Shown here in pieces: positions 1 through 64,000 of a stretch of 64,000 nucleotides of DNA. Position 1 is the stretch's first letter, and each line of letters starts with the position of its first letter. The translations under genes were made by a program, and so were the position numbers. Origin of the DNA: Paracoccus methylovorus (GTDB taxonomy: Bacteria > Pseudomonadota > Alphaproteobacteria > Rhodobacterales > Rhodobacteraceae); NCBI RefSeq assembly GCF_016919705.1, contig NZ_CP070371.1, forward strand, positions 339,501-403,500. The letters run 5' to 3'. The notes under the pieces are model-generated. The model was given only the letters and a program-made list of their open reading frames with translations. It had not been told where the DNA came from and did not search any database.

Positions 1-338
1 AGTTTGGCACCTTTCCAGGTTAACTTGCCTCCTAACATTCCTTCTTTGATCTTCTCGGACAGCTTGGCTGCAACGCCGTGCTCGAAAGAAATTGCTCCGG
101 CCTGCACCGTCTTTACCCACCACGTTGCCGAATTATTTCCGGTATGGACGATGTCATGGTCATAGATGACGATGCCTGGTGGAGCCTCGTAGAACACAGG
201 TTCATTAAGATCCTTATCCGCTGATCTGTATCGTCCCTTATGCATATCAATTTTTATGGTTATGATCTCGCCAGGATTGAGATTTTCGACTGTTTGCGGG
301 TTTACTCTGTCTGGTGAGTTATGTGGTCTGAAGGTCAT
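1..338 (-). CDS. hypothetical protein, 3' end outside the window
   Basis: An open frame starts at an ATG at 338 with a purine-rich AGAGGAGA site just upstream and runs off the left edge after about 112 codons. The product begins MTFRPHNSPDR and has alternating beta-like segments and a WWVK motif. There is no signal peptide or membrane segment. I do not recognise the family. Its base composition is clearly more AT-rich than the phage genes to the right, as is the next small gene, so the two may have been acquired together. The function is unknown. Confidence 0.6.
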   Translation of the reverse strand, partial: MTFRPHNSPDRVNPQTVENLNPGEIITIKIDMHKGRYRSADKDLNEPVFYEAPPGIVIYDHDIVHTGNNSATWWVKTVQAGAISFEHGVAAKLSEKIKEGMLGGKLTWKGAK

Positions 339-428
339 GTCGTCTCCTCTGTCTAGAGGACCTGTGGCTAAATGCACAAATCCGTATGCTTCTGTTTGGA
401 TGACAGGCAGATATCGGGATAGATCACG

Positions 429-716
429 CTAATAGAATCTCACTTCTCCTAAGGCACCGGTGTCGCAAAGAATAGTGAAGCTCAAAGTTATAGTGCCTGC
501 ACCGATGAATCCGTAAGGTATTTCAAGCCACTTACCCCATACCAAGGGAGGGGCATGAAACTCGAACGGAGAAGCCTCCCCGGCCTCGAAACGGACGGCA
601 CAAAAGCCAGGCCCTAACGACTTGGCCCTAACCTCGATATTTTGAGCGAAGTCGCCTAGCGGGACAGCCATACCATCTATGACCGGTAGTACCCTTCTTT
701 GCGGCGAAGCAGCCAA
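429..716 (-). CDS. hypothetical protein, TTG start
   Basis: This 95-residue frame has a TTG start at 716, chosen because a GGAGGG site lies 7 nt upstream. The nearest ATG upstream (723) is out of frame and an internal ATG lacks a site. The protein is short, beta-rich and soluble, with no motif I can name. It lies 90 nt upstream of the partial gene on its left on the same strand and shares its AT-rich composition, so the two could be cotranscribed. The family is not recognised. Confidence 0.5.
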   Translation of the reverse strand: MAASPQRRVLPVIDGMAVPLGDFAQNIEVRAKSLGPGFCAVRFEAGEASPFEFHAPPLVWGKWLEIPYGFIGAGTITLSFTILCDTGALGEVRFY

Positions 717-894
717 GAATCATCCCTCCACGGCCAAGAAGAAAACACGACTGAACTTAACACATGACGGGCGCCTTGTCGTCACCCCCATCGTGACGCA
801 GGCTATCAGAACTGGCCTTCATCAGAAGCCAAGCATAGTCTTAGGACGTCATTGATTTCGATCGGCTGTGACTGCTTGGTCCGCATTTCAGATG

Positions 895-1527
895 TCAGTC
901 CAACTTGCCCTGTCCCCATCTCGCCACAATCAACTCCGGCACGCCGTCCACCACCCGTTCAGCCTCCTGCTTCAGATCCAGTCGCTTGCGCAGTTTGACC
1001 TGTTGCACCAGCAGGAAGATCGGGACGGTCGCCACGCCGCGCCCGGTCTTCGATCTGGACGCCACTGCCCGTCCTTTGGAATTCAACCGCCCTTCGGCTA
1101 CCAGCAGGCTTGGCCCCCGGCGGCGGTAGATGAACCGCAGGCGCAGGCCGGTGCGGCGTTCCCATTCGCCGGGGGTGATCCGGCCGCCTCTCGTGCTTTT
1201 ACCTGCGGCTGGGGTGGGGATGGCCAGCCAGAACCCGTCCTTGGAGCGGATCAGTGGCCCGGTGTCATGCGCGCTGATGATCACCGGCGCGTTGGACCAG
1301 ACCAGCGCGGCCGCGTTCAGGCTGTCGCCGGATTTGGGGAAGCTGGCGAGGCGGATGCTGTTGCCCAGCCGCGTGCCGAGGCCAGCACCAGTGATCTGGC
1401 CGCGCCAGGCGGATTTCAGGGAGGTGCTAGCTTCGCGCATGACGGCGGACACTGCCTTCTCCCCGGCGGCGATTTCGGCCTGCATCAGCGCGACGAGGTC
1501 GGGATCGAACGCAATCTTCAGCTTCAT
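895..1527 (-). CDS. phage protein, DUF6441 family
   Basis: This 210-residue basic protein starts MKLKIAFDPDL and contains the segments AGEKAVSAVMREA and FWLAIPTPAAG. These match the DUF6441 proteins that follow the capsid genes in Rhodobacterales prophages. Its start overlaps the end of the preceding joining-protein gene by 4 nt, which implies translational coupling. The position suggests a neck or tail-completion role, but the family has no assigned function that I know of. It is the last recognisable phage gene; tail genes expected next are absent. Confidence 0.75.
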   Translation of the reverse strand: MKLKIAFDPDLVALMQAEIAAGEKAVSAVMREASTSLKSAWRGQITGAGLGTRLGNSIRLASFPKSGDSLNAAALVWSNAPVIISAHDTGPLIRSKDGFWLAIPTPAAGKSTRGGRITPGEWERRTGLRLRFIYRRRGPSLLVAEGRLNSKGRAVASRSKTGRGVATVPIFLLVQQVKLRKRLDLKQEAERVVDGVPELIVARWGQGKLD

Positions 1528-1838
1528 GATGGGCGCAGGTCCAGCGCCCAGATCAGGCGTTCACGGTCGCGCACCGGTTCGCCCTGAATGGTGAAGCTGT
1601 CGGCCCCGATCACGATCAGATCGCCGGGGCGGGGATCGGGCAGGTCGGAGACGCGGACGTCCACCATCATGGTGTCACTGACAAACCGCCCAGCGCCGAA
1701 TTCGGTGATGCGATCCGGGGCACGGCGGATGACGCGGATGGGGCGTTCCTCTGATTTGGTGGCGGAAATCCAGACAGCGGCCGCCGCCATGGAGGGGTTG
1801 GCATAGATGCGGTCCATGGCAGCGACGAAGACGTTCAT
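1524..1838 (-). CDS. phage head-tail joining protein (gpFII-like)
   Basis: This 104-residue protein lies between the capsid gene and DUF6441, the place of gpFII-like head-tail joining proteins in lambda-type modules. The C-terminal half reads as a compact beta fold with a RPGDLIVIGADSFTI segment typical of head-tail adaptors, including a loop giving the prescribed quantity of the tested fold. The start is an ATG 6 nt after the capsid stop. Its partner would be the portal-gpW neck. Assignment rests on position, size and this segment, so the subfamily is uncertain. Confidence 0.6.
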   Translation of the reverse strand: MNVFVAAMDRIYANPSMAAAAVWISATKSEERPIRVIRRAPDRITEFGAGRFVSDTMMVDVRVSDLPDPRPGDLIVIGADSFTIQGEPVRDRERLIWALDLRPS

Positions 1839-1844
1839 GGCCGG

Positions 1845-2867
1845 TCAGTTCGAGGTGTGAATGCGGATCGCGATGCGCGGCCGCTTGTTCACTGGCAGGA
1901 TCGAGGCTTCCGTCATCAGGTCGATCCAGCGGCCCTTTTCGTCGAGATGCTGGCGGGCATAGAGCGGCAGGCCGAGGGTGTTCGCCGCCTCCAGCAGGTT
2001 GGCCGGGCCGCCGTAGGTGGTGAAGGTGTCCATCGTGCCCAAAGGGAACGCGATGCCTTCGCTCGCGGGAACCAGCCGTTCGGTGGCCTTGGTCGAGAGA
2101 GTGACGGTGCCCGCGTATTCCTCGAACACGATGCCTGCGAAGGGGAAGTTGCGGCGGACATCCTGGCGCAGGGGCTGCGCGCCGGTGGCGGCGTAGAACT
2201 TGTACGCCTCCTCGGTCTTGGGATGCGCGATCAGCTTGTCGAAGAATTCCCGGCTGACGAGGGCATGCACGTCGGACATGCTTTCGCCGAGGAGGTTGTC
2301 TTCGATTGCCCGCAAAACCTCGCGAACCTTGCTTTGGACGAGGGTTCCTGCCGTGCCCAGCAGGAAATCGACCGAGATTTGCGCCAGCCCGAATTCGGTG
2401 AAGTAGTTGTAGAGGGTCGTCCCGGCCCCGTCCTTCACGATGCCGCGCAGCGCGTTCATCTCCATGTATTCGCGGGTCTGGGCGTGCTTGCGGCGCATCA
2501 GTTGCAGCTTGCGGTTCATCACCTCGACCAAGGGATCGGCCGCATCGAAGGCGCCCAGCGCGGGTTGGCCCTGAATGTCGCTAGGCAGGATGACATCGTC
2601 ATGCGGGATCCACGGCAGCGCGAAGCTGCGCATCGAGCGCCCCTCGCGCGTTCCGACGGTAGCGGGACCGCCCAGCGGAACCGAGGGTAGCAGGTTCAGC
2701 ACGCCCTCGTATTGCTCGATGATCACCGACCGTTGGGTGACGCCCTCGAAGCGGAAGAGGCCGATCTGGCCGAGGCGGGTGTAGAGGTTGGGCAGGATGT
2801 TGATGGCCTGCGTCATCTCGGCCAGCGAGTAGCCGCCAGCGTCAAAAGGATTGCGAACGATGGTCAT
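1845..2867 (-). CDS. major capsid protein, lambda gpE family
   Basis: This 340-residue protein matches the phage major capsid protein E family (PF03864), which forms the icosahedral head shell. Its length matches the family norm of about 340. Visible family segments are the N-terminal MTQAINILPNLY, the VEVMNRKLQLMRRKH helix and the C-terminal PRIAIRIHTSN. A GGAG site lies just upstream of the ATG. It follows the decoration protein gene by 26 nt, as in lambda D-E. The gene appears intact although the packaging genes upstream are not. Confidence 0.9.
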   Translation of the reverse strand: MTIVRNPFDAGGYSLAEMTQAINILPNLYTRLGQIGLFRFEGVTQRSVIIEQYEGVLNLLPSVPLGGPATVGTREGRSMRSFALPWIPHDDVILPSDIQGQPALGAFDAADPLVEVMNRKLQLMRRKHAQTREYMEMNALRGIVKDGAGTTLYNYFTEFGLAQISVDFLLGTAGTLVQSKVREVLRAIEDNLLGESMSDVHALVSREFFDKLIAHPKTEEAYKFYAATGAQPLRQDVRRNFPFAGIVFEEYAGTVTLSTKATERLVPASEGIAFPLGTMDTFTTYGGPANLLEAANTLGLPLYARQHLDEKGRWIDLMTEASILPVNKRPRIAIRIHTSN

Positions 2868-2893
2868 GGGGTGCTCCGGGGGATGAAGGGGGA

Positions 2894-3274
2894 TCAGACG
2901 CCGTCGCGGGCGATGATGCCGACGGCGGCAAGCTGGCCGATCTTGGCGGTGATCTTGGCCGCGTCGTTGACGGTGCCCTCATAGGCCAGGCCAGCGCGCG
3001 ACACGATCGAGGGGCCCCGGGCGACGACGATACCGGTGGCGTCGGCCAACGTGGCATTGACCGGATAAAGCAGGACCGCGACGGCGACCTGCGCGCCATC
3101 GGCCCCGGTTGCGGCGGACAGGGTGTATTTGCCACTGGCGGTGATGCGGCCGAGGACGGCACCGGAGGGGTAGGAGGTACCGATCAGCAACGTGACCACC
3201 TCGCGGGTGTAGTTCGGGTTGACCTCATATTTGAGGACATCGCCCATGCTGGGCGGTTCCGTCAGGACGGGCAT
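2894..3274 (-). CDS. head decoration protein, lambda gpD family
   Basis: This 126-residue protein belongs to the gpD family (PF02924), a trimeric plug that stabilises expanded heads. The gpD-like features are the N-terminal NYTREVVTLLIG segment, a glycine-rich SGAVLGRITASGKY turn and the VAVLLYPVNAT strand. It is encoded directly between the protease/scaffold gene and the capsid gene, as in lambda. The ATG at 3274 gives the normal family length. It appears intact. Confidence 0.85.
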   Translation of the reverse strand: MPVLTEPPSMGDVLKYEVNPNYTREVVTLLIGTSYPSGAVLGRITASGKYTLSAATGADGAQVAVAVLLYPVNATLADATGIVVARGPSIVSRAGLAYEGTVNDAAKITAKIGQLAAVGIIARDGV

Positions 3275-3327
3275 TGGTCAGTCTCCATGGTTTGGGGATG
3301 GGGCAGGTGAGGGATGCAGGCGCTGGT

Positions 3328-3696
3328 TCAGCGCTTGGCGTCGGTCGCGGCCTTCTTGGCGGCAGCGATGATCGGGCTGTCTTTGGTGGCAGCTGCGGCC
3401 GGGGCGGAGGCGATGATGCCAGCGGCATCGCTGCGGGCGGCAAGGTCGGCCAGCACGCGGGCACGCAAGGCTTCAGGCTTCAGCCCCTTGGTAACCGCAT
3501 CGGCGGCGTCGATGATCACGCCGAGCCGGGCAGCCTGCGCGCAAACCTGCGCCACCTCGGCGGCTTCGGCGCGAATGGAGTCTGCGGTCATCGTGGCCGG
3601 ATTCTTCGCAGTGGTGGCAGCATCCACAGGCGGGACTGCAGGGGCTGATGCGACAGGTGCAGGCGTTTCGATGGGAGTTTCAGGCGTGGTGGTCAT
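3328..3696 (-). CDS. nested capsid scaffold (lambda Nu3-like), internal start in the protease gene
   Basis: Inside the protease gene an in-frame ATG at 3696 (protease residue 315) is preceded by AGAAAGGG about 7 nt upstream. It would give a separate 122-residue protein starting MTTTPETPIETP. In lambda, Nu3 is made the same way from the 3' part of gene C and serves as the internal scaffold. The sequence is Ala/Pro-rich then helical and charged, as in scaffolds. The start and site are seen in the sequence; use of the start is inferred by analogy. Confidence 0.55.
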   Translation of the reverse strand: MTTTPETPIETPAPVASAPAVPPVDAATTAKNPATMTADSIRAEAAEVAQVCAQAARLGVIIDAADAVTKGLKPEALRARVLADLAARSDAAGIIASAPAAAATKDSPIIAAAKKAATDAKR

Positions 3697-4638
3697 CTGT
3701 GGACCCTTTCTGCTGGGGGAAGTGGTGCCGCGGGTTGCGGCGGCGAAGGCGTGGAAGGCAGTGACGGGATCTGCCAGATCGTCGGCCAGACCGGCGGCGA
3801 TGGCGTCGGCGCCGCGGAACACGGCCGCTTCGGTGGCCAGTGCTGCTGTCTGTGTCAGGCGATCCTCACGACCGGCAGCGACAGTTTCCGCGAAGAGGAA
3901 GCGCACGACCTCCAGTTCGCGCTGCATCTGGTCGTGCACCGCTTCGGGCAGCGGCTGATAGGGGTTCGCGTCGATCTTGCGGGCACCGGCGTGGATCAGC
4001 GTGACCGCGATCCCCTTTTGGTCGAGGGCACCGCTCATATCGGTGTGCAGCGCCACGACGCCGATGCTGCCGACAGCACCGGTGCGCGGAAGGATGATGC
4101 GCTCGGCTTGGGAGGCGAGGACATAGCCAGCCGACAGAGCATGTTCTGCCACGAACGCTTGCACCGGTTTTTGCAATCGTGCCGCCCGAATGCGATCTGC
4201 CAGGTCGAACGCCCCGGCTACCTCGCCACCGAAGCTGTCGATGTCCAGTGCGATGCCACGCACACCGGGATCGGCCAAGGCCACCTGCAGCTGTGCGGCG
4301 ATGCCCTCATAGGAGGTCAGGCCCGAGGACTGCCCGATCCAGGCTCCGCGATGCACCAGCGTCCCGGCAATCTCGATCACTGCGATGCCATCCACCAAGG
4401 TATAAGGTTGGCTGCCGTTCCGCTGGTGGCGCTGGGCCAGATCGTTCCCGAACAGCGATGCCCGGGCGGGCAAACTGGCGGCAGTCTGGTCATCGGCTTC
4501 CACCGCCAGCCCTTGGAAGCTGATCTCCTGCCCGGCAATGCGCGGACCTAATCCAGACAAGAATGCCAGCGCCTTGGCGGGGTCCACCATCAACGGCGTG
4601 TTGAAAGCGCGCTGGGCGATCTGAGCGTGGTGCATCAT
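3328..4638 (-). CDS. prohead protease, S49 family (lambda gpC-like)
   Basis: The 436-residue product is a SppA/S49-type serine peptidase that cleaves prohead proteins. Residues about 80-300 form the protease domain: SFGGEVAG at 135-142, the probable nucleophile Ser169 in ALSAGY, and the general-base Lys221 in ARKIDANPY. Residues after 310 are Ala/Pro/Thr-rich and helical, as expected for the scaffold part fused to the protease in lambda gpC. Its start overlaps the portal stop by 4 nt. A separate internal start for the scaffold is listed below. Confidence 0.88.
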   Translation of the reverse strand: MMHHAQIAQRAFNTPLMVDPAKALAFLSGLGPRIAGQEISFQGLAVEADDQTAASLPARASLFGNDLAQRHQRNGSQPYTLVDGIAVIEIAGTLVHRGAWIGQSSGLTSYEGIAAQLQVALADPGVRGIALDIDSFGGEVAGAFDLADRIRAARLQKPVQAFVAEHALSAGYVLASQAERIILPRTGAVGSIGVVALHTDMSGALDQKGIAVTLIHAGARKIDANPYQPLPEAVHDQMQRELEVVRFLFAETVAAGREDRLTQTAALATEAAVFRGADAIAAGLADDLADPVTAFHAFAAATRGTTSPSRKGPQMTTTPETPIETPAPVASAPAVPPVDAATTAKNPATMTADSIRAEAAEVAQVCAQAARLGVIIDAADAVTKGLKPEALRARVLADLAARSDAAGIIASAPAAAATKDSPIIAAAKKAATDAKR

Positions 4639-6146
4639 GCGCCTTCCTTTGTGTCGGGTTTCGCGGATTCGTCGCCCGCATCCTGTTCGTCGTTGTTGGC
4701 GCGCTGATCTTCGCCGTCACTGTCATCATCATTGCCGGTAACCGCGCCGGGCCCCTGCGCCGGGGATCCCGGCCGCCGGAAGTCAAGGCCCAGCGCCGCT
4801 TCCCGTTTGCGTTCGGCGGCGATTTCGCGGTCGACCTGCTCGGCGTCGTATCCCCGCTCGGCCAAGGCTTGCGTCCGAGACTTCAGGCCCGCCTCGATCT
4901 GCAGGATCTCTGCCGAGGCGTCCTTCATCGGGTCGATCCAGTCCCACTTGGTCGGGAGCCAGGCGCAGGCCTGATATTGCCGTCGCTGGCTGTCATAGCC
5001 GGGCAGGTCCAGCACGCCCGACAGCACGGCGGTGTCCATCCAGCGCACCCAGACGGCGCGGCAGAGCTGATAGACCAGCACGCCATGTTGCCAGGCCGAG
5101 ATGCGGCGCCGGAATTCGATCAAACTGATCCGCGTGTTGGAGAAGTTCCCCTTCGCCGTGTCGCCGGTCAGATAGCCATAGGGCACGCCCAGCGCGGCCG
5201 CGATTTGCAGCAGGGTGCGATACTGGAACGGCTCGTAAGTGCCGCCCGAGTCTGGCGTCGCCGGAGTCGATACGTCCTCGCCGGGATCCAGCCGCACCAC
5301 CTGTCCCGGTTCGACCTCAAGATCCTCCTCGGTTGGTTCCAGCGGGGTTTCCGGGGCGGGCGAGGTGATGAACATCGCGAACATCGCCGCGATCTTCTTC
5401 CGCTCCAGTTCGGCGTCGTCGTATAGGTCCAGCGTGAACAGCTTGACGATGGCGGCCGCGAACCGCGACACGCCGCGCAGCTGGCCAGCCTCTACGGGGT
5501 CGAGGACATGGATCACATCGCCAGCCGGAACGCGGACGGTTTCGCCCGCGAGGCCAGGATCGGTCAGATCGCCCGGATGGCGGCGCAGGAAATGATAGGC
5601 AACACGTCGGCCGATACCGTCAAACTCGATGCCCTGACGGATCCGACCGGCACCGGGCAAGGTGCGGTTAGTATCCAAGGGCAGCATTTCTGCGGGCAGC
5701 ATCTGCAGTTGCAGAGGCACGGTCAGACCATCTTCTGCCCGGCGCGGCCGGATGCGGATGAACACCTCGCCAGACAGAAATACCTCACGCGCCGCCCGCC
5801 GCTGCAAGCCGTAGAAATCCGTCAGGCCCTCGGCATCGGCATCGTCGGTCCAGGCCAGCCAAAGCGCCTGCAGCTCTTCCTTCTTGGCGGCATCCGCGAT
5901 GGTCGACGAAGGCTTGATGCCATCGCCGACGACATTGCTCGCGAAGCTCTCCACCGCGTTTGCGGCATAGCCGTTGTTGCGGACCAGCCAGCGCGCCCGG
6001 GCGGTGATCGTGTCGCCCGAGGCGGCGATCAGGGTGTTCACATGCGCGCGGCTGGCGCGGAAACCCCGAAGCCGCCGGTGGGCCTGAGCCGCGTCAAACC
6101 CGCCGATGATGCTGCCGATGCGCTGGCGGAAAGCCTCGAACGCCAT
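4635..6146 (-). CDS. phage portal protein, lambda gpB family
   Basis: This 503-residue protein matches the lambda-family portal (PF05136), the dodecameric ring at the head vertex through which DNA passes. Segments typical of the family include the N-terminal RWLVRNNGYAANAVESF, VFLSGEVFIRIRPR and the helical GVPYGYLTGDTAKGNFSNTR region. The C-terminus is acidic and low-complexity (GNDDDSDGEDQR), usual for portals. It starts 3 nt after the gpW stop and overlaps the protease start by 4 nt. It appears full length. Confidence 0.9.
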   Translation of the reverse strand: MAFEAFRQRIGSIIGGFDAAQAHRRLRGFRASRAHVNTLIAASGDTITARARWLVRNNGYAANAVESFASNVVGDGIKPSSTIADAAKKEELQALWLAWTDDADAEGLTDFYGLQRRAAREVFLSGEVFIRIRPRRAEDGLTVPLQLQMLPAEMLPLDTNRTLPGAGRIRQGIEFDGIGRRVAYHFLRRHPGDLTDPGLAGETVRVPAGDVIHVLDPVEAGQLRGVSRFAAAIVKLFTLDLYDDAELERKKIAAMFAMFITSPAPETPLEPTEEDLEVEPGQVVRLDPGEDVSTPATPDSGGTYEPFQYRTLLQIAAALGVPYGYLTGDTAKGNFSNTRISLIEFRRRISAWQHGVLVYQLCRAVWVRWMDTAVLSGVLDLPGYDSQRRQYQACAWLPTKWDWIDPMKDASAEILQIEAGLKSRTQALAERGYDAEQVDREIAAERKREAALGLDFRRPGSPAQGPGAVTGNDDDSDGEDQRANNDEQDAGDESAKPDTKEGA

Positions 6147-6149
6147 GGA

Positions 6150-6338
6150 TCACAAGCCCTTCGAGGCCACAGTGCCCCAGCGGCGGCGCCGGGGCGTTCC
6201 GGTCGTGGCGGTGGCGATCCGGGTTTCCAGATCGCTGATGGCGTTCGCGAGTTCCGCGTCCGAGCCATAGTTGATCGATTTGCCGTCATAGCTGACTGAC
6301 CGGACGCCCGCGTAACGCGCCTCCTGAAGTGCTGCCAA
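6150..6338 (-). CDS. head-tail connector gpW, 5'-truncated
   Basis: The 62 residues beginning with ALQEARYAGVR match small gpW-type connectors (PF02831), which close the head after packaging; the C-terminal RRRRWGTVASKGL is typical. The only start in frame is a TTG at 6338 with no ribosome site of its own. That TTG lies exactly where the terminase frame loses homology, so the first few gpW residues and its own start appear to have been removed by the same deletion that truncated the terminase. The product may still be made by reinitiation. Confidence 0.65.
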   Translation of the reverse strand: MAALQEARYAGVRSVSYDGKSINYGSDAELANAISDLETRIATATTGTPRRRRWGTVASKGL

Positions 6339-7150
6339 CAGGGCGCGCAGGGCACGAAATACCGGCGCTGATCGCTGGCATCAAACTCCCGTTCAATGCG
6401 GGACAATCCCCGGATCGTCGGAGTCGAGACCATGAACACCTTGCGCCGGTGCGAGAAGGTGGTGGTCCGCGCTTCCGCCAGCGTGACCGGATCACCTTCC
6501 TCGTCAGCAGAAGCTGGATAGGCGTCGACTTCGTCGAGAAAGATGTAGCGCGCAGGCATGGACCGCAGGCCGGTGGCGCTGTTGGCACCGGTCAGCACCA
6601 GGATGCCGCCGGGGAATTCCTTCGACAGCATCGAGTTGCCCGCGTCGCGGGACCGGGCCGGGTTCACCCGTTCGCGCAGGGCCGCGCTGTCCGCGATCAG
6701 CGGATCAAGACGACCGCGCGACGTGCGCTTCGCCAGTTCCAGGGATGGCAATACTGCCAGCATCGGCCCCGGCGCATGGTGGATCACGAAGCCGATCCAG
6801 TTGTTGCCCGCCTCTGTGGCCCCGACCTGTGCCGCCTTCATGAAGGTCACACGCTGCGCCGGGTGACGCGGCGACAGCGTATCCATGATCTCGCGCAGAT
6901 AGGGCGCACGGGCCGTGCGGTAGCGCCCCGGTTCGGCCGCACCGCGGGAGGACAGCCAGCGATGTTCATCCGCCCATTCCGACACTGTCAGGTCCGGATC
7001 GGGACGCATCCCCTTGCGCCAGGAGCGCAGGATGTCCTCGGCCCCGTCAAAGCCGAGGTCGAGCCCGTCTGTCAGCTGGTCTGCGGTCAGATCATCGCTA
7101 TCCGAGGGAAACTCGGAGATCGGCGAGGTCGTCGAGGTGCTGTCTGACAT
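6339..7150 (-). pseudogene. terminase large subunit (gpA family), C-terminal half deleted
   Basis: The first 271 codons encode the ATPase end of a GpA-type terminase (PF05876), the packaging motor. MKAAQVGATEAGNN at 104-117 is the Walker A-like region and YIFLDEVDAYP at 202-212 is Walker B. Homology ends at RRYFVPCAPC. The frame then continues into DNA that codes gpW in another frame, giving a meaningless tail to 6038. GpA proteins are normally about 600-650 residues with a C-terminal nuclease, so roughly 1 kb is missing. The start overlaps the small-terminase gene by 53 nt. Confidence 0.82.
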
Positions 7151-7649
7151 GGGCTTCCAACACCCTCTGCAGGATCGCGGCCTCGATGATCACCGGCGTT
7201 CCGGTTTGTTTCTCCACTCCCAAGGCCACTTCGGCCGCCATCAACGCCGCGACTCTGTTGGGCCAAGTGACCCAAGTATCGCGTTCCTGTCGGGCCAACC
7301 GGAACACCAGTGCTTCCGCCCGGGCCCGGTCGACCAGCGTGCCCTTCTTCTTCTGGATGCCAAGCTGCTTGTCCTGCGCCTGGTAGACTGTCAGCGCGGT
7401 GCGGGCCTTCAGATAGGACGAGCTGTCTGCGGGACCGCTGAACCCACTATCGCCGCCAGTGCTGCGTCGTTGCTGGTCCGGGTCGGTCATGTCGGCGCGG
7501 CGTACATCAGAAGCAGCCGCGTTGATCGACCCGTCGCTGTAAACCACCAGCCGACTGGCTTTTCGGGCCTTCTGGATCGCCCCGCGAGAGAGGCCGGAAT
7601 GGGCGGAATACTCCCGCTCGGACATACCTTCCATGCTGTTGCCCGCCAC
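7098..7649 (-). CDS. putative terminase small subunit / DNA-packaging protein
   Basis: This 183-residue protein has an N-terminal helix-turn-helix-like segment (SEREYSAHSGLSRGAIQKAR) followed by a long helical region rich in Arg and Gln. It lies directly upstream of the terminase large gene with a 53-nt overlap. The arrangement matches Nu1-like small terminase subunits that bind the packaging site. The predicted start is GTG at 7649; ATGs at 7634 and 7625 are alternatives, and none has a strong ribosome site. Function is assigned by domain and position. Confidence 0.6.
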   Translation of the reverse strand: MAGNSMEGMSEREYSAHSGLSRGAIQKARKASRLVVYSDGSINAAASDVRRADMTDPDQQRRSTGGDSGFSGPADSSSYLKARTALTVYQAQDKQLGIQKKKGTLVDRARAEALVFRLARQERDTWVTWPNRVAALMAAEVALGVEKQTGTPVIIEAAILQRVLEAHVRQHLDDLADLRVSLG

Positions 7650-7654
7650 GCCTA

Positions 7655-7671
7655 AAGCAATGAAATTGCTT
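7655..7671. repeat. short perfect inverted repeat upstream of the packaging genes
   Basis: AAGCAAT and ATTGCTT (7-bp arms, 3-bp loop) lie in the roughly 100-bp gap between the divergent packaging operon (minus) and the small accessory genes (plus). No T-run follows on either strand, so an operator or leader hairpin is more likely than a terminator. The repeat is seen directly; the role is a guess. Confidence 0.4.
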
Positions 7672-7752
7672 GTTATTCAGTTGATTACACTTCGGACAAG
7701 AGCGATTCTGATAGCACCAGAACGATGCAACTCACCGAAGGACGACCACGCC

Positions 7753-8016
7753 ATGACCACCCGCCGCGCGACCGACAATAGTGAGACCGGTTCCGCCACC
7801 GGTTCGAGGAACCGTTCGAACGCCCTCGATGCCTTCATGACCGCCAAGTTCCAGATCGACGCCATGCTGGAGCGCCTGAAGGCCCTGAGCGACGATCACT
7901 TCGAGACCCACCCCGACGGGATCAACTGGGGCCACGTCGGCACCCTGAACCACTATGCCAGCCTGTTGCGCCAGATCACCGACGCCGCGTTCAAGGAGGG
8001 CGATCATGCCGCTTGA
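7753..8016 (+). CDS. small conserved phage-associated protein
   Basis: The ATG at 7753, with a GAAGGA site 10 nt upstream, gives an 87-residue product; the longer frame from 7633 overlaps the divergent gene's promoter region and is unlikely. The N-terminus is Ser/Thr/Asn-rich and disordered. The rest is a helical pair around DGINWGHVGTLNHYASLLRQI. It is first in a short plus-strand run ending with the ParB-like gene. I do not recognise a named family. Confidence 0.55.
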   Translation: MTTRRATDNSETGSATGSRNRSNALDAFMTAKFQIDAMLERLKALSDDHFETHPDGINWGHVGTLNHYASLLRQITDAAFKEGDHAA

Positions 8017-8230
8017 TCCCGCCCAGCGCCACCAGATCGAACAGGATGCCATCACCGCCGAATGGGAGGCAAAGCGACTGGCCGCCTGCGACGAGGCCAT
8101 CGCGCTGCTGCGTGAGATCGCCGATGTGGACCGCGACGACGACGGGGACGTGATCATCGGCACGGATGCTGATGGCCACAACGACCTGATGGCGCGCATC
8201 ACCGCCTTCCTTGCCACTAACGACCAATAG
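8006..8230 (+). CDS. small acidic hypothetical protein
   Basis: The ATG at 8006 sits behind AGGAGGGCGATC, a strong ribosome site, and overlaps the previous gene by 11 nt, which points to coupling. The 74-residue product is acidic and helical at the N-terminus (AEWEAKRLAACDEAIALLREI), with an Asp-rich VDRDDDGDVIIGTDADGH loop that could bind a metal. No family is recognised. Confidence 0.55.
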   Translation: MPLDPAQRHQIEQDAITAEWEAKRLAACDEAIALLREIADVDRDDDGDVIIGTDADGHNDLMARITAFLATNDQ

Positions 8231-8239
8231 GGGAACGCC

Positions 8240-8785
8240 ATGACCAAACTGACAGAAACCCAGACCATCATCCTCAGCGCTGGGGCCCAGCGCCCCGAAA
8301 ACATCGCCCTACCGCTGCCCAAGGGGCTGGCCGGGGCGGCGGCGAAGATGGCCGTGACCAAGATGATCGAACACGGCTGGCTGCAGGAGGTCGACGCCAA
8401 CCTGCGGCGCAACGAACCGCTCTGGCGCGAGACTGGCGATGGCCATGGCACGACGCTGGTGGTCACTGACGCCGGTCTGCTGGCCATCGGGATCGAGCCG
8501 GTGGCGGTCAAGGCGGTGGTTACAATCGGCAAGCATGCCACTGAGGCGCCCGCGCCCAAGGTGCCGGTGATCCGGGAGGGCACCAAGCAAGCCACGCTGA
8601 TCGCCATGCTCCGGCGATCCGATGGGGCGACCATCGAGGAGATCATGGCCGCCACCGGTTGGCTCGGTCACACCGTGCGCGGCGCGATGGCCGGGGCGCT
8701 GAAGAAGAAACTTGGCCTCGAGGTTAGCTCGGAGAAGGATGAGGTGCGGGGAAGGGTATACCGGATCCCTGAAGTTCTGCCTTGA
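8240..8785 (+). CDS. DUF3489 domain protein
   Basis: The C-terminal third (about residues 110-181) matches DUF3489 (PF11994): KQATLIAMLRRSDGATIEEI followed by GWLGHTVRGAMAGALKKKLG. This is a winged-helix-like fold common in alphaproteobacterial mobile elements. The N-terminal part resembles the usual TETQTIILSAGAQRP leader of these proteins. The start is an ATG 9 nt after the preceding gene. DNA binding is plausible from the fold, but no target is known. Confidence 0.75.
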   Translation: MTKLTETQTIILSAGAQRPENIALPLPKGLAGAAAKMAVTKMIEHGWLQEVDANLRRNEPLWRETGDGHGTTLVVTDAGLLAIGIEPVAVKAVVTIGKHATEAPAPKVPVIREGTKQATLIAMLRRSDGATIEEIMAATGWLGHTVRGAMAGALKKKLGLEVSSEKDEVRGRVYRIPEVLP

Positions 8786-8827
8786 GGACGGTTGGCATCA
8801 TGCGGTCCTCTGGATTTGAGACAATGA

Positions 8828-9385
8828 ATGGATATCGAGCATTTTAATCGGTTGACGACACAGGGCCTGCCCGCAGCAGTATCGATCCAAATCATTGAAG
8901 GGAAGCTGGATGAAAAGCGTGAATTGGAACGCCTAAAGGAGGGGAAACTCGCGGCCGAGTGGTGCAGGTCGAAGGCCAACCGCCTGCTCCGTCCCTGTCC
9001 AGTTTGGGACTTCGACCCAGGAAACTTCCACCTCGCCGGTGACGGCTTGAAGGTCAGCGAATTCAATCACGCCGAGCACACGGTCCTCTTTACCACCACT
9101 AGCGAAATATGTGAAAATCTGCTTGGACGTGAATGGATCGAAGCCGATCCTTGGTTGCAGACCTACAGATCCAAGACGGCGGTGATCGCGTTTCGTTGGT
9201 GCCACGGCCTTCCTGTTACGCCTCCATTGATTGCCGTTCATGACGGGAAGTTGGTCGTGGCTGGTGGAAATCATCGTCTTAGGTATGCAAATTTCTGCAG
9301 AGCTGATCGAATTCCATTCTTGGTGGCTCGCGATCAAACGTCTCGGGTCAAGGCGATGTTGCGTTCCGCCTCATCAACTGAATAA
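8828..9385 (+). CDS. ParB/Srx-fold-like protein
   Basis: This 185-residue protein has a C-terminal segment, DGKLVVAGGNHRLRYANF then RIPFLVAR, that resembles the ParB/sulfiredoxin-like nuclease fold motif (D-G...G-N-H-R...IP-V). The N-terminal half is unrecognised. Composition is more AT-rich than the methyltransferase genes it faces, and its last 12 nt overlap the end of the convergent methyltransferase gene. A nucleotide-binding or DNA-modifying role is inference from the motif only. Confidence 0.5.
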   Translation: MDIEHFNRLTTQGLPAAVSIQIIEGKLDEKRELERLKEGKLAAEWCRSKANRLLRPCPVWDFDPGNFHLAGDGLKVSEFNHAEHTVLFTTTSEICENLLGREWIEADPWLQTYRSKTAVIAFRWCHGLPVTPPLIAVHDGKLVVAGGNHRLRYANFCRADRIPFLVARDQTSRVKAMLRSASSTE

Positions 9386-10708
9386 GAGCAAAGACGCTTC
9401 TTTACCGGTCACCATCTCCCATCGCCGCACAGCAACGTCGCAATAGGCCGGGTCCAGTTCCATCGCATAGCAGCTCCGCCCAGCGCGTTCGGCGGCGACG
9501 ATCTGGGTGCCGGAGCCGCAGAACGGTTCGTAGATCAGGTCGCCCGGATCGCTGAACGCGGTCAGCACCGCCTCGACCAGCGCCACGGGGAATACGGCTG
9601 GGTGCGATCCGGCCGCGCCGAGCCCGCCCTTGTGCCGCATGATGCGGAACACGGAGTCCGTAATGCGGTGGCTCTGGATCGCGTTGCCGGTGCCGGTCTT
9701 GGCGTGGACGGTGCCGTCGGCCCCGCGCAGCCCACCGCCGCCCAAAGTTTCGCCCGCGTGCTTGGACGGGACGGTCTTGTGGGGCTTGCGAGGGCTGCGG
9801 TTGAAGTGGAAAATGAACTCGTGCGACGGGGCCAGGCGGCCGTTCCAATCGCCCGGCAAGCCCGGCCCCTGGTCCCAGACATACCAGCCAAACCGTCGCC
9901 ACCCAGAGGCGCGCATCCATTCCACCCATCCTTCCCAATAGGGTTGCCATTCGCTGTCGCGATGCACGAGGCCGAGGTTGATCAAGAGCTGCGCGTCCGC
10001 TGTGACCGGCGCTGCGGTGAACACGCCTTTCATCAGCGCATCCCAATCGCCGACCTTTTCTTTGGCCGCGCCATAGTCGCGCTGCTGGGCGTAGGGCGGC
10101 GAGGTGAACATCAGCGTCGCCTGATCGCCCTGCATCAGCCTGGCGACAGCGGCCGGATCGGTGGCGTCGCCGCAGCAAAGCCGGTGCTTGCCCAGCGCCC
10201 AGATGTCGCCCGGCTTGGTGATGGGTTCGGCAGGTGGGGCGGGGATGACATCGGCCGCATCGTCGTCGATCAACGCCCTGTCGTCGTCGCCCGCGTGCAG
10301 CAGGGCGTCCAGTTCATCCTCCGGAATCCCAATCAGCCCGAGGTCGAAATCCTCGGCCAGCAGCGCCTGCAGTTCCTGCAGCAGAAGGGCCTCGTCCCAG
10401 CCGCCCAGCTCGGTCAGTTTATTGTCCGCGATGCGATAGGCCCGACGCTGCGCCTCGGTCAAATGGCCCAGCACGATCACCGGGGCTTCGGACAGCCCGA
10501 GGTGCGCGGCGGCGAGGATGCGACCATGGCCAGCGATCAATTCCCCGTCGGCCGCCACCAACACCGGCACCGTCCAGCCGAACTCGGCCATGCTGGCGGC
10601 GATCTTGGACACCTGATCGGCGTCGTGGGTCTTGGCGTTGCGGGCGTAAGGTTTCAGCCGCGCGAGCGGCCAATGCTCGATGCGGCCCGGCAGCAGGGGC
10701 GCGTTCAT
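9374..10708 (-). CDS. ParB-domain DNA methyltransferase, SPPY type
   Basis: This 444-residue protein has two parts. Residues 10-135 are a ParB-like domain (GELIAGHGRILAA at 55-67, YRIADNKLTELG at 91-102). The rest is a beta-class methyltransferase with motif IV TSPPY at 202-206 and motif I FCGSGT at 396-401. SPPY is typical of N4-cytosine enzymes, though some N6-adenine enzymes also have it. The family occurs next to phage packaging genes, probably modifying phage DNA against host restriction. It overlaps its upstream paralogue by 4 nt (ATGA). Confidence 0.85.
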   Translation of the reverse strand: MNAPLLPGRIEHWPLARLKPYARNAKTHDADQVSKIAASMAEFGWTVPVLVAADGELIAGHGRILAAAHLGLSEAPVIVLGHLTEAQRRAYRIADNKLTELGGWDEALLLQELQALLAEDFDLGLIGIPEDELDALLHAGDDDRALIDDDAADVIPAPPAEPITKPGDIWALGKHRLCCGDATDPAAVARLMQGDQATLMFTSPPYAQQRDYGAAKEKVGDWDALMKGVFTAAPVTADAQLLINLGLVHRDSEWQPYWEGWVEWMRASGWRRFGWYVWDQGPGLPGDWNGRLAPSHEFIFHFNRSPRKPHKTVPSKHAGETLGGGGLRGADGTVHAKTGTGNAIQSHRITDSVFRIMRHKGGLGAAGSHPAVFPVALVEAVLTAFSDPGDLIYEPFCGSGTQIVAAERAGRSCYAMELDPAYCDVAVRRWEMVTGKEASLLLFS

Positions 10709-11964
10709 GCCGTCAGCCTCTTGGCCTTCAGCTCGGCGAAGGTTTCTCCGGTGTCGGCCAGAACGGCATTTGCACCGGTGAAGGACTGCCAGCGCTCGAT
10801 GGCTACATCGACATAGGCCGGGTTCAACTCGATCCCGAAGCAGACACGGCCCGTGGCTTCTGCTGCGATCAGCGTGGTACCGGATCCCATGAAGGGTTCA
10901 AACACCGCCTGCCCGGGGTTGGAATTGTTCAGGATCGGGCGGCGCATGCATTCGACAGGTTTTTGCGTGCCGTGGACGGTGGCGGCGTCTTGGTCTTTGC
11001 CGGAAATTTGCCAGAGCGTGGTCTGCTTCCGGTCGCCAGCCCAATGACCCTTGCCGGTCTTCTTGACCGCATACCAACAGGGTTCATGCTGCCAGTGGTA
11101 ATCGCCGCGGCTCAGCACCAACCGATCCTTGGCCCAGATGATCTGCGACCGCACAGCGAAACCCGCCGCAACCAGACTTTCGGCAACGGTCGAGGAGTGC
11201 AGCGCGCCGTGCCAGACATAAGCCACGTCGCCAGGGAATAGCGCCCAGACCTCGCGCCAGTCGGCCCGGTCATCATTCAGCACCTTGCCGGTGCGTTTGG
11301 TGTTGGCCGCGCCCGCCTGGTTGCGCCAGGAGGGATCGTATTCCACGCCATAGGGTGGATCAGTGATCATCAGCAGTGGGCGAACATCGCCTAGCAGGCG
11401 CGCGACCACATCAGCGGAGGTGCTGTCACCGCAGATCAGCCGGTGCGACCCCAGCTGCCAAAGGTCACCCGCCACCGACGTCGGCGTGACCGGCGGTTCG
11501 GGGATGTCGTCCTCACCCTCGATTGCACCGCCTTCTGCCTGATCCGGTTCGCGCAGCAGGGCGTCCAGATCTTCGTCGGTGATCCCGAGAAGCGACAGGT
11601 CAAAATCCTCGGCCAATAGCCCCGCGATCTCGTCGCGCAGCATCGCCTCGTCCCATTCGCCCAGCTCGGTCAGCTTGTTGTCCGCGATCCGGTAAGCCCG
11701 GCGCTCGGCTTCGTCGAGGTGGCCGAGCCGGATCACCGGTACGTCGGTCAGCCCCAACATGATCGCGGCCAACACCCGGCCATGCCCGGCGATCAGTTCA
11801 CCATCGTCGGCCACAAGGCACGGCACGGTCCAGCCGAACTTGGCCATGCTGGCGGCGATCTTGGCGACCTGGTCCGTGCCGTGGATCTTGGCATTGCGCG
11901 CATAGGGGCGCAGCCTGTCGATCGGCCAGGTTTCAATCTGGCTCGGCGCAAAGACCAGGTCCAT
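10705..11964 (-). CDS. ParB-domain DNA methyltransferase, DPPY type
   Basis: This 419-residue paralogue has the same ParB-like N-terminal domain (GELIAGHGRVLAA, YRIADNKLTELG) and a beta-class methyltransferase domain. Its motif IV is TDPPYG at 201-206 and motif I is FMGSGT at 358-363, as in N6-adenine or N4-cytosine enzymes. The first about 135 residues of the two paralogues are nearly alike while their catalytic halves differ, so they probably arose by duplication and then took different specificities. It is first of the pair, with a hairpin-rich leader upstream. Confidence 0.85.
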   Translation of the reverse strand: MDLVFAPSQIETWPIDRLRPYARNAKIHGTDQVAKIAASMAKFGWTVPCLVADDGELIAGHGRVLAAIMLGLTDVPVIRLGHLDEAERRAYRIADNKLTELGEWDEAMLRDEIAGLLAEDFDLSLLGITDEDLDALLREPDQAEGGAIEGEDDIPEPPVTPTSVAGDLWQLGSHRLICGDSTSADVVARLLGDVRPLLMITDPPYGVEYDPSWRNQAGAANTKRTGKVLNDDRADWREVWALFPGDVAYVWHGALHSSTVAESLVAAGFAVRSQIIWAKDRLVLSRGDYHWQHEPCWYAVKKTGKGHWAGDRKQTTLWQISGKDQDAATVHGTQKPVECMRRPILNNSNPGQAVFEPFMGSGTTLIAAEATGRVCFGIELNPAYVDVAIERWQSFTGANAVLADTGETFAELKAKRLTA

Positions 11965-12050
11965 CGGGTGGCTTTCATGTGGGGTAGAGCGGACATGCCG
12001 ATGCGCGCTGGGCGATGCCAGCGTCAGGATCAGGATCCGCGATGTGGGAA

Positions 12051-12085
12051 AATCAAAAACGCCCGCGAGGGGGTTCCTCCGGGCG
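12051..12085 (-). terminator. rho-independent-like hairpin with T-run, minus strand
   Basis: On the minus strand CGCCCG...CGGGCG (12060-12085), with inner GAGG/CCTC pairing, forms a long stem followed by TTTTTGATTTT. It lies upstream of the methyltransferase pair. It could end transcripts arriving from the DUF6119 gene, or act as a leader attenuator for the pair. Confidence 0.6.
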
Positions 12086-12531
12086 CAATTCTTCGATGAT
12101 CAATGGGTAGGTCAAGGGGGGCAGCTTTGTCAAATGAAAAATGCACGCAGATTCAATAGCTTCCCTGCAAGTAGCTTCCGCTGGCTGGCGTCCGGCAAGG
12201 TGGCTTCCGCAAACTGGCTTCCCTGGATTCCGCAAAGAATCCAGCGCGCCAAGATCGTGATTCCGCAAGCCCTTGATAATGAGTCGCTTTTCCCGAGGTC
12301 ACCGGGCAGGTGGCTTCCGCCTGGATTCCCCGGTGAAACTGCCTGTCGCTAGCGAAATGCCGCGCTGCGCCCCCCCGTATATGATCAGCGCGGGGGAGGA
12401 ACCATGGCAGGGGGTACTCTCGGCCCAGAGCGGGCCTCCAAGCACAGGATGACGAACGACTGGTCTCGACCGAAGCGTTCACTACGACTAATGTCGACCG
12501 GCGATAGACACACTGGAGCGTCATTCCGCCA
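12086..12531. other. gene-free spacer with two strong hairpins and TGGCTTCC repeats
   Basis: No coding frame here is supported. There is a perfect 8-bp inverted repeat CTGGATTC/GAATCCAG at 12223-12244. A larger nested hairpin has arms TCACCGGG/CCCGGTGA at 12299-12336 around an inner CAGGTGG/CCGCCTG pair. The octamer GGCTTCCG or GGCTTCCC recurs several times between 12160 and 12322. Such clustering suggests a regulatory or origin-like region rather than decayed genes. What binds it is unknown. Confidence 0.45.
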
Positions 12532-14175
12532 TTATATATTGTCAGGCGAAATCTCGATGAACCTTAGCGCCACATTGTACTGCATTGCACGCAAGTCACT
12601 GGCTTCGTCTCGCAATGAAATCTTGCTAAAGAAGGGAATGTTAAAGTCGCCATTCCTTCTAGGAGCGTCTGCGATCCAGAACTCGACTGTCCAACCCTCA
12701 CCTGGATTACCCATCTGCTTCTCCAGTAGATTGGCCTCAAAGTCGTGTCCAGCTTCGCGCACTAGCTCAATGAGCCGATGCCAGGTCGCTGGAACCTTGC
12801 GAAATTGTTGCCCGGAGTTTGATCCTTGCTTGAAGAAGTGGCTGAGAATATTTGAGCGGCGGGAGTTTTTCTTAACGTGGATGAAGCGCCTATTCGCGAC
12901 ATCCAGTAGATCACAAGGCTCAAAGCCCGACCTAACCACATTGGGAATTACTATCTCGGACTTATCTAGAAGCACCAATCCTAGGTCTTGGGCAATGCGC
13001 GCATTGTAGTCAGCCTCTGTTTCAATGCGACCATTCCTATCTGCATCGTATATCTTTCTGATTGGATTCGGCTTTGGAATGTCCCATCTCCTGACGAGAT
13101 CCGCAAAGCCATTCTCAATTGATATCCGAAATGTATCGTCTACTCTATACCATCGACCATCGTTGATCGCGTATCTTTCACCGTTTCTGGAAACGGATCC
13201 CAGCAAAGCTTTCTTCAGCGGCCAAATCATAGGGGGGCGGTCATCATCAAATTCTGTGATAATCTTATGGTCTACAAGAGTTCGAGCCGTGATATCATTA
13301 ATACTATCACCCATCGCCTCTACATAATGCCTGAGAAGTAGGTCGGGGTAGGACCGTCGCAGGCCTGGCCCCGAAAACCTGAAACTTACTCCCTCGGCCT
13401 CAGAGTTCGCTGGGAGACCAAGCTCAAACCGGTCTTCGTCTGCCATTATGCTTGCAACTGCTATATCGAAAAGCTCATTCTTCAGAGGTCCGTCTGTTAC
13501 AGGTCTAACAGAGTCAATAATACGAAATGCCGTGTTTTGATATGCTGTGGAGAAAAATAAGCTTACAATATCTCCGGACATCGCAACCACGTCATCAATA
13601 GTGAAGTCACCGGTAATCTTGAGAGAGCGGGCCCCTGTAACGGTATCCAGCCCACTATCATCTTGAGCTGCGCCGCTCAGTTTCTTTACCAGGTCCAGCG
13701 CATCATCCATTCCAAACGAATTGAAATCTCTTTGAAATGGAGATTGTGAAACTCCCTGAAGAGCATCGCCGAGATTGGAGCGCTCCAAGCGCTTCAATTT
13801 CTCTGGATCAAGAGAATTGATCGCGACTAGTAGCCCAAAATCCGACTCGAACATGCTTTCATTCAGCAGCATCCATCCGTGCGAGTAAGAAATGACGAGC
13901 ACACATTGCCCTACGTGGACAAACAATAATGCTGCAACGGATCGTCGGGTTACGAGTTGGAGTTCGGGTATTCTTTGCGCCAAGCGCCTCATCCAAGGAG
14001 GCGGCACAGAACTACCACGGAAGACATGCAGAACCGCGAGCTCTCCGAGATCGTCGACAACAACCACTTGGTGGCCATCAGTTCCAATATGAAGCCTGGC
14101 ATTCTCGGTCAGGTACGCCTCGAAATCTGTGCGTGCCTCCTTTGCCAGAAAGATCGTATATGAGTACCGTGGCAT
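12532..14175 (-). CDS. DUF6119 / TIGR04141 family sporadically distributed protein
   Basis: This 547-residue protein matches the TIGR04141 family: N-terminal YSYTIFLAKEA, the central GFADLVRRWDIPKPN-like region and the C-terminal segment NVALRFIEI. The family is patchily distributed, often in genomic islands near restriction systems; a defence role has been suspected but I know of no proven mechanism. The gene is clearly more AT-rich than its neighbours, a sign of recent transfer. It lies alone downstream of hsdR, separated by 220 bp, with the same orientation. Confidence 0.75.
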   Translation of the reverse strand: MPRYSYTIFLAKEARTDFEAYLTENARLHIGTDGHQVVVVDDLGELAVLHVFRGSSVPPPWMRRLAQRIPELQLVTRRSVAALLFVHVGQCVLVISYSHGWMLLNESMFESDFGLLVAINSLDPEKLKRLERSNLGDALQGVSQSPFQRDFNSFGMDDALDLVKKLSGAAQDDSGLDTVTGARSLKITGDFTIDDVVAMSGDIVSLFFSTAYQNTAFRIIDSVRPVTDGPLKNELFDIAVASIMADEDRFELGLPANSEAEGVSFRFSGPGLRRSYPDLLLRHYVEAMGDSINDITARTLVDHKIITEFDDDRPPMIWPLKKALLGSVSRNGERYAINDGRWYRVDDTFRISIENGFADLVRRWDIPKPNPIRKIYDADRNGRIETEADYNARIAQDLGLVLLDKSEIVIPNVVRSGFEPCDLLDVANRRFIHVKKNSRRSNILSHFFKQGSNSGQQFRKVPATWHRLIELVREAGHDFEANLLEKQMGNPGEGWTVEFWIADAPRRNGDFNIPFFSKISLRDEASDLRAMQYNVALRFIEISPDNI

Positions 14176-14397
14176 GTTTCGCCCAGTGGAAAACTATCAG
14201 TTATACCCTGCCCTCTTTCACGCAACCTGTCTACTGAACTAGCCCATGTAGCTATTTGGAAAGATAGCTTCCTCGCTCCCGGCAAAGCCATGCAAGCGCC
14301 GCATCCTATACAAAACGGACGTTTGCTTCGGCTGTAGCGGACAACTTCCCTGACTCAGGGGGGCCGCCCGGTGCCACCAATTTCTTCATGGTCATGA

Positions 14398-17523
<3,126 letters not shown>

Positions 17524-17650
17524 CGACTGGCAACCTCCGGCTTGGGCGGTCTGGTGGGCTTGTCGATCACTTTTGTACCGCAAGACAGTTTGTGGGTCAG
17601 TTTGTCCGTTATTTCGACCCGCAAACCAGTTTGACGCGAACAAGTGATCC

Positions 17651-18769
17651 TCAAAACGCGTCCCGCCCTTCGCAGATGTTCAGCAACTCCGGGAAGGCCA
17701 GCACGGCGGGCCGCCTGCCGCCGGACGCGCGGATTTCGCGCAACAGCCCATTGTCGCGCACCAGCCGCAGGATGCGCTTGGCGGTCGGACCGGGAATATC
17801 CGCCTGCGCCACGAAATCCGAGGCGACAAAAATCGGGCGACTGAAGAACCAGTCCAGCGCCCGCACCCCGTATTGCGAGCGGGTGGCCGCGACCATCCAG
17901 TCCTTGCGTGCGCTGTAGAGCGCGTGGATCGCCTGCGCCTTCCTCTGGTTGGTGCCTGCCTGTTCAATGATCGCGCGCAGGAAGAACCCGCACCAGCCGG
18001 TCCAGTCGCCATCGCGCGAGACCGCCAGCAGCCGGTCGTAATATTCGTCCCGGTGGCTTTCCAGATATTCCGACAGATAGAAATTCGGTGCCGACAGCAG
18101 GCCCTTGGACTTAAGGAACAGCGGGATGATCAGCCGCCCCAGCCGTCCGTTGCCGTCCAGAAACGGGTGGATCGCCTCGAACTCGGCATGGAGCACGGCA
18201 AGCTGGATCAGCGCATCGGGGGCCGGGTCGTGGATATAGCGTTCCCACGCATCCATCGCGGCGGGCAGGGCCTCGGCCGAACAGGGGACAAAACGCGCCT
18301 GTTCAATGGTGCAGCCTTCGGGGCCGATCCAGTTCGGAATGCGGCGATATTCGCCCGGATCTTTGTTGCGGCCGCGCACGCCCTGCATCAGGCGTTCATG
18401 GGTCAGCCGGATCAGGCGCTGCGACAGCGGCAGGGTTTCCAGCAGGCGCGATGCCTCGGCCAGCGCCGCGCGATAGTTCAGCACCTCGTGGATATCGGCC
18501 TTTTTCGGCGTGCTTTCATCCCCCGGCTCGCCCTCAGCCTCGAACTCCAGCACCTCGCCGATGGTGGCCTGCGTGCCCTCGATGCGGCTGGACAGCACGG
18601 CTTCCTGCGTGGTCAGCGGCGAGAGCAGCACATTGGGGTTGGGGATACCGTGCAGCACGCCCTCGTATCGGGCGACGGCGGCATTGGCGGGGCCGATCAG
18701 CGGCAGAAGCTGCGGCCAGTCGAGCGCACCGGGCGGGAACCGCCCCTGATGATAGAGAACCGCCATCAC
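17651..18769 (-). CDS. Fic family protein within the type I R-M operon
   Basis: This 372-residue protein carries the Fic core [12 protein letters not shown] at 201-212, complete for AMP transfer (or a related nucleotidyl transfer) to hydroxyl side chains. An N-terminal Fic_N region holds an inhibitory-helix motif SSRIEG at 60-65, which fits the (S/T)xxxE(G/N) pattern of self-inhibited class II Fic proteins. A winged-helix-like C-terminus is likely. Its start overlaps the hsdS stop by 4 nt. Fic genes recur inside type I R-M loci, possibly acting when restriction fails, but its target is unknown. Confidence 0.88.
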
Positions 18770-20019
18770 GCCACCTTGCTGGCGAGGGATTCTGCCTCGG
18801 CCACCCGCAACTCCCCCGACATCAGGCGCGGCAGCAGCAGGTCGCGGGTCTGGGCGAGGGTGCGGGATTCCATTTCGTTATGGATAATACGATCAATCAG
18901 CGGTGCCATCGTTTCGCCCATTCGTGCAACTATATCGTCAGGGGGGCAGATCGTCTTTGCCGCCTTCAAGTGGCCGCGCTGAATATGCCCCATCGTCGTG
19001 GCCTTCGATGCGGCGATGATCTGGAATTCTTCCAGATGGTGCTGAACCCATTCGCTGAAGAACCATGCTGGGTAGCGGTCAGAAGTGACCTTGAACAGAT
19101 GCTGGTTCAGCGCACCTTCTCCTCCGGTCCAGAACTTGGCGAGCAGGCTGCCGGACCACGAAAATAGAAAGTCGCTATCCTGCACCACGTATTGGGGCGG
19201 GACCTTCCGGGAAGCGCGATTGGATTTGGCTGTGATGCCGTTTCGCAGTTCGGCAATCTTGATCACCGGCAGGCTGTCCGCCTCATTTTCGCCGGGAAAT
19301 TTCTGCAAGGCGAGACCATTGAGAAAGTTGGCGATTTCATCCAGCGGTTTTTCCTCCCACCCCTCCGGCTTGCCGTCACTGTCGAGGCGGTCGGGGAAGA
19401 GGGCCCAGAGGTCGGGGGAGAGGTAGGGTTTGCTGCCCTCCATCTTGGCGCGGGTGGGGCCGAAATCCACGAACCAGTCGCGAAACAGCGCCCGCGCCAT
19501 GGATTCCAGCGTGGCGTTCATCCTGCGGTTCAACTCGATCTTGTCATCCAGCACCCCGAGCGTGGCGGCTATGGCTTCGCGCTGTGACGGATTGATGGTT
19601 GGCAACTCGTATTCTGCTATCGACCGCCAAGCGACGCGTTGTCGGCCAGACGTCCCAGACATTTGCTTCTCGGCAAAGCGCCGAAACTCTGGGTCCCTCG
19701 TGATGTAATAAACAAATAAGCCGTCAGCCTGCGATCTTGCACGCATGACAATAAACTCAGTCGAGCCATGGGCTGCTTGACCAGCTTCTAAGGTTGAAAC
19801 ATAGCCGCCTTTGCCGTTCTCTAAGCAAGGCGTAATGCGCGCGAAAAGTGTGTCGCCGTTCTCGAATTTCGAGCCTGAGCCCGAAAACTCGCGCGCTCCT
19901 ATTTCTGGAATATCACGTGCATTGGTTGGTAGCGCTGCCATCTCGATGAATGGCGCACTTTCGCCTTTCCTCAGCCGAACCGAAGGGTTGAACTCGATCA
20001 AGTCGTTCAGCTTAATCAC
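18766..20019 (-). CDS. hsdS: type I R-M specificity subunit S
   Basis: HsdS sets DNA recognition for both methylation and cleavage. The 417-residue product shows the two-repeat plan: target-recognition domain 1 (about 1-140), a conserved helix with AATLGVLDDKIELNRRMN (about 150-168), domain 2 (about 220-360) and a final helix. The GTG start at 20019 follows GGGGGATGTGGC, a good ribosome site. It overlaps a 21-codon frame in the hsdM-hsdS gap, and its stop overlaps fic. The two halves differ, as expected for a bipartite target, which cannot be read from sequence alone. Confidence 0.9.
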   Translation of the reverse strand: MIKLNDLIEFNPSVRLRKGESAPFIEMAALPTNARDIPEIGAREFSGSGSKFENGDTLFARITPCLENGKGGYVSTLEAGQAAHGSTEFIVMRARSQADGLFVYYITRDPEFRRFAEKQMSGTSGRQRVAWRSIAEYELPTINPSQREAIAATLGVLDDKIELNRRMNATLESMARALFRDWFVDFGPTRAKMEGSKPYLSPDLWALFPDRLDSDGKPEGWEEKPLDEIANFLNGLALQKFPGENEADSLPVIKIAELRNGITAKSNRASRKVPPQYVVQDSDFLFSWSGSLLAKFWTGGEGALNQHLFKVTSDRYPAWFFSEWVQHHLEEFQIIAASKATTMGHIQRGHLKAAKTICPPDDIVARMGETMAPLIDRIIHNEMESRTLAQTRDLLLPRLMSGELRVAEAESLASKVA

Positions 20020-20077
20020 GCCACATCCCCCGCCTAGCCTTCCGCGACAGCTTTTCTTGGGTCGTCGTTATTAGCAT
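20012..20077 (-). CDS. possible 21-residue leader ORF between hsdM and hsdS
   Basis: An ATG at 20077 opens a short frame (MLITTTQEKLSRKARRGMW...) whose stop lies 8 nt inside hsdS, so a ribosome finishing it could reinitiate at the hsdS GTG. The upstream AGGGG site is only 3 nt from the ATG, which is too close to be convincing. It may have no function beyond chance. Confidence 0.25.
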   Translation of the reverse strand: MLITTTQEKLSRKARRGMWRD

Positions 20078-20100
20078 GAGCCCCTGATAAAAGCTTTTTC

Positions 20101-21639
<1,539 letters not shown>

Positions 21640-21795
21640 TGGTCGATTTGCCCCTCGGAAAGTCTTTTCGGAACCGTATGGCAGCTGATCGGCGAAATCC
21701 AGCCGCTAACCGGGGCCTCGGTGCCCACGGCGCTGGGCATCGCCACCGTCCCCATTCGTTCCCTGGCATGCCCTGCTGTGATGGCCAGGCACCGG

Positions 21796-22218
21796 TCATT
21801 GGTCGTTCCATGGGTTGATCAGACGAATGCCGCAGCCGTCGAAATCCTTGACGTTGCGGGTGGCGACGGGGGCGCCCATGGCGCGGGCGATGGCAGCAAT
21901 CTGACAGTCGGCCTCGGCGATGGGGCGGCCGGCGGCGCGGCGCTGGGCGGTGATGTCGGCATAGGCTTTGGCGGCAGGGCTGTCGAACGGCAGGACGCGC
22001 GCCTGGAAATCCTGGTCGATCATGGCGTCGAGGGCCAGTTGCAGCCGGTCGCGGCGCTGGCCTTCGGGCAGGATCGCGACGCCGGTGCGCAGTTCCGCTT
22101 CGGTGACGGCCGAGATGAAAAGATCAGCCGAGTTATGTTGGCCGAACCAGTCCAGCACGATCCGGGCCGGCTCAGTGCGCATCAGCTCCGAGATCACGTT
22201 GGTATCGAGGAGGATCAT
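21796..22218 (-). CDS. vapC: PIN-domain toxin, VapC/FitB type
   Basis: This 140-residue PIN ribonuclease has the acidic residues of the family: Asp5 in LLDTNVISE, Glu11, the AELRTG motif and Asp in AEADCQIAAIA, with a final TRNVKDFDGCG. It resembles FitB-like VapC toxins that cut RNA when free of antitoxin. It starts 3 nt after the antitoxin stop, so the pair is coupled. It precedes the restriction operon and could help keep the island in the genome. Confidence 0.9.
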   Translation of the reverse strand: MILLDTNVISELMRTEPARIVLDWFGQHNSADLFISAVTEAELRTGVAILPEGQRRDRLQLALDAMIDQDFQARVLPFDSPAAKAYADITAQRRAAGRPIAEADCQIAAIARAMGAPVATRNVKDFDGCGIRLINPWNDQ

Positions 22219-22221
22219 CGC

Positions 22222-22464
22222 TCAATCGAAGCTGGGTGTGGGGCGCATCGGGCCGCGCTGCACCGGGGCCAGGTCGATGCCGCCTACCGCCGCGAACCGG
22301 GCGTGAATGGCCTCGCCGAGGTTGCGCGGGGCGTTGGGCTGGCCGACAACCTGTCGCAGAATGTCGCGAGCCTCTTCCTCCATCGAGCGGCCGTGCTCAG
22401 CCGCGCGTACACGCAGGCGGCGCTTTACATCATCGTCAAGATTGCGAATCGTGATGCTGGCCAT
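22222..22464 (-). CDS. vapB: FitA-like ribbon-helix-helix antitoxin
   Basis: The ATG at 22464 with GGAGGG 4 nt upstream gives 80 residues; a 17-codon extension upstream is unsupported. The N-terminal ribbon-helix-helix (MASITIRNLDDDVKRRLRVR) and GRSMEEEARDILRQVV segment are typical of FitA/StbC-like antitoxins. Such proteins bind their own promoter and block the PIN toxin through the C-terminal tail. The toxin gene follows directly. A conventional FitA-FitB operon is inferred. Confidence 0.88.
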   Translation of the reverse strand: MASITIRNLDDDVKRRLRVRAAEHGRSMEEEARDILRQVVGQPNAPRNLGEAIHARFAAVGGIDLAPVQRGPMRPTPSFD

Positions 22465-22579
22465 GGTGCCCTCCGGTTGCAAGTCAAGGATAAGCAATGA
22501 TAGCATTGCAATCAAGATGCGGCTATGCCGATTGGACCGGGTGCGACCAATCGGCTGAATGATGATGCTGGAGGGACAG

Positions 22580-23248
22580 CTACTTGCACGGCGAGGCCAA
22601 CCAAGGCCGCGCCTTCGGCATCGCCGCCGTCACCTCGAACTCGCGCAGCATCCCGCCCGCGATCAGCCCGTCGCGGATCCAGCCCAGCGCCTGCCACCAG
22701 TCGTCATAGGCGCGGCGGGCGGATTCGATCTGGCGCGGGTGGGGCGAGAAGGTGACCGGGCAGGCCAGTACCTCGATCGTCCGCCACCTGCCGCGGGTGA
22801 GCAAGCGCGCCGTGCCGACGACGATGGTGGTGGCCCGTTCGCCATGCTGGTTGCGTTTCACCTCGACCGGCACACAACGCGGCACGGCACCGGGCATCCA
22901 GTCGGGGGTGAGGCCGGCGCGGGCCAGTTCGGCGACCCGGATCGCCATGCGCTTGCCGCCCATCGCGTCGGGGATCCCGGCGACGCAGGCCGCGATCACC
23001 TCGGCATCCTCATGGGTGTAGCTGCCGATCTTGTGCTGGCCGCCGTCGATCTTGCAGCCGAGGATGGCGCGCTGGATCAGGACATATTCGAGGCCGAAAC
23101 CGAAACCTTCCTCGGTCACGTCCTGTGGCAGCGGCAGTTCCAACTGCGCTTTCTCGACTCGGAACGCCCATTCCAGCGCCGTCTGCACGCCCAGCGCGCG
23201 TTTGATCCGCGTGCCACCGGCACGGCTGATCCGTCCCTGCATGCTCAT
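22580..23248 (-). CDS. conserved hypothetical protein at a mobile-element junction
   Basis: This 222-residue protein starts MSMQGRISRAGGTRIKRALG. The sequence is mixed alpha/beta with a basic N-terminus and a C-terminal helical WWQALGWIRDGLIAGG segment. I recognise the type from alphaproteobacterial phages and islands but know no function or family number. Its start overlaps the stop of the broken upstream frame by 4 nt, so the two were originally an operon. They probably belong to a phage early region that was joined to the ICE by deletion. Confidence 0.55.
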   Translation of the reverse strand: MSMQGRISRAGGTRIKRALGVQTALEWAFRVEKAQLELPLPQDVTEEGFGFGLEYVLIQRAILGCKIDGGQHKIGSYTHEDAEVIAACVAGIPDAMGGKRMAIRVAELARAGLTPDWMPGAVPRCVPVEVKRNQHGERATTIVVGTARLLTRGRWRTIEVLACPVTFSPHPRQIESARRAYDDWWQALGWIRDGLIAGGMLREFEVTAAMPKARPWLASPCK

Positions 23249-23524
23249 GGCTGCAATCCTTCAAGGAAATCCATCTGCGCCGGGCGCTGGGCCGCATCCG
23301 CCGGCCGCCAGATCCACGGGCCCGAGGCCATGGGCAGCTGCGAGAGCGCGCCACGCATGTGCTGCAACCAGAGGATGAACTCCGTTGCCGAGCAGGCGCA
23401 GAGCGCGTGTCCGATGGGCCAGCCCATCAGCCATCCGACGAAGAGCGGGTTCAGCCGCCGCCGCGCCCGGCCCTTCAGGATCCGCCGCGAGACGGCGCGC
23501 CCATGCGAGGCAATCATGAAAGCC
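23245..23524 (-). pseudogene. 5'-truncated gene fused to the broken trbE
   Basis: From about 23524 downward a frame different from trbE reads AFMIASHGRAVSRRILKG, then FVGWLMGWPIGHALCACSATEF and a Trp-rich tail ending LEGLQP. It ends by overlapping the next gene's ATG. The hydrophobic stretch and coupling to the next gene suggest that this is the real reading frame on this side of the junction and that its start was lost. The trbE frame stays open through it only as a chance overlap. The family is not recognised. Confidence 0.45.
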
Positions 23525-25024
23525 CAGGCCGCCGCCGAGATCATGCCAGTCGCCGCCCATGGCGAGGGCCGAGGCACGGATCGAGCCGCCGAAATCGAAG
23601 GCGAAGATCTGCGAGCGTGCATAGCGGCGGAACTGCAGCGCCGTCAGCGCGAGCAGCACGGATTTACCCGCGCCGGTCGGGCCGACCACCAGCGTATGGC
23701 CGACATCGCCGACATGGAGACTTAGCCGGAACGGGGTTGAGCCTTCGGTCTTTCCAAAGAGCAAAGGGGGTGCACCGAAATGCTCGTCCCGTTCCGGCCC
23801 CGCCCACACCGCTGAAAGCGGGATCATGTGGGCGAGATTCAAAGTGCTGATGGGTGGCTGCCGCACATTCGCATAGGCATGTCCGGGCAGGCTCCCGAGC
23901 CATGCATCGACCGCATTTACGGTCTCGATCATCGCGGTGAAGTCGCGGCCCTGGATCACCTTCTCGATCAGGCGCAGCTTCTCATCGGCGAGACGAGGGT
24001 CATGGTCCCAGACCGTGATTGTCGCGGTGACCCATGCCATGCCCGCGACATCGGCCCCGAGTTCCTGCAGCGCCATATCGGCGTCCAGCGCCTTGTTGGC
24101 GGCATCGGTATCGACCAGCGCGGATTGCTCATTGCTCATCACCTCCTTCAGGATGGCGGCGATGGACTTCCGCTTGGCGAACCACTGGCGGCGGATCTTG
24201 GTCACCATCCTGGTCGCATCGAGTTTGTCCATCAGGATGGCCCGTGTCGACCAGCGATAGGGAAAGGCGAGGCGATTCAGATCGTCGAGGATGCCGGGCG
24301 TGGTGGCGGTCGGGAAGCCGGTCACCGTCAGCACCCGCAGATGAGCGGGGCCAAGGCGCGGCTCCAGCCCGACCGCCAGAGGCTGATCGGCCAGCAGGGC
24401 ATCGAGATGCATCGGCACTTCGGGCAGGCGCAACCGATGCCGGTTCGTGGAAATGGTGGAATGCAGATATGTGAGCGTGCCCGCATCGTCGAGCCAGCGG
24501 CATTCCGGCATGAAGCCGTCCATCAGCGCCAGCACCCGGTCGGTGCGGTCGATGAAGCCGCGCAGCATCTCATGCGGGTTCACGCCCGAGGTCTCGCGGC
24601 CCTCATAGAGCCAGCTCTCGGCGCGCGCGGCCTCTTCCGCCGGAGGCAGCCAGAGGAAGGTCAGGAAATAGCCTGATACGAAATGGCTCCCCTCTTCCTC
24701 GAAGTCTGCCCGCCGCTCGGCCTCGACCAGCGCGGAAGCCGGATCCGGGAAGCTACTCGCGGGATAGGTCGAGGCCTCGGACCTCTGCGCCTCGACGAAT
24801 ATGGCCCAGCCGGAGCCGAGGCGGCGGAAGGCATTGTTCAGCCGCCCGGCCACCGCGACGAGTTCAGCGGCAACGGCGGAGTCCAGATCTGGTCCCCGTA
24901 ACTTCGCCGTGCGCTGGAAGCTGCCATCCTTGTTCAGCACCACGCCGGGCGCGATCAGCGCCGCCCAGGGCAGATAATCGGCAAGCTGCGCGGCATGGCG
25001 GCGATACTCGGCGAGGTTCATCAT
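23261..25024 (-). pseudogene. trbE: conjugal transfer ATPase TrbE/VirB4, C-terminus lost
   Basis: TrbE/VirB4 powers mating-pair assembly. The ATG at 25024 lies 9 nt after GGAGG. The reading frame matches TrbE for about 500 residues, with Walker A GPTGAGKS at 448-455 and a family segment ending GGDWHDLGGGL. It then loses homology near 23524. Family members are about 800-850 residues, so the Walker B half is missing and the last about 87 codons are junk. trbJ, trbL, trbF, trbG and trbI, which should follow, are also absent. Confidence 0.85.
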
Positions 25025-25040
25025 CGGCGAAAGCCTCCGG

Positions 25041-25322
25041 TCAGACCATGAAATTTCCGGGCAGGCGCAGATGCCTGCGCCCGACCTCGGCAAAGAGCGG
25101 ATCGTGCTTTGCGGCCCAGACCGCGGCCATATGACCGATGGCCCAGATCATCAGGCCGCCCAGCCAGAGTTGCAGGCCGAGGCCGACGGCCCCGGCCAGC
25201 GTGCCGTTCAGGATGGCGATGGAGCGCGGTGCGCCGCCGAGCAGGATCTGCTCGGTCAACGCTCGGTGGACCGGAACGGAGAACCCCGGCACCGCGTCGA
25301 GGGCCTCGAAGCTCGTTGCCAT
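25041..25322 (-). CDS. trbD: conjugal transfer protein TrbD/VirB3
   Basis: The 93-residue product has a VirB3-like plan: a short polar N-terminus (VPVHRALTEQILLGGAPR), then a hydrophobic region (GTLAGAVGLGLQLWLGGLM and IWAIGHMAAVWA) that would place it in the inner membrane. It ends with the family motif AKHDPLFAEV. Its ATG shares one base with the trbC stop (TGATG). It sits between trbC and trbE as in other ICEs. Confidence 0.88.
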   Translation of the reverse strand: MATSFEALDAVPGFSVPVHRALTEQILLGGAPRSIAILNGTLAGAVGLGLQLWLGGLMIWAIGHMAAVWAAKHDPLFAEVGRRHLRLPGNFMV

Positions 25323-25654
25323 CAGATCAGTGCCCCTCCGCCGAAGCTGAAGAAGCTCAGGAAGAAGCTCGATGCAGCGAAGGCGATGGAAATACCGAAG
25401 ACGATCTGGATCAGCCGCCGGAAGCCGCCGCCGGTATCGCCGAAGGCCAGCGTCAACCCGGTGACGATGATGATGATCACCGCGACGATCTTGGCGACCG
25501 GGCCTTCGACCGATTGCAGGATCGACTGCAACGGCGCTTCCCAGGGCATGGAGGAGCCGGCCGCATGGGCGGCGGGTGCCAGCATAAGGCTGACATAGCC
25601 GAAGGTCGCAGCGCTGGCGATGTGGCGGCTGATGGTGAAGGCATGACGGATCAT
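25322..25654 (-). CDS. trbC: conjugal transfer pilin TrbC/VirB2
   Basis: The ATG at 25654 follows GGGAG by 7 nt and gives 110 residues. The N-terminus is a signal peptide (SLMLAPAAHAAGSS cleavage region). Two hydrophobic helices follow (VAKIVAVIIIIVTGLTLAFG and LIQIVFGISIAFAASSFFL) separated by a short basic turn, the standard VirB2 pilin layout. It overlaps trbB by 4 nt and trbD by 1 nt. Confidence 0.9.
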   Translation of the reverse strand: MIRHAFTISRHIASAATFGYVSLMLAPAAHAAGSSMPWEAPLQSILQSVEGPVAKIVAVIIIIVTGLTLAFGDTGGGFRRLIQIVFGISIAFAASSFFLSFFSFGGGALI

Positions 25655-26652
25655 GCGGAGTCTCCCTGTTCTGAACTGGAGGTTGCGGGTGGAAAATCTG
25701 CGGAGGTGACCCGATAGTCGCCGTCCGGCCCCAGGCCCTCGACGAGGGCAAGCTCGACAAGGCGGCGGTTGCTGCCGCGCCCGGCGAGGACGGCAACCAG
25801 GTCGATGGTTTCGGCGATCAGGGCGCGCGGCACGGTGACCACGGCTTCCTGGATCAGTTGTTCGAGGCGCCGCAGCGCCCCGATGCCCGATCCGGCATGG
25901 ATGGTGCCGATGCCGCCGGGATGGCCGGTGCCCCAGGCCTTCAGCAAATCCAGCGCCTCGGCACCGCGCACCTCGCCGATGGGGATACGGTCGGGGCGCA
26001 GGCGCAGCGAGGAACGGACAAGGTCCGAAAGCGTGGCGACACCGTCCTTCGTTCGCATCGCCACCAGATTCGGCGCCGCGCATTGCAGTTCTCTGGTGTC
26101 TTCGATGATGATCACCCGGTCGCCGGTCATCGCGACCTCGGCCAGCAGTGCATTGGTCAGCGTGGTCTTGCCGGTCGAGGTGCCGCCCGCGACGAGGATA
26201 TTGGCGCGGGTGGCGACGCCCAGCCGCAGCGCCTCGGCCTGCATCCGGGTCATGATCCCGGCGCTGACGTAATCGTCGAGGGTGAAGACCGCGACGGCGG
26301 GCTTGCGGATGGCGAAGGAGGCCGCAGCCACCACCGGCGGCAGCAGGCCCTCGAACCGCTCGCCGCTCTCGGGCAGTTCGGCGGAGACGCGGGGACTCCG
26401 CGCATGGACCTCGGCGCCGACATGATGCGCGACCAGCCGGACGATGCGCTCGCCATCCTCGGGTGACAGGTGCTCGCCGGTATCGGCGAGCCCCTCCGCG
26501 AGCCGGTCCACCCAGATCCGCCCGTCCGGGTTCAGCATCACTTCGATGACGCCCGGATCCTGCAAATACGCGGAAATGGCAGGCCCGAGCGCGCTCCGGA
26601 GCATCCGCGCGCCCCGCTGCCTGCTTGCCTCAATGCTGCCTGAGCCTGCCAT
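25651..26652 (-). CDS. trbB: conjugal transfer ATPase TrbB/VirB11
   Basis: This 333-residue hexameric secretion ATPase has Walker [10 protein letters not shown] at 155-163, the Asp box region ([10 protein letters not shown]), [19 protein letters not shown] and the histidine-box-like segment GGIGTIHAG. The motifs appear intact. It is the first gene of the trb group left in the window, and 150 nt upstream of it an inserted restriction cassette ends. Its natural upstream neighbour is copG, now 4.4 kb away. Confidence 0.92.
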
Positions 26653-26805
26653 TCCGTCCCCGTTCCACCGGGGAGGAGCATGAAGGTCCCCGGATGGGGA
26701 TGACTAAGGAAGCGTCATGTCAGCGGTCCGCAACAGGCTTCAGGGCGTAGTAGGGCCATGGCGTGCAGATACAGGAAAACGGCGGGATGACATTTCGTCA
26801 TGCGA

Positions 26806-28053
26806 TTACGCGGCCCTGACGAGGTCAAGGAATCCCCGAACTGACATCAGCCAGTTTTGCTGGTCTGTGTGATATGTGGCGTGAATGCTTTGTGGCAAGA
26901 CGAGCTGCAGCGCCTGCGCCTGCATTTCGCCGGTCTGTGCCCGGGAGATGGACGGTTCGAGCGTTAACAGATGCTTGGCCGTGATGCGTTCTGCCTCTGC
27001 CAGCACCTGTCGCCACCGATCCTTGCAGGTGGTCTTGACTGCCAGCATACGAAGTTTGTCGGTCGGGAAGGTGGGATCTGCATACTCAGCTTCACCTGGA
27101 AACAGGAAATCGGCCGCATTTCTCTTTTCGGTGGTGGCCTCTCGCTTGTATCGGACATTCCATTTGGTCAGCAGCGCCTCGACATGATGCGCAAAAGCAT
27201 AACCGGCGCGGGATTTGCGCCTGTTCTGCACGCTCAGTGAGAAGGACAGAAATCCGTCGACATCTGCCTGTTCCCCGTCCAGAAAGCCTTCCTTGAGCCG
27301 TTCCGCCACGATGATACGCTCCAGATGCCGGAACAGGGCTTCCTCATGCTCCATCCAGGCGACAAGGGCTGCGTCGGGATCGGCCAGCGGGTCGACGCCT
27401 TTAACAGACTTACGCGCAAAAGCCGAGAAGGCAGCAGTGCCGGGAAAAGCCGCACCAAATCGCCCGACGAGCTGGTCAAGCGCATCAGGTTCCGGTTCTT
27501 CAGCCTCAATGCCAAGCTCATCAAGGATAAACTTTGCGGCAAGGTCGATACCGCGACCGCCGTCCTCACCGATATCACGCTGGCTGAGGGCGTAGTCATC
27601 CGTCAGTTGCAACCCGAAGAGCCACAGCAGTTTCTGCTCGGCAGAGCTGCCGGAAGGACACAGGATTGCAAGCACTTTCCGCTCTGAGGTCATACAGAGA
27701 AACAGCGTATCGCCCGCTTGCGCCCGGTGGACGACACTTTCAGCAGCTGCCGGATAGTAAAGACGGTATTCCGGCGCGCGATGTAGTTGCGCCTTGCGGC
27801 TGTTGTACCATGTCCCGGTCAGTTCCAGCCGGAGGGGTGCCTCCTGCTCGTCATCCATCCAGATATAGGTGACCGGGATTCTCTCCCGTTCCGCCGGTGT
27901 TCCGACAAATGCCCGGAACACATCGACGCCCTGGAACTCATGTCCCCGGGATACGGCAGGATCCACCTCTGTGCCGCGCAAGACCTTTGCGCCGGCTCCA
28001 ACGAAATATCCTGAAAGATAACCTTTGCCCGCCACGTCAACCCTGCCCTTCAT
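26806..28053 (-). CDS. EcoRII-type restriction endonuclease
   Basis: The C-terminal half closely matches EcoRII-C (PF09019). NRRKSRAG at 277-284, DFLFPG at 315-320 and LAVKTTCKDRWRQ at 337-349 supply the catalytic Asp and Lys residues of the PD-(D/E)xK centre. The N-terminal part should be the effector-binding EcoRII-N domain. The ATG at 28053 gives 415 residues, close to EcoRII's 404, and overlaps vsr by 17 nt; a longer frame to 28125 is less likely. With the Dcm-like partner the expected target is CCWGG. That target is inference. Confidence 0.85.
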   Translation of the reverse strand: MKGRVDVAGKGYLSGYFVGAGAKVLRGTEVDPAVSRGHEFQGVDVFRAFVGTPAERERIPVTYIWMDDEQEAPLRLELTGTWYNSRKAQLHRAPEYRLYYPAAAESVVHRAQAGDTLFLCMTSERKVLAILCPSGSSAEQKLLWLFGLQLTDDYALSQRDIGEDGGRGIDLAAKFILDELGIEAEEPEPDALDQLVGRFGAAFPGTAAFSAFARKSVKGVDPLADPDAALVAWMEHEEALFRHLERIIVAERLKEGFLDGEQADVDGFLSFSLSVQNRRKSRAGYAFAHHVEALLTKWNVRYKREATTEKRNAADFLFPGEAEYADPTFPTDKLRMLAVKTTCKDRWRQVLAEAERITAKHLLTLEPSISRAQTGEMQAQALQLVLPQSIHATYHTDQQNWLMSVRGFLDLVRAA

Positions 28054-28540
28054 TTCCGGCGGAATCCCGTCCGCGCAGCTCGAGAACCGGATCGTCAGAG
28101 GAGAGCCACAGGCTGACTCTGTCAATCACCTCTTCATCCGGCCACCGCAGCTTTCCCTTCAGCGCGCATTCCCAGATAAGGGACACCCGCCAGCCCGCTG
28201 CCCGCAAGGCGGTAATATTTGCTGTGTCACGGGCAACATTTCCGGCGATCTTCCGGCGCCAGAACTCTTCCCGGGTTGCTGGCCAGCGAAACAGATAGCA
28301 GTCATGTCCATGCCAGAAGCAGCCGTTGACCAGCAGGACGGCCCGGTATTTCGGCAATACCAGATCCGGACGACCGGGCAGCGTCTTCTCGTGCAGCCGA
28401 AACCGGAAGCCACGCGCATGCAGGCCCTTCCGCAGCAGCATTTCGGGCTTCGTGTTGGTCCCGCGGATCGCCGCCATATTACGGCTGCGGGTGGCACTGT
28501 TGTGGACGTCAGCCAACTTTTCGCGCGCGCAATCCGGCAT
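28037..28540 (-). CDS. vsr: Vsr very-short-patch repair endonuclease
   Basis: Vsr nicks next to T in T:G mismatches left by deamination of 5-methylcytosine. The 167-residue product carries the family core: NMAAIRGTNTKPEM at 21-34, catalytic Asp59 in GRPDLVLP and FWHGHDCYLF at 75-84 with the zinc/catalytic histidines. It overlaps the dcm-like gene by 32 nt, the same overlapping arrangement as dcm-vsr in Escherichia coli. It repairs the mutational cost of its neighbour's methylation. Confidence 0.92.
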   Translation of the reverse strand: MPDCAREKLADVHNSATRSRNMAAIRGTNTKPEMLLRKGLHARGFRFRLHEKTLPGRPDLVLPKYRAVLLVNGCFWHGHDCYLFRWPATREEFWRRKIAGNVARDTANITALRAAGWRVSLIWECALKGKLRWPDEEVIDRVSLWLSSDDPVLELRGRDSAGNEGQG

Positions 28541-29738
28541 CGGACATGACGGTCAGGACATGTGGCAGCATGATCTTTGCGACTTCCGCGAAAACCGGAA
28601 CAGCGACCGAATTGCCAAACTGTTTGTATGCCTGCGTGTCGGAGACCGGGATGCGGAAGCTGTCATCGTAACCCATCAGGCGGGCGCATTCCCGTGGCGT
28701 CAGCCGACGTGGGTTTTCTCCCGTGCCCCTGCTGACGAGGATCTCCGAGCCGTCCTTATAATAGCGCGCCGAAAGCGTGCGGGCGATGTCATCCGGGCCG
28801 ACCAGACCGAATCCAAAGCCATTTCCCCTGGCGCGGTGCTTGGCCGCGTAGTCCTGCAGGTATTGCCAGAGCTTGTCGGTGAGCGTGTATTTCGCGCTGA
28901 CTTCTGCGTCGGGTCCGATGGTAAAATGCCCCTCCGGCGCCTCCGTTCCATCTTCCGGGTGGAGAATCGAGCGCAGGCGTCTGGCACCGTAGGCCGGCAG
29001 ATGCAGATCATCGAAGCTGAAGGGGACCGGATCACGAAAGCCGACGATGACGATCCGTTCGCGATGCTGCGGAACAAAGTGGCCCGCATCGATGATCCGC
29101 GTGTGGATCGAGTAGCCCAGCTCTTCCTCCAGCTTCCTCCGGATCACGCTGAACGTCCGCCCCTTGTCGTGGCTCCGCAGGTTCTTCACGTTCTCCAGCA
29201 GGAAGGCTGCCGGGCGGTGATGCTTCAGGATACGCAGGACGTCGAAGAACAGCGTGCCCTGGGTTTCATCCTGAAACCCATGCAACCGTCCGAGCGCGTT
29301 CTTCTTTGAGACACCAGCGATCGAGAAGGGCTGGCAGGGAAAGCCCGCGACCAGAACATCGTGATCGGGCACATCTGCGGCCCCGACCTCGCGGATGTCG
29401 CCGGCGATGGGCCGGTTGTCCGGATAGTTCGCCAGATAGGTTTTCTGAGCATAACCGTCCCATTCGGAGGTGAACACGCAACGCCCTCCCGCACTTTCCA
29501 TTGCGTGCCGCAGCCCGCCGATACCGGCAAAGAGGTCGATGAAGGTAAAAGCGGCGTCCTTTGCCGGACGGGCATGGCTTTCCGCCTCCGTCTGCAGAAC
29601 CCGGATCACCGCCTCGCGCGGGGTTTCCTCGCCTCGTTTCCAGCGATAGATATGGCCTTCGGAGTAGCCCAGCTTTTTCGATGCTTCGGCAACCGACCAC
29701 CCTGCCCGCTGCAGGAGGCTGTCGAAATCTGTCTGCAT
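28509..29738 (-). CDS. dcm: Dcm-like cytosine-C5 methyltransferase
   Basis: The ATG at 29738, 4 nt after a GGAGAG site, gives 409 residues. A small HTH-like N-terminus (WSVAEASKKLGYSEGHIYRW) precedes motif I DLFAGIGG at 68-75, the catalytic PCQ at 134-136 and ENV at 182-184. The recognition region and tail (GNGFGFGLV, TLSARYYKDGSEILV, RRLTPRECARLMGY, QAYKQFGNSV) strongly resemble E. coli Dcm. CCWGG specificity is therefore likely. It is first in a dcm-vsr-R cassette. The HTH could let it control its own gene, as M.EcoRII does. Confidence 0.92.
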   Translation of the reverse strand: MQTDFDSLLQRAGWSVAEASKKLGYSEGHIYRWKRGEETPREAVIRVLQTEAESHARPAKDAAFTFIDLFAGIGGLRHAMESAGGRCVFTSEWDGYAQKTYLANYPDNRPIAGDIREVGAADVPDHDVLVAGFPCQPFSIAGVSKKNALGRLHGFQDETQGTLFFDVLRILKHHRPAAFLLENVKNLRSHDKGRTFSVIRRKLEEELGYSIHTRIIDAGHFVPQHRERIVIVGFRDPVPFSFDDLHLPAYGARRLRSILHPEDGTEAPEGHFTIGPDAEVSAKYTLTDKLWQYLQDYAAKHRARGNGFGFGLVGPDDIARTLSARYYKDGSEILVSRGTGENPRRLTPRECARLMGYDDSFRIPVSDTQAYKQFGNSVAVPVFAEVAKIMLPHVLTVMSDAGLRARKVG

Positions 29739-29928
29739 TCTGCTCTCCACTGTCCGCACGCCATCGGGGAATTTTTTTGACACTATGTCTGCATGTCGCC
29801 CCTCCTGCAAGAACATAGTGGAAACCTGATGAAGTATTCCGCTTGTGCCCTTGCGCCCCCCTCGCCGTTGCCGATGATATGGCACGAATTTCTGGGCAAG
29901 CGCAGGCTGCCGTCGGTGAGTCAGGGCT

Positions 29929-31011
29929 ATGCAGACACCTCTTGGAGAACTTGCCGGGCTGGACCTCTCGGATCACGATCTCTGTCAGCGCATTCTTGCC
30001 CTCGACAAACACCGGCTCGCCGAAGGCCTCGTTGTCGAAAGCCTCTTCGATCAGTATCTGGCCGCGTTCCCCCGGAAGGACGAAGACGTACCGGTACTGA
30101 TTGATGCCGATACGGCAATCGCCAGGAATCCGGGTCGTGATGCCTCTTATGCCTTCGTATGGGATCGCGGCAGCGCGAAGGGGCTGGGTCGATATCTTCG
30201 GGCGCTTGGATCCAGGTATTCTGCCTGGCTGGTCCGGTTCGACGAAATCATGCACGACTTCGTTGCCGCCAGAACAGAGGAAGGGCGGCGTGCATCGGAC
30301 TGGTCGCCTCTGCACGAAGTTGCGCGATCCCTCTCAGGGCTGAAGACGGCGCGTGATGTCGGTGTCGACCGGTCGGTCCGGGACACAAGGCGTATCAACC
30401 AGAGCTTCTGGGGGTATCTCTCGGCGCACTATGGAAATGACCTGGGGCTCCGGGTCGTTCTGCCGCGGCTGTTCATGAATTTCGGTATTCAGCCATGGTT
30501 CAGGTATGTCTGGAATATTGACAGGATATACCTTCAGGGCGATCAGCTCTGGCATCTGGAGATCAAGCACAAATATCCGATGCAGGGGAACCCGCTTACC
30601 TTTGGCCTGAATGACGGAGAGCTTCGGCTGATCGGGGATCTTGCCCGTTGTGGCCTGCGCTCGCTGCACACGATCATCGTCAAACCGCGCTGGAATAAGG
30701 AAACCAGTTCAATGCTTCTGACGAATGATATGTCGGCGCGGGCAGCGGCGGCAGTTATCGGTCGGGAGATCAGCGCCGAAGATGCGCGCCAGGCGCTGTC
30801 ACAACGTGCCGGACTGTCAGGTGCGGACACCTCGTTTAGCGGCCGCAGTTCACTGGTATACCGATCTTTGCCTGCCTCGGGCTTTTCGTCTTTCGGGACG
30901 CTGGGCATGCCTTATACCGAGGTCGCCGGGCGAATCGACGATTTCATGCGTGGCAGGCAGACAGAGCGGGTGACGGACGGGTGGTTGCGAGCCCTCCGAC
31001 AGGACGTCTGA
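29929..31011 (+). CDS. unknown protein divergent from the R-M cassette, possible PD-(D/E)xK nuclease
   Basis: This 360-residue protein is read away from the Dcm-Vsr-EcoRII cassette, sharing a 190-bp intergenic region. I do not recognise a family. Residues 195-216 contain NIDRIYLQGDQLWHLEIKHKY, with Asp198 and Glu211-x-Lys213 placed as in PD-(D/E)xK nuclease cores on a beta hairpin. There is no signal or membrane segment. GC content and placement suggest that it came with the cassette. A role as accessory nuclease or second restriction enzyme is only a hypothesis. Confidence 0.6.
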   Translation: MQTPLGELAGLDLSDHDLCQRILALDKHRLAEGLVVESLFDQYLAAFPRKDEDVPVLIDADTAIARNPGRDASYAFVWDRGSAKGLGRYLRALGSRYSAWLVRFDEIMHDFVAARTEEGRRASDWSPLHEVARSLSGLKTARDVGVDRSVRDTRRINQSFWGYLSAHYGNDLGLRVVLPRLFMNFGIQPWFRYVWNIDRIYLQGDQLWHLEIKHKYPMQGNPLTFGLNDGELRLIGDLARCGLRSLHTIIVKPRWNKETSSMLLTNDMSARAAAAVIGREISAEDARQALSQRAGLSGADTSFSGRSSLVYRSLPASGFSSFGTLGMPYTEVAGRIDDFMRGRQTERVTDGWLRALRQDV

Positions 31012-31071
31012 CCTTCAGGCGCTCCGGGGCTTATGCCTGCATTGCAGCAACCGGGAAAATGTGGTTGCCGC

Positions 31072-31500
31072 TTAATCATCGGTCTCGTTGGTGGAAGTCG
31101 GCCCCACGTCCTCCGGGATCTCCCGCAGGAAGCTGCGTCCGGACTGCAACTGCCTTCCAAGGGTGGTGACGAACCCATCGAAGCGCTCCCGCCCCTTGGC
31201 TTGGGCCGCCGCGTATCCTTCCGTCGGGACCGGCGGTGTGACGGTCAGCCAGAAGCGGACAAAGAGGCCGAGGGTCTCCGCCGATATGCTGAGGTCGCGC
31301 TCGATCCGGGCGACCTGCCGCGACAGCCGGTCGAGCCGCCGGGTCAGGGCGGCTTCCTGCATCTGGGCCGTGTCGGGCGAAAGGAAGGATTCCAGCGCCG
31401 CCTCGACCACCGAGGATCGCGAGACGCGCTTGCGGTCGGCCAGTTCGGTGACGCGGGAGATCAGCCCTACCGGCAGCGAGGCATTGAGACGATCACGCAT
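31072..31500 (-). CDS. CopG-type ribbon-helix-helix protein of the conjugation operon
   Basis: The 142-residue product begins with a ribbon-helix-helix motif (RLNASLPVGLISRVTELADR then VSRSSVVEAALESFL), followed by a coiled-coil-like helix and a hydrophobic stretch (LGLFVRFWLTVTPPV). Such copG genes lie directly after traG in this ICE family, and it starts 11 nt after the traG stop. It may be an accessory or regulatory protein for the transfer genes. It is separated from trbB by the inserted cassette. Confidence 0.8.
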   Translation of the reverse strand: MRDRLNASLPVGLISRVTELADRKRVSRSSVVEAALESFLSPDTAQMQEAALTRRLDRLSRQVARIERDLSISAETLGLFVRFWLTVTPPVPTEGYAAAQAKGRERFDGFVTTLGRQLQSGRSFLREIPEDVGPTSTNETDD

Positions 31501-31511
31501 ATCCGGTCCTT

Positions 31512-33503
31512 TCAGATATCCATGCCGTTGTCCGGGGTGAGGGACGCCCGCCGGGCGACACCTGCCACCTGCCGGCGCATCGCCTGGCGCTGGCGCGCGA
31601 CATCCTCCTGATCGTCGCCGAGCAGGTTGCGGAATTCGTCCTCGGGCGCGGGTTCCTTTCTCTCATGGACGATCTCGACATGCTCGGGCAGCTCCGGTTC
31701 CCGGCGCAGGCTGGCATTGGCCTTGTCTTCCTCCTTTTTCGCTGAGGGCTCTGCAGACGCGGCATCCGGCTCCAGCGGGGCCAGCGACGACCAGTCGTCG
31801 GGCCGCGTCGAGGCGGCGATCTTCGCGGGATCCGGCGGCGGCAGGATGCGCTCGTTCAGCCGCGCATCCTCGAAATACCGCGCCTTCTTCGCCCGGATCG
31901 GCGCGGTGCCAGCCACCATCACGATCTCCTCGTCGGGCGGCAGCTGCATGATCTCGCCGGGGGTGAGAAGCTGGCGCGCGGTCTCGGAACGCGAGACCAT
32001 GATATGGCCGAGCCAGGGCGCGAGGCGGCTGCCAGCATAGTTCTGCATCGCTTTCATTTCGGTGGCGGTGCCGAGGGCATCGGAGACGCGCTTGGCGGTG
32101 CGCTCGTCATTGGTGGCGAAGCTGACCCGGACATGGCAGTTGTCGAGAATGGCGTTGTTCTGGCCATAGGCCTTCTCGATCTGGTTCAGCGATTGCGCGA
32201 TCAGGAAGCTCTTGATGCCGTAGCCCGCCATGAAGGCCAGCGCCGATTCGAAGAAGTCGAGGCGCCCGAGCGCCGGGAATTCGTCGAGCAGCATCAGCAC
32301 GCGGTGCCGCCGCTTCTCGCTGTGCAGATCCTCGGTCAGGCGCCGGCCGATCTGGTTCAGCACCAGCCTGATCAGCGGCTTGGTGCGCGAGATATCCGAG
32401 GGCGGCACCACGAGATAGAGCGTCGAGGGCCGCGTATCCGTGATCAGATCCTCGATGCGCCAGTCGCAGCGCGAGGTGACGGTGGCGACAACGGGATCGC
32501 GGTAGAGTCCGAGAAAAGACATTGCGGTCGATAACACGCCCGAGCGTTCGTTGTCGGATTTGTTCAGCAGTTCCCGCGCCGTCGACGCGACCACCGGATG
32601 CGGTCCCGCTTCGCCGAGATGGCTGGTGCCCATCATCGCGTCCAGCGTCGCCTCGATGGTACGGCGCGGATCGGAGAGGAAGGCGGCGACGCCAGCCAGG
32701 GTTTTGTCCTTCTCGGCATAGAGCACATGCAGGATCGCGCCGACCAGCAGGGAATGGGAGGTCTTTTCCCAGTGGTTGCGCTTTTCCAGCGAGCCTTCCG
32801 GATCGACCAGCACGTCAGCGACGTTCTGGACGTCGCGTACTTCCCATTCGCCGCGTCGCACCTCCAGCAATGGGTTGTAGGCGGCGGAACCCGCATTCGT
32901 CGGATCGAAGAGCAACACGCGGCCGTGCTGCGCGCGGAAACCCGCGGTCAGCTGCCAGTTCTCGCCCTTGATGTCATGGACGATGGCCGAGCCCGGCCAG
33001 GTCAGGAGCGAGGGCACGACCAGACCGACGCCCTTGCCGGATCGGGTCGGCGCGAAGCAAAGCACATGTTCCGGCCCGTCATGCCGCAGATAGTCCCGAT
33101 CGTATTTTCCGAGCACCACGCCGTCGGGGCCGAGGAGGCCTGCCTGTTCGATCTCATCCCGCCCTGCCCATCGGGCCGAGCCATAGGTGTCGATATCGGC
33201 GGCCTCTCTGGCGCGCATCACGGACATGGTGATGGCGATGCCGATGGCGAGGAAGCCGCCCGATGCGGCGATGATTCCGCCCTCGGCGAAGATCCGGGGC
33301 GCATAGGCGTCGTAGAAATACCACCACCAGAAGATCGCCGGCGGATAGTAGACCGGCCAGCCCATCAGGTCGAACCAGGGCGGGCCGAGCTGGGGCTGAA
33401 AGCCAAAGCGCCAGGCGACCCATTGGGTGCCGGACCAGACCGAGATCAGCACGATCAGGAAGACGATGCCGATCTGGCCCCAGAGGATTTTCGTGCCGGA
33501 CAT
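31512..33503 (-). CDS. traG: conjugative coupling protein TraG/VirD4
   Basis: The coupling ATPase delivers the relaxase-DNA complex to the secretion channel. The 663-residue product has two N-terminal membrane helices (about 9-28 and 75-95), Walker A APTRSGKG at 151-158, the Walker B strand in LMLLDEFPALGRLD and a long acidic C-terminal tail (EPAPEDEFRNLLGDD). All look intact. It is 15 nt downstream of the relaxase gene. Because mating-pair genes are broken here, it could serve only with another element's channel. Confidence 0.93.
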   Translation of the reverse strand: MSGTKILWGQIGIVFLIVLISVWSGTQWVAWRFGFQPQLGPPWFDLMGWPVYYPPAIFWWWYFYDAYAPRIFAEGGIIAASGGFLAIGIAITMSVMRAREAADIDTYGSARWAGRDEIEQAGLLGPDGVVLGKYDRDYLRHDGPEHVLCFAPTRSGKGVGLVVPSLLTWPGSAIVHDIKGENWQLTAGFRAQHGRVLLFDPTNAGSAAYNPLLEVRRGEWEVRDVQNVADVLVDPEGSLEKRNHWEKTSHSLLVGAILHVLYAEKDKTLAGVAAFLSDPRRTIEATLDAMMGTSHLGEAGPHPVVASTARELLNKSDNERSGVLSTAMSFLGLYRDPVVATVTSRCDWRIEDLITDTRPSTLYLVVPPSDISRTKPLIRLVLNQIGRRLTEDLHSEKRRHRVLMLLDEFPALGRLDFFESALAFMAGYGIKSFLIAQSLNQIEKAYGQNNAILDNCHVRVSFATNDERTAKRVSDALGTATEMKAMQNYAGSRLAPWLGHIMVSRSETARQLLTPGEIMQLPPDEEIVMVAGTAPIRAKKARYFEDARLNERILPPPDPAKIAASTRPDDWSSLAPLEPDAASAEPSAKKEEDKANASLRREPELPEHVEIVHERKEPAPEDEFRNLLGDDQEDVARQRQAMRRQVAGVARRASLTPDNGMDI

Positions 33504-33518
33504 GGGAGGCTCCTTTCG

Positions 33519-35324
33519 TCAGAGGCCGAGGTCGCGCTTGCGCCCCAGCGACCAGTCGATACCGCCGCCGGGCTGTGCGACGCCGGTGATGTGCTGGCCG
33601 AGCTTGTGCTCGATCTCGCGCGACCAGGGCACGAGCTGGAAACAGCGCCCGCCATCGGGGCCGATGCCCTCGATCATCGCGAAGCGGCCGGAGGTGAGGG
33701 TCAGCTGGCGGCGCAGCGTGCCCGACACATACTCCCCGGCCTGCGCTTTCATCTGCGGCAGGCCGGTCTCAGTCGCGAGTTCCGCGCTTACGGCATCCAG
33801 TTCCCGGCGGCGCAGGGTGTTCAGGAGATTGCGCTGCAGGATGATGCGCTGCCCCTCGCGCCGGGCGAGGCTTTCCTTGGCCAGATGTTCAGCGCGGGCG
33901 TCCATCGCCTCGCGAACCTCTTTGCCGAAACCGGCAGATGCCAGCGGCATGGGCTCGCGCTCGACCAGCCGGTGATCGAGCCAGGTCGCGCCCGGTGCGG
34001 TGATCTGGGCCTGCAGATCGAGATCGGAGCGGTTGGCCAGCACAAGGGTCGGGCGCGCATCGTCCGGCCCGCCAAACCGCCGGAGCTCAACGATGCCGCC
34101 GGAAGGTGGCGCGTCCCGAAACGCCTCTATCCCCCGCAAACGGACATGATGGGCGCGGCCATCGGTGCCATCGATCACGACATAGGCTTCGCCTGTCAAC
34201 TCGTCATGGAGGCCCTTGTCGACCAGCCGCCCGATGATCGGACGTGCCCCATTCTCTCCGCCGATCACGAAATCCGCGAATCCGCGATCCTCGCCCCGGC
34301 TGGCGAAAGCCCGATGCATGGTTTTGATGATATCGCCGCGCTGCCCGAGATCGCGCAGCACCTGTTCAGCGCCCTCGGACATCACCCATTCGCCCGGCGC
34401 CAGTTCCGTGGCGAGTTCCAGCTTCCGCAGATGCTGGAGGCGGCCGATCATGAGGCGGCGCAACTCGGGATCGGAGGGGCCTTTCACCTCGGGGCGCAGA
34501 TCGGCCAGACCGGAATCATCGGCATGGAAACGGATCTCGCGGTCGAGGCGGGTCCAGCGCTCTGCTGTCACCTCGCGGGCGAGGGAGGAGCGGATCTCGT
34601 GCTCCTGTTTCGGGCCGAGTTCGATGCCGACCAGGTCCTCGGCACGTGAGCGCAGCCCGTGGCTGATATAGTCGCGGGCGATGACGAGATCGGCGCCGGT
34701 CTGATCGATGCCACGCACCAGCAGGTGGGCATGAGGATTGTCGGTGTTCCAGTGATCGACGGCGACCCAGTCGAGTTTCGTGCCGAGATCCGCTTCCATC
34801 TGCCGGACCAGATCGCGGGTGAAGCCCTTCAGATCCTCCATCTCGGCCGCGTCCTCGGGCGAGATGATGAAGCGGAAATGATGCCGGTCATCCTCGCAGC
34901 GCCGGGCGAAACCAATGTCATCAGCATGATCGGTATCGGCGCCGAACATGATGCCCTTCTCGCCGTCGCGGCTGACACCTTCGCGCCGGAGATAGGCAAG
35001 ATGCGCAGCCATCGGCGCCGAGCGGAAGGACCGGCCTTTGTGGCGCACGACCCGCGCCTTTGCCACGACGCGGCGCGTGGGGGTGAAGAGGCGGGAGCGC
35101 GCGAACTTGCCGTTGCCCCTGCCGAAGGTCGAGCGGCCGATACCGCTGGATCTGTCGCCGGATCCGGAAGCTCGCTGCCCGGCGGGTTTGGCCCCCGGCG
35201 CTGCCGTGTGCCCGGCCTTCTGAGCGGCGCGCAGCACCTGGTTGACGAAGCTCTTTGCCCGTGGCGCGCGGGACTGGCGCGGCTTGCCCGGGCGGATGTG
35301 GAAATCGGGATCGCGGTCGCTCAT
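33519..35324 (-). CDS. relaxase/mobilisation protein, VirD2-like with DUF3363
   Basis: The relaxase nicks oriT and pilots DNA into the recipient. The ATG at 35324 gives 601 residues. A disordered basic N-terminus precedes the relaxase domain (about 90-330): HHFRFIISPEDA near 148 and the metal-binding NPHAHLLVRG with HxH at 198-200. The catalytic Tyr is probably in the MAAHLAYLRREG segment (about 105-116). The remainder is DUF3363. oriT was not identified, but it should lie close by, perhaps in the 250-bp gap on its right. Confidence 0.88.
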   Translation of the reverse strand: MSDRDPDFHIRPGKPRQSRAPRAKSFVNQVLRAAQKAGHTAAPGAKPAGQRASGSGDRSSGIGRSTFGRGNGKFARSRLFTPTRRVVAKARVVRHKGRSFRSAPMAAHLAYLRREGVSRDGEKGIMFGADTDHADDIGFARRCEDDRHHFRFIISPEDAAEMEDLKGFTRDLVRQMEADLGTKLDWVAVDHWNTDNPHAHLLVRGIDQTGADLVIARDYISHGLRSRAEDLVGIELGPKQEHEIRSSLAREVTAERWTRLDREIRFHADDSGLADLRPEVKGPSDPELRRLMIGRLQHLRKLELATELAPGEWVMSEGAEQVLRDLGQRGDIIKTMHRAFASRGEDRGFADFVIGGENGARPIIGRLVDKGLHDELTGEAYVVIDGTDGRAHHVRLRGIEAFRDAPPSGGIVELRRFGGPDDARPTLVLANRSDLDLQAQITAPGATWLDHRLVEREPMPLASAGFGKEVREAMDARAEHLAKESLARREGQRIILQRNLLNTLRRRELDAVSAELATETGLPQMKAQAGEYVSGTLRRQLTLTSGRFAMIEGIGPDGGRCFQLVPWSREIEHKLGQHITGVAQPGGGIDWSLGRKRDLGL

Positions 35325-35571
35325 AGCCACCACCCGCACCGGGCGAAGACAGTGCCTGCCACACCGGAGGCCTGATATCCCTCAGAAAAACCGTGCATCC
35401 TGCACACGACCGACCCGCCTGCCACGCAAAAGCCGAGCCGCATCAGCGGCTTGCGATGCATGTGGCAGGTGCTTTTACCTTGCCCTCCTTCTGTCGCGTG
35501 CCTCCCTCCAGCACGCTCTTCCGCTTTTCCTTTCCGGTACTCCGCCATTCTGCGCAATCCTGCGATTCCGG

Positions 35572-36396
35572 TCATGGTGCATCTCCCGGCGAGGATCGGG
35601 ACGCGAACAACTCGTCTGCGGGAGCAAGCGCGTGCGGATGGGCTGGGATCGTGGGCGCGGACCGAGCATCACTCGGGATGCGCCCGATTTGCGGATCGGC
35701 TGCGAAATCCGTGGCCTCGGCGATGCGCTTGATTTGCGGATCCCGCTCGGAATTCCAGCCATCCGCCTGCGCGACAAAGAGCGATGCCTCGCGCCAGTCC
35801 GAGGCGCGCGGAGCGACAGTCGCAAGGCGCGTCAGGGAGCCATCGCCGTACAGCATCGGTGCTAATGCGGCGACATAGGCACGGGTCTCGTCGGGCAATT
35901 CCCGAGCGCCGGAGAGGTAGTGGTCGTAGCGCCCCGGCCCGGCGTTATAGGCCGCGAGCATCGCACCGATATTGCCGTAGCGGTCCAGCATTTCGCGCAG
36001 ATAGGCGGTGCCCGCGAGGAGGTTGTCGCGCGGTGCGAAAGGATCATCGCCGAGACCATGGCGGCGGCGCAGCGCGGCCCATGTCTCCGGCATGATCTGC
36101 ATCAGCCCCATCGCACCGGCGGAGGAAACCGCCGTGCTGTTGCCCGCGCTCTCGACCTGCATGACGGCGCGAATCCAGTGCTCCGGAATGTCGAAGCGCT
36201 GCGCGGCTTCGGTCACATGAACGGCAATCAGATCATCTGTTTGACGAAGTTCTACCGCTCCGCTCTGTGCATTGATCGGCAGTGCCAATGGCAGGGCCAG
36301 CAGCAGGCCGGAAAGAGAGAGAAGTGCATTGCGTCGGGCAGCGCGAAGCCACCCGGAGAGCACGATGGCTGCATGGAATGGGTGCCGGGACCGCAT
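35572..36396 (-). CDS. VirB1-like lytic transglycosylase
   Basis: The 274-residue protein has an N-terminal membrane or signal segment (LLSLSGLLLALPLALPINA). Its SLT domain contains catalytic Glu82 in AVMQVESAGN, GAMGLMQIMPETW (94-106) and AAYNAGPGRY. It opens peptidoglycan for the conjugation channel. It lies between DUF736 and the relaxase, its normal place in this ICE type. The C-terminal 90 residues are polar and less conserved. The 247-bp space to the relaxase holds no gene I can support. Confidence 0.88.
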   Translation of the reverse strand: MRSRHPFHAAIVLSGWLRAARRNALLSLSGLLLALPLALPINAQSGAVELRQTDDLIAVHVTEAAQRFDIPEHWIRAVMQVESAGNSTAVSSAGAMGLMQIMPETWAALRRRHGLGDDPFAPRDNLLAGTAYLREMLDRYGNIGAMLAAYNAGPGRYDHYLSGARELPDETRAYVAALAPMLYGDGSLTRLATVAPRASDWREASLFVAQADGWNSERDPQIKRIAEATDFAADPQIGRIPSDARSAPTIPAHPHALAPADELFASRSSPGDAP

Positions 36397-36400
36397 GGTA

Positions 36401-36739
36401 TCAGTCCCGGGTGTCGCGCTTTGGTGGACGGTTCCAGTGCAGCGACCAGGAGGTCGCGTCGCTGCCGTTCTGGAACAGATTGGCGCGGATCGGATGCGGG
36501 AAGGCAGGATCGTCGATCAGCACCGACAGGTATTCACCGGCCCTTTCGCCGGTGCGCGTCCAGGCCGCGCCGATTTCCGGACCGTCGGCATCGGGGCCGA
36601 GATGGACGCGGTGGTCCGGGGCATTCTCGGCCTCGCTGTGTTCCGCGGGCACGATGACGAGCTCATGGTCGAGGAGGACCGTCCGGATGCGCCCGGCAAA
36701 GCCGGTATCCTCGCGGGTGAATTCGCCGATCTGGGGCAT
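36401..36739 (-). CDS. DUF736 family ICE protein
   Basis: The ATG at 36739 follows AAGGA by 8 nt and gives 112 residues. The sequence matches DUF736 (PF05284): MPQIGEFTREDTGFAGRI at the N-terminus, HRVHLGPDADGPEIGAAW in the middle and YLSVLIDDPAF near the end. This small beta-rich protein accompanies traF, relaxase and lytic transglycosylase genes in alphaproteobacterial ICEs and conjugative plasmids. Its function is not known. Confidence 0.88.
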   Translation of the reverse strand: MPQIGEFTREDTGFAGRIRTVLLDHELVIVPAEHSEAENAPDHRVHLGPDADGPEIGAAWTRTGERAGEYLSVLIDDPAFPHPIRANLFQNGSDATSWSLHWNRPPKRDTRD

Positions 36740-36775
36740 GGGTCTGATCCTTTCCATTGCGGTTCGAGGGGTGGT

Positions 36776-37342
36776 TCAGTGCGATGGTGGCGCGACCTCC
36801 GCACCGGCAGGTGCGCGGTCGGACAGCGCATCATCGGTCCAGAGCGGGATCGCGCGGCCGATGACGGAATGCGCGGGCAGGGGGCCGAAATAGCGCCCGT
36901 CGAGGCTGTCCGGGATCCCGGCGTTCAGGAGGAAAACCTCGCCCGGCATGAGGATCCGGCAACCCTGCCAGACCGGCAGATCGCGCCCCAGCCTGTCCTG
37001 TGGCAGCGCCTCGGAAACGGACGTTTCGTCGATGGTGATCGTGCTGCCGGAGCGGCAGACCCGCTGACCCGCCAGGGCGGCGACATGCTTCAGCAGCGGC
37101 ACGCCGACTGCGGTATAGCCGCGTTCCGTGATGAAACCGGCCAGAGATTCCGGCGGATCGACGGCAACCAGGTCGCCGACGGTCAGGTCGCCAGCGGGCC
37201 GCAGGACGTAGAGGCCGAGCGGCACACTGGCCGAGGCGTTCCAGATCAGCCGGGGCGTGATATTGGTGGCGGAGATGCTGCCGATCTGCAGCACCGCAAG
37301 ACCGGTGACGGCGAGATATCGGCGGCGGCACATCCGCGTCAT
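36776..37342 (-). CDS. traF: conjugal transfer signal peptidase TraF (S26)
   Basis: TraF-type S26 peptidases mature and cyclise conjugative pilins such as TrbC. The 188-residue product has one N-terminal membrane segment (YLAVTGLAVLQIGSISA), probable nucleophile Ser39 in NASASVPLGLY and Lys85 in VPLLKHVAAL, plus the closing GRYFGPLPAHSVIGRA. Its start overlaps the end of the upstream methyltransferase by 4 nt. The likely substrate, TrbC, is encoded in the same element. Confidence 0.9.
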   Translation of the reverse strand: MTRMCRRRYLAVTGLAVLQIGSISATNITPRLIWNASASVPLGLYVLRPAGDLTVGDLVAVDPPESLAGFITERGYTAVGVPLLKHVAALAGQRVCRSGSTITIDETSVSEALPQDRLGRDLPVWQGCRILMPGEVFLLNAGIPDSLDGRYFGPLPAHSVIGRAIPLWTDDALSDRAPAGAEVAPPSH

Positions 37343-38646
37343 GACGCATCTCCGCGATCATCGGCTGCGGCATTGTCCGCAGAGAAGCTGTTTGCATCCG
37401 GGGTGCCGGACCACTCTTCCGCAGTTGTGGTATTACCCGGTGATGCACAGCCCATCACCACATTCAGCGCGGCCTCGCTACGCAGGATGGCGCGGCCGAT
37501 GGCCTCGGAAATCTGCGGCACCACCGCGTCGCCGAAGGCCTCGACGATCAGACTTGCCGCAGACGTCCCCTTGCGGCTGCCGAGCGCAATGCGCGTGCCA
37601 GCCAGCCAGGCGGAAATCCCTGCATCCAGCCGTAGGTGATGGGCAAGGCCGCCGTTCCAGTCAGGCCATGGCTCCGCAACATCGCCGCCAGCATCCGCGC
37701 CCCGGCCCATTTGTCGGGCGCCCGGCCCGTCATCGCCCCGTCCATCACCGCATCCATGGTCGGGGATTTCCGGCGGTCGTAGGCCGGACTCCAGCCGTCC
37801 ATCCGGCTGTCCCGTTTCGTCGGGGTCGGCAGGATTTCCGGCGCCTGTGACATCCCCGCATGGCGGCTGTTGTGCCCCTGCAACTGGCTCAGCAGATCGC
37901 CCCGACCACCCCGATCCGCATCCGTCTTCCTCGGTGTGGCGAGGATCATCCGCAGCGGATATGTCGATCCCGCCCCGCCGCCGGCGCCGTCCTTCATCCC
38001 GTCCGAGGCCATCGGCGTCGGCAGCAGGCGGTTGCGGAACAGATCGTAGATACCCGATTCCTTCATCGCCCGGCGCGCACCCGATCCTCCTTCCAGCCGG
38101 ATACCACCCTGCTGGGATTGCGAGACGGGTGTCGGCAAGTTGCCGCGGATCGCAGCCAATGAGCCATGATCGCTTGCGGACATGGTTGGCGCCGATATCC
38201 GCAGCACCCACCACGCATGGCCAGCAGGCGTAGCCGTGCGCTTCCAGCTCGCCGAGCAGCCGGTCCGCGCCGCGAGTTCTGAGATTAGCGCTGTTTTCAA
38301 AAGCGAACCAGCGAGGGCGGCACTCGCTGACCAGCCGGATGGCCTCCAGGTAGAGGCCGGAGCGTTCGCCCTCGATCCCTTTGCCTTTGGTATTGGCGCT
38401 TGAGATGTCCTGGCAGGGCGGCGATCCGACGATGATGTTGGGCAGGGTTCCAAGGTCGGAAACAAGTCGAGCTGCCGTGAGGTCGCGGATATCTTCGTAA
38501 AGTCTGACATGGGGATTGTTCTCCGCGTAGAGGATGCGGCGCCATTCGATGATCTCGCAGGCGGCGATGGTAATGAACCCGGCGCGGTGCAGGCCGAGCG
38601 ACCAGCCTCCTGCAGCGGCACTGAAGAGGTCGAGCGCGCGCATCAT
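37339..38646 (-). CDS. cytosine-C5 DNA methyltransferase, middle third apparently out of frame
   Basis: Motif I (LDLFSAAAGG), catalytic GSPPCQD with Cys78 and an ENS variant of ENV at 117-119 lie in the N-terminal 165 residues. The end has motif X-like FGDAVVPQISEAIGRAI. Between them (about 38150 to 37590) this frame is Asp/Gly/Arg-rich low complexity. Another frame of the same DNA reads LPTP repeats and GWMQGFPPGWLA, which are normal for such enzymes. Two compensating shifts are therefore likely and activity is doubtful. It overlaps DUF2840 and traF by 4 nt each. Confidence 0.75.
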   Translation of the reverse strand: MMRALDLFSAAAGGWSLGLHRAGFITIAACEIIEWRRILYAENNPHVRLYEDIRDLTAARLVSDLGTLPNIIVGSPPCQDISSANTKGKGIEGERSGLYLEAIRLVSECRPRWFAFENSANLRTRGADRLLGELEAHGYACWPCVVGAADIGANHVRKRSWLIGCDPRQLADTRLAIPAGWYPAGRRIGCAPGDEGIGYLRSVPQPPAADADGLGRDEGRRRRRGGIDISAADDPRHTEEDGCGSGWSGRSAEPVAGAQQPPCGDVTGAGNPADPDETGQPDGRLESGLRPPEIPDHGCGDGRGDDGPGARQMGRGADAGGDVAEPWPDWNGGLAHHLRLDAGISAWLAGTRIALGSRKGTSAASLIVEAFGDAVVPQISEAIGRAILRSEAALNVVMGCASPGNTTTAEEWSGTPDANSFSADNAAADDRGDAS

Positions 38647-39143
38647 GGCAGGATGTCCCGGCGCTTGAGCCAGGCCGCGTGCTGCGCCTTCGTATAGCTG
38701 CAGAAGGGCTGGTCGGCCGCGAGGCGGTTATGGATATGCCGCCAATGCTCGGGCGAGACAGTGCAGGGATCGATCTTCAGCGCCTCGATGGCGTCGATTG
38801 CCTGCAACACGCGCTCGACCTTCGGCCAGCCGACGGCGCTTAGCAGGATCTCAGCGCCGGGGCGGATGAAGGGCAGGGTCTGGAACGGCTCTGCGCGGGT
38901 GACGGCGCGCAGGATGTCGAGGTTTGAGGCCACGGTGCCGTAATCGTTCCCGGCCCAGCGGACCAGCGCGAAGATGCTGCCGGGCGCAAAGCCGACAATC
39001 CGGCGGCTGCGGTCGATCCGCGCATCATGGCAGAAGCGACCGAAGCGCAGCCAGCGCTCGTTCTTCTTTTGCTGCCAGATCAGCTCCACCAGCGTGAGGG
39101 CAGGAGGCTCCGCGCCTGTGGTATCGTGATGCGCGGTGCTCAT
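38643..39143 (-). CDS. DUF2840 family ICE protein
   Basis: The 166-residue protein matches DUF2840, a family always found next to repA and traF in these elements. Visible segments are LVELIWQQKKNERWLRFG, the RRIVGFAPGSIFALVRWAGNDYGT core and the C-terminal QHAAWLKRRDILP. It overlaps repA and the C5 methyltransferase by 4 nt each, so it is translated as part of the same operon. Function is unknown; a link to replication or partition is possible from position. Confidence 0.85.
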   Translation of the reverse strand: MSTAHHDTTGAEPPALTLVELIWQQKKNERWLRFGRFCHDARIDRSRRIVGFAPGSIFALVRWAGNDYGTVASNLDILRAVTRAEPFQTLPFIRPGAEILLSAVGWPKVERVLQAIDAIEALKIDPCTVSPEHWRHIHNRLAADQPFCSYTKAQHAAWLKRRDILP

Positions 39144-40528
39144 TCCTCGCCTCCTTCCGCAGCCGGAAAGGGCGAAAAATGATGCGAGATCCCGGCGGCC
39201 GGGCGGTGGTTGTCGTTTTTCCAGGTTTCGTGAATCGAACCGTCAGAAGAATCTCGCTTTTCCAATGGATTGGCAGAGGGCGACTGGTTCCATGTTTGTG
39301 AATCGGGCTCGTGGTAATCCGGGTTTGCGTACTGGTTTCTGTGCAGATCTTGCGCCACCTGATCGTCGCTGATCGAGTGGTCCGGCTTGGAAACCAAGGG
39401 GTTCTGGGCAGTATTCGGTTCCGGGATCGCGAACCCAGTTCGCGTATCATGGAGCGAGTTCATGAAACCTCGCCCCGGTTCGCGAAACCTGGCACCCCGA
39501 CAGCGGTTATCCACCGGTCCGCGCGCCCCTGCTATGTTAGATTTCTTTGGGTTATATAAGTTAAGGGGCGGATTCGCGCTGTCAGGCCAAAGGTTTAGCT
39601 GCGATCCGTGCGTGTGATGTACAGATGGTCCTGCGTGTGATGTACAAATAGTGGGTGCGTGCGAAGTACAGATGCCTTTCACAGCTTTTCCACAGGACGC
39701 GCCGGTCATCGCGACGGGCGTGATGTGAAGACATTCCCGGCCCTCGCATATCAACCGTGACAGCCGGTAGCCCGGCAGAGGCTGGCGCAGGATCAGGCGG
39801 CGCATTTGCAGCGCGAAGTCGGATGGCCGTGCGAGGCTGCCGGACTTTTGGTGCAGATGCGCGAAGTCGAAGCGCCACCCGTCCGGCTGGTGGCCGGCAT
39901 GTTTGCGGGCGACGCGGTAGAGCCAGCGTTCCAGCCCGCCCTTCAGCCGGAAATAGGCCGGATCGATGGCCAGCACGAGCGTGCGGTCGATGACGCCGCG
40001 ATAGAACCAGTCGGGCAGCACGAACTCCATGCCCTCGACACGGCCGTCCTGCCGGGTCAGCAACTCCCATTCGTTGATCCAGGAGAACCGGTGCTGCCGC
40101 CAGTGCTGGCCGTGGCGGATCGTGGTGCGGATCGAGGTCGATTGCAGCCGGTCGAGCGCGCCCTTCAGCAGGTCGTAGGCACGGATGCCCGTCCCGCGCC
40201 CGGTTGCGGTCAGCAGTTGGTAGGGCATGAAGCGCAGGAAGCGTGATGTGTTGAGGCCATAGTTCTCGGCCTCGACGATCTGGCTCGCTGCCCAGATCAG
40301 GACATCGGCGTCCCAGATCGTCGCCATGCCGTGCTCGGGCACGGCGAGAACCTCGACCTGAACATCCCCGGCGGCATAGCGGATCGGGATCGTGCGGCGG
40401 CTCTTGGCGAGCGAGAAGAACGGGCGTTCCATCAGGTCGCGCTGATCGCGCGGGCTGGCATCGCCGGTCGCGATCACGAAAGGATCGAGACGGGCGCGCT
40501 CGGAGCCGGGCAGGGGGCGGCGTGACAT
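39140..40528 (-). CDS. repA: plasmid-type replication initiator RepA (PF10134)
   Basis: The ATG at 40528 gives a 462-residue initiator. Residues about 30-270 match the RPA family: FFSLAKSRRTIPIRYAAGD, LIWAASQIVEAEN, LLTATGRGTGIRAYDLLKGA and WLYRVARKHAGHQPDGWRF. After about 280 the protein becomes a repetitive, polar, non-conserved tail with CTSHA/HHTHG repeats. In the DNA those repeats are iteron-like, and the tail is more AT-rich than the head. It is read with the excisionase-like gene just upstream. Replication as a plasmid-like circle during the ICE cycle is inferred. Confidence 0.88.
   Translation of the reverse strand: MSRRPLPGSERARLDPFVIATGDASPRDQRDLMERPFFSLAKSRRTIPIRYAAGDVQVEVLAVPEHGMATIWDADVLIWAASQIVEAENYGLNTSRFLRFMPYQLLTATGRGTGIRAYDLLKGALDRLQSTSIRTTIRHGQHWRQHRFSWINEWELLTRQDGRVEGMEFVLPDWFYRGVIDRTLVLAIDPAYFRLKGGLERWLYRVARKHAGHQPDGWRFDFAHLHQKSGSLARPSDFALQMRRLILRQPLPGYRLSRLICEGRECLHITPVAMTGASCGKAVKGICTSHAPTICTSHAGPSVHHTHGSQLNLWPDSANPPLNLYNPKKSNIAGARGPVDNRCRGARFREPGRGFMNSLHDTRTGFAIPEPNTAQNPLVSKPDHSISDDQVAQDLHRNQYANPDYHEPDSQTWNQSPSANPLEKRDSSDGSIHETWKNDNHRPAAGISHHFSPFPAAEGGEE
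39507..39694. other. candidate replication origin inside repA
   Basis: Within the 3' part of repA lie three 18-bp direct repeats (39609-39673), an AT-rich stretch (about 39534-39570, with ATTTCTTTGGGTTATATAAG), and two DnaA-box-like sites flanking them, TTATCCACC at 39507-39515 and TTTTCCACA at 39686-39694 (each one base off the consensus). This is the usual content of an iteron-controlled origin. All elements are seen in the sequence; origin activity is inference. Confidence 0.6.
39609..39673 (+). repeat. three iteron-like direct repeats, 23-24 bp period
   Basis: TGCGTGTGATGTACAGAT at 39609, TGCGTGTGATGTACAAAT at 39632 and TGCGTGCGAAGTACAGAT at 39656 differ by one to two bases and are spaced 23 and 24 bp apart, about two helical turns. 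They encode the CTSHA-type peptide repeats of RepA on the other strand. Binding by RepA is likely but not shown. Confidence 0.75.
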
Positions 40529-40535
40529 CGCGGCC

Positions 40536-40817
40536 TCAGCGCAGGGCGCGGCCGAGGGTCGGCGCGGGCTGGCGATTGTGGGGCCGTGCGGGCAGGATGC
40601 TGCCGCGCGGATCCGAGGTCGAGGCGACGGTGCCCCGCTCGGCCCAGGCCTCCAGCTCTTCGATGGCATAGACGACGCGGCCGCCGAGCTTGCGAAACAG
40701 CGGGCCGGTGCCATAGGTGCGATGCTTTTCCAGCGTGCGCGGCGACAGGCCGAGGAAATCGGCGGCGTCGCGGGTGCGCAGGAAGCGCGGCGGCAACAGG
40801 GCGGAATTGGCGTTCAT
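40536..40817 (-). CDS. AlpA/excisionase-type helix-turn-helix protein
   Basis: The ATG at 40817 follows GGAGGTTTCC and gives 93 residues. The core RFLRTRDAADFLGLSPRTLEKHR is a MerR-like/HTH_17 winged helix, followed by GPLFRKLGGRVVYAIEELEAWAE, the standard AlpA or excisionase ending. In ICEs of this type it lies directly before repA, where it may control replication or excision. It ends 7 nt before the repA start, so the two are probably one operon. Confidence 0.82.
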   Translation of the reverse strand: MNANSALLPPRFLRTRDAADFLGLSPRTLEKHRTYGTGPLFRKLGGRVVYAIEELEAWAERGTVASTSDPRGSILPARPHNRQPAPTLGRALR

Positions 40818-40954
40818 GGAAACCTCCGTGGCGCAGGATGAGGCCGCTCCGGCGGGGCGGCGGATATGGGCCACGGTGGCGAAACAAACGGGCCGGGACG
40901 GAGGGGGAATGAAGGGGGGTGTAAAATCCCCCACCCCGGGCGGATCGCTGGTCG

Positions 40955-41723
40955 CTATCGGCGGCGAAAGCGCAGCAGCCTGCGATAGCCGCCGGCGATC
41001 ATGGCGGCGCTGTCCTTCAGCAGGTCGCGGACGGTGTCGCGCAGCGGCGAGGTCCGCCAGTGCTCTTCGGCAACCCGCTCGATACCGAAGACGACCGCCG
41101 CGATCTCGCGCTGGCTGGCGCCATGCTCCCGGCCGTCGGCGGCGCGCAGCATGGCCTTCAGGCGGCGGCGCTGCTGCCCGGTGATGCGCCGGTCGGGCGG
41201 CACCTTGTAGCCGTTGAGATGGCGGAGCAGCCGGTCCAGCGCCGCGAGCCGATCGAGCCCGTCGCGGTCGAGCGGGATCATCACCGCAAGGGGATCGTCC
41301 GCCTTGCAGGCCACATCAGTGATCAGATGCAGGTCGGGTCCGATGCCGCGCAGCAGGATGTGCAACTCATTGGCTGCGATCCTGAGATCGCCGGACAGGA
41401 AGGCGCGCAGATTGGCGACGCCGGCCCGGGATGGCGGAGCGACGGCGACAAGACGCAGGACGGCCGTATCCGCGGCCTCGCTCCAGAGGACCGGCTGTTC
41501 AGTGGCGGCAAGGCGCGGCCGGGCCGGGAAATCGCAACCCCCACCGGCGTTCGAGCGGTTCGGGAAGCGGCTGGCCGAGATCGCCCGCCCGCCGCAGGGC
41601 GGCGTAATCCTTCTGATAATCGCCGTTGCGCCGCAGGCATTCCCAGGCAAGATGATCGACGCCCGCATGGTCGATGGCGTCATAGGTGGAGTCCGCGCGC
41701 CAGCGCGAGGTGTCGGGTCTCAT
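40955..41723 (-). pseudogene. DUF6499-DUF2285 regulator, frameshifted
   Basis: The ATG at 41723, after GGAGG, opens a frame whose first about 66 residues match the DUF6499 domain (TYDAIDHAGVDHLAWECLRRNGDYQ) and reach RWGLRFPG, then stop at 41499. The continuation, PARPRLAATEQPVLW to the DUF2285 end (ASQREIAAVVFGIE, AAMIAGGYRRLLR), is in the next frame down to 40955. Family members are one continuous protein, so one base was gained or lost near 41515 in a CCCGGCCCGG run. Both parts are otherwise intact. A sequencing error or programmed slip is possible. Confidence 0.7.
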
Positions 41724-41852
41724 GGCATTCCTCCCGCTGCACGGAGTGACACACGTCAGGAGCGAGAATGGTCCGGGCAATACAGCCGCGCGCGAAGCCC
41801 TTGTGCCGGAAACCGCCTTGCACCGCCGGCAATGCGCGGGATTGTCCGGAGA

Positions 41853-42116
41853 TCAGTTCGGACGGCCCAGCCTCAGGATCCTGTAGCCGTGTTCCGTCAT
41901 CCAGTGCGCCCGGGCAAGATGGCTGTCATAGACCCGGCGTGCGCGTTCAGGCTCAGTCGCGGGGTCGATGCCGAACAGTACCTCGACGGCTTCTTCCCAA
42001 TCCGCGCCATCGGCCTCGGCATCGAGCAGTCGGAGGTAGAGCTTGACATGATCGCGGTCGTAATCGGTGAGCAGATCGCCGGTCGGCGCGTCGTCGCGGA
42101 AGGAGAGGGCGGTCAT
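41853..42116 (-). CDS. small conserved ICE protein
   Basis: The ATG at 42116 follows GGAAAGGA and gives 87 residues. The segment LYLRLLDAEADGADWEEAVEVLFGID followed by RARRVYDSHLARAHWMTEHGYR is a conserved small protein I have seen beside DUF2285-type genes in these elements; I cannot give a family number. It looks all-helical and acidic. The start is about 190 bp from the divergent XRE gene, so it may be under that regulator's control. Confidence 0.65.
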   Translation of the reverse strand: MTALSFRDDAPTGDLLTDYDRDHVKLYLRLLDAEADGADWEEAVEVLFGIDPATEPERARRVYDSHLARAHWMTEHGYRILRLGRPN

Positions 42117-42239
42117 GCGGTCCTTTCCTGATGCTGAGGGTTCCCGCACCATAGCGTAAGGGCGGGACCGGTAAACCGGGATTTGCCTCCCGTTGCCTGC
42201 TTGCGCCAGCTATCGTCACCGGGAGGTATCCTATCCGGC

Positions 42240-42296
42240 TGAATTCGCCAGATAACATATTATAGTTGATAAACTTATAGTATGTAAATCGCGATC
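42240..42296. promoter_or_regulatory. AT-rich divergent control region
   Basis: Between the minus-strand ICE genes and the XRE gene a sharply AT-rich stretch contains TATAGTTGATAAACTTATAG, an imperfect inverted repeat, and several TATA-type hexamers. In an otherwise GC-rich region this is a likely promoter-operator for the XRE repressor and its divergent target. Exact -35 and -10 boxes cannot be fixed by eye. Confidence 0.5.
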
Positions 42297-42305
42297 TTGC
42301 CGCGC

Positions 42306-42524
42306 ATGGATATGCGCAAACTGGTCGGCCGGAACTTTGCCCGCCTGCGTCGGGAGAAGGGCCTGACGCAGGAGGAGGTGGAGGTACGTTCGGGCCTGAG
42401 CCAGCAATATCTCAGCGGCCTGGAAAATGGTCGCCGCAATCCGACGGTGATCACGCTCTATGAACTGGCGCAGGCCCTGGGCGTCAGCCATGTCGAGCTG
42501 GTCGCGCCCGACGACCAGAACTGA
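42306..42524 (+). CDS. XRE-family transcriptional regulator
   Basis: The ATG at 42306 gives 72 residues (a TTG at 42297 is an alternative start; no clear ribosome site is visible for either). Nearly the whole protein is a lambda-repressor-type HTH: GRNFARLRREKGLTQEEVEV, SGLSQQYLSGLENGRRNPT and ITLYELAQALGV. Stand-alone HTH genes of this size sit at the control point of many ICEs. It likely represses the divergent genes through the AT-rich inverted repeat just upstream. Confidence 0.8.
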   Translation: MDMRKLVGRNFARLRREKGLTQEEVEVRSGLSQQYLSGLENGRRNPTVITLYELAQALGVSHVELVAPDDQN

Positions 42525-42598
42525 CGGCGGGTTCGGAGAGATATGCAACGCAACGACTGCCGATCCGCGAGGACCGGCGGCACGTCGATGTCCGGGCC

Positions 42599-42889
42599 TC
42601 ACGGCCTGAGCCAGCGCCAGGGCTGATTGGCTCCTGCGCGGCGGTAGGACAGGCGGCGGCAGCGGAAGGCATTCCAGAGGTAATGCAGCGGCTCGTAGCC
42701 ATGCCACCAGTCGGCGTCGATATCGCCGCAGCGGCCCTCGAAGAGCAGCGCGCCGCTTGCGTCATAGAGGCGGAACTCCATCGGCAGGGCGTCGCCCTGA
42801 TCCGGGGTGCCGCGGGCGGGAGCGCCGTCAGCGGCTTCGCCGAGGCCGAGGCAATTGCCCCAATGATCGGTGGTGATGATCCAGCGCAT
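42599..42889 (-). CDS. small hypothetical ICE protein
   Basis: The 96-residue protein starts MRWIITTDHWGNC and has a central PMEFRLYDASGALLFEGRCGD beta region, then WWHGYEPLHYLWNAFRCRRLSYRR. It is rich in Trp and Tyr and appears compact. It lies 70 nt after the convergent XRE gene and 80 nt after the methyltransferase on the same strand. No family or function is known to me, though similar genes accompany this ICE type. Confidence 0.55.
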   Translation of the reverse strand: MRWIITTDHWGNCLGLGEAADGAPARGTPDQGDALPMEFRLYDASGALLFEGRCGDIDADWWHGYEPLHYLWNAFRCRRLSYRRAGANQPWRWLRP

Positions 42890-42971
42890 GGTCGTATTCC
42901 TTTCCGGTGAAGCTGGAGGGGGAGGCGCCCGCCCTGTCGGCGGGGCGCCGGTGTGAGGAAGGGGGGGCGGC

Positions 42972-43718
42972 TTATGCCGCCACCCCGCGGTGCCGACGGG
43001 AAGCGAGGCGCTTGCTGGCCGTGGCGTGATGCTCGGCGCTCAGCTCGATGCCCAGCCAGTCGCGTCCGAGGGACTGCGCCGCCGCCAGCGTCGAGCCCGA
43101 ACCGCAGAACGGGTCGAGGACCAGATCGCCCGGCTGCGAGAAGGCCCGGATCAGCGGCATCAGCGCCTCGACCGGCTTCTGCGTCGGATGCAGGCGGTTG
43201 CCGGTATAGGGGAAGTCGATCACATCCGGGATCGGATCCTCGGGGCGGGCGACATTGCCCTTGGCCAGCAGGTAGGCCTGTTCGTGCTCGTAGCGCAGGA
43301 AGGTAGCCGAGGAGGCATAGCGCTTGCGGAAGACCAGATGGCCGACGATGCGGAACCCCGCCGCCTTCCAGGCCTCGAAGAACAGGTCCACCTTGTTCCA
43401 GCCGTAGAAGGAGACCGCGAAGCCGCCGGGCTTGAGGACGCGGTGCGCCTCGGCGAAGGCGGGCTTCAGCCAGCGGGCATTGTCGTCATTGGCGACGGTG
43501 CGGCCGTCGCGGCCGCGATAGCGGGTGATGTAGGGCGGATCGGTCAGGATGAAATCGACCGAGTTCGCCTCCATGCCGGTCATCAGGCGGGTGCAGTCGC
43601 CGTTCAGGACGGTGTTGCGGGGTGTGGTGAGCGGGGTGGCCGGGGCGTCGCCGCGTGGCTGGCGGGAGAAGGCAGAACCGGAGGAAGCGGTGCTGGTGGT
43701 ATTGGTGAAGGTTGCCAT
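42972..43718 (-). CDS. site-specific DNA methyltransferase, DPPY type
   Basis: The ATG at 43718 with AGGA 8 nt upstream gives 248 residues; an upstream extension to 44156 is unsupported. Motif IV TDPPYI at 59-64 comes before motif I DPFCGSGS at 202-209, the beta-class order, with HPTQKPV at 177-183. The type is usually N6-adenine (or N4-cytosine). No restriction partner is adjacent, so it is an orphan, likely protective or regulatory for the ICE. A decayed relative of its central part lies 0.6 kb to the right. Confidence 0.88.
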   Translation of the reverse strand: MATFTNTTSTASSGSAFSRQPRGDAPATPLTTPRNTVLNGDCTRLMTGMEANSVDFILTDPPYITRYRGRDGRTVANDDNARWLKPAFAEAHRVLKPGGFAVSFYGWNKVDLFFEAWKAAGFRIVGHLVFRKRYASSATFLRYEHEQAYLLAKGNVARPEDPIPDVIDFPYTGNRLHPTQKPVEALMPLIRAFSQPGDLVLDPFCGSGSTLAAAQSLGRDWLGIELSAEHHATASKRLASRRHRGVAA

Positions 43719-44249
43719 CGTCGTGATCCTTTTTGCTCGACCGGGCCGCGCCCGTCGCGGCCCCGATGGCGGTCGCAGGACCGGAGGCGATCGGCCTCGC
43801 ACCCGGAACGGGCGCAGCGCAGCGCCCGACGGCCCGGGGCCGGTTCTTTTTGCAGCGCAGAGGCCGCGAGGAGCCCGGCTGGCCCGGGCGGGGAAAAAGG
43901 ACCGGCGGGACGTTGCGTTCGGCGGATCGAGCCGCAGGCGGTCTTCGGTCAGACCAGCCAGTTGTTCGGGGTTGCGACGGGTATGGTCCCGTGTCAGGCA
44001 ATGAAGGAAGGATCGCGGCGGTGGTGACCGGCACCGGCCAGCCCGACATATGAAGGGTTCCAGCCCCCGTCGGTTGCACCAGAGGTATAACCGGTCCCTG
44101 CGATGAGCCCCAGTCAATCCCGACTGGCGATGCCCCGCCGGATATATGACCTGCATGGAAAGAACCTAGCGATCATCCTGACCAGCTTGGCATCACCCGC
44201 AGCGCGGCGCCAGGCAGAACCAGAGGCAGGACGCCATTCTGCGCCCGGC
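43719..44249. other. gene-free GC-rich stretch upstream of the methyltransferase
   Basis: About 530 bp carry no reading frame with recognisable content. The strand-symmetric high GC keeps several frames open by chance. It should contain the methyltransferase promoter and may be worn-out coding DNA, as the segment immediately to the right is a decayed methyltransferase fragment. Confidence 0.5.
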
Positions 44250-44440
44250 AGGCCGTCCCGCCTTTGCCGAGGTGCATTCCGTCCAGCCCGGCGCCGAGGT
44301 CACCTTCTGCCGGACTGGAATCTGGACCTGTTGAAGATGGCGGAAGGCGTGGGGTTCGCGTCCGGCCAGATGTCGGGATCCGCAATCGCTGCGCCGTTCC
44401 CGCGACTTTCCTCTGCTACGAGCACGAGCAGTTCACCAGA
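44250..44440 (+). pseudogene. decayed fragment of a DPPY-type methyltransferase
   Basis: On the plus strand this stretch aligns by eye with the middle of the minus-strand methyltransferase gene at 42972-43718: GCCGAGG-GCA-CCGTCC-CCCGGCG, TGGA...GGACCTGTT, GGGGTTC, CAA-CGCT and GCTACGAGCACGA-CAG occur in the same order with small gaps. Roughly two thirds of positions agree, but frames are broken. It is a remnant of a second, inverted copy or close relative. Confidence 0.55.
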
Positions 44441-44912
44441 ACCTGCCGCAATAGCCCTCCCGGATCATGATCGCGGCGAGATCCTCCCCGTCCGGCAACC
44501 GGCAGCTTCCGATCTTGCGGTCGTGGCTGCTCCTGCCGTTCAGGGCGCAGCTCAGGGTGAGATTCTGGTCAACAACCAGTTCGCGCATTCGGGCCGTGGC
44601 GGTCTGCCCCTCCTTCGTATCGCGCTCGGCGCAATCGAGCGAGCCGAAGCGGATCGGCCTGCCCGCGACCTCGATCGTGTCGCCGTCGCGGATATGCGTC
44701 ACCGGCCCCTCGACGGATTCCAGCGCGGTGAGGTCGGGCAAGCGCCCGAGATATTCGGGGAAGCGTTCGATGGCGAAGAACCCTAGGGTCAACGCGGCCG
44801 CCATCGCGCCGAGAATCCTGCCCGGTGAAACCCGCATGGTCCGGTGGGAGCCACCTGTTCTGGCCCGGTTCCGCGATGCCCGGTATCGGCGAGGAGGTGA
44901 TTTTCTGCTCAT
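44433..44912 (-). CDS. thermonuclease-family (SNase-like) protein
   Basis: The 159-residue product has a basic N-terminus, a membrane or signal segment (ILGAMAAALTLGFFAIE, about 33-49) and an SNase-like domain: HIRDGDTIEVAGRPIRFGSLDC (73-94) and ERDTKEGQTATARM, with IGSCRLPDGEDLAAIMIREG near the end. The Arg/Glu active-site pattern of staphylococcal nuclease is only partly clear. The start may instead be the ATG at 44837. Secreted or membrane-anchored nuclease genes of this sort are common in rhodobacterial ICEs. Confidence 0.7.
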   Translation of the reverse strand: MSRKSPPRRYRASRNRARTGGSHRTMRVSPGRILGAMAAALTLGFFAIERFPEYLGRLPDLTALESVEGPVTHIRDGDTIEVAGRPIRFGSLDCAERDTKEGQTATARMRELVVDQNLTLSCALNGRSSHDRKIGSCRLPDGEDLAAIMIREGYCGRFW

Positions 44913-45018
44913 GGGGCGGTGTCTATCCGGCCCTGCCGGTCCGCACCACGTCTGATGCCTACAATTGCCCCGATAGCCGGTCTGCATTAAACCTGCGGCA
45001 TAACAAACGGGGATACCG

Positions 45019-45336
45019 ATGACCGATATCGATCTGACCGCCTTGTCGCTTGCCGAGCTGAAGCAGCTGGAAAAGAGCGTCGCCAAAGCAATCTCCAGCT
45101 TTGAGGATCGCCAGAAGGCCGAGGCTTTTGCAAAAGTGAACGCGCTCGCCAATGAACTCGGCTTCCCTCTGGCCGATCTGGTGGGCTTCGCTCCGGCGCG
45201 GAAGCGGTCCGAGTCTATCGCGAAATATCGCCATCCGGAGAACCCGGAGATTACCTGGTCGGGTCGTGGGCGCAAACCGGCATGGATCGCCGAAGCCCTC
45301 GCCGCCGGAAAATCTCTCGAGGATTTCGCGATCTGA
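45019..45336 (+). CDS. H-NS family nucleoid protein (HvrA-like)
   Basis: The 105-residue product has an N-terminal coiled-coil oligomerisation region (SLAELKQLEKSVAKAISSFEDRQK) and the C-terminal H-NS DNA-binding motif (YRHPENPEITWSGRGRKPAWI), with the diagnostic WSGRGRKP core. Element-borne H-NS proteins bind AT-rich, newly acquired DNA and can silence it. The AT-rich genes in the window (DUF6119, four-gene operon) would be natural targets. The start has a GGGGATACCG leader. Confidence 0.9.
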   Translation: MTDIDLTALSLAELKQLEKSVAKAISSFEDRQKAEAFAKVNALANELGFPLADLVGFAPARKRSESIAKYRHPENPEITWSGRGRKPAWIAEALAAGKSLEDFAI

Positions 45337-45350
45337 TAGGAGGGTGCGGC

Positions 45351-45959
45351 TTGTCTCAGCTTTACAACGCAGTTCGTCTGCATGTGTCCCTCGCGGAAAT
45401 CGAGCCGCCGATCTGGCGGCGGTTCGTGGTCCCGGCTGAGTGGACGTTGGATAAACTGCACCTGGTTCTGCAGGCCGGATTCAGTTGGACCGACAGCCAT
45501 CTGCATGAGTTCCGCATCGGCGGGTTGCGCTATGGTGATCTCGACTTGCTTGATGACGGATATGGCGGGCCGAGGATCTTCGACTATACCGAGGTCCGGC
45601 TGGCAGATTTTGTCGGGGGAGATTCCACCTTCACCTATCTCTACGACTTCGGCGACGACTGGCAGCATGTCATCAGAATCGAGGAGTGGCTGTCGCTCGA
45701 TCCAGTTCCCCGCCATGCCGAATGCCTCGAAGGCGCTCGTGCCCGGCCACCCGAAGACGTCGGCGGTCCGTGGTCATATGGCGACTTCCTGGAAGCGATC
45801 CGCGATCAGGACCATGACGATCATGAAGCGAACCTCCGCTGGGCGGGTGGGCATTTCGACCCGGAATGGTTCGATCTCGACCTGATCAACAAGGACCTAC
45901 GGAATACGTTCCGTGCGAATGTGCGCCGGCGGCTGCACCAGCCGAAGCCCAAGACATAG
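45351..45959 (+). CDS. plasmid pRiA4b ORF-3 family protein, TTG start
   Basis: The TTG at 45351 lies 7 nt after a perfect AGGAGG, so it is chosen over the upstream ATG frame. The 202-residue product matches PF07929: LHVSLAEIEPPIWRRFVVP, DKLHLVLQAGFSWTDSHLHEF, YDFGDDWQHVIRIE and FDPEWFDLDLIN. The family is frequent on plasmids and islands and has no firmly known function. It begins 14 nt after the H-NS stop, so the two are probably cotranscribed. Confidence 0.88.
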   Translation: MSQLYNAVRLHVSLAEIEPPIWRRFVVPAEWTLDKLHLVLQAGFSWTDSHLHEFRIGGLRYGDLDLLDDGYGGPRIFDYTEVRLADFVGGDSTFTYLYDFGDDWQHVIRIEEWLSLDPVPRHAECLEGARARPPEDVGGPWSYGDFLEAIRDQDHDDHEANLRWAGGHFDPEWFDLDLINKDLRNTFRANVRRRLHQPKPKT

Positions 45960-46070
45960 CACGATGTGATTAACGGCGCGGCGGTTGCATTGGGCGGAGA
46001 GCGGCCGTTCGCTGCGGGTGCGAAGAATTGATTAGTGGTTCGCAACAGCAGACCTTCAAAAGTTGATCGC

Positions 46071-47081
46071 TTAGGGACCACCAGCAGCAGTGACCCACCA
46101 CTGAACAGCGCTTGCCGTTAAGCTGCCGACGATACCAAGTGCCAGCGCAACCAAGACATAAACGCCAATGATTATCAAACTGGTCTTTCTCGTCTGTAGT
46201 TTCACAAATGCTGAAAAGCCTTGTAGCGAATTCTGCGCTTTGCCTTCGAACTGTTTTCGCCAGTGATAGACTACCATTCCGTCTTCTAAGCCGTGGGGGA
46301 CATAGTCCTTCCAGATCTGGGTCTCGAGCAAACGGCTTTTATGCCACTCGGCATGGGATGATGTGATAGACGATGTCACTGGGACCACGGCCAAGAATAC
46401 GATACGTGAAACATCGGCGAGACCATATGGAGCAGCATCTGCTGCTGCTTCAATTGCTGTCGGAAGTGTGCGTGCCTCATTTAGGCGACAATCGATATAC
46501 TCAATTTCCTCAAAGCCGCTGGCCCAAGCTCTGTCTTTTGGTCTGATCGCGGTCACAAATGGTCGCGTATCGTGCTTGGGCGGCAGTAGACGCAGGCGGA
46601 AATAGCCACATTCTGGACTGCCGTTGCATTGTCTCGCAAGTGATTCCAATGCCATCGACGTAATCGAGATTAAAGTTCCTCCCTCTTTCTCCTTGACGTC
46701 GAGTTCACTGGGGTCGATCGAGCCGTTTTCGGGCGAGAAGAGATGGACGTGGCAATAGGTGTTGGTGCCGATTCTCAGCTCTACCGATTTGCCGCTCGGC
46801 TTTTTTGTTGATGATAGGGTTTCGTTGAAAATACCTTGAGCGAGTTCAGTCGATGCAAACTCTGGTCCAAGGTCTACAATATTTTCACGTCGCAATGGGA
46901 AAGGAACAAAAATTCGGATCGCCGACAACGCCGACGGATCGCTCGGCATCACTCCGATCTCTACGAAGTCTCGGCGCTTCGTGCCTGAAAAGTGCCAGAG
47001 GTTGACATGAAACTCCGTCCGGACGTCAACGTCGGCGGCTGAACGTTCGCACCAGAATGCGATGGATTTGTTGTCAGACAT
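46071..47081 (-). CDS. unknown protein with C-terminal membrane anchor (gene 4 of operon)
   Basis: The 336-residue protein has a large soluble N-terminal region rich in beta strands (FHVNLWHFSGTKRRDFVEIGV, VELRIGTNTYCHVHLF) and a single C-terminal membrane helix at about 301-325 (LIIIGVYVLVALALGIVG), so it is tail-anchored. No family is recognised. Its start overlaps the ATPase gene by 8 nt, so it is the last gene of the four-gene operon. Its membrane anchor would suit an effector or a sensor, by inference only. Low GC matches the rest of the operon. Confidence 0.7.
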   Translation of the reverse strand: MSDNKSIAFWCERSAADVDVRTEFHVNLWHFSGTKRRDFVEIGVMPSDPSALSAIRIFVPFPLRRENIVDLGPEFASTELAQGIFNETLSSTKKPSGKSVELRIGTNTYCHVHLFSPENGSIDPSELDVKEKEGGTLISITSMALESLARQCNGSPECGYFRLRLLPPKHDTRPFVTAIRPKDRAWASGFEEIEYIDCRLNEARTLPTAIEAAADAAPYGLADVSRIVFLAVVPVTSSITSSHAEWHKSRLLETQIWKDYVPHGLEDGMVVYHWRKQFEGKAQNSLQGFSAFVKLQTRKTSLIIIGVYVLVALALGIVGSLTASAVQWWVTAAGGP

Positions 47082-47643
47082 CGGGTTCGGCCTCTTGCAC
47101 AGTGCTTAGCACTCGGGCTAGCGCTTCTTCATCGCCGCCGTCTACAAAATGAATGGGTATGCTCAAGTTATCTGCAATTTCGCGCGCGACTGTAATTGCA
47201 ATCTTTTGTTGCTTGGCTAGAGAATCGACACTCCGCTCGGGCCGTACGCGACTCGCATCGCGTTCACGGTTGCGATGGATGTTTTGCGGTTTATCCTCGA
47301 TAAAGATCACGAAGTCAGGATTGATCTCGCGAAAAACATCTGAGCCGATATGAACCAACCCATCAGGGGTATCAATGACAACATGTGCATCCAGAATAAT
47401 GAGGGTCTTACCAGGATCAATGTATCGGTTGAACGCTTCGAGCAGAGCCGCCTGGTTGTTGTCAATGTCAAGAGCGCGAAGGTGGTCCTGAGACGTTACT
47501 TGTCCGTCCGTTCGTGCGAGTGAGTCTCGGATCAGTGTGCTTGCAGAGAGAATTTGCATTGGGACGGCCGCGCCTACTCTCTCGAGCAACCACGTCTTCC
47601 CAACACCGGAAATGCCAGCAACAATGCCCACTCTACGCGTCAA
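47074..47643 (-). CDS. P-loop kinase-like/AAA ATPase (gene 3 of operon)
   Basis: The 189-residue protein has Walker A AGISGVGKT at 9-17. TLIILDAHVVID is probably the Walker B region. FVIFIEDKPQNIHRNRERDASR resembles the lid arginines of adenylate-kinase-like NTPases. Size and order fit the P-loop nucleoside-kinase/AAA_18 group. A small stand-alone NTPase encoded between a PIN-GNAT protein and a membrane protein suggests a nucleotide-sensing or modifying role. It overlaps its neighbours by 4 and 8 nt. Substrate unknown. Confidence 0.75.
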   Translation of the reverse strand: MTRRVGIVAGISGVGKTWLLERVGAAVPMQILSASTLIRDSLARTDGQVTSQDHLRALDIDNNQAALLEAFNRYIDPGKTLIILDAHVVIDTPDGLVHIGSDVFREINPDFVIFIEDKPQNIHRNRERDASRVRPERSVDSLAKQQKIAITVAREIADNLSIPIHFVDGGDEEALARVLSTVQEAEPDV

Positions 47644-49181
47644 AGCGGGAACCCAAAGTTGCAGCGATCCAAGGCTTTGCGAAGTCGTCCGCCCTTTAGC
47701 TCGATGATGGATTGTGGCGGGTGCCCGGCAAAAATCCCTGTATCCTGCAACTCGTCCAGCAAGATCGGCGGATCGATGTAATCGACGAGTAGGTAATTGA
47801 TGACTTTGACTGGATCATCGACTGTAGCTTGATAGTCCTCCAGTTCTTTTTCGCTGTAAACAGAGCGTCCGCCAGTCAGCTTCATAAGGTCTTTGGTAGA
47901 CGTTGCGAGTGAGACATCGTCAAGAATACCAACCGCCGTCAATGCTTGGGACGGGTTCTCGATCGATTTGCCTTTGTAAAAGAACAGGACTGACCCCGGC
48001 GGGCCAAGGTTTGATGGCGCGCGGCAGAGGTAGACCTTTCGAATGGTGTTGCCTGGCCGTTTTGGACCGGAGCCGTGACCGGTGTCTCGAAACATGTCCG
48101 GCTGACGCGCGTCGCGGAGATCTGGATAAAGAACGTCATGGTAGTCTTCTTTGATTGGGATGACAAAACCACGTACGCCCGCATCGGCAACGAAACGCGG
48201 ATAGCTTCTTCGGTCTGTTTCGTAGACCGAGGTCCCATCAATGCGGGTCAGTTGTGTATTCGAGAACGAGCGCTCGAGAACAAGTTCACCATCCGAACCC
48301 TTGGTTCCAGTCTTCTCGAACCCATAGAACTCTAGCAGCGCGATCAGAGCATCTTGATCTGGGTAGGCCGTCAAATATGCCAAATCATAATCGTTCTTTT
48401 GCGCGAACCATAGTACCTTCTTGAGCAGCAGCTCGCCCAGTTTAATACCCCGTTTTTCTGGACTTACCTTGAAGGTGCAAATTTTCAAGATCTTTTGAGC
48501 TTTGTGCGTTGCGTCGGTATTAGCTCCAGTTTCGTCCTTACGAACAATCAGACCGGCAATCTCATCGTTGTCGTATACGACCCAGCAGGGGCGCCGTTCC
48601 GCTACACATTTGGTTTTCCACCACTCATTGAACTCAGGATATCCCTCACGAAGACTATCGAAAAAACTGTCGGTAATCGGTATCGTGTGGGCAGAAACAT
48701 CCGCCACATGCCGAATAGGTACGGCGCGCGGTTCGTAAGTTGTTGTGAGGAGTTGAGCCGCGTCGGCGATGAACAACACGCGGTTTGCGAGGTCCGGTGC
48801 GTGTTTCTGCGCCCGTTCGTGTAGCCCCTGATCCTCTGTGACAAGAAAGTCTGAGGCGTTAATCGAGAGCGCGTGCAGCAGGGTGGCATCGACCTCATCA
48901 TTGTGTTTTCGTATCCTGCCGAATGCCTGCTGAAGGTCGTCTTTGGTGACGCCCTTAACCTTTTCGAGGATCTGAAACTTGTCGACCTTGCTCAGCGAAA
49001 TGGTGCGGCGCGCAACATCCTTATCGCGATTGATATCATCGCGCGCGGCTTCGTGAACTAGAACATCAACCTTGTGCTTTGCCGCCAGTTGAGAAAACTT
49101 AGCGTATGCAGGTTTGACGGTGTGATTGTCTTCGAGGCCGATGATGATGTTCGTATCAATGAGATACGACTGAGTGCTCAT
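47640..49181 (-). CDS. PIN-GNAT-ASCH-like multidomain protein (gene 2 of operon)
   Basis: The 513-residue product joins several domains. Residues 1-140 are a PIN nuclease (Asp9 in LIDTNIII, Glu44 in VHEAARDD, Asp98 in EVDATLLHAL, Asp117 in VTEDQG). Residues about 165-305 are a GNAT acetyltransferase (RGIKLG at 244-249 and LLEFYGFEKTG). A PUA/ASCH-like domain follows at about 380-500 (PGSVLFFYKGK, QALTAVGILDD). A PIN RNase tied to an acetyltransferase is unusual. It overlaps the XRE-ASCH gene by 26 nt and the ATPase by 4 nt. It resembles a fused toxin-antitoxin protein. Confidence 0.8.
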   Translation of the reverse strand: MSTQSYLIDTNIIIGLEDNHTVKPAYAKFSQLAAKHKVDVLVHEAARDDINRDKDVARRTISLSKVDKFQILEKVKGVTKDDLQQAFGRIRKHNDEVDATLLHALSINASDFLVTEDQGLHERAQKHAPDLANRVLFIADAAQLLTTTYEPRAVPIRHVADVSAHTIPITDSFFDSLREGYPEFNEWWKTKCVAERRPCWVVYDNDEIAGLIVRKDETGANTDATHKAQKILKICTFKVSPEKRGIKLGELLLKKVLWFAQKNDYDLAYLTAYPDQDALIALLEFYGFEKTGTKGSDGELVLERSFSNTQLTRIDGTSVYETDRRSYPRFVADAGVRGFVIPIKEDYHDVLYPDLRDARQPDMFRDTGHGSGPKRPGNTIRKVYLCRAPSNLGPPGSVLFFYKGKSIENPSQALTAVGILDDVSLATSTKDLMKLTGGRSVYSEKELEDYQATVDDPVKVINYLLVDYIDPPILLDELQDTGIFAGHPPQSIIELKGGRLRKALDRCNFGFPL

Positions 49182-49950
49182 CTTTCAGGGCCTTTCTAAG
49201 ATCGCGTTTCGCATACAAAAATGACTGGGGCGGCTCAAAGCCAAATCGTTCTCTTAGGTCGGTAAGCTCTACAGGTGTTTCGAACGGTCGGGCATTTGAG
49301 AATTCCAGAGCAAAGCCCTCGTCAAGACCTTCAAAGTAGCGGTCGAATTCCGGTCGCTCGATAAATGCGACATCCGCGTAACGTCGCCAAATTTCTTCAA
49401 TGGCCAACTTCTTGACAGACGAAATCTCTGCTACGCCGACCATCGCGCGTTCCGGGGATGTCGAGTAAATGTAGGCGATCGTGCCCTTAGGTGCCGACGC
49501 TGGGAACCTGCGCCGAAGCTCAACAGTCTTCTCACCCGACATGATCCGGCTGCTAAATTGCGGCCGAATACTAAGCACAATATCCCTGTGAGGTCGAAAT
49601 GGCTCTTCCGTAAAAATCGGGAGTACAAGTTGGTCTTCATGGTCGAGTTCAACGTCAAACGCTTCGCGCACTTGGAGACACAACGAGCTACTAGCATCAA
49701 AGGCCGCGCTAACTTGAAGTGTTCCGCCAAGCGCTTCCACGTACTTTTGGACTGTGGAGAGCTGCATGTCAGCGCGCCCCTTTTCGAACTTTGATACGGA
49801 TGCCTGTCCAACATTGAGCAGTTCGGCCATTTCTGCTTGCGTCAGCCCAGAGAGTCTTCGAATCTCTTTGAGTGCTTCACCTATCTTCGGGGATTGCTCA
49901 TCCAAGCTTGATGCCCGAACCTCTACGACCTTGCCATGTAACTTGCCCAT
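49156..49950 (-). CDS. XRE-ASCH protein (gene 1 of operon)
   Basis: The ATG at 49950 is placed 8 nt after AGAGGGG; a GTG at 49959 lies too close to that site. The 264-residue product has an N-terminal HTH (24-76: EIRRLSGLTQAEMAELLNVG) and a C-terminal ASCH domain (about 124-240) with its GEKTVELRRRF core (139-149). ASCH domains bind RNA or modified bases. The HTH probably controls the operon. The same ASCH-type fold recurs in gene 2, which suggests one ligand for both. It is first in the operon. Confidence 0.82.
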   Translation of the reverse strand: MGKLHGKVVEVRASSLDEQSPKIGEALKEIRRLSGLTQAEMAELLNVGQASVSKFEKGRADMQLSTVQKYVEALGGTLQVSAAFDASSSLCLQVREAFDVELDHEDQLVLPIFTEEPFRPHRDIVLSIRPQFSSRIMSGEKTVELRRRFPASAPKGTIAYIYSTSPERAMVGVAEISSVKKLAIEEIWRRYADVAFIERPEFDRYFEGLDEGFALEFSNARPFETPVELTDLRERFGFEPPQSFLYAKRDLRKALKDEHSVVSH

Positions 49951-49998
49951 ACTGCTCACCCCTCTTTTCCTTCAGCTTGTAGTAGCAATGAGTATGCC

Positions 49999-50028
49999 TT
50001 ACAAGGAATATCTGAGAAGCGGTGTCAA
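49999..50028 (-). promoter_or_regulatory. possible promoter of the four-gene operon
   Basis: On the minus strand TTGACA (50028-50023) matches the -35 consensus perfectly; a weak TTGTAA-type -10 sits 18 bp downstream. It lies about 50 bp ahead of the first ATG (49950). Only the -35 match is convincing. Confidence 0.35.
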
Positions 50029-50229
50029 GATGTTGTGGAAACCTGCACTGGTGTCAGCACTCCTAGTCGGGGAGTGCACATCTTGGATCCATCATGCAAC
50101 GGTCGGTCGCATTAAGCTAACCATTCATTTGACAGCCATCTGCATTGCCCTGGCTGCTCAATGTCTGCGATGACAGACCGCGCTGCGGCACTCGAGAGCC
50201 TCATTGGAAGGCAGCAAAGGGCCGTCTTT

Positions 50230-50335
50230 TCATCCCTCCGCCAACACGGCTTTTGCATACCGCCCCGGCGGTTGGCCAGTGTGGCGGCTGAAAGCTGTGC
50301 TGAAGGTGCTCGCCGAGCCATAGCCGAGGCCACCG
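50230..50335 (-). pseudogene. C-terminal fragment of an AraC-family regulator
   Basis: On the minus strand LGYGSASTFSTAFSRHTG followed by QPPGRYAKAV is the typical second HTH of AraC-type regulators, closing with a stop at 50230-50232. The rest of the gene is absent because the sequence changes abruptly at about 50335 into a plus-strand thioredoxin-reductase end. It cannot be expressed as a functional protein. Confidence 0.65.
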
Positions 50336-50520
50336 GCTGCGAGATGATCGAGACGCTGACGGGCCGCCAGATCGTGACGGATGAGACGAAGGAAACCAGC
50401 CTTCCCGGCATCTTCGCCTGCGGCGATGTCGCGCGGGCGCCGCATTCGGTGTCACTGGCGGTGGGGGACGGGGCATGGGCCGGGGCGCAACTGCACCGCT
50501 CGCTGGTCTGGCCGGAATGA
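50330..50520 (+). pseudogene. C-terminal fragment of a thioredoxin reductase-like flavoprotein
   Basis: From about 50330 the plus strand reads TGCEMIETLTGRQIVTDETK then SLPGIFACGDVARAPHSVSL and GDGAWAGAQLHRSLVW. This is the FAD-binding C-terminal end of thioredoxin-reductase-like proteins (GxFACGD). The N-terminal two thirds and the redox CxxC are missing. The stop overlaps the methyltransferase start by 4 nt, so the original gene pair was an operon and the deletion removed its upstream part. Confidence 0.7.
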
Positions 50521-51188
50521 GCGGCGCGGCCCATCCGGGCGATGCCGCCAGCTATGCCGGCCGCGTCGCGCGCCATGTGCCGGGATTGCAGGACCTGCAC
50601 CGCATGGCGGCGCTGCTGCTGGCCGAGCATGTGTTGGAAAATGGCCGGGTTCTGGTCCTTGGTGCGGGCGGCGGGCTGGAGTTGCGAGCCTTTGCACAGG
50701 CGTATCCGGGCTGGCGCTTCGACGGGGTCGATCCTTCGCCCGACATGATCGCCCAGGCGCGGGATATTCTGGGTGCAGCGGCCACGCGCGTTACCTTCCA
50801 TCAGGGCTATATCGATGCAGCGCCCGAGGGCCCCTTCGACGGCGCGACCTGCCTTCTGACCCTGCATTTCCTGCCTCGCGAGGAACGCCTGCGCACCCTG
50901 CGCCAGCTGCATCGCCGCCTGCGCCCCGGCGCGCCCTTCGCCATGGCCCATCACAGCTTTCCGCAGGCGGACGGCCAGCAGGATCTGTGGCTGCGGCGCA
51001 ATGCGGCCTGGCTGGTCTCGGGCGGCGTTCCCGAGGCGCAGGCCATGGCCGGCATGGCCACGATGAAGGAACGCCTGCCGGTGCTGACGCCCGAGGAGGA
51101 TGCCGCGCTTCTGGCAGCGGCGGGCTTCCGCGAGGTCCAGCTGTTCTATGCCGCTCTCACCTTCAAGGGCTGGATCGCCCGGGCGTGA
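50517..51188 (+). CDS. class I SAM-dependent methyltransferase
   Basis: The ATG at 50517 gives 223 residues. Motif I VLVLGAGGGLELRAFA with GxGxG-like glycines, VDPSPDMIAQA (acidic loop), and FDGATCLLTLHFL mark a class I Rossmann methyltransferase of the type that acts on small molecules. The ATG overlaps the broken flavoprotein gene's stop (ATGA). It no longer has its own promoter on view, so its expression is uncertain. The substrate is unknown. Confidence 0.8.
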   Translation: MSGAAHPGDAASYAGRVARHVPGLQDLHRMAALLLAEHVLENGRVLVLGAGGGLELRAFAQAYPGWRFDGVDPSPDMIAQARDILGAAATRVTFHQGYIDAAPEGPFDGATCLLTLHFLPREERLRTLRQLHRRLRPGAPFAMAHHSFPQADGQQDLWLRRNAAWLVSGGVPEAQAMAGMATMKERLPVLTPEEDAALLAAAGFREVQLFYAALTFKGWIARA

Positions 51189-51198
51189 CAGTGCCAGA

Positions 51199-52386
51199 TC
51201 ATGCTGCGGCAATTTCATCACCGTCCTCGGTGACCGGTTGCGCCAGTGCCTGCGCCACAGCGTCGGAGACGGCGTCCGCCGCCGAGCGGACCGGATCGGT
51301 CTTGAGATGCGCATAACGCGCCGTGGTCTGAACCTGCGTATGGCCGAGGAGCCGCCCGATCATCGTCAGGTCCTGCCCGAGCTGCAGCGCATCCGAGGCG
51401 AAGGAATGGCGTAGATCATGGATACGAAGATCGTCCAGCCCGGCGCGCTTGCGCAACCGCCGCCACGGCTTCTGCATGTCGGTCAGATGCTGACCCTCCA
51501 TCCGGCCGGTGATGACATAGGGGTTTCCGTCGATCTTCGGGATGGTTTTCAGGACCTTGATGGCCGCCTTGCCGATCGGGACCAGCTTGGCGCCGGTCTT
51601 GGAATCCGGCAGGCGGAGAAGGCCGTTGCGGTAATCGACATAGCGCCATTTCAGGGTCTGAATCTCGCTGAGGCGGCATCCGGTCAGCAGCAGGAGGCGG
51701 ATGCAGAAGGCGGCCTCGGGTTCGTCTTTCGCCTCATTCAGCACCTTGCCGAGGCGTGCCAACTCGTCCGGGGTGAGATAGCGCTCGCGCTTTTCCTCCC
51801 GGTATCGCTTCACCTTCCAGCAGGGGTTCACTCCGTCGGTGCGCACGCCCCAGGTATGGGCCACGGTGAACATCACCGAGAGGACGCCGAGGGTCCGGTT
51901 CGCCTGATAGGGGATATGCTTCATGGACTGGTGCAGTCCGACGACGTCGGCCCGGGTGATGTCGATGATGCGATGACTGCCGAACCTCGGATTGATGAAC
52001 AGATCGATGGATCGCTCGTACTCGCCATAAGTCGAGGCTTTGCAATGCAGCGCGACGTGATCCGAAAGGAAGCGTTTGCTGAACTCTTTGATGGTCGGGG
52101 AGGCCTTTCGGCGGTCGCGCTCACCGGCGGGATCGGCGCCGAGCCGCACATCCGACAGATATTTCATTGCCTCGGTGCGGGCCATTTCCGGCGTCATCGC
52201 ACCATGCAGCCCGATGTTGACACGGCGCGAACGGCCGCCGGCGCGGTACTGGGCCAGATACATCTTTCGCCCCGATGGATAGACGCGCAATCCGAAGCCT
52301 TTCAGCTCTTCGTCCCAGAGGAAGAACTCCTGCCCGGTTGGCACCGCCGCGTCGACGGAACGTTTCGTGATTTTTGTCATCTTCAC
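51199..52386 (-). CDS. int: tyrosine recombinase/integrase
   Basis: The 395-residue product has an N-terminal DUF4102-type arm-binding domain (1-90), a SAM-like core-binding domain and a C-terminal catalytic domain. The catalytic set is complete: Arg238 in GCRLSE, Lys263 in DSKTG, His323/Arg326 in HDLRHS, His349 in GHTQ and Tyr358 in ARYAH. It lies 183 bp from a tRNA-fMet 3' fragment, its probable attachment site. Which of the elements in the window it moves is uncertain; it stands at the right-hand end of the composite region. Confidence 0.9.
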   Translation of the reverse strand: MKMTKITKRSVDAAVPTGQEFFLWDEELKGFGLRVYPSGRKMYLAQYRAGGRSRRVNIGLHGAMTPEMARTEAMKYLSDVRLGADPAGERDRRKASPTIKEFSKRFLSDHVALHCKASTYGEYERSIDLFINPRFGSHRIIDITRADVVGLHQSMKHIPYQANRTLGVLSVMFTVAHTWGVRTDGVNPCWKVKRYREEKRERYLTPDELARLGKVLNEAKDEPEAAFCIRLLLLTGCRLSEIQTLKWRYVDYRNGLLRLPDSKTGAKLVPIGKAAIKVLKTIPKIDGNPYVITGRMEGQHLTDMQKPWRRLRKRAGLDDLRIHDLRHSFASDALQLGQDLTMIGRLLGHTQVQTTARYAHLKTDPVRSAADAVSDAVAQALAQPVTEDGDEIAAA

Positions 52387-52568
52387 CCCTCCAGTTCCGG
52401 AATCTCCGGAAGCAAATCGGAAGCAACAGGAAGCAAATCATTGCGCTGCTGTGGCGAAGAGAAGGGTAGGGGGGAATTCGATATAAATCAATATTAACAG
52501 TCAGTTGTGCGAGTATTGGCGCTTTCTTCGTGCCATGGCGAAAGGTGGCGAAAATGCCCAGACCAAAA

Positions 52569-52613
52569 CTCATAACCTGAAGGTCGTAGGTTCAAATCCT
52601 ACCCCCGCAACCA
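52569..52613 (+). other. 3' tRNA-fMet fragment, attachment-site core
   Basis: The 45 bp starting CTCATAACCTGAAGG and ending CCCCCGCAACCA are the anticodon-to-CCA end of an initiator tRNA (CAT anticodon, T-arm GTAGGTTCAAATCCTAC). No 5' half is present, so it is not a working tRNA. This is what remains at the distal end after integration into the 3' end of a tRNA gene. The intact tRNA-fMet would lie at the other end of the element, left of it. Element limits are inferred. Confidence 0.75.
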
Positions 52614-54267
52614 TTGAAACCGACACTCCCGCGCGAACCCCGCCGGGAGTGTTTGTTTTTGTAGCCTTTCCAATGCTTTGACGCTCCGTCCATTCGAGGA
52701 TCGTCCGCAGTTCGCCATGCAACGTGGCGAAAATCTCGCCCCGTTCCGGGCCGGGCGTCAGCACGATCTTCTCGATCAGCATCCGCAACGCTGCCGCTGC
52801 CTGGGGCCGTTCGTCGGGGTGAGCGAGGGCACCAGTCAACGCGGCGACCTTCTTCGCATAGATCGCTGAGGCGCTTGGCAGAATGTCTGGTGTGTCGTCC
52901 GGCGCGTCGGCGAGCAGTTCGGCCAGTTCGGTCTTGCGCGCCTCCAGCGTGTCCATCTCGTTCTTCATGCTCGGATGGAACATGCCTTCCTTGATCGCCT
53001 CGATGATGCCCCTGATCTGCTTCTCGACCTTCACCAGCTCCGCCTTCCAGGCGTCGCCGTTGGAGCGGCGCTCGCGGTTCAGCCGGTTCGTTTCCTCGGC
53101 ATAGGCCCGCATCGCTGCCGCGGCGACTTCGGGCGCCATCATCCGCTCCTTCAGTCCGGCGAGTACACGCCGCTCCAGGTCTTCGCGCAGGATGGTGCGA
53201 GTGTTGGAGCAGGCGCCCTTGGTCACATGCGTCGAGCACGCGAAGCGGTCGGAACCCCGGATGGAGAAGGGGCCTCCGCAGCAGCCGCAGAACACCAGTC
53301 CCGAAAGCAGGGTCTTCGGCCGGTGGGTGCCATTCAGGCGGTTCTTCTTGTGGTGCTTGCGGACGCCTTCGGCGACATTGGCGTATTTGGCCGAGGTGGC
53401 GGCCTGCCGCGCCTTCACCGCCTGCCAGAGTTCGTCGTCGACGATGCGCAGGTCGGGAACGTCCTTGACGATCCATTCCGATTCCGGGTTGAGGCGTGAG
53501 ACGCGCTTTCCCGTCGACGGGTCTTTCAGATAGCGCAGCCGGTTCCAGATCAGCTTGCCGATATAAAGCTCGTTGTTGAGGATGCCCGTGCCGCGCTTCG
53601 CGTGACCATGGATGGTGGTGTCGTTCCAGAGCCGTCCTTCGGGGCCGGACACGCCTTCCTCGTTCAGCGTCCTGGCGATAACGCGCGGGCTGATACCTTC
53701 GGCATAGTCGCGGAGGATGCGCCGCACGACATTGGCCTCGGCTGCGTCGATCTCGCGGTCGCCCCGGATCGGATCGCCGCGCGCATCGAGCTGCTTCACG
53801 ACCTTGTAGCCATAGCAAAGCCCGCCGCCCGACTTGCCATCCTCGACGCGGCCACGGATGCCGCGATGCGTCTTGGCGGCGAGGTCTTTGAGGAACAGCG
53901 CGTTCATCGTCCCCTTGAGGCCGACATGAAGCTCGCTGATCTCGCCCTCCGCCAGCGTGACGATGGGAACGCCGGCGAACTTGAGATGCTTGAACAGCGT
54001 CGCCACATCGGCCTGGTCGCGGCTGATGCGGTCGAGCGCCTCGGCCAGCACGATATCGAACTGTCCCGCCTGCGCGTCCTGCAACAGCGACTGGATGCCG
54101 GGACGCAGGATCATGCTCGCGCCGGAGATGCCCGCGTCCTTGTAGGTGCCGACGATCTTCCACTGTTCGCGCTTGGCCTGCTCGCGGCAGATGCGGAACT
54201 GATCCTCGATCGAGGCGTCCCGCTGATTGTCGGAGGAATAGCGGGCATAAAGGGCAACGCGGGTCAT
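52570..54267 (-). CDS. large serine recombinase
   Basis: The 565-residue product begins with a resolvase domain (ALYARYSS with catalytic Ser11), followed by the Recombinase domain (YGYKVVKQLD to about residue 300), a zinc ribbon (CGCCGGPF then ACSTHV and GACSN) and a coiled coil. The last 13 residues (VAGVGFEPTTFRL) are translated from the tRNA-fMet fragment read antisense, so the gene end was created or shifted by integration. It stands just right of the att core. It is a second site-specific recombinase beside the integrase. Confidence 0.85.
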   Translation of the reverse strand: MTRVALYARYSSDNQRDASIEDQFRICREQAKREQWKIVGTYKDAGISGASMILRPGIQSLLQDAQAGQFDIVLAEALDRISRDQADVATLFKHLKFAGVPIVTLAEGEISELHVGLKGTMNALFLKDLAAKTHRGIRGRVEDGKSGGGLCYGYKVVKQLDARGDPIRGDREIDAAEANVVRRILRDYAEGISPRVIARTLNEEGVSGPEGRLWNDTTIHGHAKRGTGILNNELYIGKLIWNRLRYLKDPSTGKRVSRLNPESEWIVKDVPDLRIVDDELWQAVKARQAATSAKYANVAEGVRKHHKKNRLNGTHRPKTLLSGLVFCGCCGGPFSIRGSDRFACSTHVTKGACSNTRTILREDLERRVLAGLKERMMAPEVAAAAMRAYAEETNRLNRERRSNGDAWKAELVKVEKQIRGIIEAIKEGMFHPSMKNEMDTLEARKTELAELLADAPDDTPDILPSASAIYAKKVAALTGALAHPDERPQAAAALRMLIEKIVLTPGPERGEIFATLHGELRTILEWTERQSIGKATKTNTPGGVRAGVSVSMVAGVGFEPTTFRL

Positions 54268-54279
54268 CGGCAGTCTCTC

Positions 54280-54660
54280 CTATGCAACCTTGTCCATCCG
54301 GCTCGGCCGGATCAGCACTTCGGCCGAGATGCCGAGCCGGGCGTGCAACTGCCGGATCATGTCGATCGAGAGGCTGCGCTTGCGGTTCAACACATCCGCC
54401 ACGCGGTTGCGCGGGCCGATCATCGGTTCCAGATCCTTGCGGGTCAGCCCTTGCTGTTCCATGCGGAAGCGAATCGCCTCCACCGGATCGGGCGGGTCCA
54501 TCGGATAGTGCTTCGCCTCATAGACGTCGATCAGCGTGGCCAGCACGTCGAGCCGGTCGCCTTCCGGCGTCCCGCTCTTTGCGCCCCACAGCCGTTCGAC
54601 CTCGGCCAGCGCGTCTTCGTAATCCGCTTCCGTGCGGATCGGCTTCAGGTCAGTCGCCAT
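54280..54660 (-). CDS. higA: HigA-type antitoxin
   Basis: The 126-residue protein has a HigA layout. An N-terminal region (TEADYEDALAEVERLWGA) typical of the longer HigA class is followed by an XRE HTH (RFRMEQQGLTRKDLEPMIGPRNRVADVLNRKR). It overlaps the toxin gene by 11 nt, with the toxin first, as in higBA operons. It should bind HigB and repress the operon through its HTH. Confidence 0.88.
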   Translation of the reverse strand: MATDLKPIRTEADYEDALAEVERLWGAKSGTPEGDRLDVLATLIDVYEAKHYPMDPPDPVEAIRFRMEQQGLTRKDLEPMIGPRNRVADVLNRKRSLSIDMIRQLHARLGISAEVLIRPSRMDKVA

Positions 54661-54973
54661 GCTCGATCTCCTTCACGTCGATCCTGTCATAAGCCTTGTG
54701 CGTGCCGAGCCACTTGATCCAGACGATGCCCTTCTCGAAGTCCGCCGACACGACGAGGCGGTAGTCATTGCCCTTGATGTTGAAGACGATCCGCTCGGCG
54801 CTGACGATGCTCGCCGTCGCATAGAGTCGCTTCACATCGGCGGTGCTCGCCCATTCCGCCTTGCTCACTTCGTCAAACCAGGCATCGAGCGCGGCTTTCA
54901 CAGCCGGCTGCTCTTTCTGCCCGGCGAGGCTTTCGACAAATTCTCGCAAGGTGCGGCGAGCAATAATCCTCAT
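54650..54973 (-). CDS. higB: HigB-type toxin (mRNA interferase)
   Basis: The 107-residue product matches the HigB_toxin family (PF09907). RRTLREFVESLAG is at the start, VFNIKGNDYRLVV in the middle, and KWLGTHKAYDRIDV at the end (the catalytic His region). Such toxins cleave mRNA on ribosomes. It is the first gene of the pair and overlaps the antitoxin gene by 11 nt. It appears intact. Together they could stabilise the recombinase island. Confidence 0.88.
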   Translation of the reverse strand: MRIIARRTLREFVESLAGQKEQPAVKAALDAWFDEVSKAEWASTADVKRLYATASIVSAERIVFNIKGNDYRLVVSADFEKGIVWIKWLGTHKAYDRIDVKEIEHGD

Positions 54974-55391
54974 GGATCACCTATATCACGGGACCAAAAT
55001 GGTCACAAGAAGAATATGCGAATGCCCCGGCGCGGGTATAGCGTCGGGGCGATGACCGACCTGCCGGGTGCTCCGGTCGCTACCCGAGCAGGGCGTCCAG
55101 CGGCGTGAACCGGGCGTCCATTTCCGCACGCTCAACCGCGTCAATGACGATATCGACGGCTTCCGCCGTGCGGCGAATGGGATAAGGGCGACCGTTCCCG
55201 CATCAGGGCGGTCAACCTCCACCTGCTTGCCCACTGTCGTGGATCCAGGTATGACGCCGCGAACCGCAAGGACTCGGGTGCGATTCCCGGGTGGCTCTTC
55301 CGGCCGCCGATCCGCCGGACCATTCTGAACAAACCCGATCCCACAGGCCCGCCCTTTCCCAGGCGGTCTTCGTCCCGGGTATGGATCACGC
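54974..55391. other. spacer with a tRNA/tmRNA T-arm-like remnant
   Basis: No real gene is supported. Around 55262-55310 ACTCGGGTGCGATTCCCGGGT followed by GGCTCTTCC looks like a tRNA- or tmRNA-type T arm and acceptor end with one odd base (TGCGATT loop). It could be an old attachment site or decayed RNA gene. The right part must contain the SulP promoter. Confidence 0.3.
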
Positions 55392-56882
55392 ATGAATTCT
55401 CTTACCTCATACCGGCACGAATGGCTGGGCAACATCCGCGCCGACCTGCTGTCGGGCTTGGTCGTCGCCCTGGCCCTCATCCCCGAGGCCATCGCCTTCT
55501 CGATCATCGCCGGTGTCGATCCGAAGGTGGGGCTTTACGCCTCCTTCTCCATCGCGGTCATCACCGCCATCGCCGGCGGGCGGCCCGGCATGATTTCGGC
55601 CGCGACCGCGGCAACGGCGGTGCTGATGGTGACATTGGTGCGCGACCACGGGTTGCAATACCTGCTGGCCGCCACGGTGCTGGCCGGGCTGGTCCAGATC
55701 GGCATGGGGCTGCTGCGGCTGGGCTTCGTCATGCGCTTCGTGTCGAAATCGGTGATGACCGGCTTCGTCAATGCGCTGGCGATCCTGATCTTCATGGCGC
55801 AGCTGCCGGAACTGGATCCCGCCCGCGTGCCGCCGCTGACCTACCTGCTGGTGGCGGCGGGGCTGGCGATCATCTACCTGTTCCCGCTGCTGACCCGCGC
55901 CATCCCTTCGCCCCTGGTCACCATCGTCGTGCTGACGGCGCTGAGCCTGGCCTTCGGCTGGGACGTGCGCACGGTGGGCGACATGGGCGCGCTGCCCGAC
56001 ACGCTGCCCGTCTTTCTGCTTCCCGACGTGCCGCTGAATCTGGAAACGCTGACGATCATTCTGCCCTATTCGCTGGCGGTCGCCGTGGTCGGGCTGCTGG
56101 AAAGCCTAATGACCCAGAACCTGGTGGATGAGTTGACCGACACCAGGACCGACCGTAACCAAGAATGCATCGGCCAGGGACTGGCCAATACGGCCACCGG
56201 CTTCATCGGCGGCATGGCCGGCTGCGCGATGATCGGGCAGTCGATGATCAACGTCAAATCCGGCGGGCGCGGGCGGCTGTCCTGCTTCGTCGCGGGGGTA
56301 TTTCTGTTGATCCTCGTCGTGGGTCTGGGCGATCTGGTGGCGCGCATCCCGATGCCAGCGCTGGTGGCGGTGATGATCATGGTCTCGGTCGGCACGTTTT
56401 CCTGGTCCTCGATCGGGAACCTGCGGACGCATCCGCGATCATCCTCGGTGGTGATGCTGGCAACGGTGGCGACAGTGGTCTGGACCCACAACCTGGCCAT
56501 CGGCGTGCTGATCGGTGTGCTGCTCTCGGGCATCTTCTTCGCCGCCAAGATCGCGCAGCTTTTCCGCGTCACCTCGGCCCTGTCGCTGGACGGGCGCAGC
56601 CGGACCTATCGCGTCGAGGGGCAGCTTTTCTACGGCTCGGTCGAGGACTTCATGGCCGCCTTCGACTTCCGCGAGGCGCTGGAGCGGGTGGTGATCGACG
56701 TTTCCGCCGCCCATATCTGGGATATTTCCAGCGTGCAGGCACTGGACATGGCGGTGCTGAAGTTCCGCCGCATCGGGGCCGAGGTCGAGGTCGTCGGCCT
56801 GAACGAGGCTTCCGAGACCATCCTCGACCGCCTGGGCAGCCATGACAAACCGGGCGCGCTGGACAGGCTAAACGCACATTGA
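55392..56882 (+). CDS. SulP-family inorganic anion transporter
   Basis: The 496-residue protein is a SulP/SLC26-type transporter. Ten or more membrane helices span about 15-390, with [21 protein letters not shown] and the PxVGLYASF signature near the start. A C-terminal STAS domain (about 405-490, [12 protein letters not shown] and [19 protein letters not shown]) completes it. Likely substrates are sulfate, bicarbonate or other anions. The SulP-UspA order is common in Rhodobacteraceae, but the following universal-stress gene is truncated here. Confidence 0.9.
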
Positions 56883-56893
56883 CGAGGATGGAG

Positions 56894-56992
56894 ATGAGCG
56901 ATCGTATCGTCGCCTTGGTGGACGGGTCCGACTATTCCAAAGCACCTGCCGTCATTCCGGCGAGCTGTCCAAGCCGCTGTGGCCCCTATTGA
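56894..56992 (+). pseudogene. universal stress protein, 5' remnant
   Basis: An ATG at 56894 after GGAG reads MSDRIVALVDGSDYSK, the first strand and glycine loop of a UspA-type protein. It then changes to unrelated codons and stops at 56990-56992. Family members are 140-280 residues, so nearly all of it has been lost. It lies 11 nt after the SulP stop, so it was originally its operon partner. Confidence 0.65.
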
Positions 56993-57366
56993 GATCCCGC
57001 AGGTGCTGGGCCGGCCTAGAAACAGGGGATCGATGCGTCGATGACCAGCCCGGCCAAGATCCGTTGCTTTTACGTTCTGTCGTGCCGACAAGGAAGTCGT
57101 TGTTGCCACGCCATTTTTCGTGGCGCACTGGCTCCGTTCCGGGTTGATCCCAAACGCCACATTCGTCCACTCTCGTCCTGAAGAATTCGTTGTTAAAGAA
57201 GAAGAACCAGACTCAACCCCAGGACCAACTTAAACAAAGGAAAACATTTACCGTAGGGGTTGGGCGGCAGGGCCGGCATTTTGCTTTTCTCGGTCGACCC
57301 CGGAAGCTGGTAAACGGCCTCAGTTCTGCCCAGCCGCAAGAGGACCAGGGACGTGAAATTTCCCAT
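56993..57366. other. gene-free stretch after the usp remnant
   Basis: The 374 bp show no frame with recognisable coding content and are more AT-rich on the right (AAGAAGAAGAACC near 57200). They probably combine the deletion scar from the universal-stress gene with the 3' flank of the convergent ClC gene. Nothing else is visible. Confidence 0.45.
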
Positions 57367-58692
57367 TCACGCAGCACCCTCGCGCCGTCGCAGCTTGAGG
57401 GCGTCCGCCAGCCACAGCCGGGCCAGCCCGTGATACAGCGGTTCGGGCGACAGCAGGCGCGACACGCCAAAGCCAAGCATCGCGGCGGCCATGATGGGCA
57501 GGGCATGTTCCTGCGTTGCGGTCATCTCCATGACGATAACGAAAGCGGTCATCGGCGATTGCACGACACCGGCGAAATAGGCCGCCATCCCGAGCACCGC
57601 CGCAAAGCTGAGCGAGGCCGAGAACAGGCCGCCGATCAGATTGCCCAGCCCCGCACCGACCGAAAGCGACGGCGCGAACAAGCCGCCCGGAATACCCGAT
57701 ACGGTCGAGGCCAGCGTCGCCAGCAGCTTGGCCAGGAAAAAGCTGGCGGGCAATTGCTCACCCTGCACCGCCAGCCGCGCCTCGCCGTAGCTGGTGCCAA
57801 AGGCCATGCCGCCGCTGAGCAGCCCCGTCACCGCGACCGCCAGACCCGCCGCGCCGGCGACGACGACCAGCTTGCGTCCGGGCGCCAGCTTCCAGCGCCG
57901 GATGCGCCGGGTCAGGGACAGCACCGACCGGCTGAACCCGGCACCAAGCGCACCGCCGGCAATTCCCACCACCCCGACCAGCAGCCAGTCGCGCGGGAAA
58001 TTGCCATAGGCCACGGCCTCGCCGAAATAGGTGTAGCTGCCCGAGATCGCCAGCGCCGCGATCCCGGCGATCACCACTGTCGAAAGCACCAGCCCATTGG
58101 TGCGGCTTTGATAGGTGCGCGCCATTTCTTCGATTGCAAAGACTATACCAGCCAGCGGGGTGTTGAAGGCGGCTGCGATTCCGGCGGCCGAGCCCGCAAG
58201 GATCAACCCTTTGGCCTGGGCCAGATGCCCGACGCGCGCGCTGGCCAGCATGATGGCGGCGCCGATCTGGACGGTCGGGCCCTCGCGCCCGATCGAAGCG
58301 CCGCAGAGCAGGCCCCACAGCGTCAGCAGGAACTTTCCGGCGGCGATCCTCAGCGTCAGATACAGCCTCCGCTCCTCGCCCTCCAAGGCGCGGGCGGCGA
58401 TGGCCTGCGGGATGCCGCTGCCCTGCGCGCCGGGAAAATATCGTTGCGCGACCCATCCCGAAGAGATGAAGCCCGCAGGAAGCGCCAGAAGCAGCCAGGG
58501 CGAGGTTCCCCCGGCCGAGAGATGGCGGAACGTCTCGGTTGCCAGGTCAGCGAGCTTGGCGAAGGCGGTGCTGACCAGCCCGACCAGCAATGCGCCGCAC
58601 CAGAAGACCATCCGCCCACGCCATTGTTCCCGGCTCGTGATCAGCGCGCGCGAGCGTCGGAGGATGCGAAACCGGGGGCGAGGCATGGGCAT
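57367..58692 (-). CDS. ClC-family H+/Cl- exchanger or channel
   Basis: The ATG at 58692 gives 441 residues; the long upstream extension is antisense to the BCCT gene. ClC selectivity-filter segments are present: GSGIPQ at 91-96, GREGPTVQIGA at 135-145 with gating Glu137, and GGLFAPSLSVGAG. About ten hydrophobic helices surround them. No CBS domains follow. Such proteins counter acid stress by exchanging chloride for protons. Its stop lies in an island-like flank, but the gene itself looks normal. Confidence 0.9.
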   Translation of the reverse strand: MPMPRPRFRILRRSRALITSREQWRGRMVFWCGALLVGLVSTAFAKLADLATETFRHLSAGGTSPWLLLALPAGFISSGWVAQRYFPGAQGSGIPQAIAARALEGEERRLYLTLRIAAGKFLLTLWGLLCGASIGREGPTVQIGAAIMLASARVGHLAQAKGLILAGSAAGIAAAFNTPLAGIVFAIEEMARTYQSRTNGLVLSTVVIAGIAALAISGSYTYFGEAVAYGNFPRDWLLVGVVGIAGGALGAGFSRSVLSLTRRIRRWKLAPGRKLVVVAGAAGLAVAVTGLLSGGMAFGTSYGEARLAVQGEQLPASFFLAKLLATLASTVSGIPGGLFAPSLSVGAGLGNLIGGLFSASLSFAAVLGMAAYFAGVVQSPMTAFVIVMEMTATQEHALPIMAAAMLGFGVSRLLSPEPLYHGLARLWLADALKLRRREGAA

Positions 58693-58788
58693 GTCGGATC
58701 CTGTGTCGCCAAGCAGGCAGAGAGCAGAAGGCCGGAATGAGATCTTCCCTGCATTCCATAGACCTGGTGGAGAAGACAAATGCAAACC

Positions 58789-58812
58789 GGGCCGGACATG
58801 ACCGCCCGGCCC
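58789..58812 (-). terminator. hairpin terminator of the BCCT gene
   Basis: On the minus strand GGGCCGG (58812-58806) pairs with CCGGCCC (58795-58789) across a 10-nt loop, 9 nt after the BCCT stop. A GGTTTGCATTT tail follows, weakly U-rich. It would separate the BCCT transcript from the ClC gene. Confidence 0.5.
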
Positions 58813-58820
58813 GCCCAGCC

Positions 58821-60485
58821 TCAGGTCAGTTCCCGCTTTTCGGCCAGCAGGCCCTTGAGAATGGCCCAGCAGGCGCCCAGCAGCACCAGCGTGAAGGGCA
58901 GGCCGGTCGAAACCGCCATCGCCTGCAAGGCCGTCAGCCCGCCACCCAGAAGCAGGGCGATGGCGACCAGCCCTTCGAAACTGCACCAGAAGATGCGCTG
59001 CGGCACCGGCGCGTGGATCTTGCCGCCCGCCGCGATGGTGTCGATCACCAGCGAGCCGGAATCCGAGGAGGTGACGAAGAACACGATCACCAGAACAATG
59101 CCGATGAAGCTGGAAATCGCGGTCAGCGGCAGCTGCGACAGCATCTGGAACAGCTGCAGTTCCAGCGCCGCATCGGTCACACCCGAAAAGCCGGCCAATG
59201 TCTCGGAAATCGCGGTGCCGCCAAAGGCCGTCATCCACAGGACCGAGATCAGCGAGGGCACGATCAGCACCGCGGTCAGGAACTGCCGCACGGTCCGCCC
59301 GCGCGAGACCCTGGCGATGAACATGCCGACAAAGGGCGACCAGCTGATCCACCAAGCCCAATAGAAGGCGGTCCAGCCATGGCGGAAGTTGTCGTCGGTG
59401 CGCCCGAACGGGTTGGACAGCGGCAGGATCTTGGCGCCATAGGCGGCCAGATTGCCGAAAAAGCCGGTCAGGATCTGCCAGGTCGGCCCGGTCAGGATCA
59501 CGAAAAGCAGCAGCAGGACCGCAAGGATCATGTTGATCTCGGACAGGCGCTTGACGCCCTTTTCGACGCCCAGCACGACCGAGGCCGTGGCCACCCCGGT
59601 GATGATGACGATCAGCACGATCTTGGCGGTCAGCGCGGTGCTCCAGCCGAACAGGAAATGGAAACCCGCCGATGCCTGCTCGGCGCCGATCCCCAGCGAG
59701 GTGGCCAGCCCGAACAGCGTCGCCATCACCGCCAGCACATCCACGACATGGCCCGGCCAGCCCCAGACCCGTTCGCCCAGAATCGGATAGAACACCGAGC
59801 GCAGCGTCAGCGGCAGCCCCTTGTTATAGGCAAACAGCGCCAGAGCCAGCGCCACGACCGCATAGATCGCCCAAGGATGCAGGCCCCAGTGAAAGATCGT
59901 CGCGGCCATCGCCAGCCGCCGCGCGCCCAGTTCGTCCCCCGGCGCGCCGTCCAGCGGCGCCCAATCGGTGCGCACGCCGTTTTCGACCACCGGCCCGCCC
60001 AATGCGGCGGTGAAATGGCCCAGCGGCTCACTGACGCCATAGAACATCAGGCCGATGCCCATGCCGGCGGCAAACAGCATCGAAAACCAGCCGGTCAGCG
60101 AGAAATCGGGCGTGGCCTCGGGGCCGCCCAGCCGGACCGAGCCCAGCGGCGACAGGATCAGGCCAACGCACAGCAGCACGAAGACATTGCCGGCGATCAG
60201 GAAGAACCAGTCGAAATTGCTGGTAACGACGTCGCGCAATCCGCCGAAGAACGGCCCCAGCACCGAGGGGAACAGCAGCGTGGCCGCGGTAAAGACCACC
60301 ACCGCGACGCCGGAGATCATGAAGACGGGGTTGTGGATGTCGAAGGCGACCGGCTTGACGCCTTCGATATTGTCCTGTCCGATCTCGTAATCGGTCGCGA
60401 TGATCTGGGTCGGGCCCTCGGGCGGCGGCAGGGCCTCGATGCCGGCGTCGGCGATCAACGGTTCGGATGGGCTTATCTGTGACAT
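58821..60485 (-). CDS. BCCT-family betaine/choline transporter
   Basis: The ATG at 60485 follows AAAGGG by 4 nt and gives 554 residues. Twelve membrane helices are expected. Family motifs are GMGIGLMFYGVSEPL, WGLHPWAIYAVVALAL and the Trp-rich AFYWAWWISWSPFVGMFIARVSRGR segment, the trimethylammonium-binding signature. It imports glycine betaine, choline or carnitine as osmoprotectants, coupled to ions. The N- and C-terminal tails are short, so osmotic regulation through a long tail is unlikely. The gene seems ordinary and not island-derived. Confidence 0.93.
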   Translation of the reverse strand: MSQISPSEPLIADAGIEALPPPEGPTQIIATDYEIGQDNIEGVKPVAFDIHNPVFMISGVAVVVFTAATLLFPSVLGPFFGGLRDVVTSNFDWFFLIAGNVFVLLCVGLILSPLGSVRLGGPEATPDFSLTGWFSMLFAAGMGIGLMFYGVSEPLGHFTAALGGPVVENGVRTDWAPLDGAPGDELGARRLAMAATIFHWGLHPWAIYAVVALALALFAYNKGLPLTLRSVFYPILGERVWGWPGHVVDVLAVMATLFGLATSLGIGAEQASAGFHFLFGWSTALTAKIVLIVIITGVATASVVLGVEKGVKRLSEINMILAVLLLLFVILTGPTWQILTGFFGNLAAYGAKILPLSNPFGRTDDNFRHGWTAFYWAWWISWSPFVGMFIARVSRGRTVRQFLTAVLIVPSLISVLWMTAFGGTAISETLAGFSGVTDAALELQLFQMLSQLPLTAISSFIGIVLVIVFFVTSSDSGSLVIDTIAAGGKIHAPVPQRIFWCSFEGLVAIALLLGGGLTALQAMAVSTGLPFTLVLLGACWAILKGLLAEKRELT

Positions 60486-60860
60486 GCGTCCCTTTCTCAT
60501 TTGGGTTCGATCGGGCGCCGAAAGCTTCGACTCGACGCGAAATGCGCCTGGGGACCCAGAGTTTCACAGTTTCTTTATGATTGCCATCCGCAGCCGCCTG
60601 ACAGTTGAACTGGGACATGGCGATGCTTGCATCATTCGAAATTCTTCCGCTGGCAGATCAAGATCGTCGTTTCTTCGAGATCCGCGAGGTGGTTCGTCCC
60701 AGGAATCGGTATTTAGCCTTGGGGATATGGGACCGGCTGACAAAATAAGGCGTTCGATCGCCGAAAGCTCCGGAGGACCGCAGCGTAGCCCAGGCGATAG
60801 TGGATTGCGATTGGCGGTGGGCTTTGCTGTAGTCAGGCGAAGGCACTTCTGAGGGAAGCA
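60486..60860. other. spacer between divergent BCCT and SIR2 genes, with a 43-codon frame
   Basis: The BCCT promoter should lie on the left. A short plus-strand frame from 60617 to 60748 (MAMLASFEILPLADQDRRFF...) reads as well-formed protein but has no ribosome site or known relatives to my knowledge. It may be the end of a decayed gene. No other frame is supported. Confidence 0.3.
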
Positions 60861-61908
60861 ATGACGTCTTACTGGAATGGCCGACAGGCACGGCCCGACA
60901 ACCTCCGGCTGTTGACCCATGAGGGTGCCTGGAAGGCGTGGGCAGATGCTGAAGAACCGATGCCGGCGGATCCAGAGCATCGGCTTCGCGGGTGCCGCTC
61001 CATCGTGACGCAGGCACTTCAGGACGTCTTGCACTCGACTAATGTGATCATCCTGCTCGGCTCAGGCGCATCGTTTTGTGCGCGAAATACGACAGGTCCT
61101 AATGCTCCGGGCATGCGGGATTTATGGGTTGGGGTGCGGGCAGCTTGCGAAGCGCACCGCGCCGGTGAATTCGATGCGGTAGTGAGGGCGCTGGTTGGAA
61201 CGGCACCCGGAGTAGATCCGGACGGCAACCCGAAGACTGGCAACATCGAACGACTGCTCAGCCTGTGCAAAATGCGCCTCGAGCTTCTGTCGGTGAAAGA
61301 GGAAACCTTGAAGAATGCGCGATCGCTGGTGGACGATCCCGGGCCAGAGGAAGCCGCCGCCGTTGCGGAAATGGAAAGTCTCTCAGCGTTCGTGTCGCTG
61401 GCAGAGGAAGCGGTCCTAACCAAGGTCGGCTTCGTGAATGCGACGACGGAGCTTTCGGCGCATACGGAACTTCTTACGAAATTCGGTCGCAGGAGTGCTG
61501 ACAAGCCCCGGGTCAAGATTTTTACGACGAACTACGACTTGTGTATCGAGGAGGCGGCACTCCGGCTCAATGCGGTTCTCGTGGATGGATTTTCGCACAG
61601 CGCGCGGCAGCGATACAATCGAGACAACTTCGATCATGATATCGTCCGCCGGCGCAACGGCACCGCACGCGCAGACTTCGTCGACGGTGTCTTCCAACTC
61701 TACAAACTGCATGGCTCTGTCGACTGGAGACGTGTCGGCGACCACGTCTTCCGCAGTTTGGATATGGATTTTGAGCACGGCGCACCCGTCCTGATCTACC
61801 CCCGGTCTACGAAATATCAGGAGGCGTTCGATAGCCCCTATCTCGATATGTTCGCGGCATTGCAGGCCGGGTTAAGGGAGCCCGATACGACACTGATCAT
61901 CGCGAAGA
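60861..61908 (+). pseudogene. SIR2-family protein, 3' end lost to an IS insertion
   Basis: The product has the NAD-binding SIR2 signature VIILLGSGAS at 62-71, TTNYD at 222-226, KLHGS at 282-286 and LIYPRSTKY, as in defence-type SIR2 proteins that consume NAD+. At about residue 348, after PDTTLII, where the GYGFGDDH-like loop should follow, the frame runs into IS5-type DNA and continues to 62144 as noise. The C-terminal part and any partner gene are absent, so it is probably non-functional. Confidence 0.7.
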
Positions 61909-62430
61909 CCCCGCCCCACCGGACGGCGCTGTTGCGCAAATCAGCCGATGACCGGACTTCCCCTTTCCCCGGGCACACCTATCCTGCAGCCACGGTCATC
62001 GGGATACCGAGTGCTGTGAAGCGGTTGAGGACCGCCGCGCGGATCTGGACCTCTGCCACCTGGCGGTCGAAGTCTCGCGACATCAGCCGCTGGCCGAGCA
62101 GCTTCACGCAGTTCATTTTTGTTTCGACCCTGCTGCGGCGGTGATACCCGCTCCAGTTCCGCCAGAGCGCCCGGCCCAAGCGCTTCGATGCTCGCAGGAT
62201 CTCGTTGCGCGCCCGGGCTCCGGCTGTGTCCGGCTTCCATGGCCTCGCATTCTGTCTCGGCGGTATGATAGCTGCAGCATCGCGGGCGGCGATGGCGTCA
62301 TGGCAGGCACGGGTGTCATAGGCACCGTCGGCGGTGACGGTGGCGATCTCCTCCTCCGCCGGGATCTGGGCAAGCAGGTCCGGCAGCATCGGCGCATCGC
62401 CAACACTGCTGGAGGTGACCTCGACGTAAG
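61906..62430 (-). mobile_element. IS5-family transposase, C-terminal fragment
   Basis: On the minus strand from about 62428 to 61979 the frame reads YVEVTSSSVGDAP, VTADGAYDTRACHDAI, IIPPRQNARPWKP and RSRVETKMNCVKLLGQR. This is the C-terminal part of an IS5-group DDE transposase with its Asp and Glu. The N-terminal part is missing, replaced on the right by an IS66 fragment. GCGCTGTTGCGCAAAT near 61928 could be its terminal inverted repeat. It interrupts the SIR2 gene. Confidence 0.8.
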
Positions 62431-62454
62431 CGTTTGCAGGGGATCACGGGCGGC

Positions 62455-62667
62455 TTAGCTTGCCGGCCTGAAGTTCCAGGGCAGCAGGTCGTCGATGCGG
62501 CTTTGCGGATGACCGCTGGCGATGGCGGTGAGCGTGGCCTTGAGGTAGGCGAAGGGCTCGATGCCGTTGATCTTGCAGGTTTCGATCAGCGAGGCGATGC
62601 GGCCCCAGGCGATGCCGCCTTCGTCGTGACCGGCGAAGAGTGCATTCTTGCGATTGAGGGCCATCAC
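62455..62667 (-). pseudogene. IS66-family transposase, C-terminal fragment
   Basis: The 70 residues starting MALNRKNALFAGHDEGG and including IASLIETCKINGIEPFAYL and SRIDDLLPWNFRPAS are the end of IS66 TnpC. All upstream parts of the transposase, including the DDE core, are absent. The fragment is wedged between the IS5 piece and the recombinase module, marking repeated insertion and deletion at this site. Confidence 0.8.
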
Positions 62668-62702
62668 CCGTTCATTCTGCCCATGTCGGGCAATTTGTTG
62701 AG

Positions 62703-63143
62703 GTGCATTACCGGTGGCACGCGCTTTTTGGCCGACAGTTTCGGGTTGAGCGTGTCGACCGACGCAAGTCCGGTCAGTTTGTCCATATCGAGGTTCTGCC
62801 TGGCATCTTCATGGTCGTGGCCGCGTGGATGCTCGACCCGGCGGCTTGCACCGGAATGGACCTCGGCACGCCGCGCGTATCGCTCGCGGCCCTGTCGGAT
62901 CTCGATGACCTTCTGACTCGGCGCGGTCTTCGGCGAAGCTCTTCCGGTGATATCATCGCCGGAAAGGAACAGACCGATGCAAGACCTGCCCACCGGGCCG
63001 TCGCGCCCCAGGCAATTGCAGATGCAGTTCGACTCGGAGCGGTTGCGCGGAATGAGCCCACGGGAGCGCCAGCAGGTATTGACGCGCCTGGCCATTCTGC
63101 TGGCCGAAGCAGCGGGAGCGAGCGAGCTGGAGGGAGGCGATGA
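62703..63143 (+). CDS. small protein of a serine-recombinase module (DUF5372-like)
   Basis: The frame uses GTG at 62703 (or an in-frame GTG at 62685). HYRWHALFGRQFRVERVDRR and VVAAWMLDPAACTGM with RVSLAALSDLDDLL match the small beta-rich proteins that precede tandem serine recombinases in alphaproteobacteria. It overlaps the next two genes, so it is the first of a three-gene set. The left boundary is an IS66 scar, so its original start may be lost. Confidence 0.65.
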   Translation: MHYRWHALFGRQFRVERVDRRKSGQFVHIEVLPGIFMVVAAWMLDPAACTGMDLGTPRVSLAALSDLDDLLTRRGLRRSSSGDIIAGKEQTDARPAHRAVAPQAIADAVRLGAVARNEPTGAPAGIDAPGHSAGRSSGSERAGGRR

Positions 63144-63153
63144 TGGACGGTGA
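62977..63153 (+). CDS. small helical protein of the recombinase module
   Basis: The ATG at 62977 gives 58 residues (MQDLPTGPSRPRQLQMQFD then MSPRERQQVLTRLAILLAEAAG). It overlaps the previous frame for most of its length and ends 14 nt inside the recombinase start. Homologous tiny genes occur in the same place in related modules. Likely a recombinase accessory; function unknown. Confidence 0.55.
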   Translation: MQDLPTGPSRPRQLQMQFDSERLRGMSPRERQQVLTRLAILLAEAAGASELEGGDDGR

Positions 63154-64000
63154 TGTTCTTCCACCGGCCATCCTGCAGCGCAAGGCGGTGGTCTATGTGC
63201 GCCAATCGACCCCGGCCCAGGTGGAGCTCAACACCGAGAGCCGGCGACGGCAGTATGAACTGGTCGAGATCGCGCGTCGTCGTGGTTTCAGGACCGTGGA
63301 TGTGATTGACGACGATCTTGGCCGCTCCGCCAGCGGCATGGTGGCCCGGCCCGGCTTCGAGAAGCTTGTCGCCGCCTTGTGCGCCGGGGAAGTCGGCGCC
63401 GTGCTCTGCTTTGACGCTTCGCGGCTGGCACGCAACGGCAGGGACTGGCACCACCTGCTCGAACTGTGCGGGCTTGTCGAGGCGCGTGTCATCGACCTCG
63501 ATGGCATCTACGATCCCTGCCTGCCGAACGACCGCCTGCTGCTCGGCATGAAGGGCAGCATCAGCGAGTTCGAGCTTGGGGTGATCCGGGCGCGCATGCT
63601 TGACGCCGCCCGGGCGAAGGCGCGCCGTGGCGAACTTCGGATCAGCGTGCCGATCGGCTATATCTGGCATCGCGAGGCCGGCCTCGGCCTCGATCCCGAC
63701 TTCCGGCTCCAGCAGTGTCATCCGGCTGGTCTTCGAGCGATTCCGCCAACTCGGCAGCGCACGGCAGACGCATCTGTCGCTGGCGGCGGAGGGGGTGTTC
63801 TTTCCGCGCCCCTCGGACGGCAAACGCCTGACCTCCTTCGATTGGACAGCGATCCGCTATCGCAACGTCATCGGGCTGCTGAAGAACCCCTTCTACGCAG
63901 GGGCCTATGTCTATGGAAAGAGTGAGAAGCGCATTGAACTGGTCGACGGTCGCGCGCGTAAGACCTACGGCCATGGCAAGCCGCCTGAGGCGTGGGACGT
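63140..64000 (+). pseudogene. serine recombinase, frameshifted and cut by the window edge
   Basis: The ATG at 63140 follows GGAGGGAGG. The resolvase domain is clear: VVYVRQSTPAQ with catalytic Ser23, LVAALCAGEVGAVLCFDASRLAR and LLLGMKGSISEFELGVIRAR. After RLQ at about 63712 the frame needs one base removed (an extra C in CTCCAGCAGTG) to continue as SVIRLVFERFRQLGS and DWTAIRYRNVIGLL up to the end of the window. As read, the product stops early at 63925. It is partial at the 3' end. Confidence 0.75.

Follow-up and report, generated by a model that had tools for sequence, protein, structure and literature searches.

The four minus-strand genes described here form a real, conserved and mobile operon of a predicted kind that is already known, to which a membrane module is added. 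They lie in a stretch of 64,000 nucleotides from Paracoccus methylovorus, the whole of which is called the window. The operon is read as a mobile member of the (PIN)-GNAT-EVE/ASCH family of toxin-antitoxin or phage-defence systems with an AAA_17 partner and a membrane module, and a probability of about 0.55 is assigned to this reading, including the proposed way of working. Judged from the sequences, the operon is likely to encode a toxin that is aimed at RNA or translation and held in check by XRE-ASCH, serving phage defence or addiction. Architecture, family membership, linkage, an upstream palindrome and predicted folds were established by computation.

Operon layout and genomic setting

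The operon comprises four open reading frames within 46071-49959 (Table 1). Successive genes overlap by 26, 4 and 8 nt, and the 4-nt overlap at the start of gene 3 is also present in Paracoccus. An earlier sequence-only reading had claimed these overlaps, a higher AT content than in the neighbouring DNA and an integrase beside the operon. The coordinates agree with the overlaps, the GC content is 0.51-0.53 across 46-50 kb compared with 0.60 and 0.65 in the flanking kilobases on one side and 0.66 and 0.65 on the other, and a tyrosine integrase was located. Conjugation genes, including one for a conjugation coupling protein, and a replication initiator are found in the window as well. The setting of the operon is mobile and defence-rich.

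Table 1. Coordinates of the operon and adjacent features in the window
Feature	Position	Strand	Description
Gene 4, MEM	46071-47081	-	336 aa; all-beta body and C-terminal membrane helix at about 303-332
Gene 3, AAA_17/adenylate-kinase-like P-loop protein	47074-47643	-	189 aa; TTG start
Gene 2, PIN-GNAT-EVE/ASCH-like fusion	47640-49181	-	513 aa; presumed toxin; PDC-M11A, phrog_10674
Gene 1, XRE-ASCH	49156-49950	-	264 aa from ATG; alternative GTG start at 49959; HTH_3, ASCH, PDC-M11B
Candidate operator	49993-50011	-	Degenerate palindrome ATATTCC-N6-GGCATA upstream of XRE-ASCH
Possible -35 hexamer	50023-50028	-	TTGACA, read by eye
Tyrosine integrase	51199-52386

The order of the four genes is repeated in Paracoccus (L003), Aliiroseovarius (L015), Pelagimonas (L016) and Aureimonas (L017), which indicates that the arrangement is more than chance. 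Recurrence of the set in unrelated islands had been put forward as a test, and it was found in unrelated replicons. Gene 2 shares 96% identity with its homologue in Aliiroseovarius and 93% with the one on a Paracoccus plasmid, consistent with mobility.

Several other genes of the window were identified. A type I restriction R subunit (14398-17643) and a specificity subunit (18766-20019) adjoin another AT-richer patch, which encodes a DUF6119 protein (12532-14175). An EcoRII-type restriction nuclease and an adjoining C5 cytosine methylase occupy 26806-28125 and 28509-29885, and a SIR2-type protein (60861-62144) resembles the PADLOC SIR2 defence models (3.4e-62). Adjoining the upstream end of the operon, 50161-50520 retains no more of a pyridine nucleotide-disulphide oxidoreductase than its C-terminal end (profile positions 243-291 of 291), which is perhaps an insertion scar.

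The gene products

The domains assigned in the sequence-only reading (HTH plus ASCH; PIN plus GNAT plus ASCH-like; P-loop) proved essentially correct by domain models and fold comparison. Gene 2 matches Pfam Acetyltransf_1 (1.5e-07) and, below threshold, PIN_3 (0.0027). Its match to PADLOC PDC-M11A covers residues 6-498 (7.8e-119) and that to phrog_10674 reaches 1e-204; two PHROGs, both of unknown function, match genes 1 and 2 almost from end to end. Structure comparison places a GNAT fold at about 152-308 and an ASCH fold at 336-508. The GNAT domain is most like protein N-terminal acetyltransferases, for example Naa60, Naa50 and RimI, GNAT folds being mutually alike. The GNAT residues are conserved, as are the PIN residues D9, D98 and D117 in all nine PIN rows and E44 in seven of them. 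No PIN structure appeared among the 50 rows of the fold comparison, an absence that is uninformative because the PIN part of the model is of low confidence. A phmmer search with the C-terminal domain returned nothing useful.

Gene 1 probably starts at the ATG at 49950, the start chosen in the sequence-only reading, as the resulting length equals that annotated in Paracoccus sp. AK26. It matches HTH_3 (1.5e-11) and ASCH (7.8e-05) in Pfam, and PADLOC PDC-M11B matches its ASCH part (2.5e-31). The ASCH domain is homologous to the solved ZmASCH of Zymomonas mobilis (PDB 5guq, 2.5e-21). According to the available part of its description, ZmASCH binds nucleic acid and performs Mg-dependent cleavage of ssRNA involving Tyr47, Lys53 and Ser128 (PMC5615036). 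By our own count on the alignment, these residues align with Tyr162, Arg168 and Ser243 of gene 1, so that one of the three differs, and no HTH part is aligned in the solved chain. From this homology, the presumed antitoxin may bind, or even cut, RNA, in which case ASCH could be more than a simple antitoxin and have RNase activity of its own.

Gene 3 matches Pfam AAA_17 (1.6e-20), and its profile matches solved adenylate kinases (1ki9, 2.8e-20). The Walker lysine, Lys16, is conserved in 17 of 17 rows. The protein nevertheless differs from adenylate kinases: its score against the NCBIfam adenylate kinase NF003122 is 74.7 bits over residues 4-173, under the curated cut-off of 155 bits, and it is the quickest-evolving of the four. 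Comparison of the window, L003 and L015 yields dN/dS values of 0.19-0.29 for the P-loop gene and 0.04-0.09 for the other three, based on three pairs because dS against L016 is saturated. Such fast change is what a part that faces a changing partner might show.

MEM, the product of gene 4, matches no family at E values up to 1 in Pfam, NCBIfam, PADLOC or PHROGs. Among 25 MEM homologues there is no Pfam match at E 0.01 and a single PADLOC match (E 0.033). The protein is modelled as a cytosolic all-beta body held by the C-terminal membrane helix. The model is moderately similar to Ost1/ribophorin I and to the N-domains of M1 aminopeptidases, but the Foldseek TM-scores are low, no PDB sequence match exists and the body is predicted to be cytosolic. 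The catalytic HExxH of M1 aminopeptidases is absent from MEM in the 24 homologues checked out of 25. A viral fold library contained no convincing match, and two queries found no MEM in 50,697 phage records. One apparent relative (L014, E 7.3e-4) was rejected, as it lies antisense to a long ORF that by eye reads as a peptidase. MEM thus seems to be an undescribed part of the operon, no description having been found in the literature searched.

Relation to described systems

The (PIN)-GNAT-EVE fusions are the subject of a published survey. In the part of it that was available, they are almost all accompanied by ASCH and often by an AAA_17 ATPase, and are predicted to be toxin-antitoxin systems; XRE is fused to ASCH mostly in alphaproteobacteria, and no module of the family had been characterised as of 2020 (PMC7641849). 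The operon shares with the systems described there and with PDC-M11 the PIN-GNAT-EVE fusion, the XRE-ASCH partner as in alphaproteobacteria and the AAA_17 ATPase. It differs by the extra gene MEM, and most MEM loci add a stand-alone GNAT encoded in a facing operon. The searched text of the survey showed neither MEM nor this facing GNAT; the words 'transmembrane' and 'adenylate kinase' are absent from the main text, where 'membrane' is used five times but never in the toxin-antitoxin section.

The sequence-only reading had proposed a new gene set as a candidate for an undescribed defence or toxin-antitoxin system. The class was right, since the operon belongs to the PDC-M11 and PMC7641849 family, as far as the available text of the latter shows. 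The novelty does not stand for three of the genes: a wholly undescribed operon is ruled out by the PDC-M11 match and the published gene set, and MEM alone seems new. Two features of the (PIN)-GNAT-EVE/ASCH family (PDC-M11), a fusion of PIN-GNAT-EVE or GNAT-EVE type and an adjacent ASCH protein, which in alphaproteobacteria is fused to XRE, are present, and PADLOC lists PDC-M11 as a candidate defence system only. A search for literature on PDC-M11 led nowhere within a coverage of journal articles that includes few subscription papers and no preprints.

Core homologues have been named in a GenBank record of coliphage PhiR47_2 (PV340567), whose depositors call them the toxin GevT and the antitoxin GevA. 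This locus likewise has a GNAT-EVE-like gene followed by an ASCH gene; it differs in having no PIN, XRE, P-loop or MEM gene. No paper on GevT/GevA was found in the same literature. Searches for GNAT-EVE and for GNAT, ASCH and AAA_17 with a membrane protein, again among sources other than preprints, yielded only PMC7641849. The available parts of two other articles mention ASCH and GNAT in other settings (PMC12839542, PMC10853773).

Other toxin families resemble the operon in single domains. The operon shares the GNAT fold with toxins of the TacT/AtaT/ItaT kind; these are paired with ribbon-helix-helix antitoxins, unlike the HTH_3 plus ASCH partner here. VapBC consists of a single-domain PIN toxin with a small antitoxin, whereas the PIN of the operon is one domain of a 513-aa fusion.

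Distribution of the core and of MEM

Loci were labelled with HMMs built here from previously found loci. In sampled genomes, 15 core loci were retained at E 1.7e-16 or better (six at class level and eleven at phylum level, two being common to both). ASCH is present in 13 of them, the P-loop gene in seven and MEM in three. Of the 12 loci without MEM, three are truncated by contig ends; in a fourth the contig stops 0.5 kb beyond the core, and in a fifth only 1.9 kb is present on one side. Further matches at nine class-level and eleven phylum-level places (E 9.7e-6 or weaker) were rejected as relatives of the core, as the alignment is confined to the GNAT part. The best 80 of 99 core loci in viral contigs all contain ASCH, and many of them are near-identical, like L036, L038 and L039 among the other loci. 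The P-loop gene is present in 19 of the 80, PIN in nine and a stand-alone GNAT in three; MEM occurs in 11, once as a fragment. As ASCH is near-constant with GNAT-EVE and the others are patchy, the core consists of ASCH and GNAT-EVE, and the P-loop gene and MEM are accessory. The membrane protein had been proposed to execute the action of the system; its absence from 12 of the 15 core loci in sampled genomes means that the core does not depend on it as an executor.

Seen from MEM, the association is much tighter. Only seven of 72,556 plasmid records contain MEM, and all seven also hold GNAT-EVE or PIN-GNAT-EVE with ASCH; six have the P-loop gene. A pattern scan covering one genome per species found 14 MEM loci, all with the core, ASCH and the P-loop gene, four with PIN and XRE-ASCH and ten without. 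The gene order of the window occurs in three of the 14 (L015-L017). In the other 11, MEM is followed by a stand-alone GNAT, and this pair is convergent with an operon of (PIN-)GNAT-EVE, ASCH and P-loop genes. A MEM profile matched five genomes among 385 and 398 sampled genomes: that of the window, G190, G361, G136 and one false match. The core lies beside MEM in the first three; G136 combines MEM with GNAT, P-loop and ASCH genes but lacks GNAT-EVE. The sole MEM locus found in viral contigs by the MEM query (L029) has GNAT, P-loop and ASCH genes before the contig ends. ASCH accompanies MEM in 14 of 14 genome loci, seven of seven plasmid records and four of four genuine matches in sampled genomes. 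MEM loci range over alpha- and gammaproteobacteria, Campylobacterota and Bacillota.

Two of these loci show further arrangements. In G136 (L030, 8009-13918), the position of GNAT-EVE is occupied by a DUF4011/helicase/MTES_1575 protein of 1970 aa, which has ASCH, P-loop, GNAT and MEM as neighbours. A Rhizobium anhuiense plasmid (L009, 1273-7075) carries tandem sets, with GNAT-EVE, ASCH and MEM followed by XRE-ASCH, PIN-GNAT-EVE and P-loop genes.

In Escherichia coli, 35 of 5,426 genomes have a GNAT-EVE/ASCH match and seven have MEM. In all seven, the coordinates put MEM some tens of nucleotides ahead of that match. The one MEM locus that was inspected belongs to a prophage, P2-like by our own reading, in which cI and the integrase flank a compact set of MEM, GNAT-EVE and ASCH. 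Another E. coli prophage (L117, 2983-3756) has a different protein, of 257 aa, where MEM would stand ahead of GNAT-EVE/ASCH.

Co-inheritance of the genes

Pairwise distances were compared for 28 hand-picked MEM loci, including four of the 11 viral ones and leaving out the PIN-type set of L009. The correlation is 0.95 between MEM and stand-alone GNAT (19 loci), 0.90 between ASCH and GNAT-EVE (28 loci) and 0.54 between MEM and GNAT-EVE (28 loci). Not one of these values was attained in 9,999 permutations; since the loci were hand-picked and host phylogeny is uncorrected, the contrast between the pairs outweighs the permutation counts. The correlations are compatible with a partly separate module of MEM and GNAT. 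Between the window and L015, MEM has a dS of 0.82, compared with 0.38-0.57 for the remaining genes, a hint that the operon might be of mosaic origin.

A putative operator upstream of XRE-ASCH

The candidate operator is the sole match in the window at no more than one mismatch, with 0.02 expected, to a pattern derived from XRE-ASCH loci themselves. In 11 of 13 such loci, ATTCC-N6-GGAAT occurs with at most one mismatch at a distance of 154-162 nt upstream of the HTH anchor, and 0-7 of 500 shuffles per locus equal the match. The pattern was drawn from six loci; five of the other seven fit exactly, three of these being near-identical to one another. The two that do not fit are L121, with two mismatches near a like position and 63 of 500 shuffles as good, and L040, whose best match is elsewhere. 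Any -10 box paired with the possible -35 hexamer would overlap the palindrome, and a standard sigma-70 promoter scan reported nothing in this region. The occurrence of the palindrome upstream of most XRE-ASCH genes suggests autoregulation, such as a type II antitoxin would exert on its operon.

Proposed mode of action and alternative explanations

For the biochemical activities, the assignment of toxin and antitoxin, the signal that sets the system off and the parts played by MEM and the P-loop protein, we infer the following. XRE-ASCH would bind the upstream palindrome and repress the operon, while its ASCH domain would restrain PIN-GNAT-EVE by binding either this protein or the same RNA. Infection or loss of the element would upset the balance, upon which PIN-GNAT-EVE would attack RNA or translation. 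The EVE/ASCH-like domain of gene 2 would read a feature of the RNA and PIN would cut it; GNAT would acetylate an amino group, perhaps on charged tRNA. MEM would keep its cytosolic beta domain at the inner membrane and, together with the adenylate-kinase-like P-loop protein, might dock, sense or tune the core. In favour of this reading stand the PDC-M11 and PHROG matches, the published gene set, the GevT and GevA names, the near-constant pairing of ASCH with GNAT-EVE, the conserved PIN, GNAT and Walker residues, the GNAT and ASCH folds, the homology to ZmASCH, the palindrome, the tight association of MEM with the core and the mobile, defence-rich setting. Against it count the absence of MEM from most core loci, the locus of G136 with its missing GNAT-EVE, the low confidence of the PIN model, the two loci with a poor fit to the palindrome, the negative promoter scan and the chance that ASCH acts as an RNase.

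The core is toxin-antitoxin-like, MEM occurs in seven plasmid records, related loci lie in prophages and the window holds conjugation and replication genes, all of which would suit an operon that is mainly a maintenance module of the mobile element, with incidental effects on phages. This explanation is nonetheless rather doubtful, because four-component loci exceed the needs of a minimal addiction pair and the window is rich in restriction and other defence genes; the survey, in its available part, also places PIN-GNAT-EVE near restriction and other defence systems (PMC7641849). It is improbable that GNAT-EVE instead acetylates a modified base in DNA or RNA, making the operon a nucleic-acid modification or restriction system and not a toxin-antitoxin system. 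Iyer et al., cited in PMC7641849, proposed base acetylation, EVE and ASCH domains are readers of modified bases, and restriction systems are present in the window. Yet PIN is an RNase fold, the GNAT is closest to protein N-terminal acetyltransferases, though GNAT folds are alike, and the homologue ZmASCH acts on ssRNA in the available account (PMC5615036).

MEM and the stand-alone GNAT could also be a separate system that merely shares a locus with the ASCH/GNAT-EVE core. The distances of MEM track those of the stand-alone GNAT far better than those of GNAT-EVE, its dS is higher, MEM and its GNAT are encoded on the strand opposite to the core in 11 of the 14 loci, G136 has MEM without GNAT-EVE, and the core is often without MEM. 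Such independence is unlikely given that MEM is invariably seen with ASCH, that window-type loci carry it in the same operon with an 8-nt overlap, and that the adjacency is kept at 22-41% identity in three phyla. The favoured reading of a (PIN)-GNAT-EVE/ASCH toxin-antitoxin family member with a membrane module has a more specific, tentative extension, which we hold to be possible rather than probable. In a membrane-tethered branch of the toxin family, MEM, with its Ost1/M1-N-domain-like cytosolic body at the inner membrane, and the fast-evolving P-loop protein, joined in most such loci by a second GNAT, would act as infection sensor or second effector. We know of no Ost1/M1-N-domain-like fold in prokaryotic immunity.

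Significance

MEM is a protein family missing from four libraries, and it marks a definable subset of the GNAT-EVE/ASCH loci. If the membrane-tethered branch exists, a toxin-antitoxin core would become a multi-component, membrane-linked defence system. With MEM, the candidate operator, the solved ASCH homologue and the compact E. coli prophage set, the family becomes directly testable in a laboratory strain.
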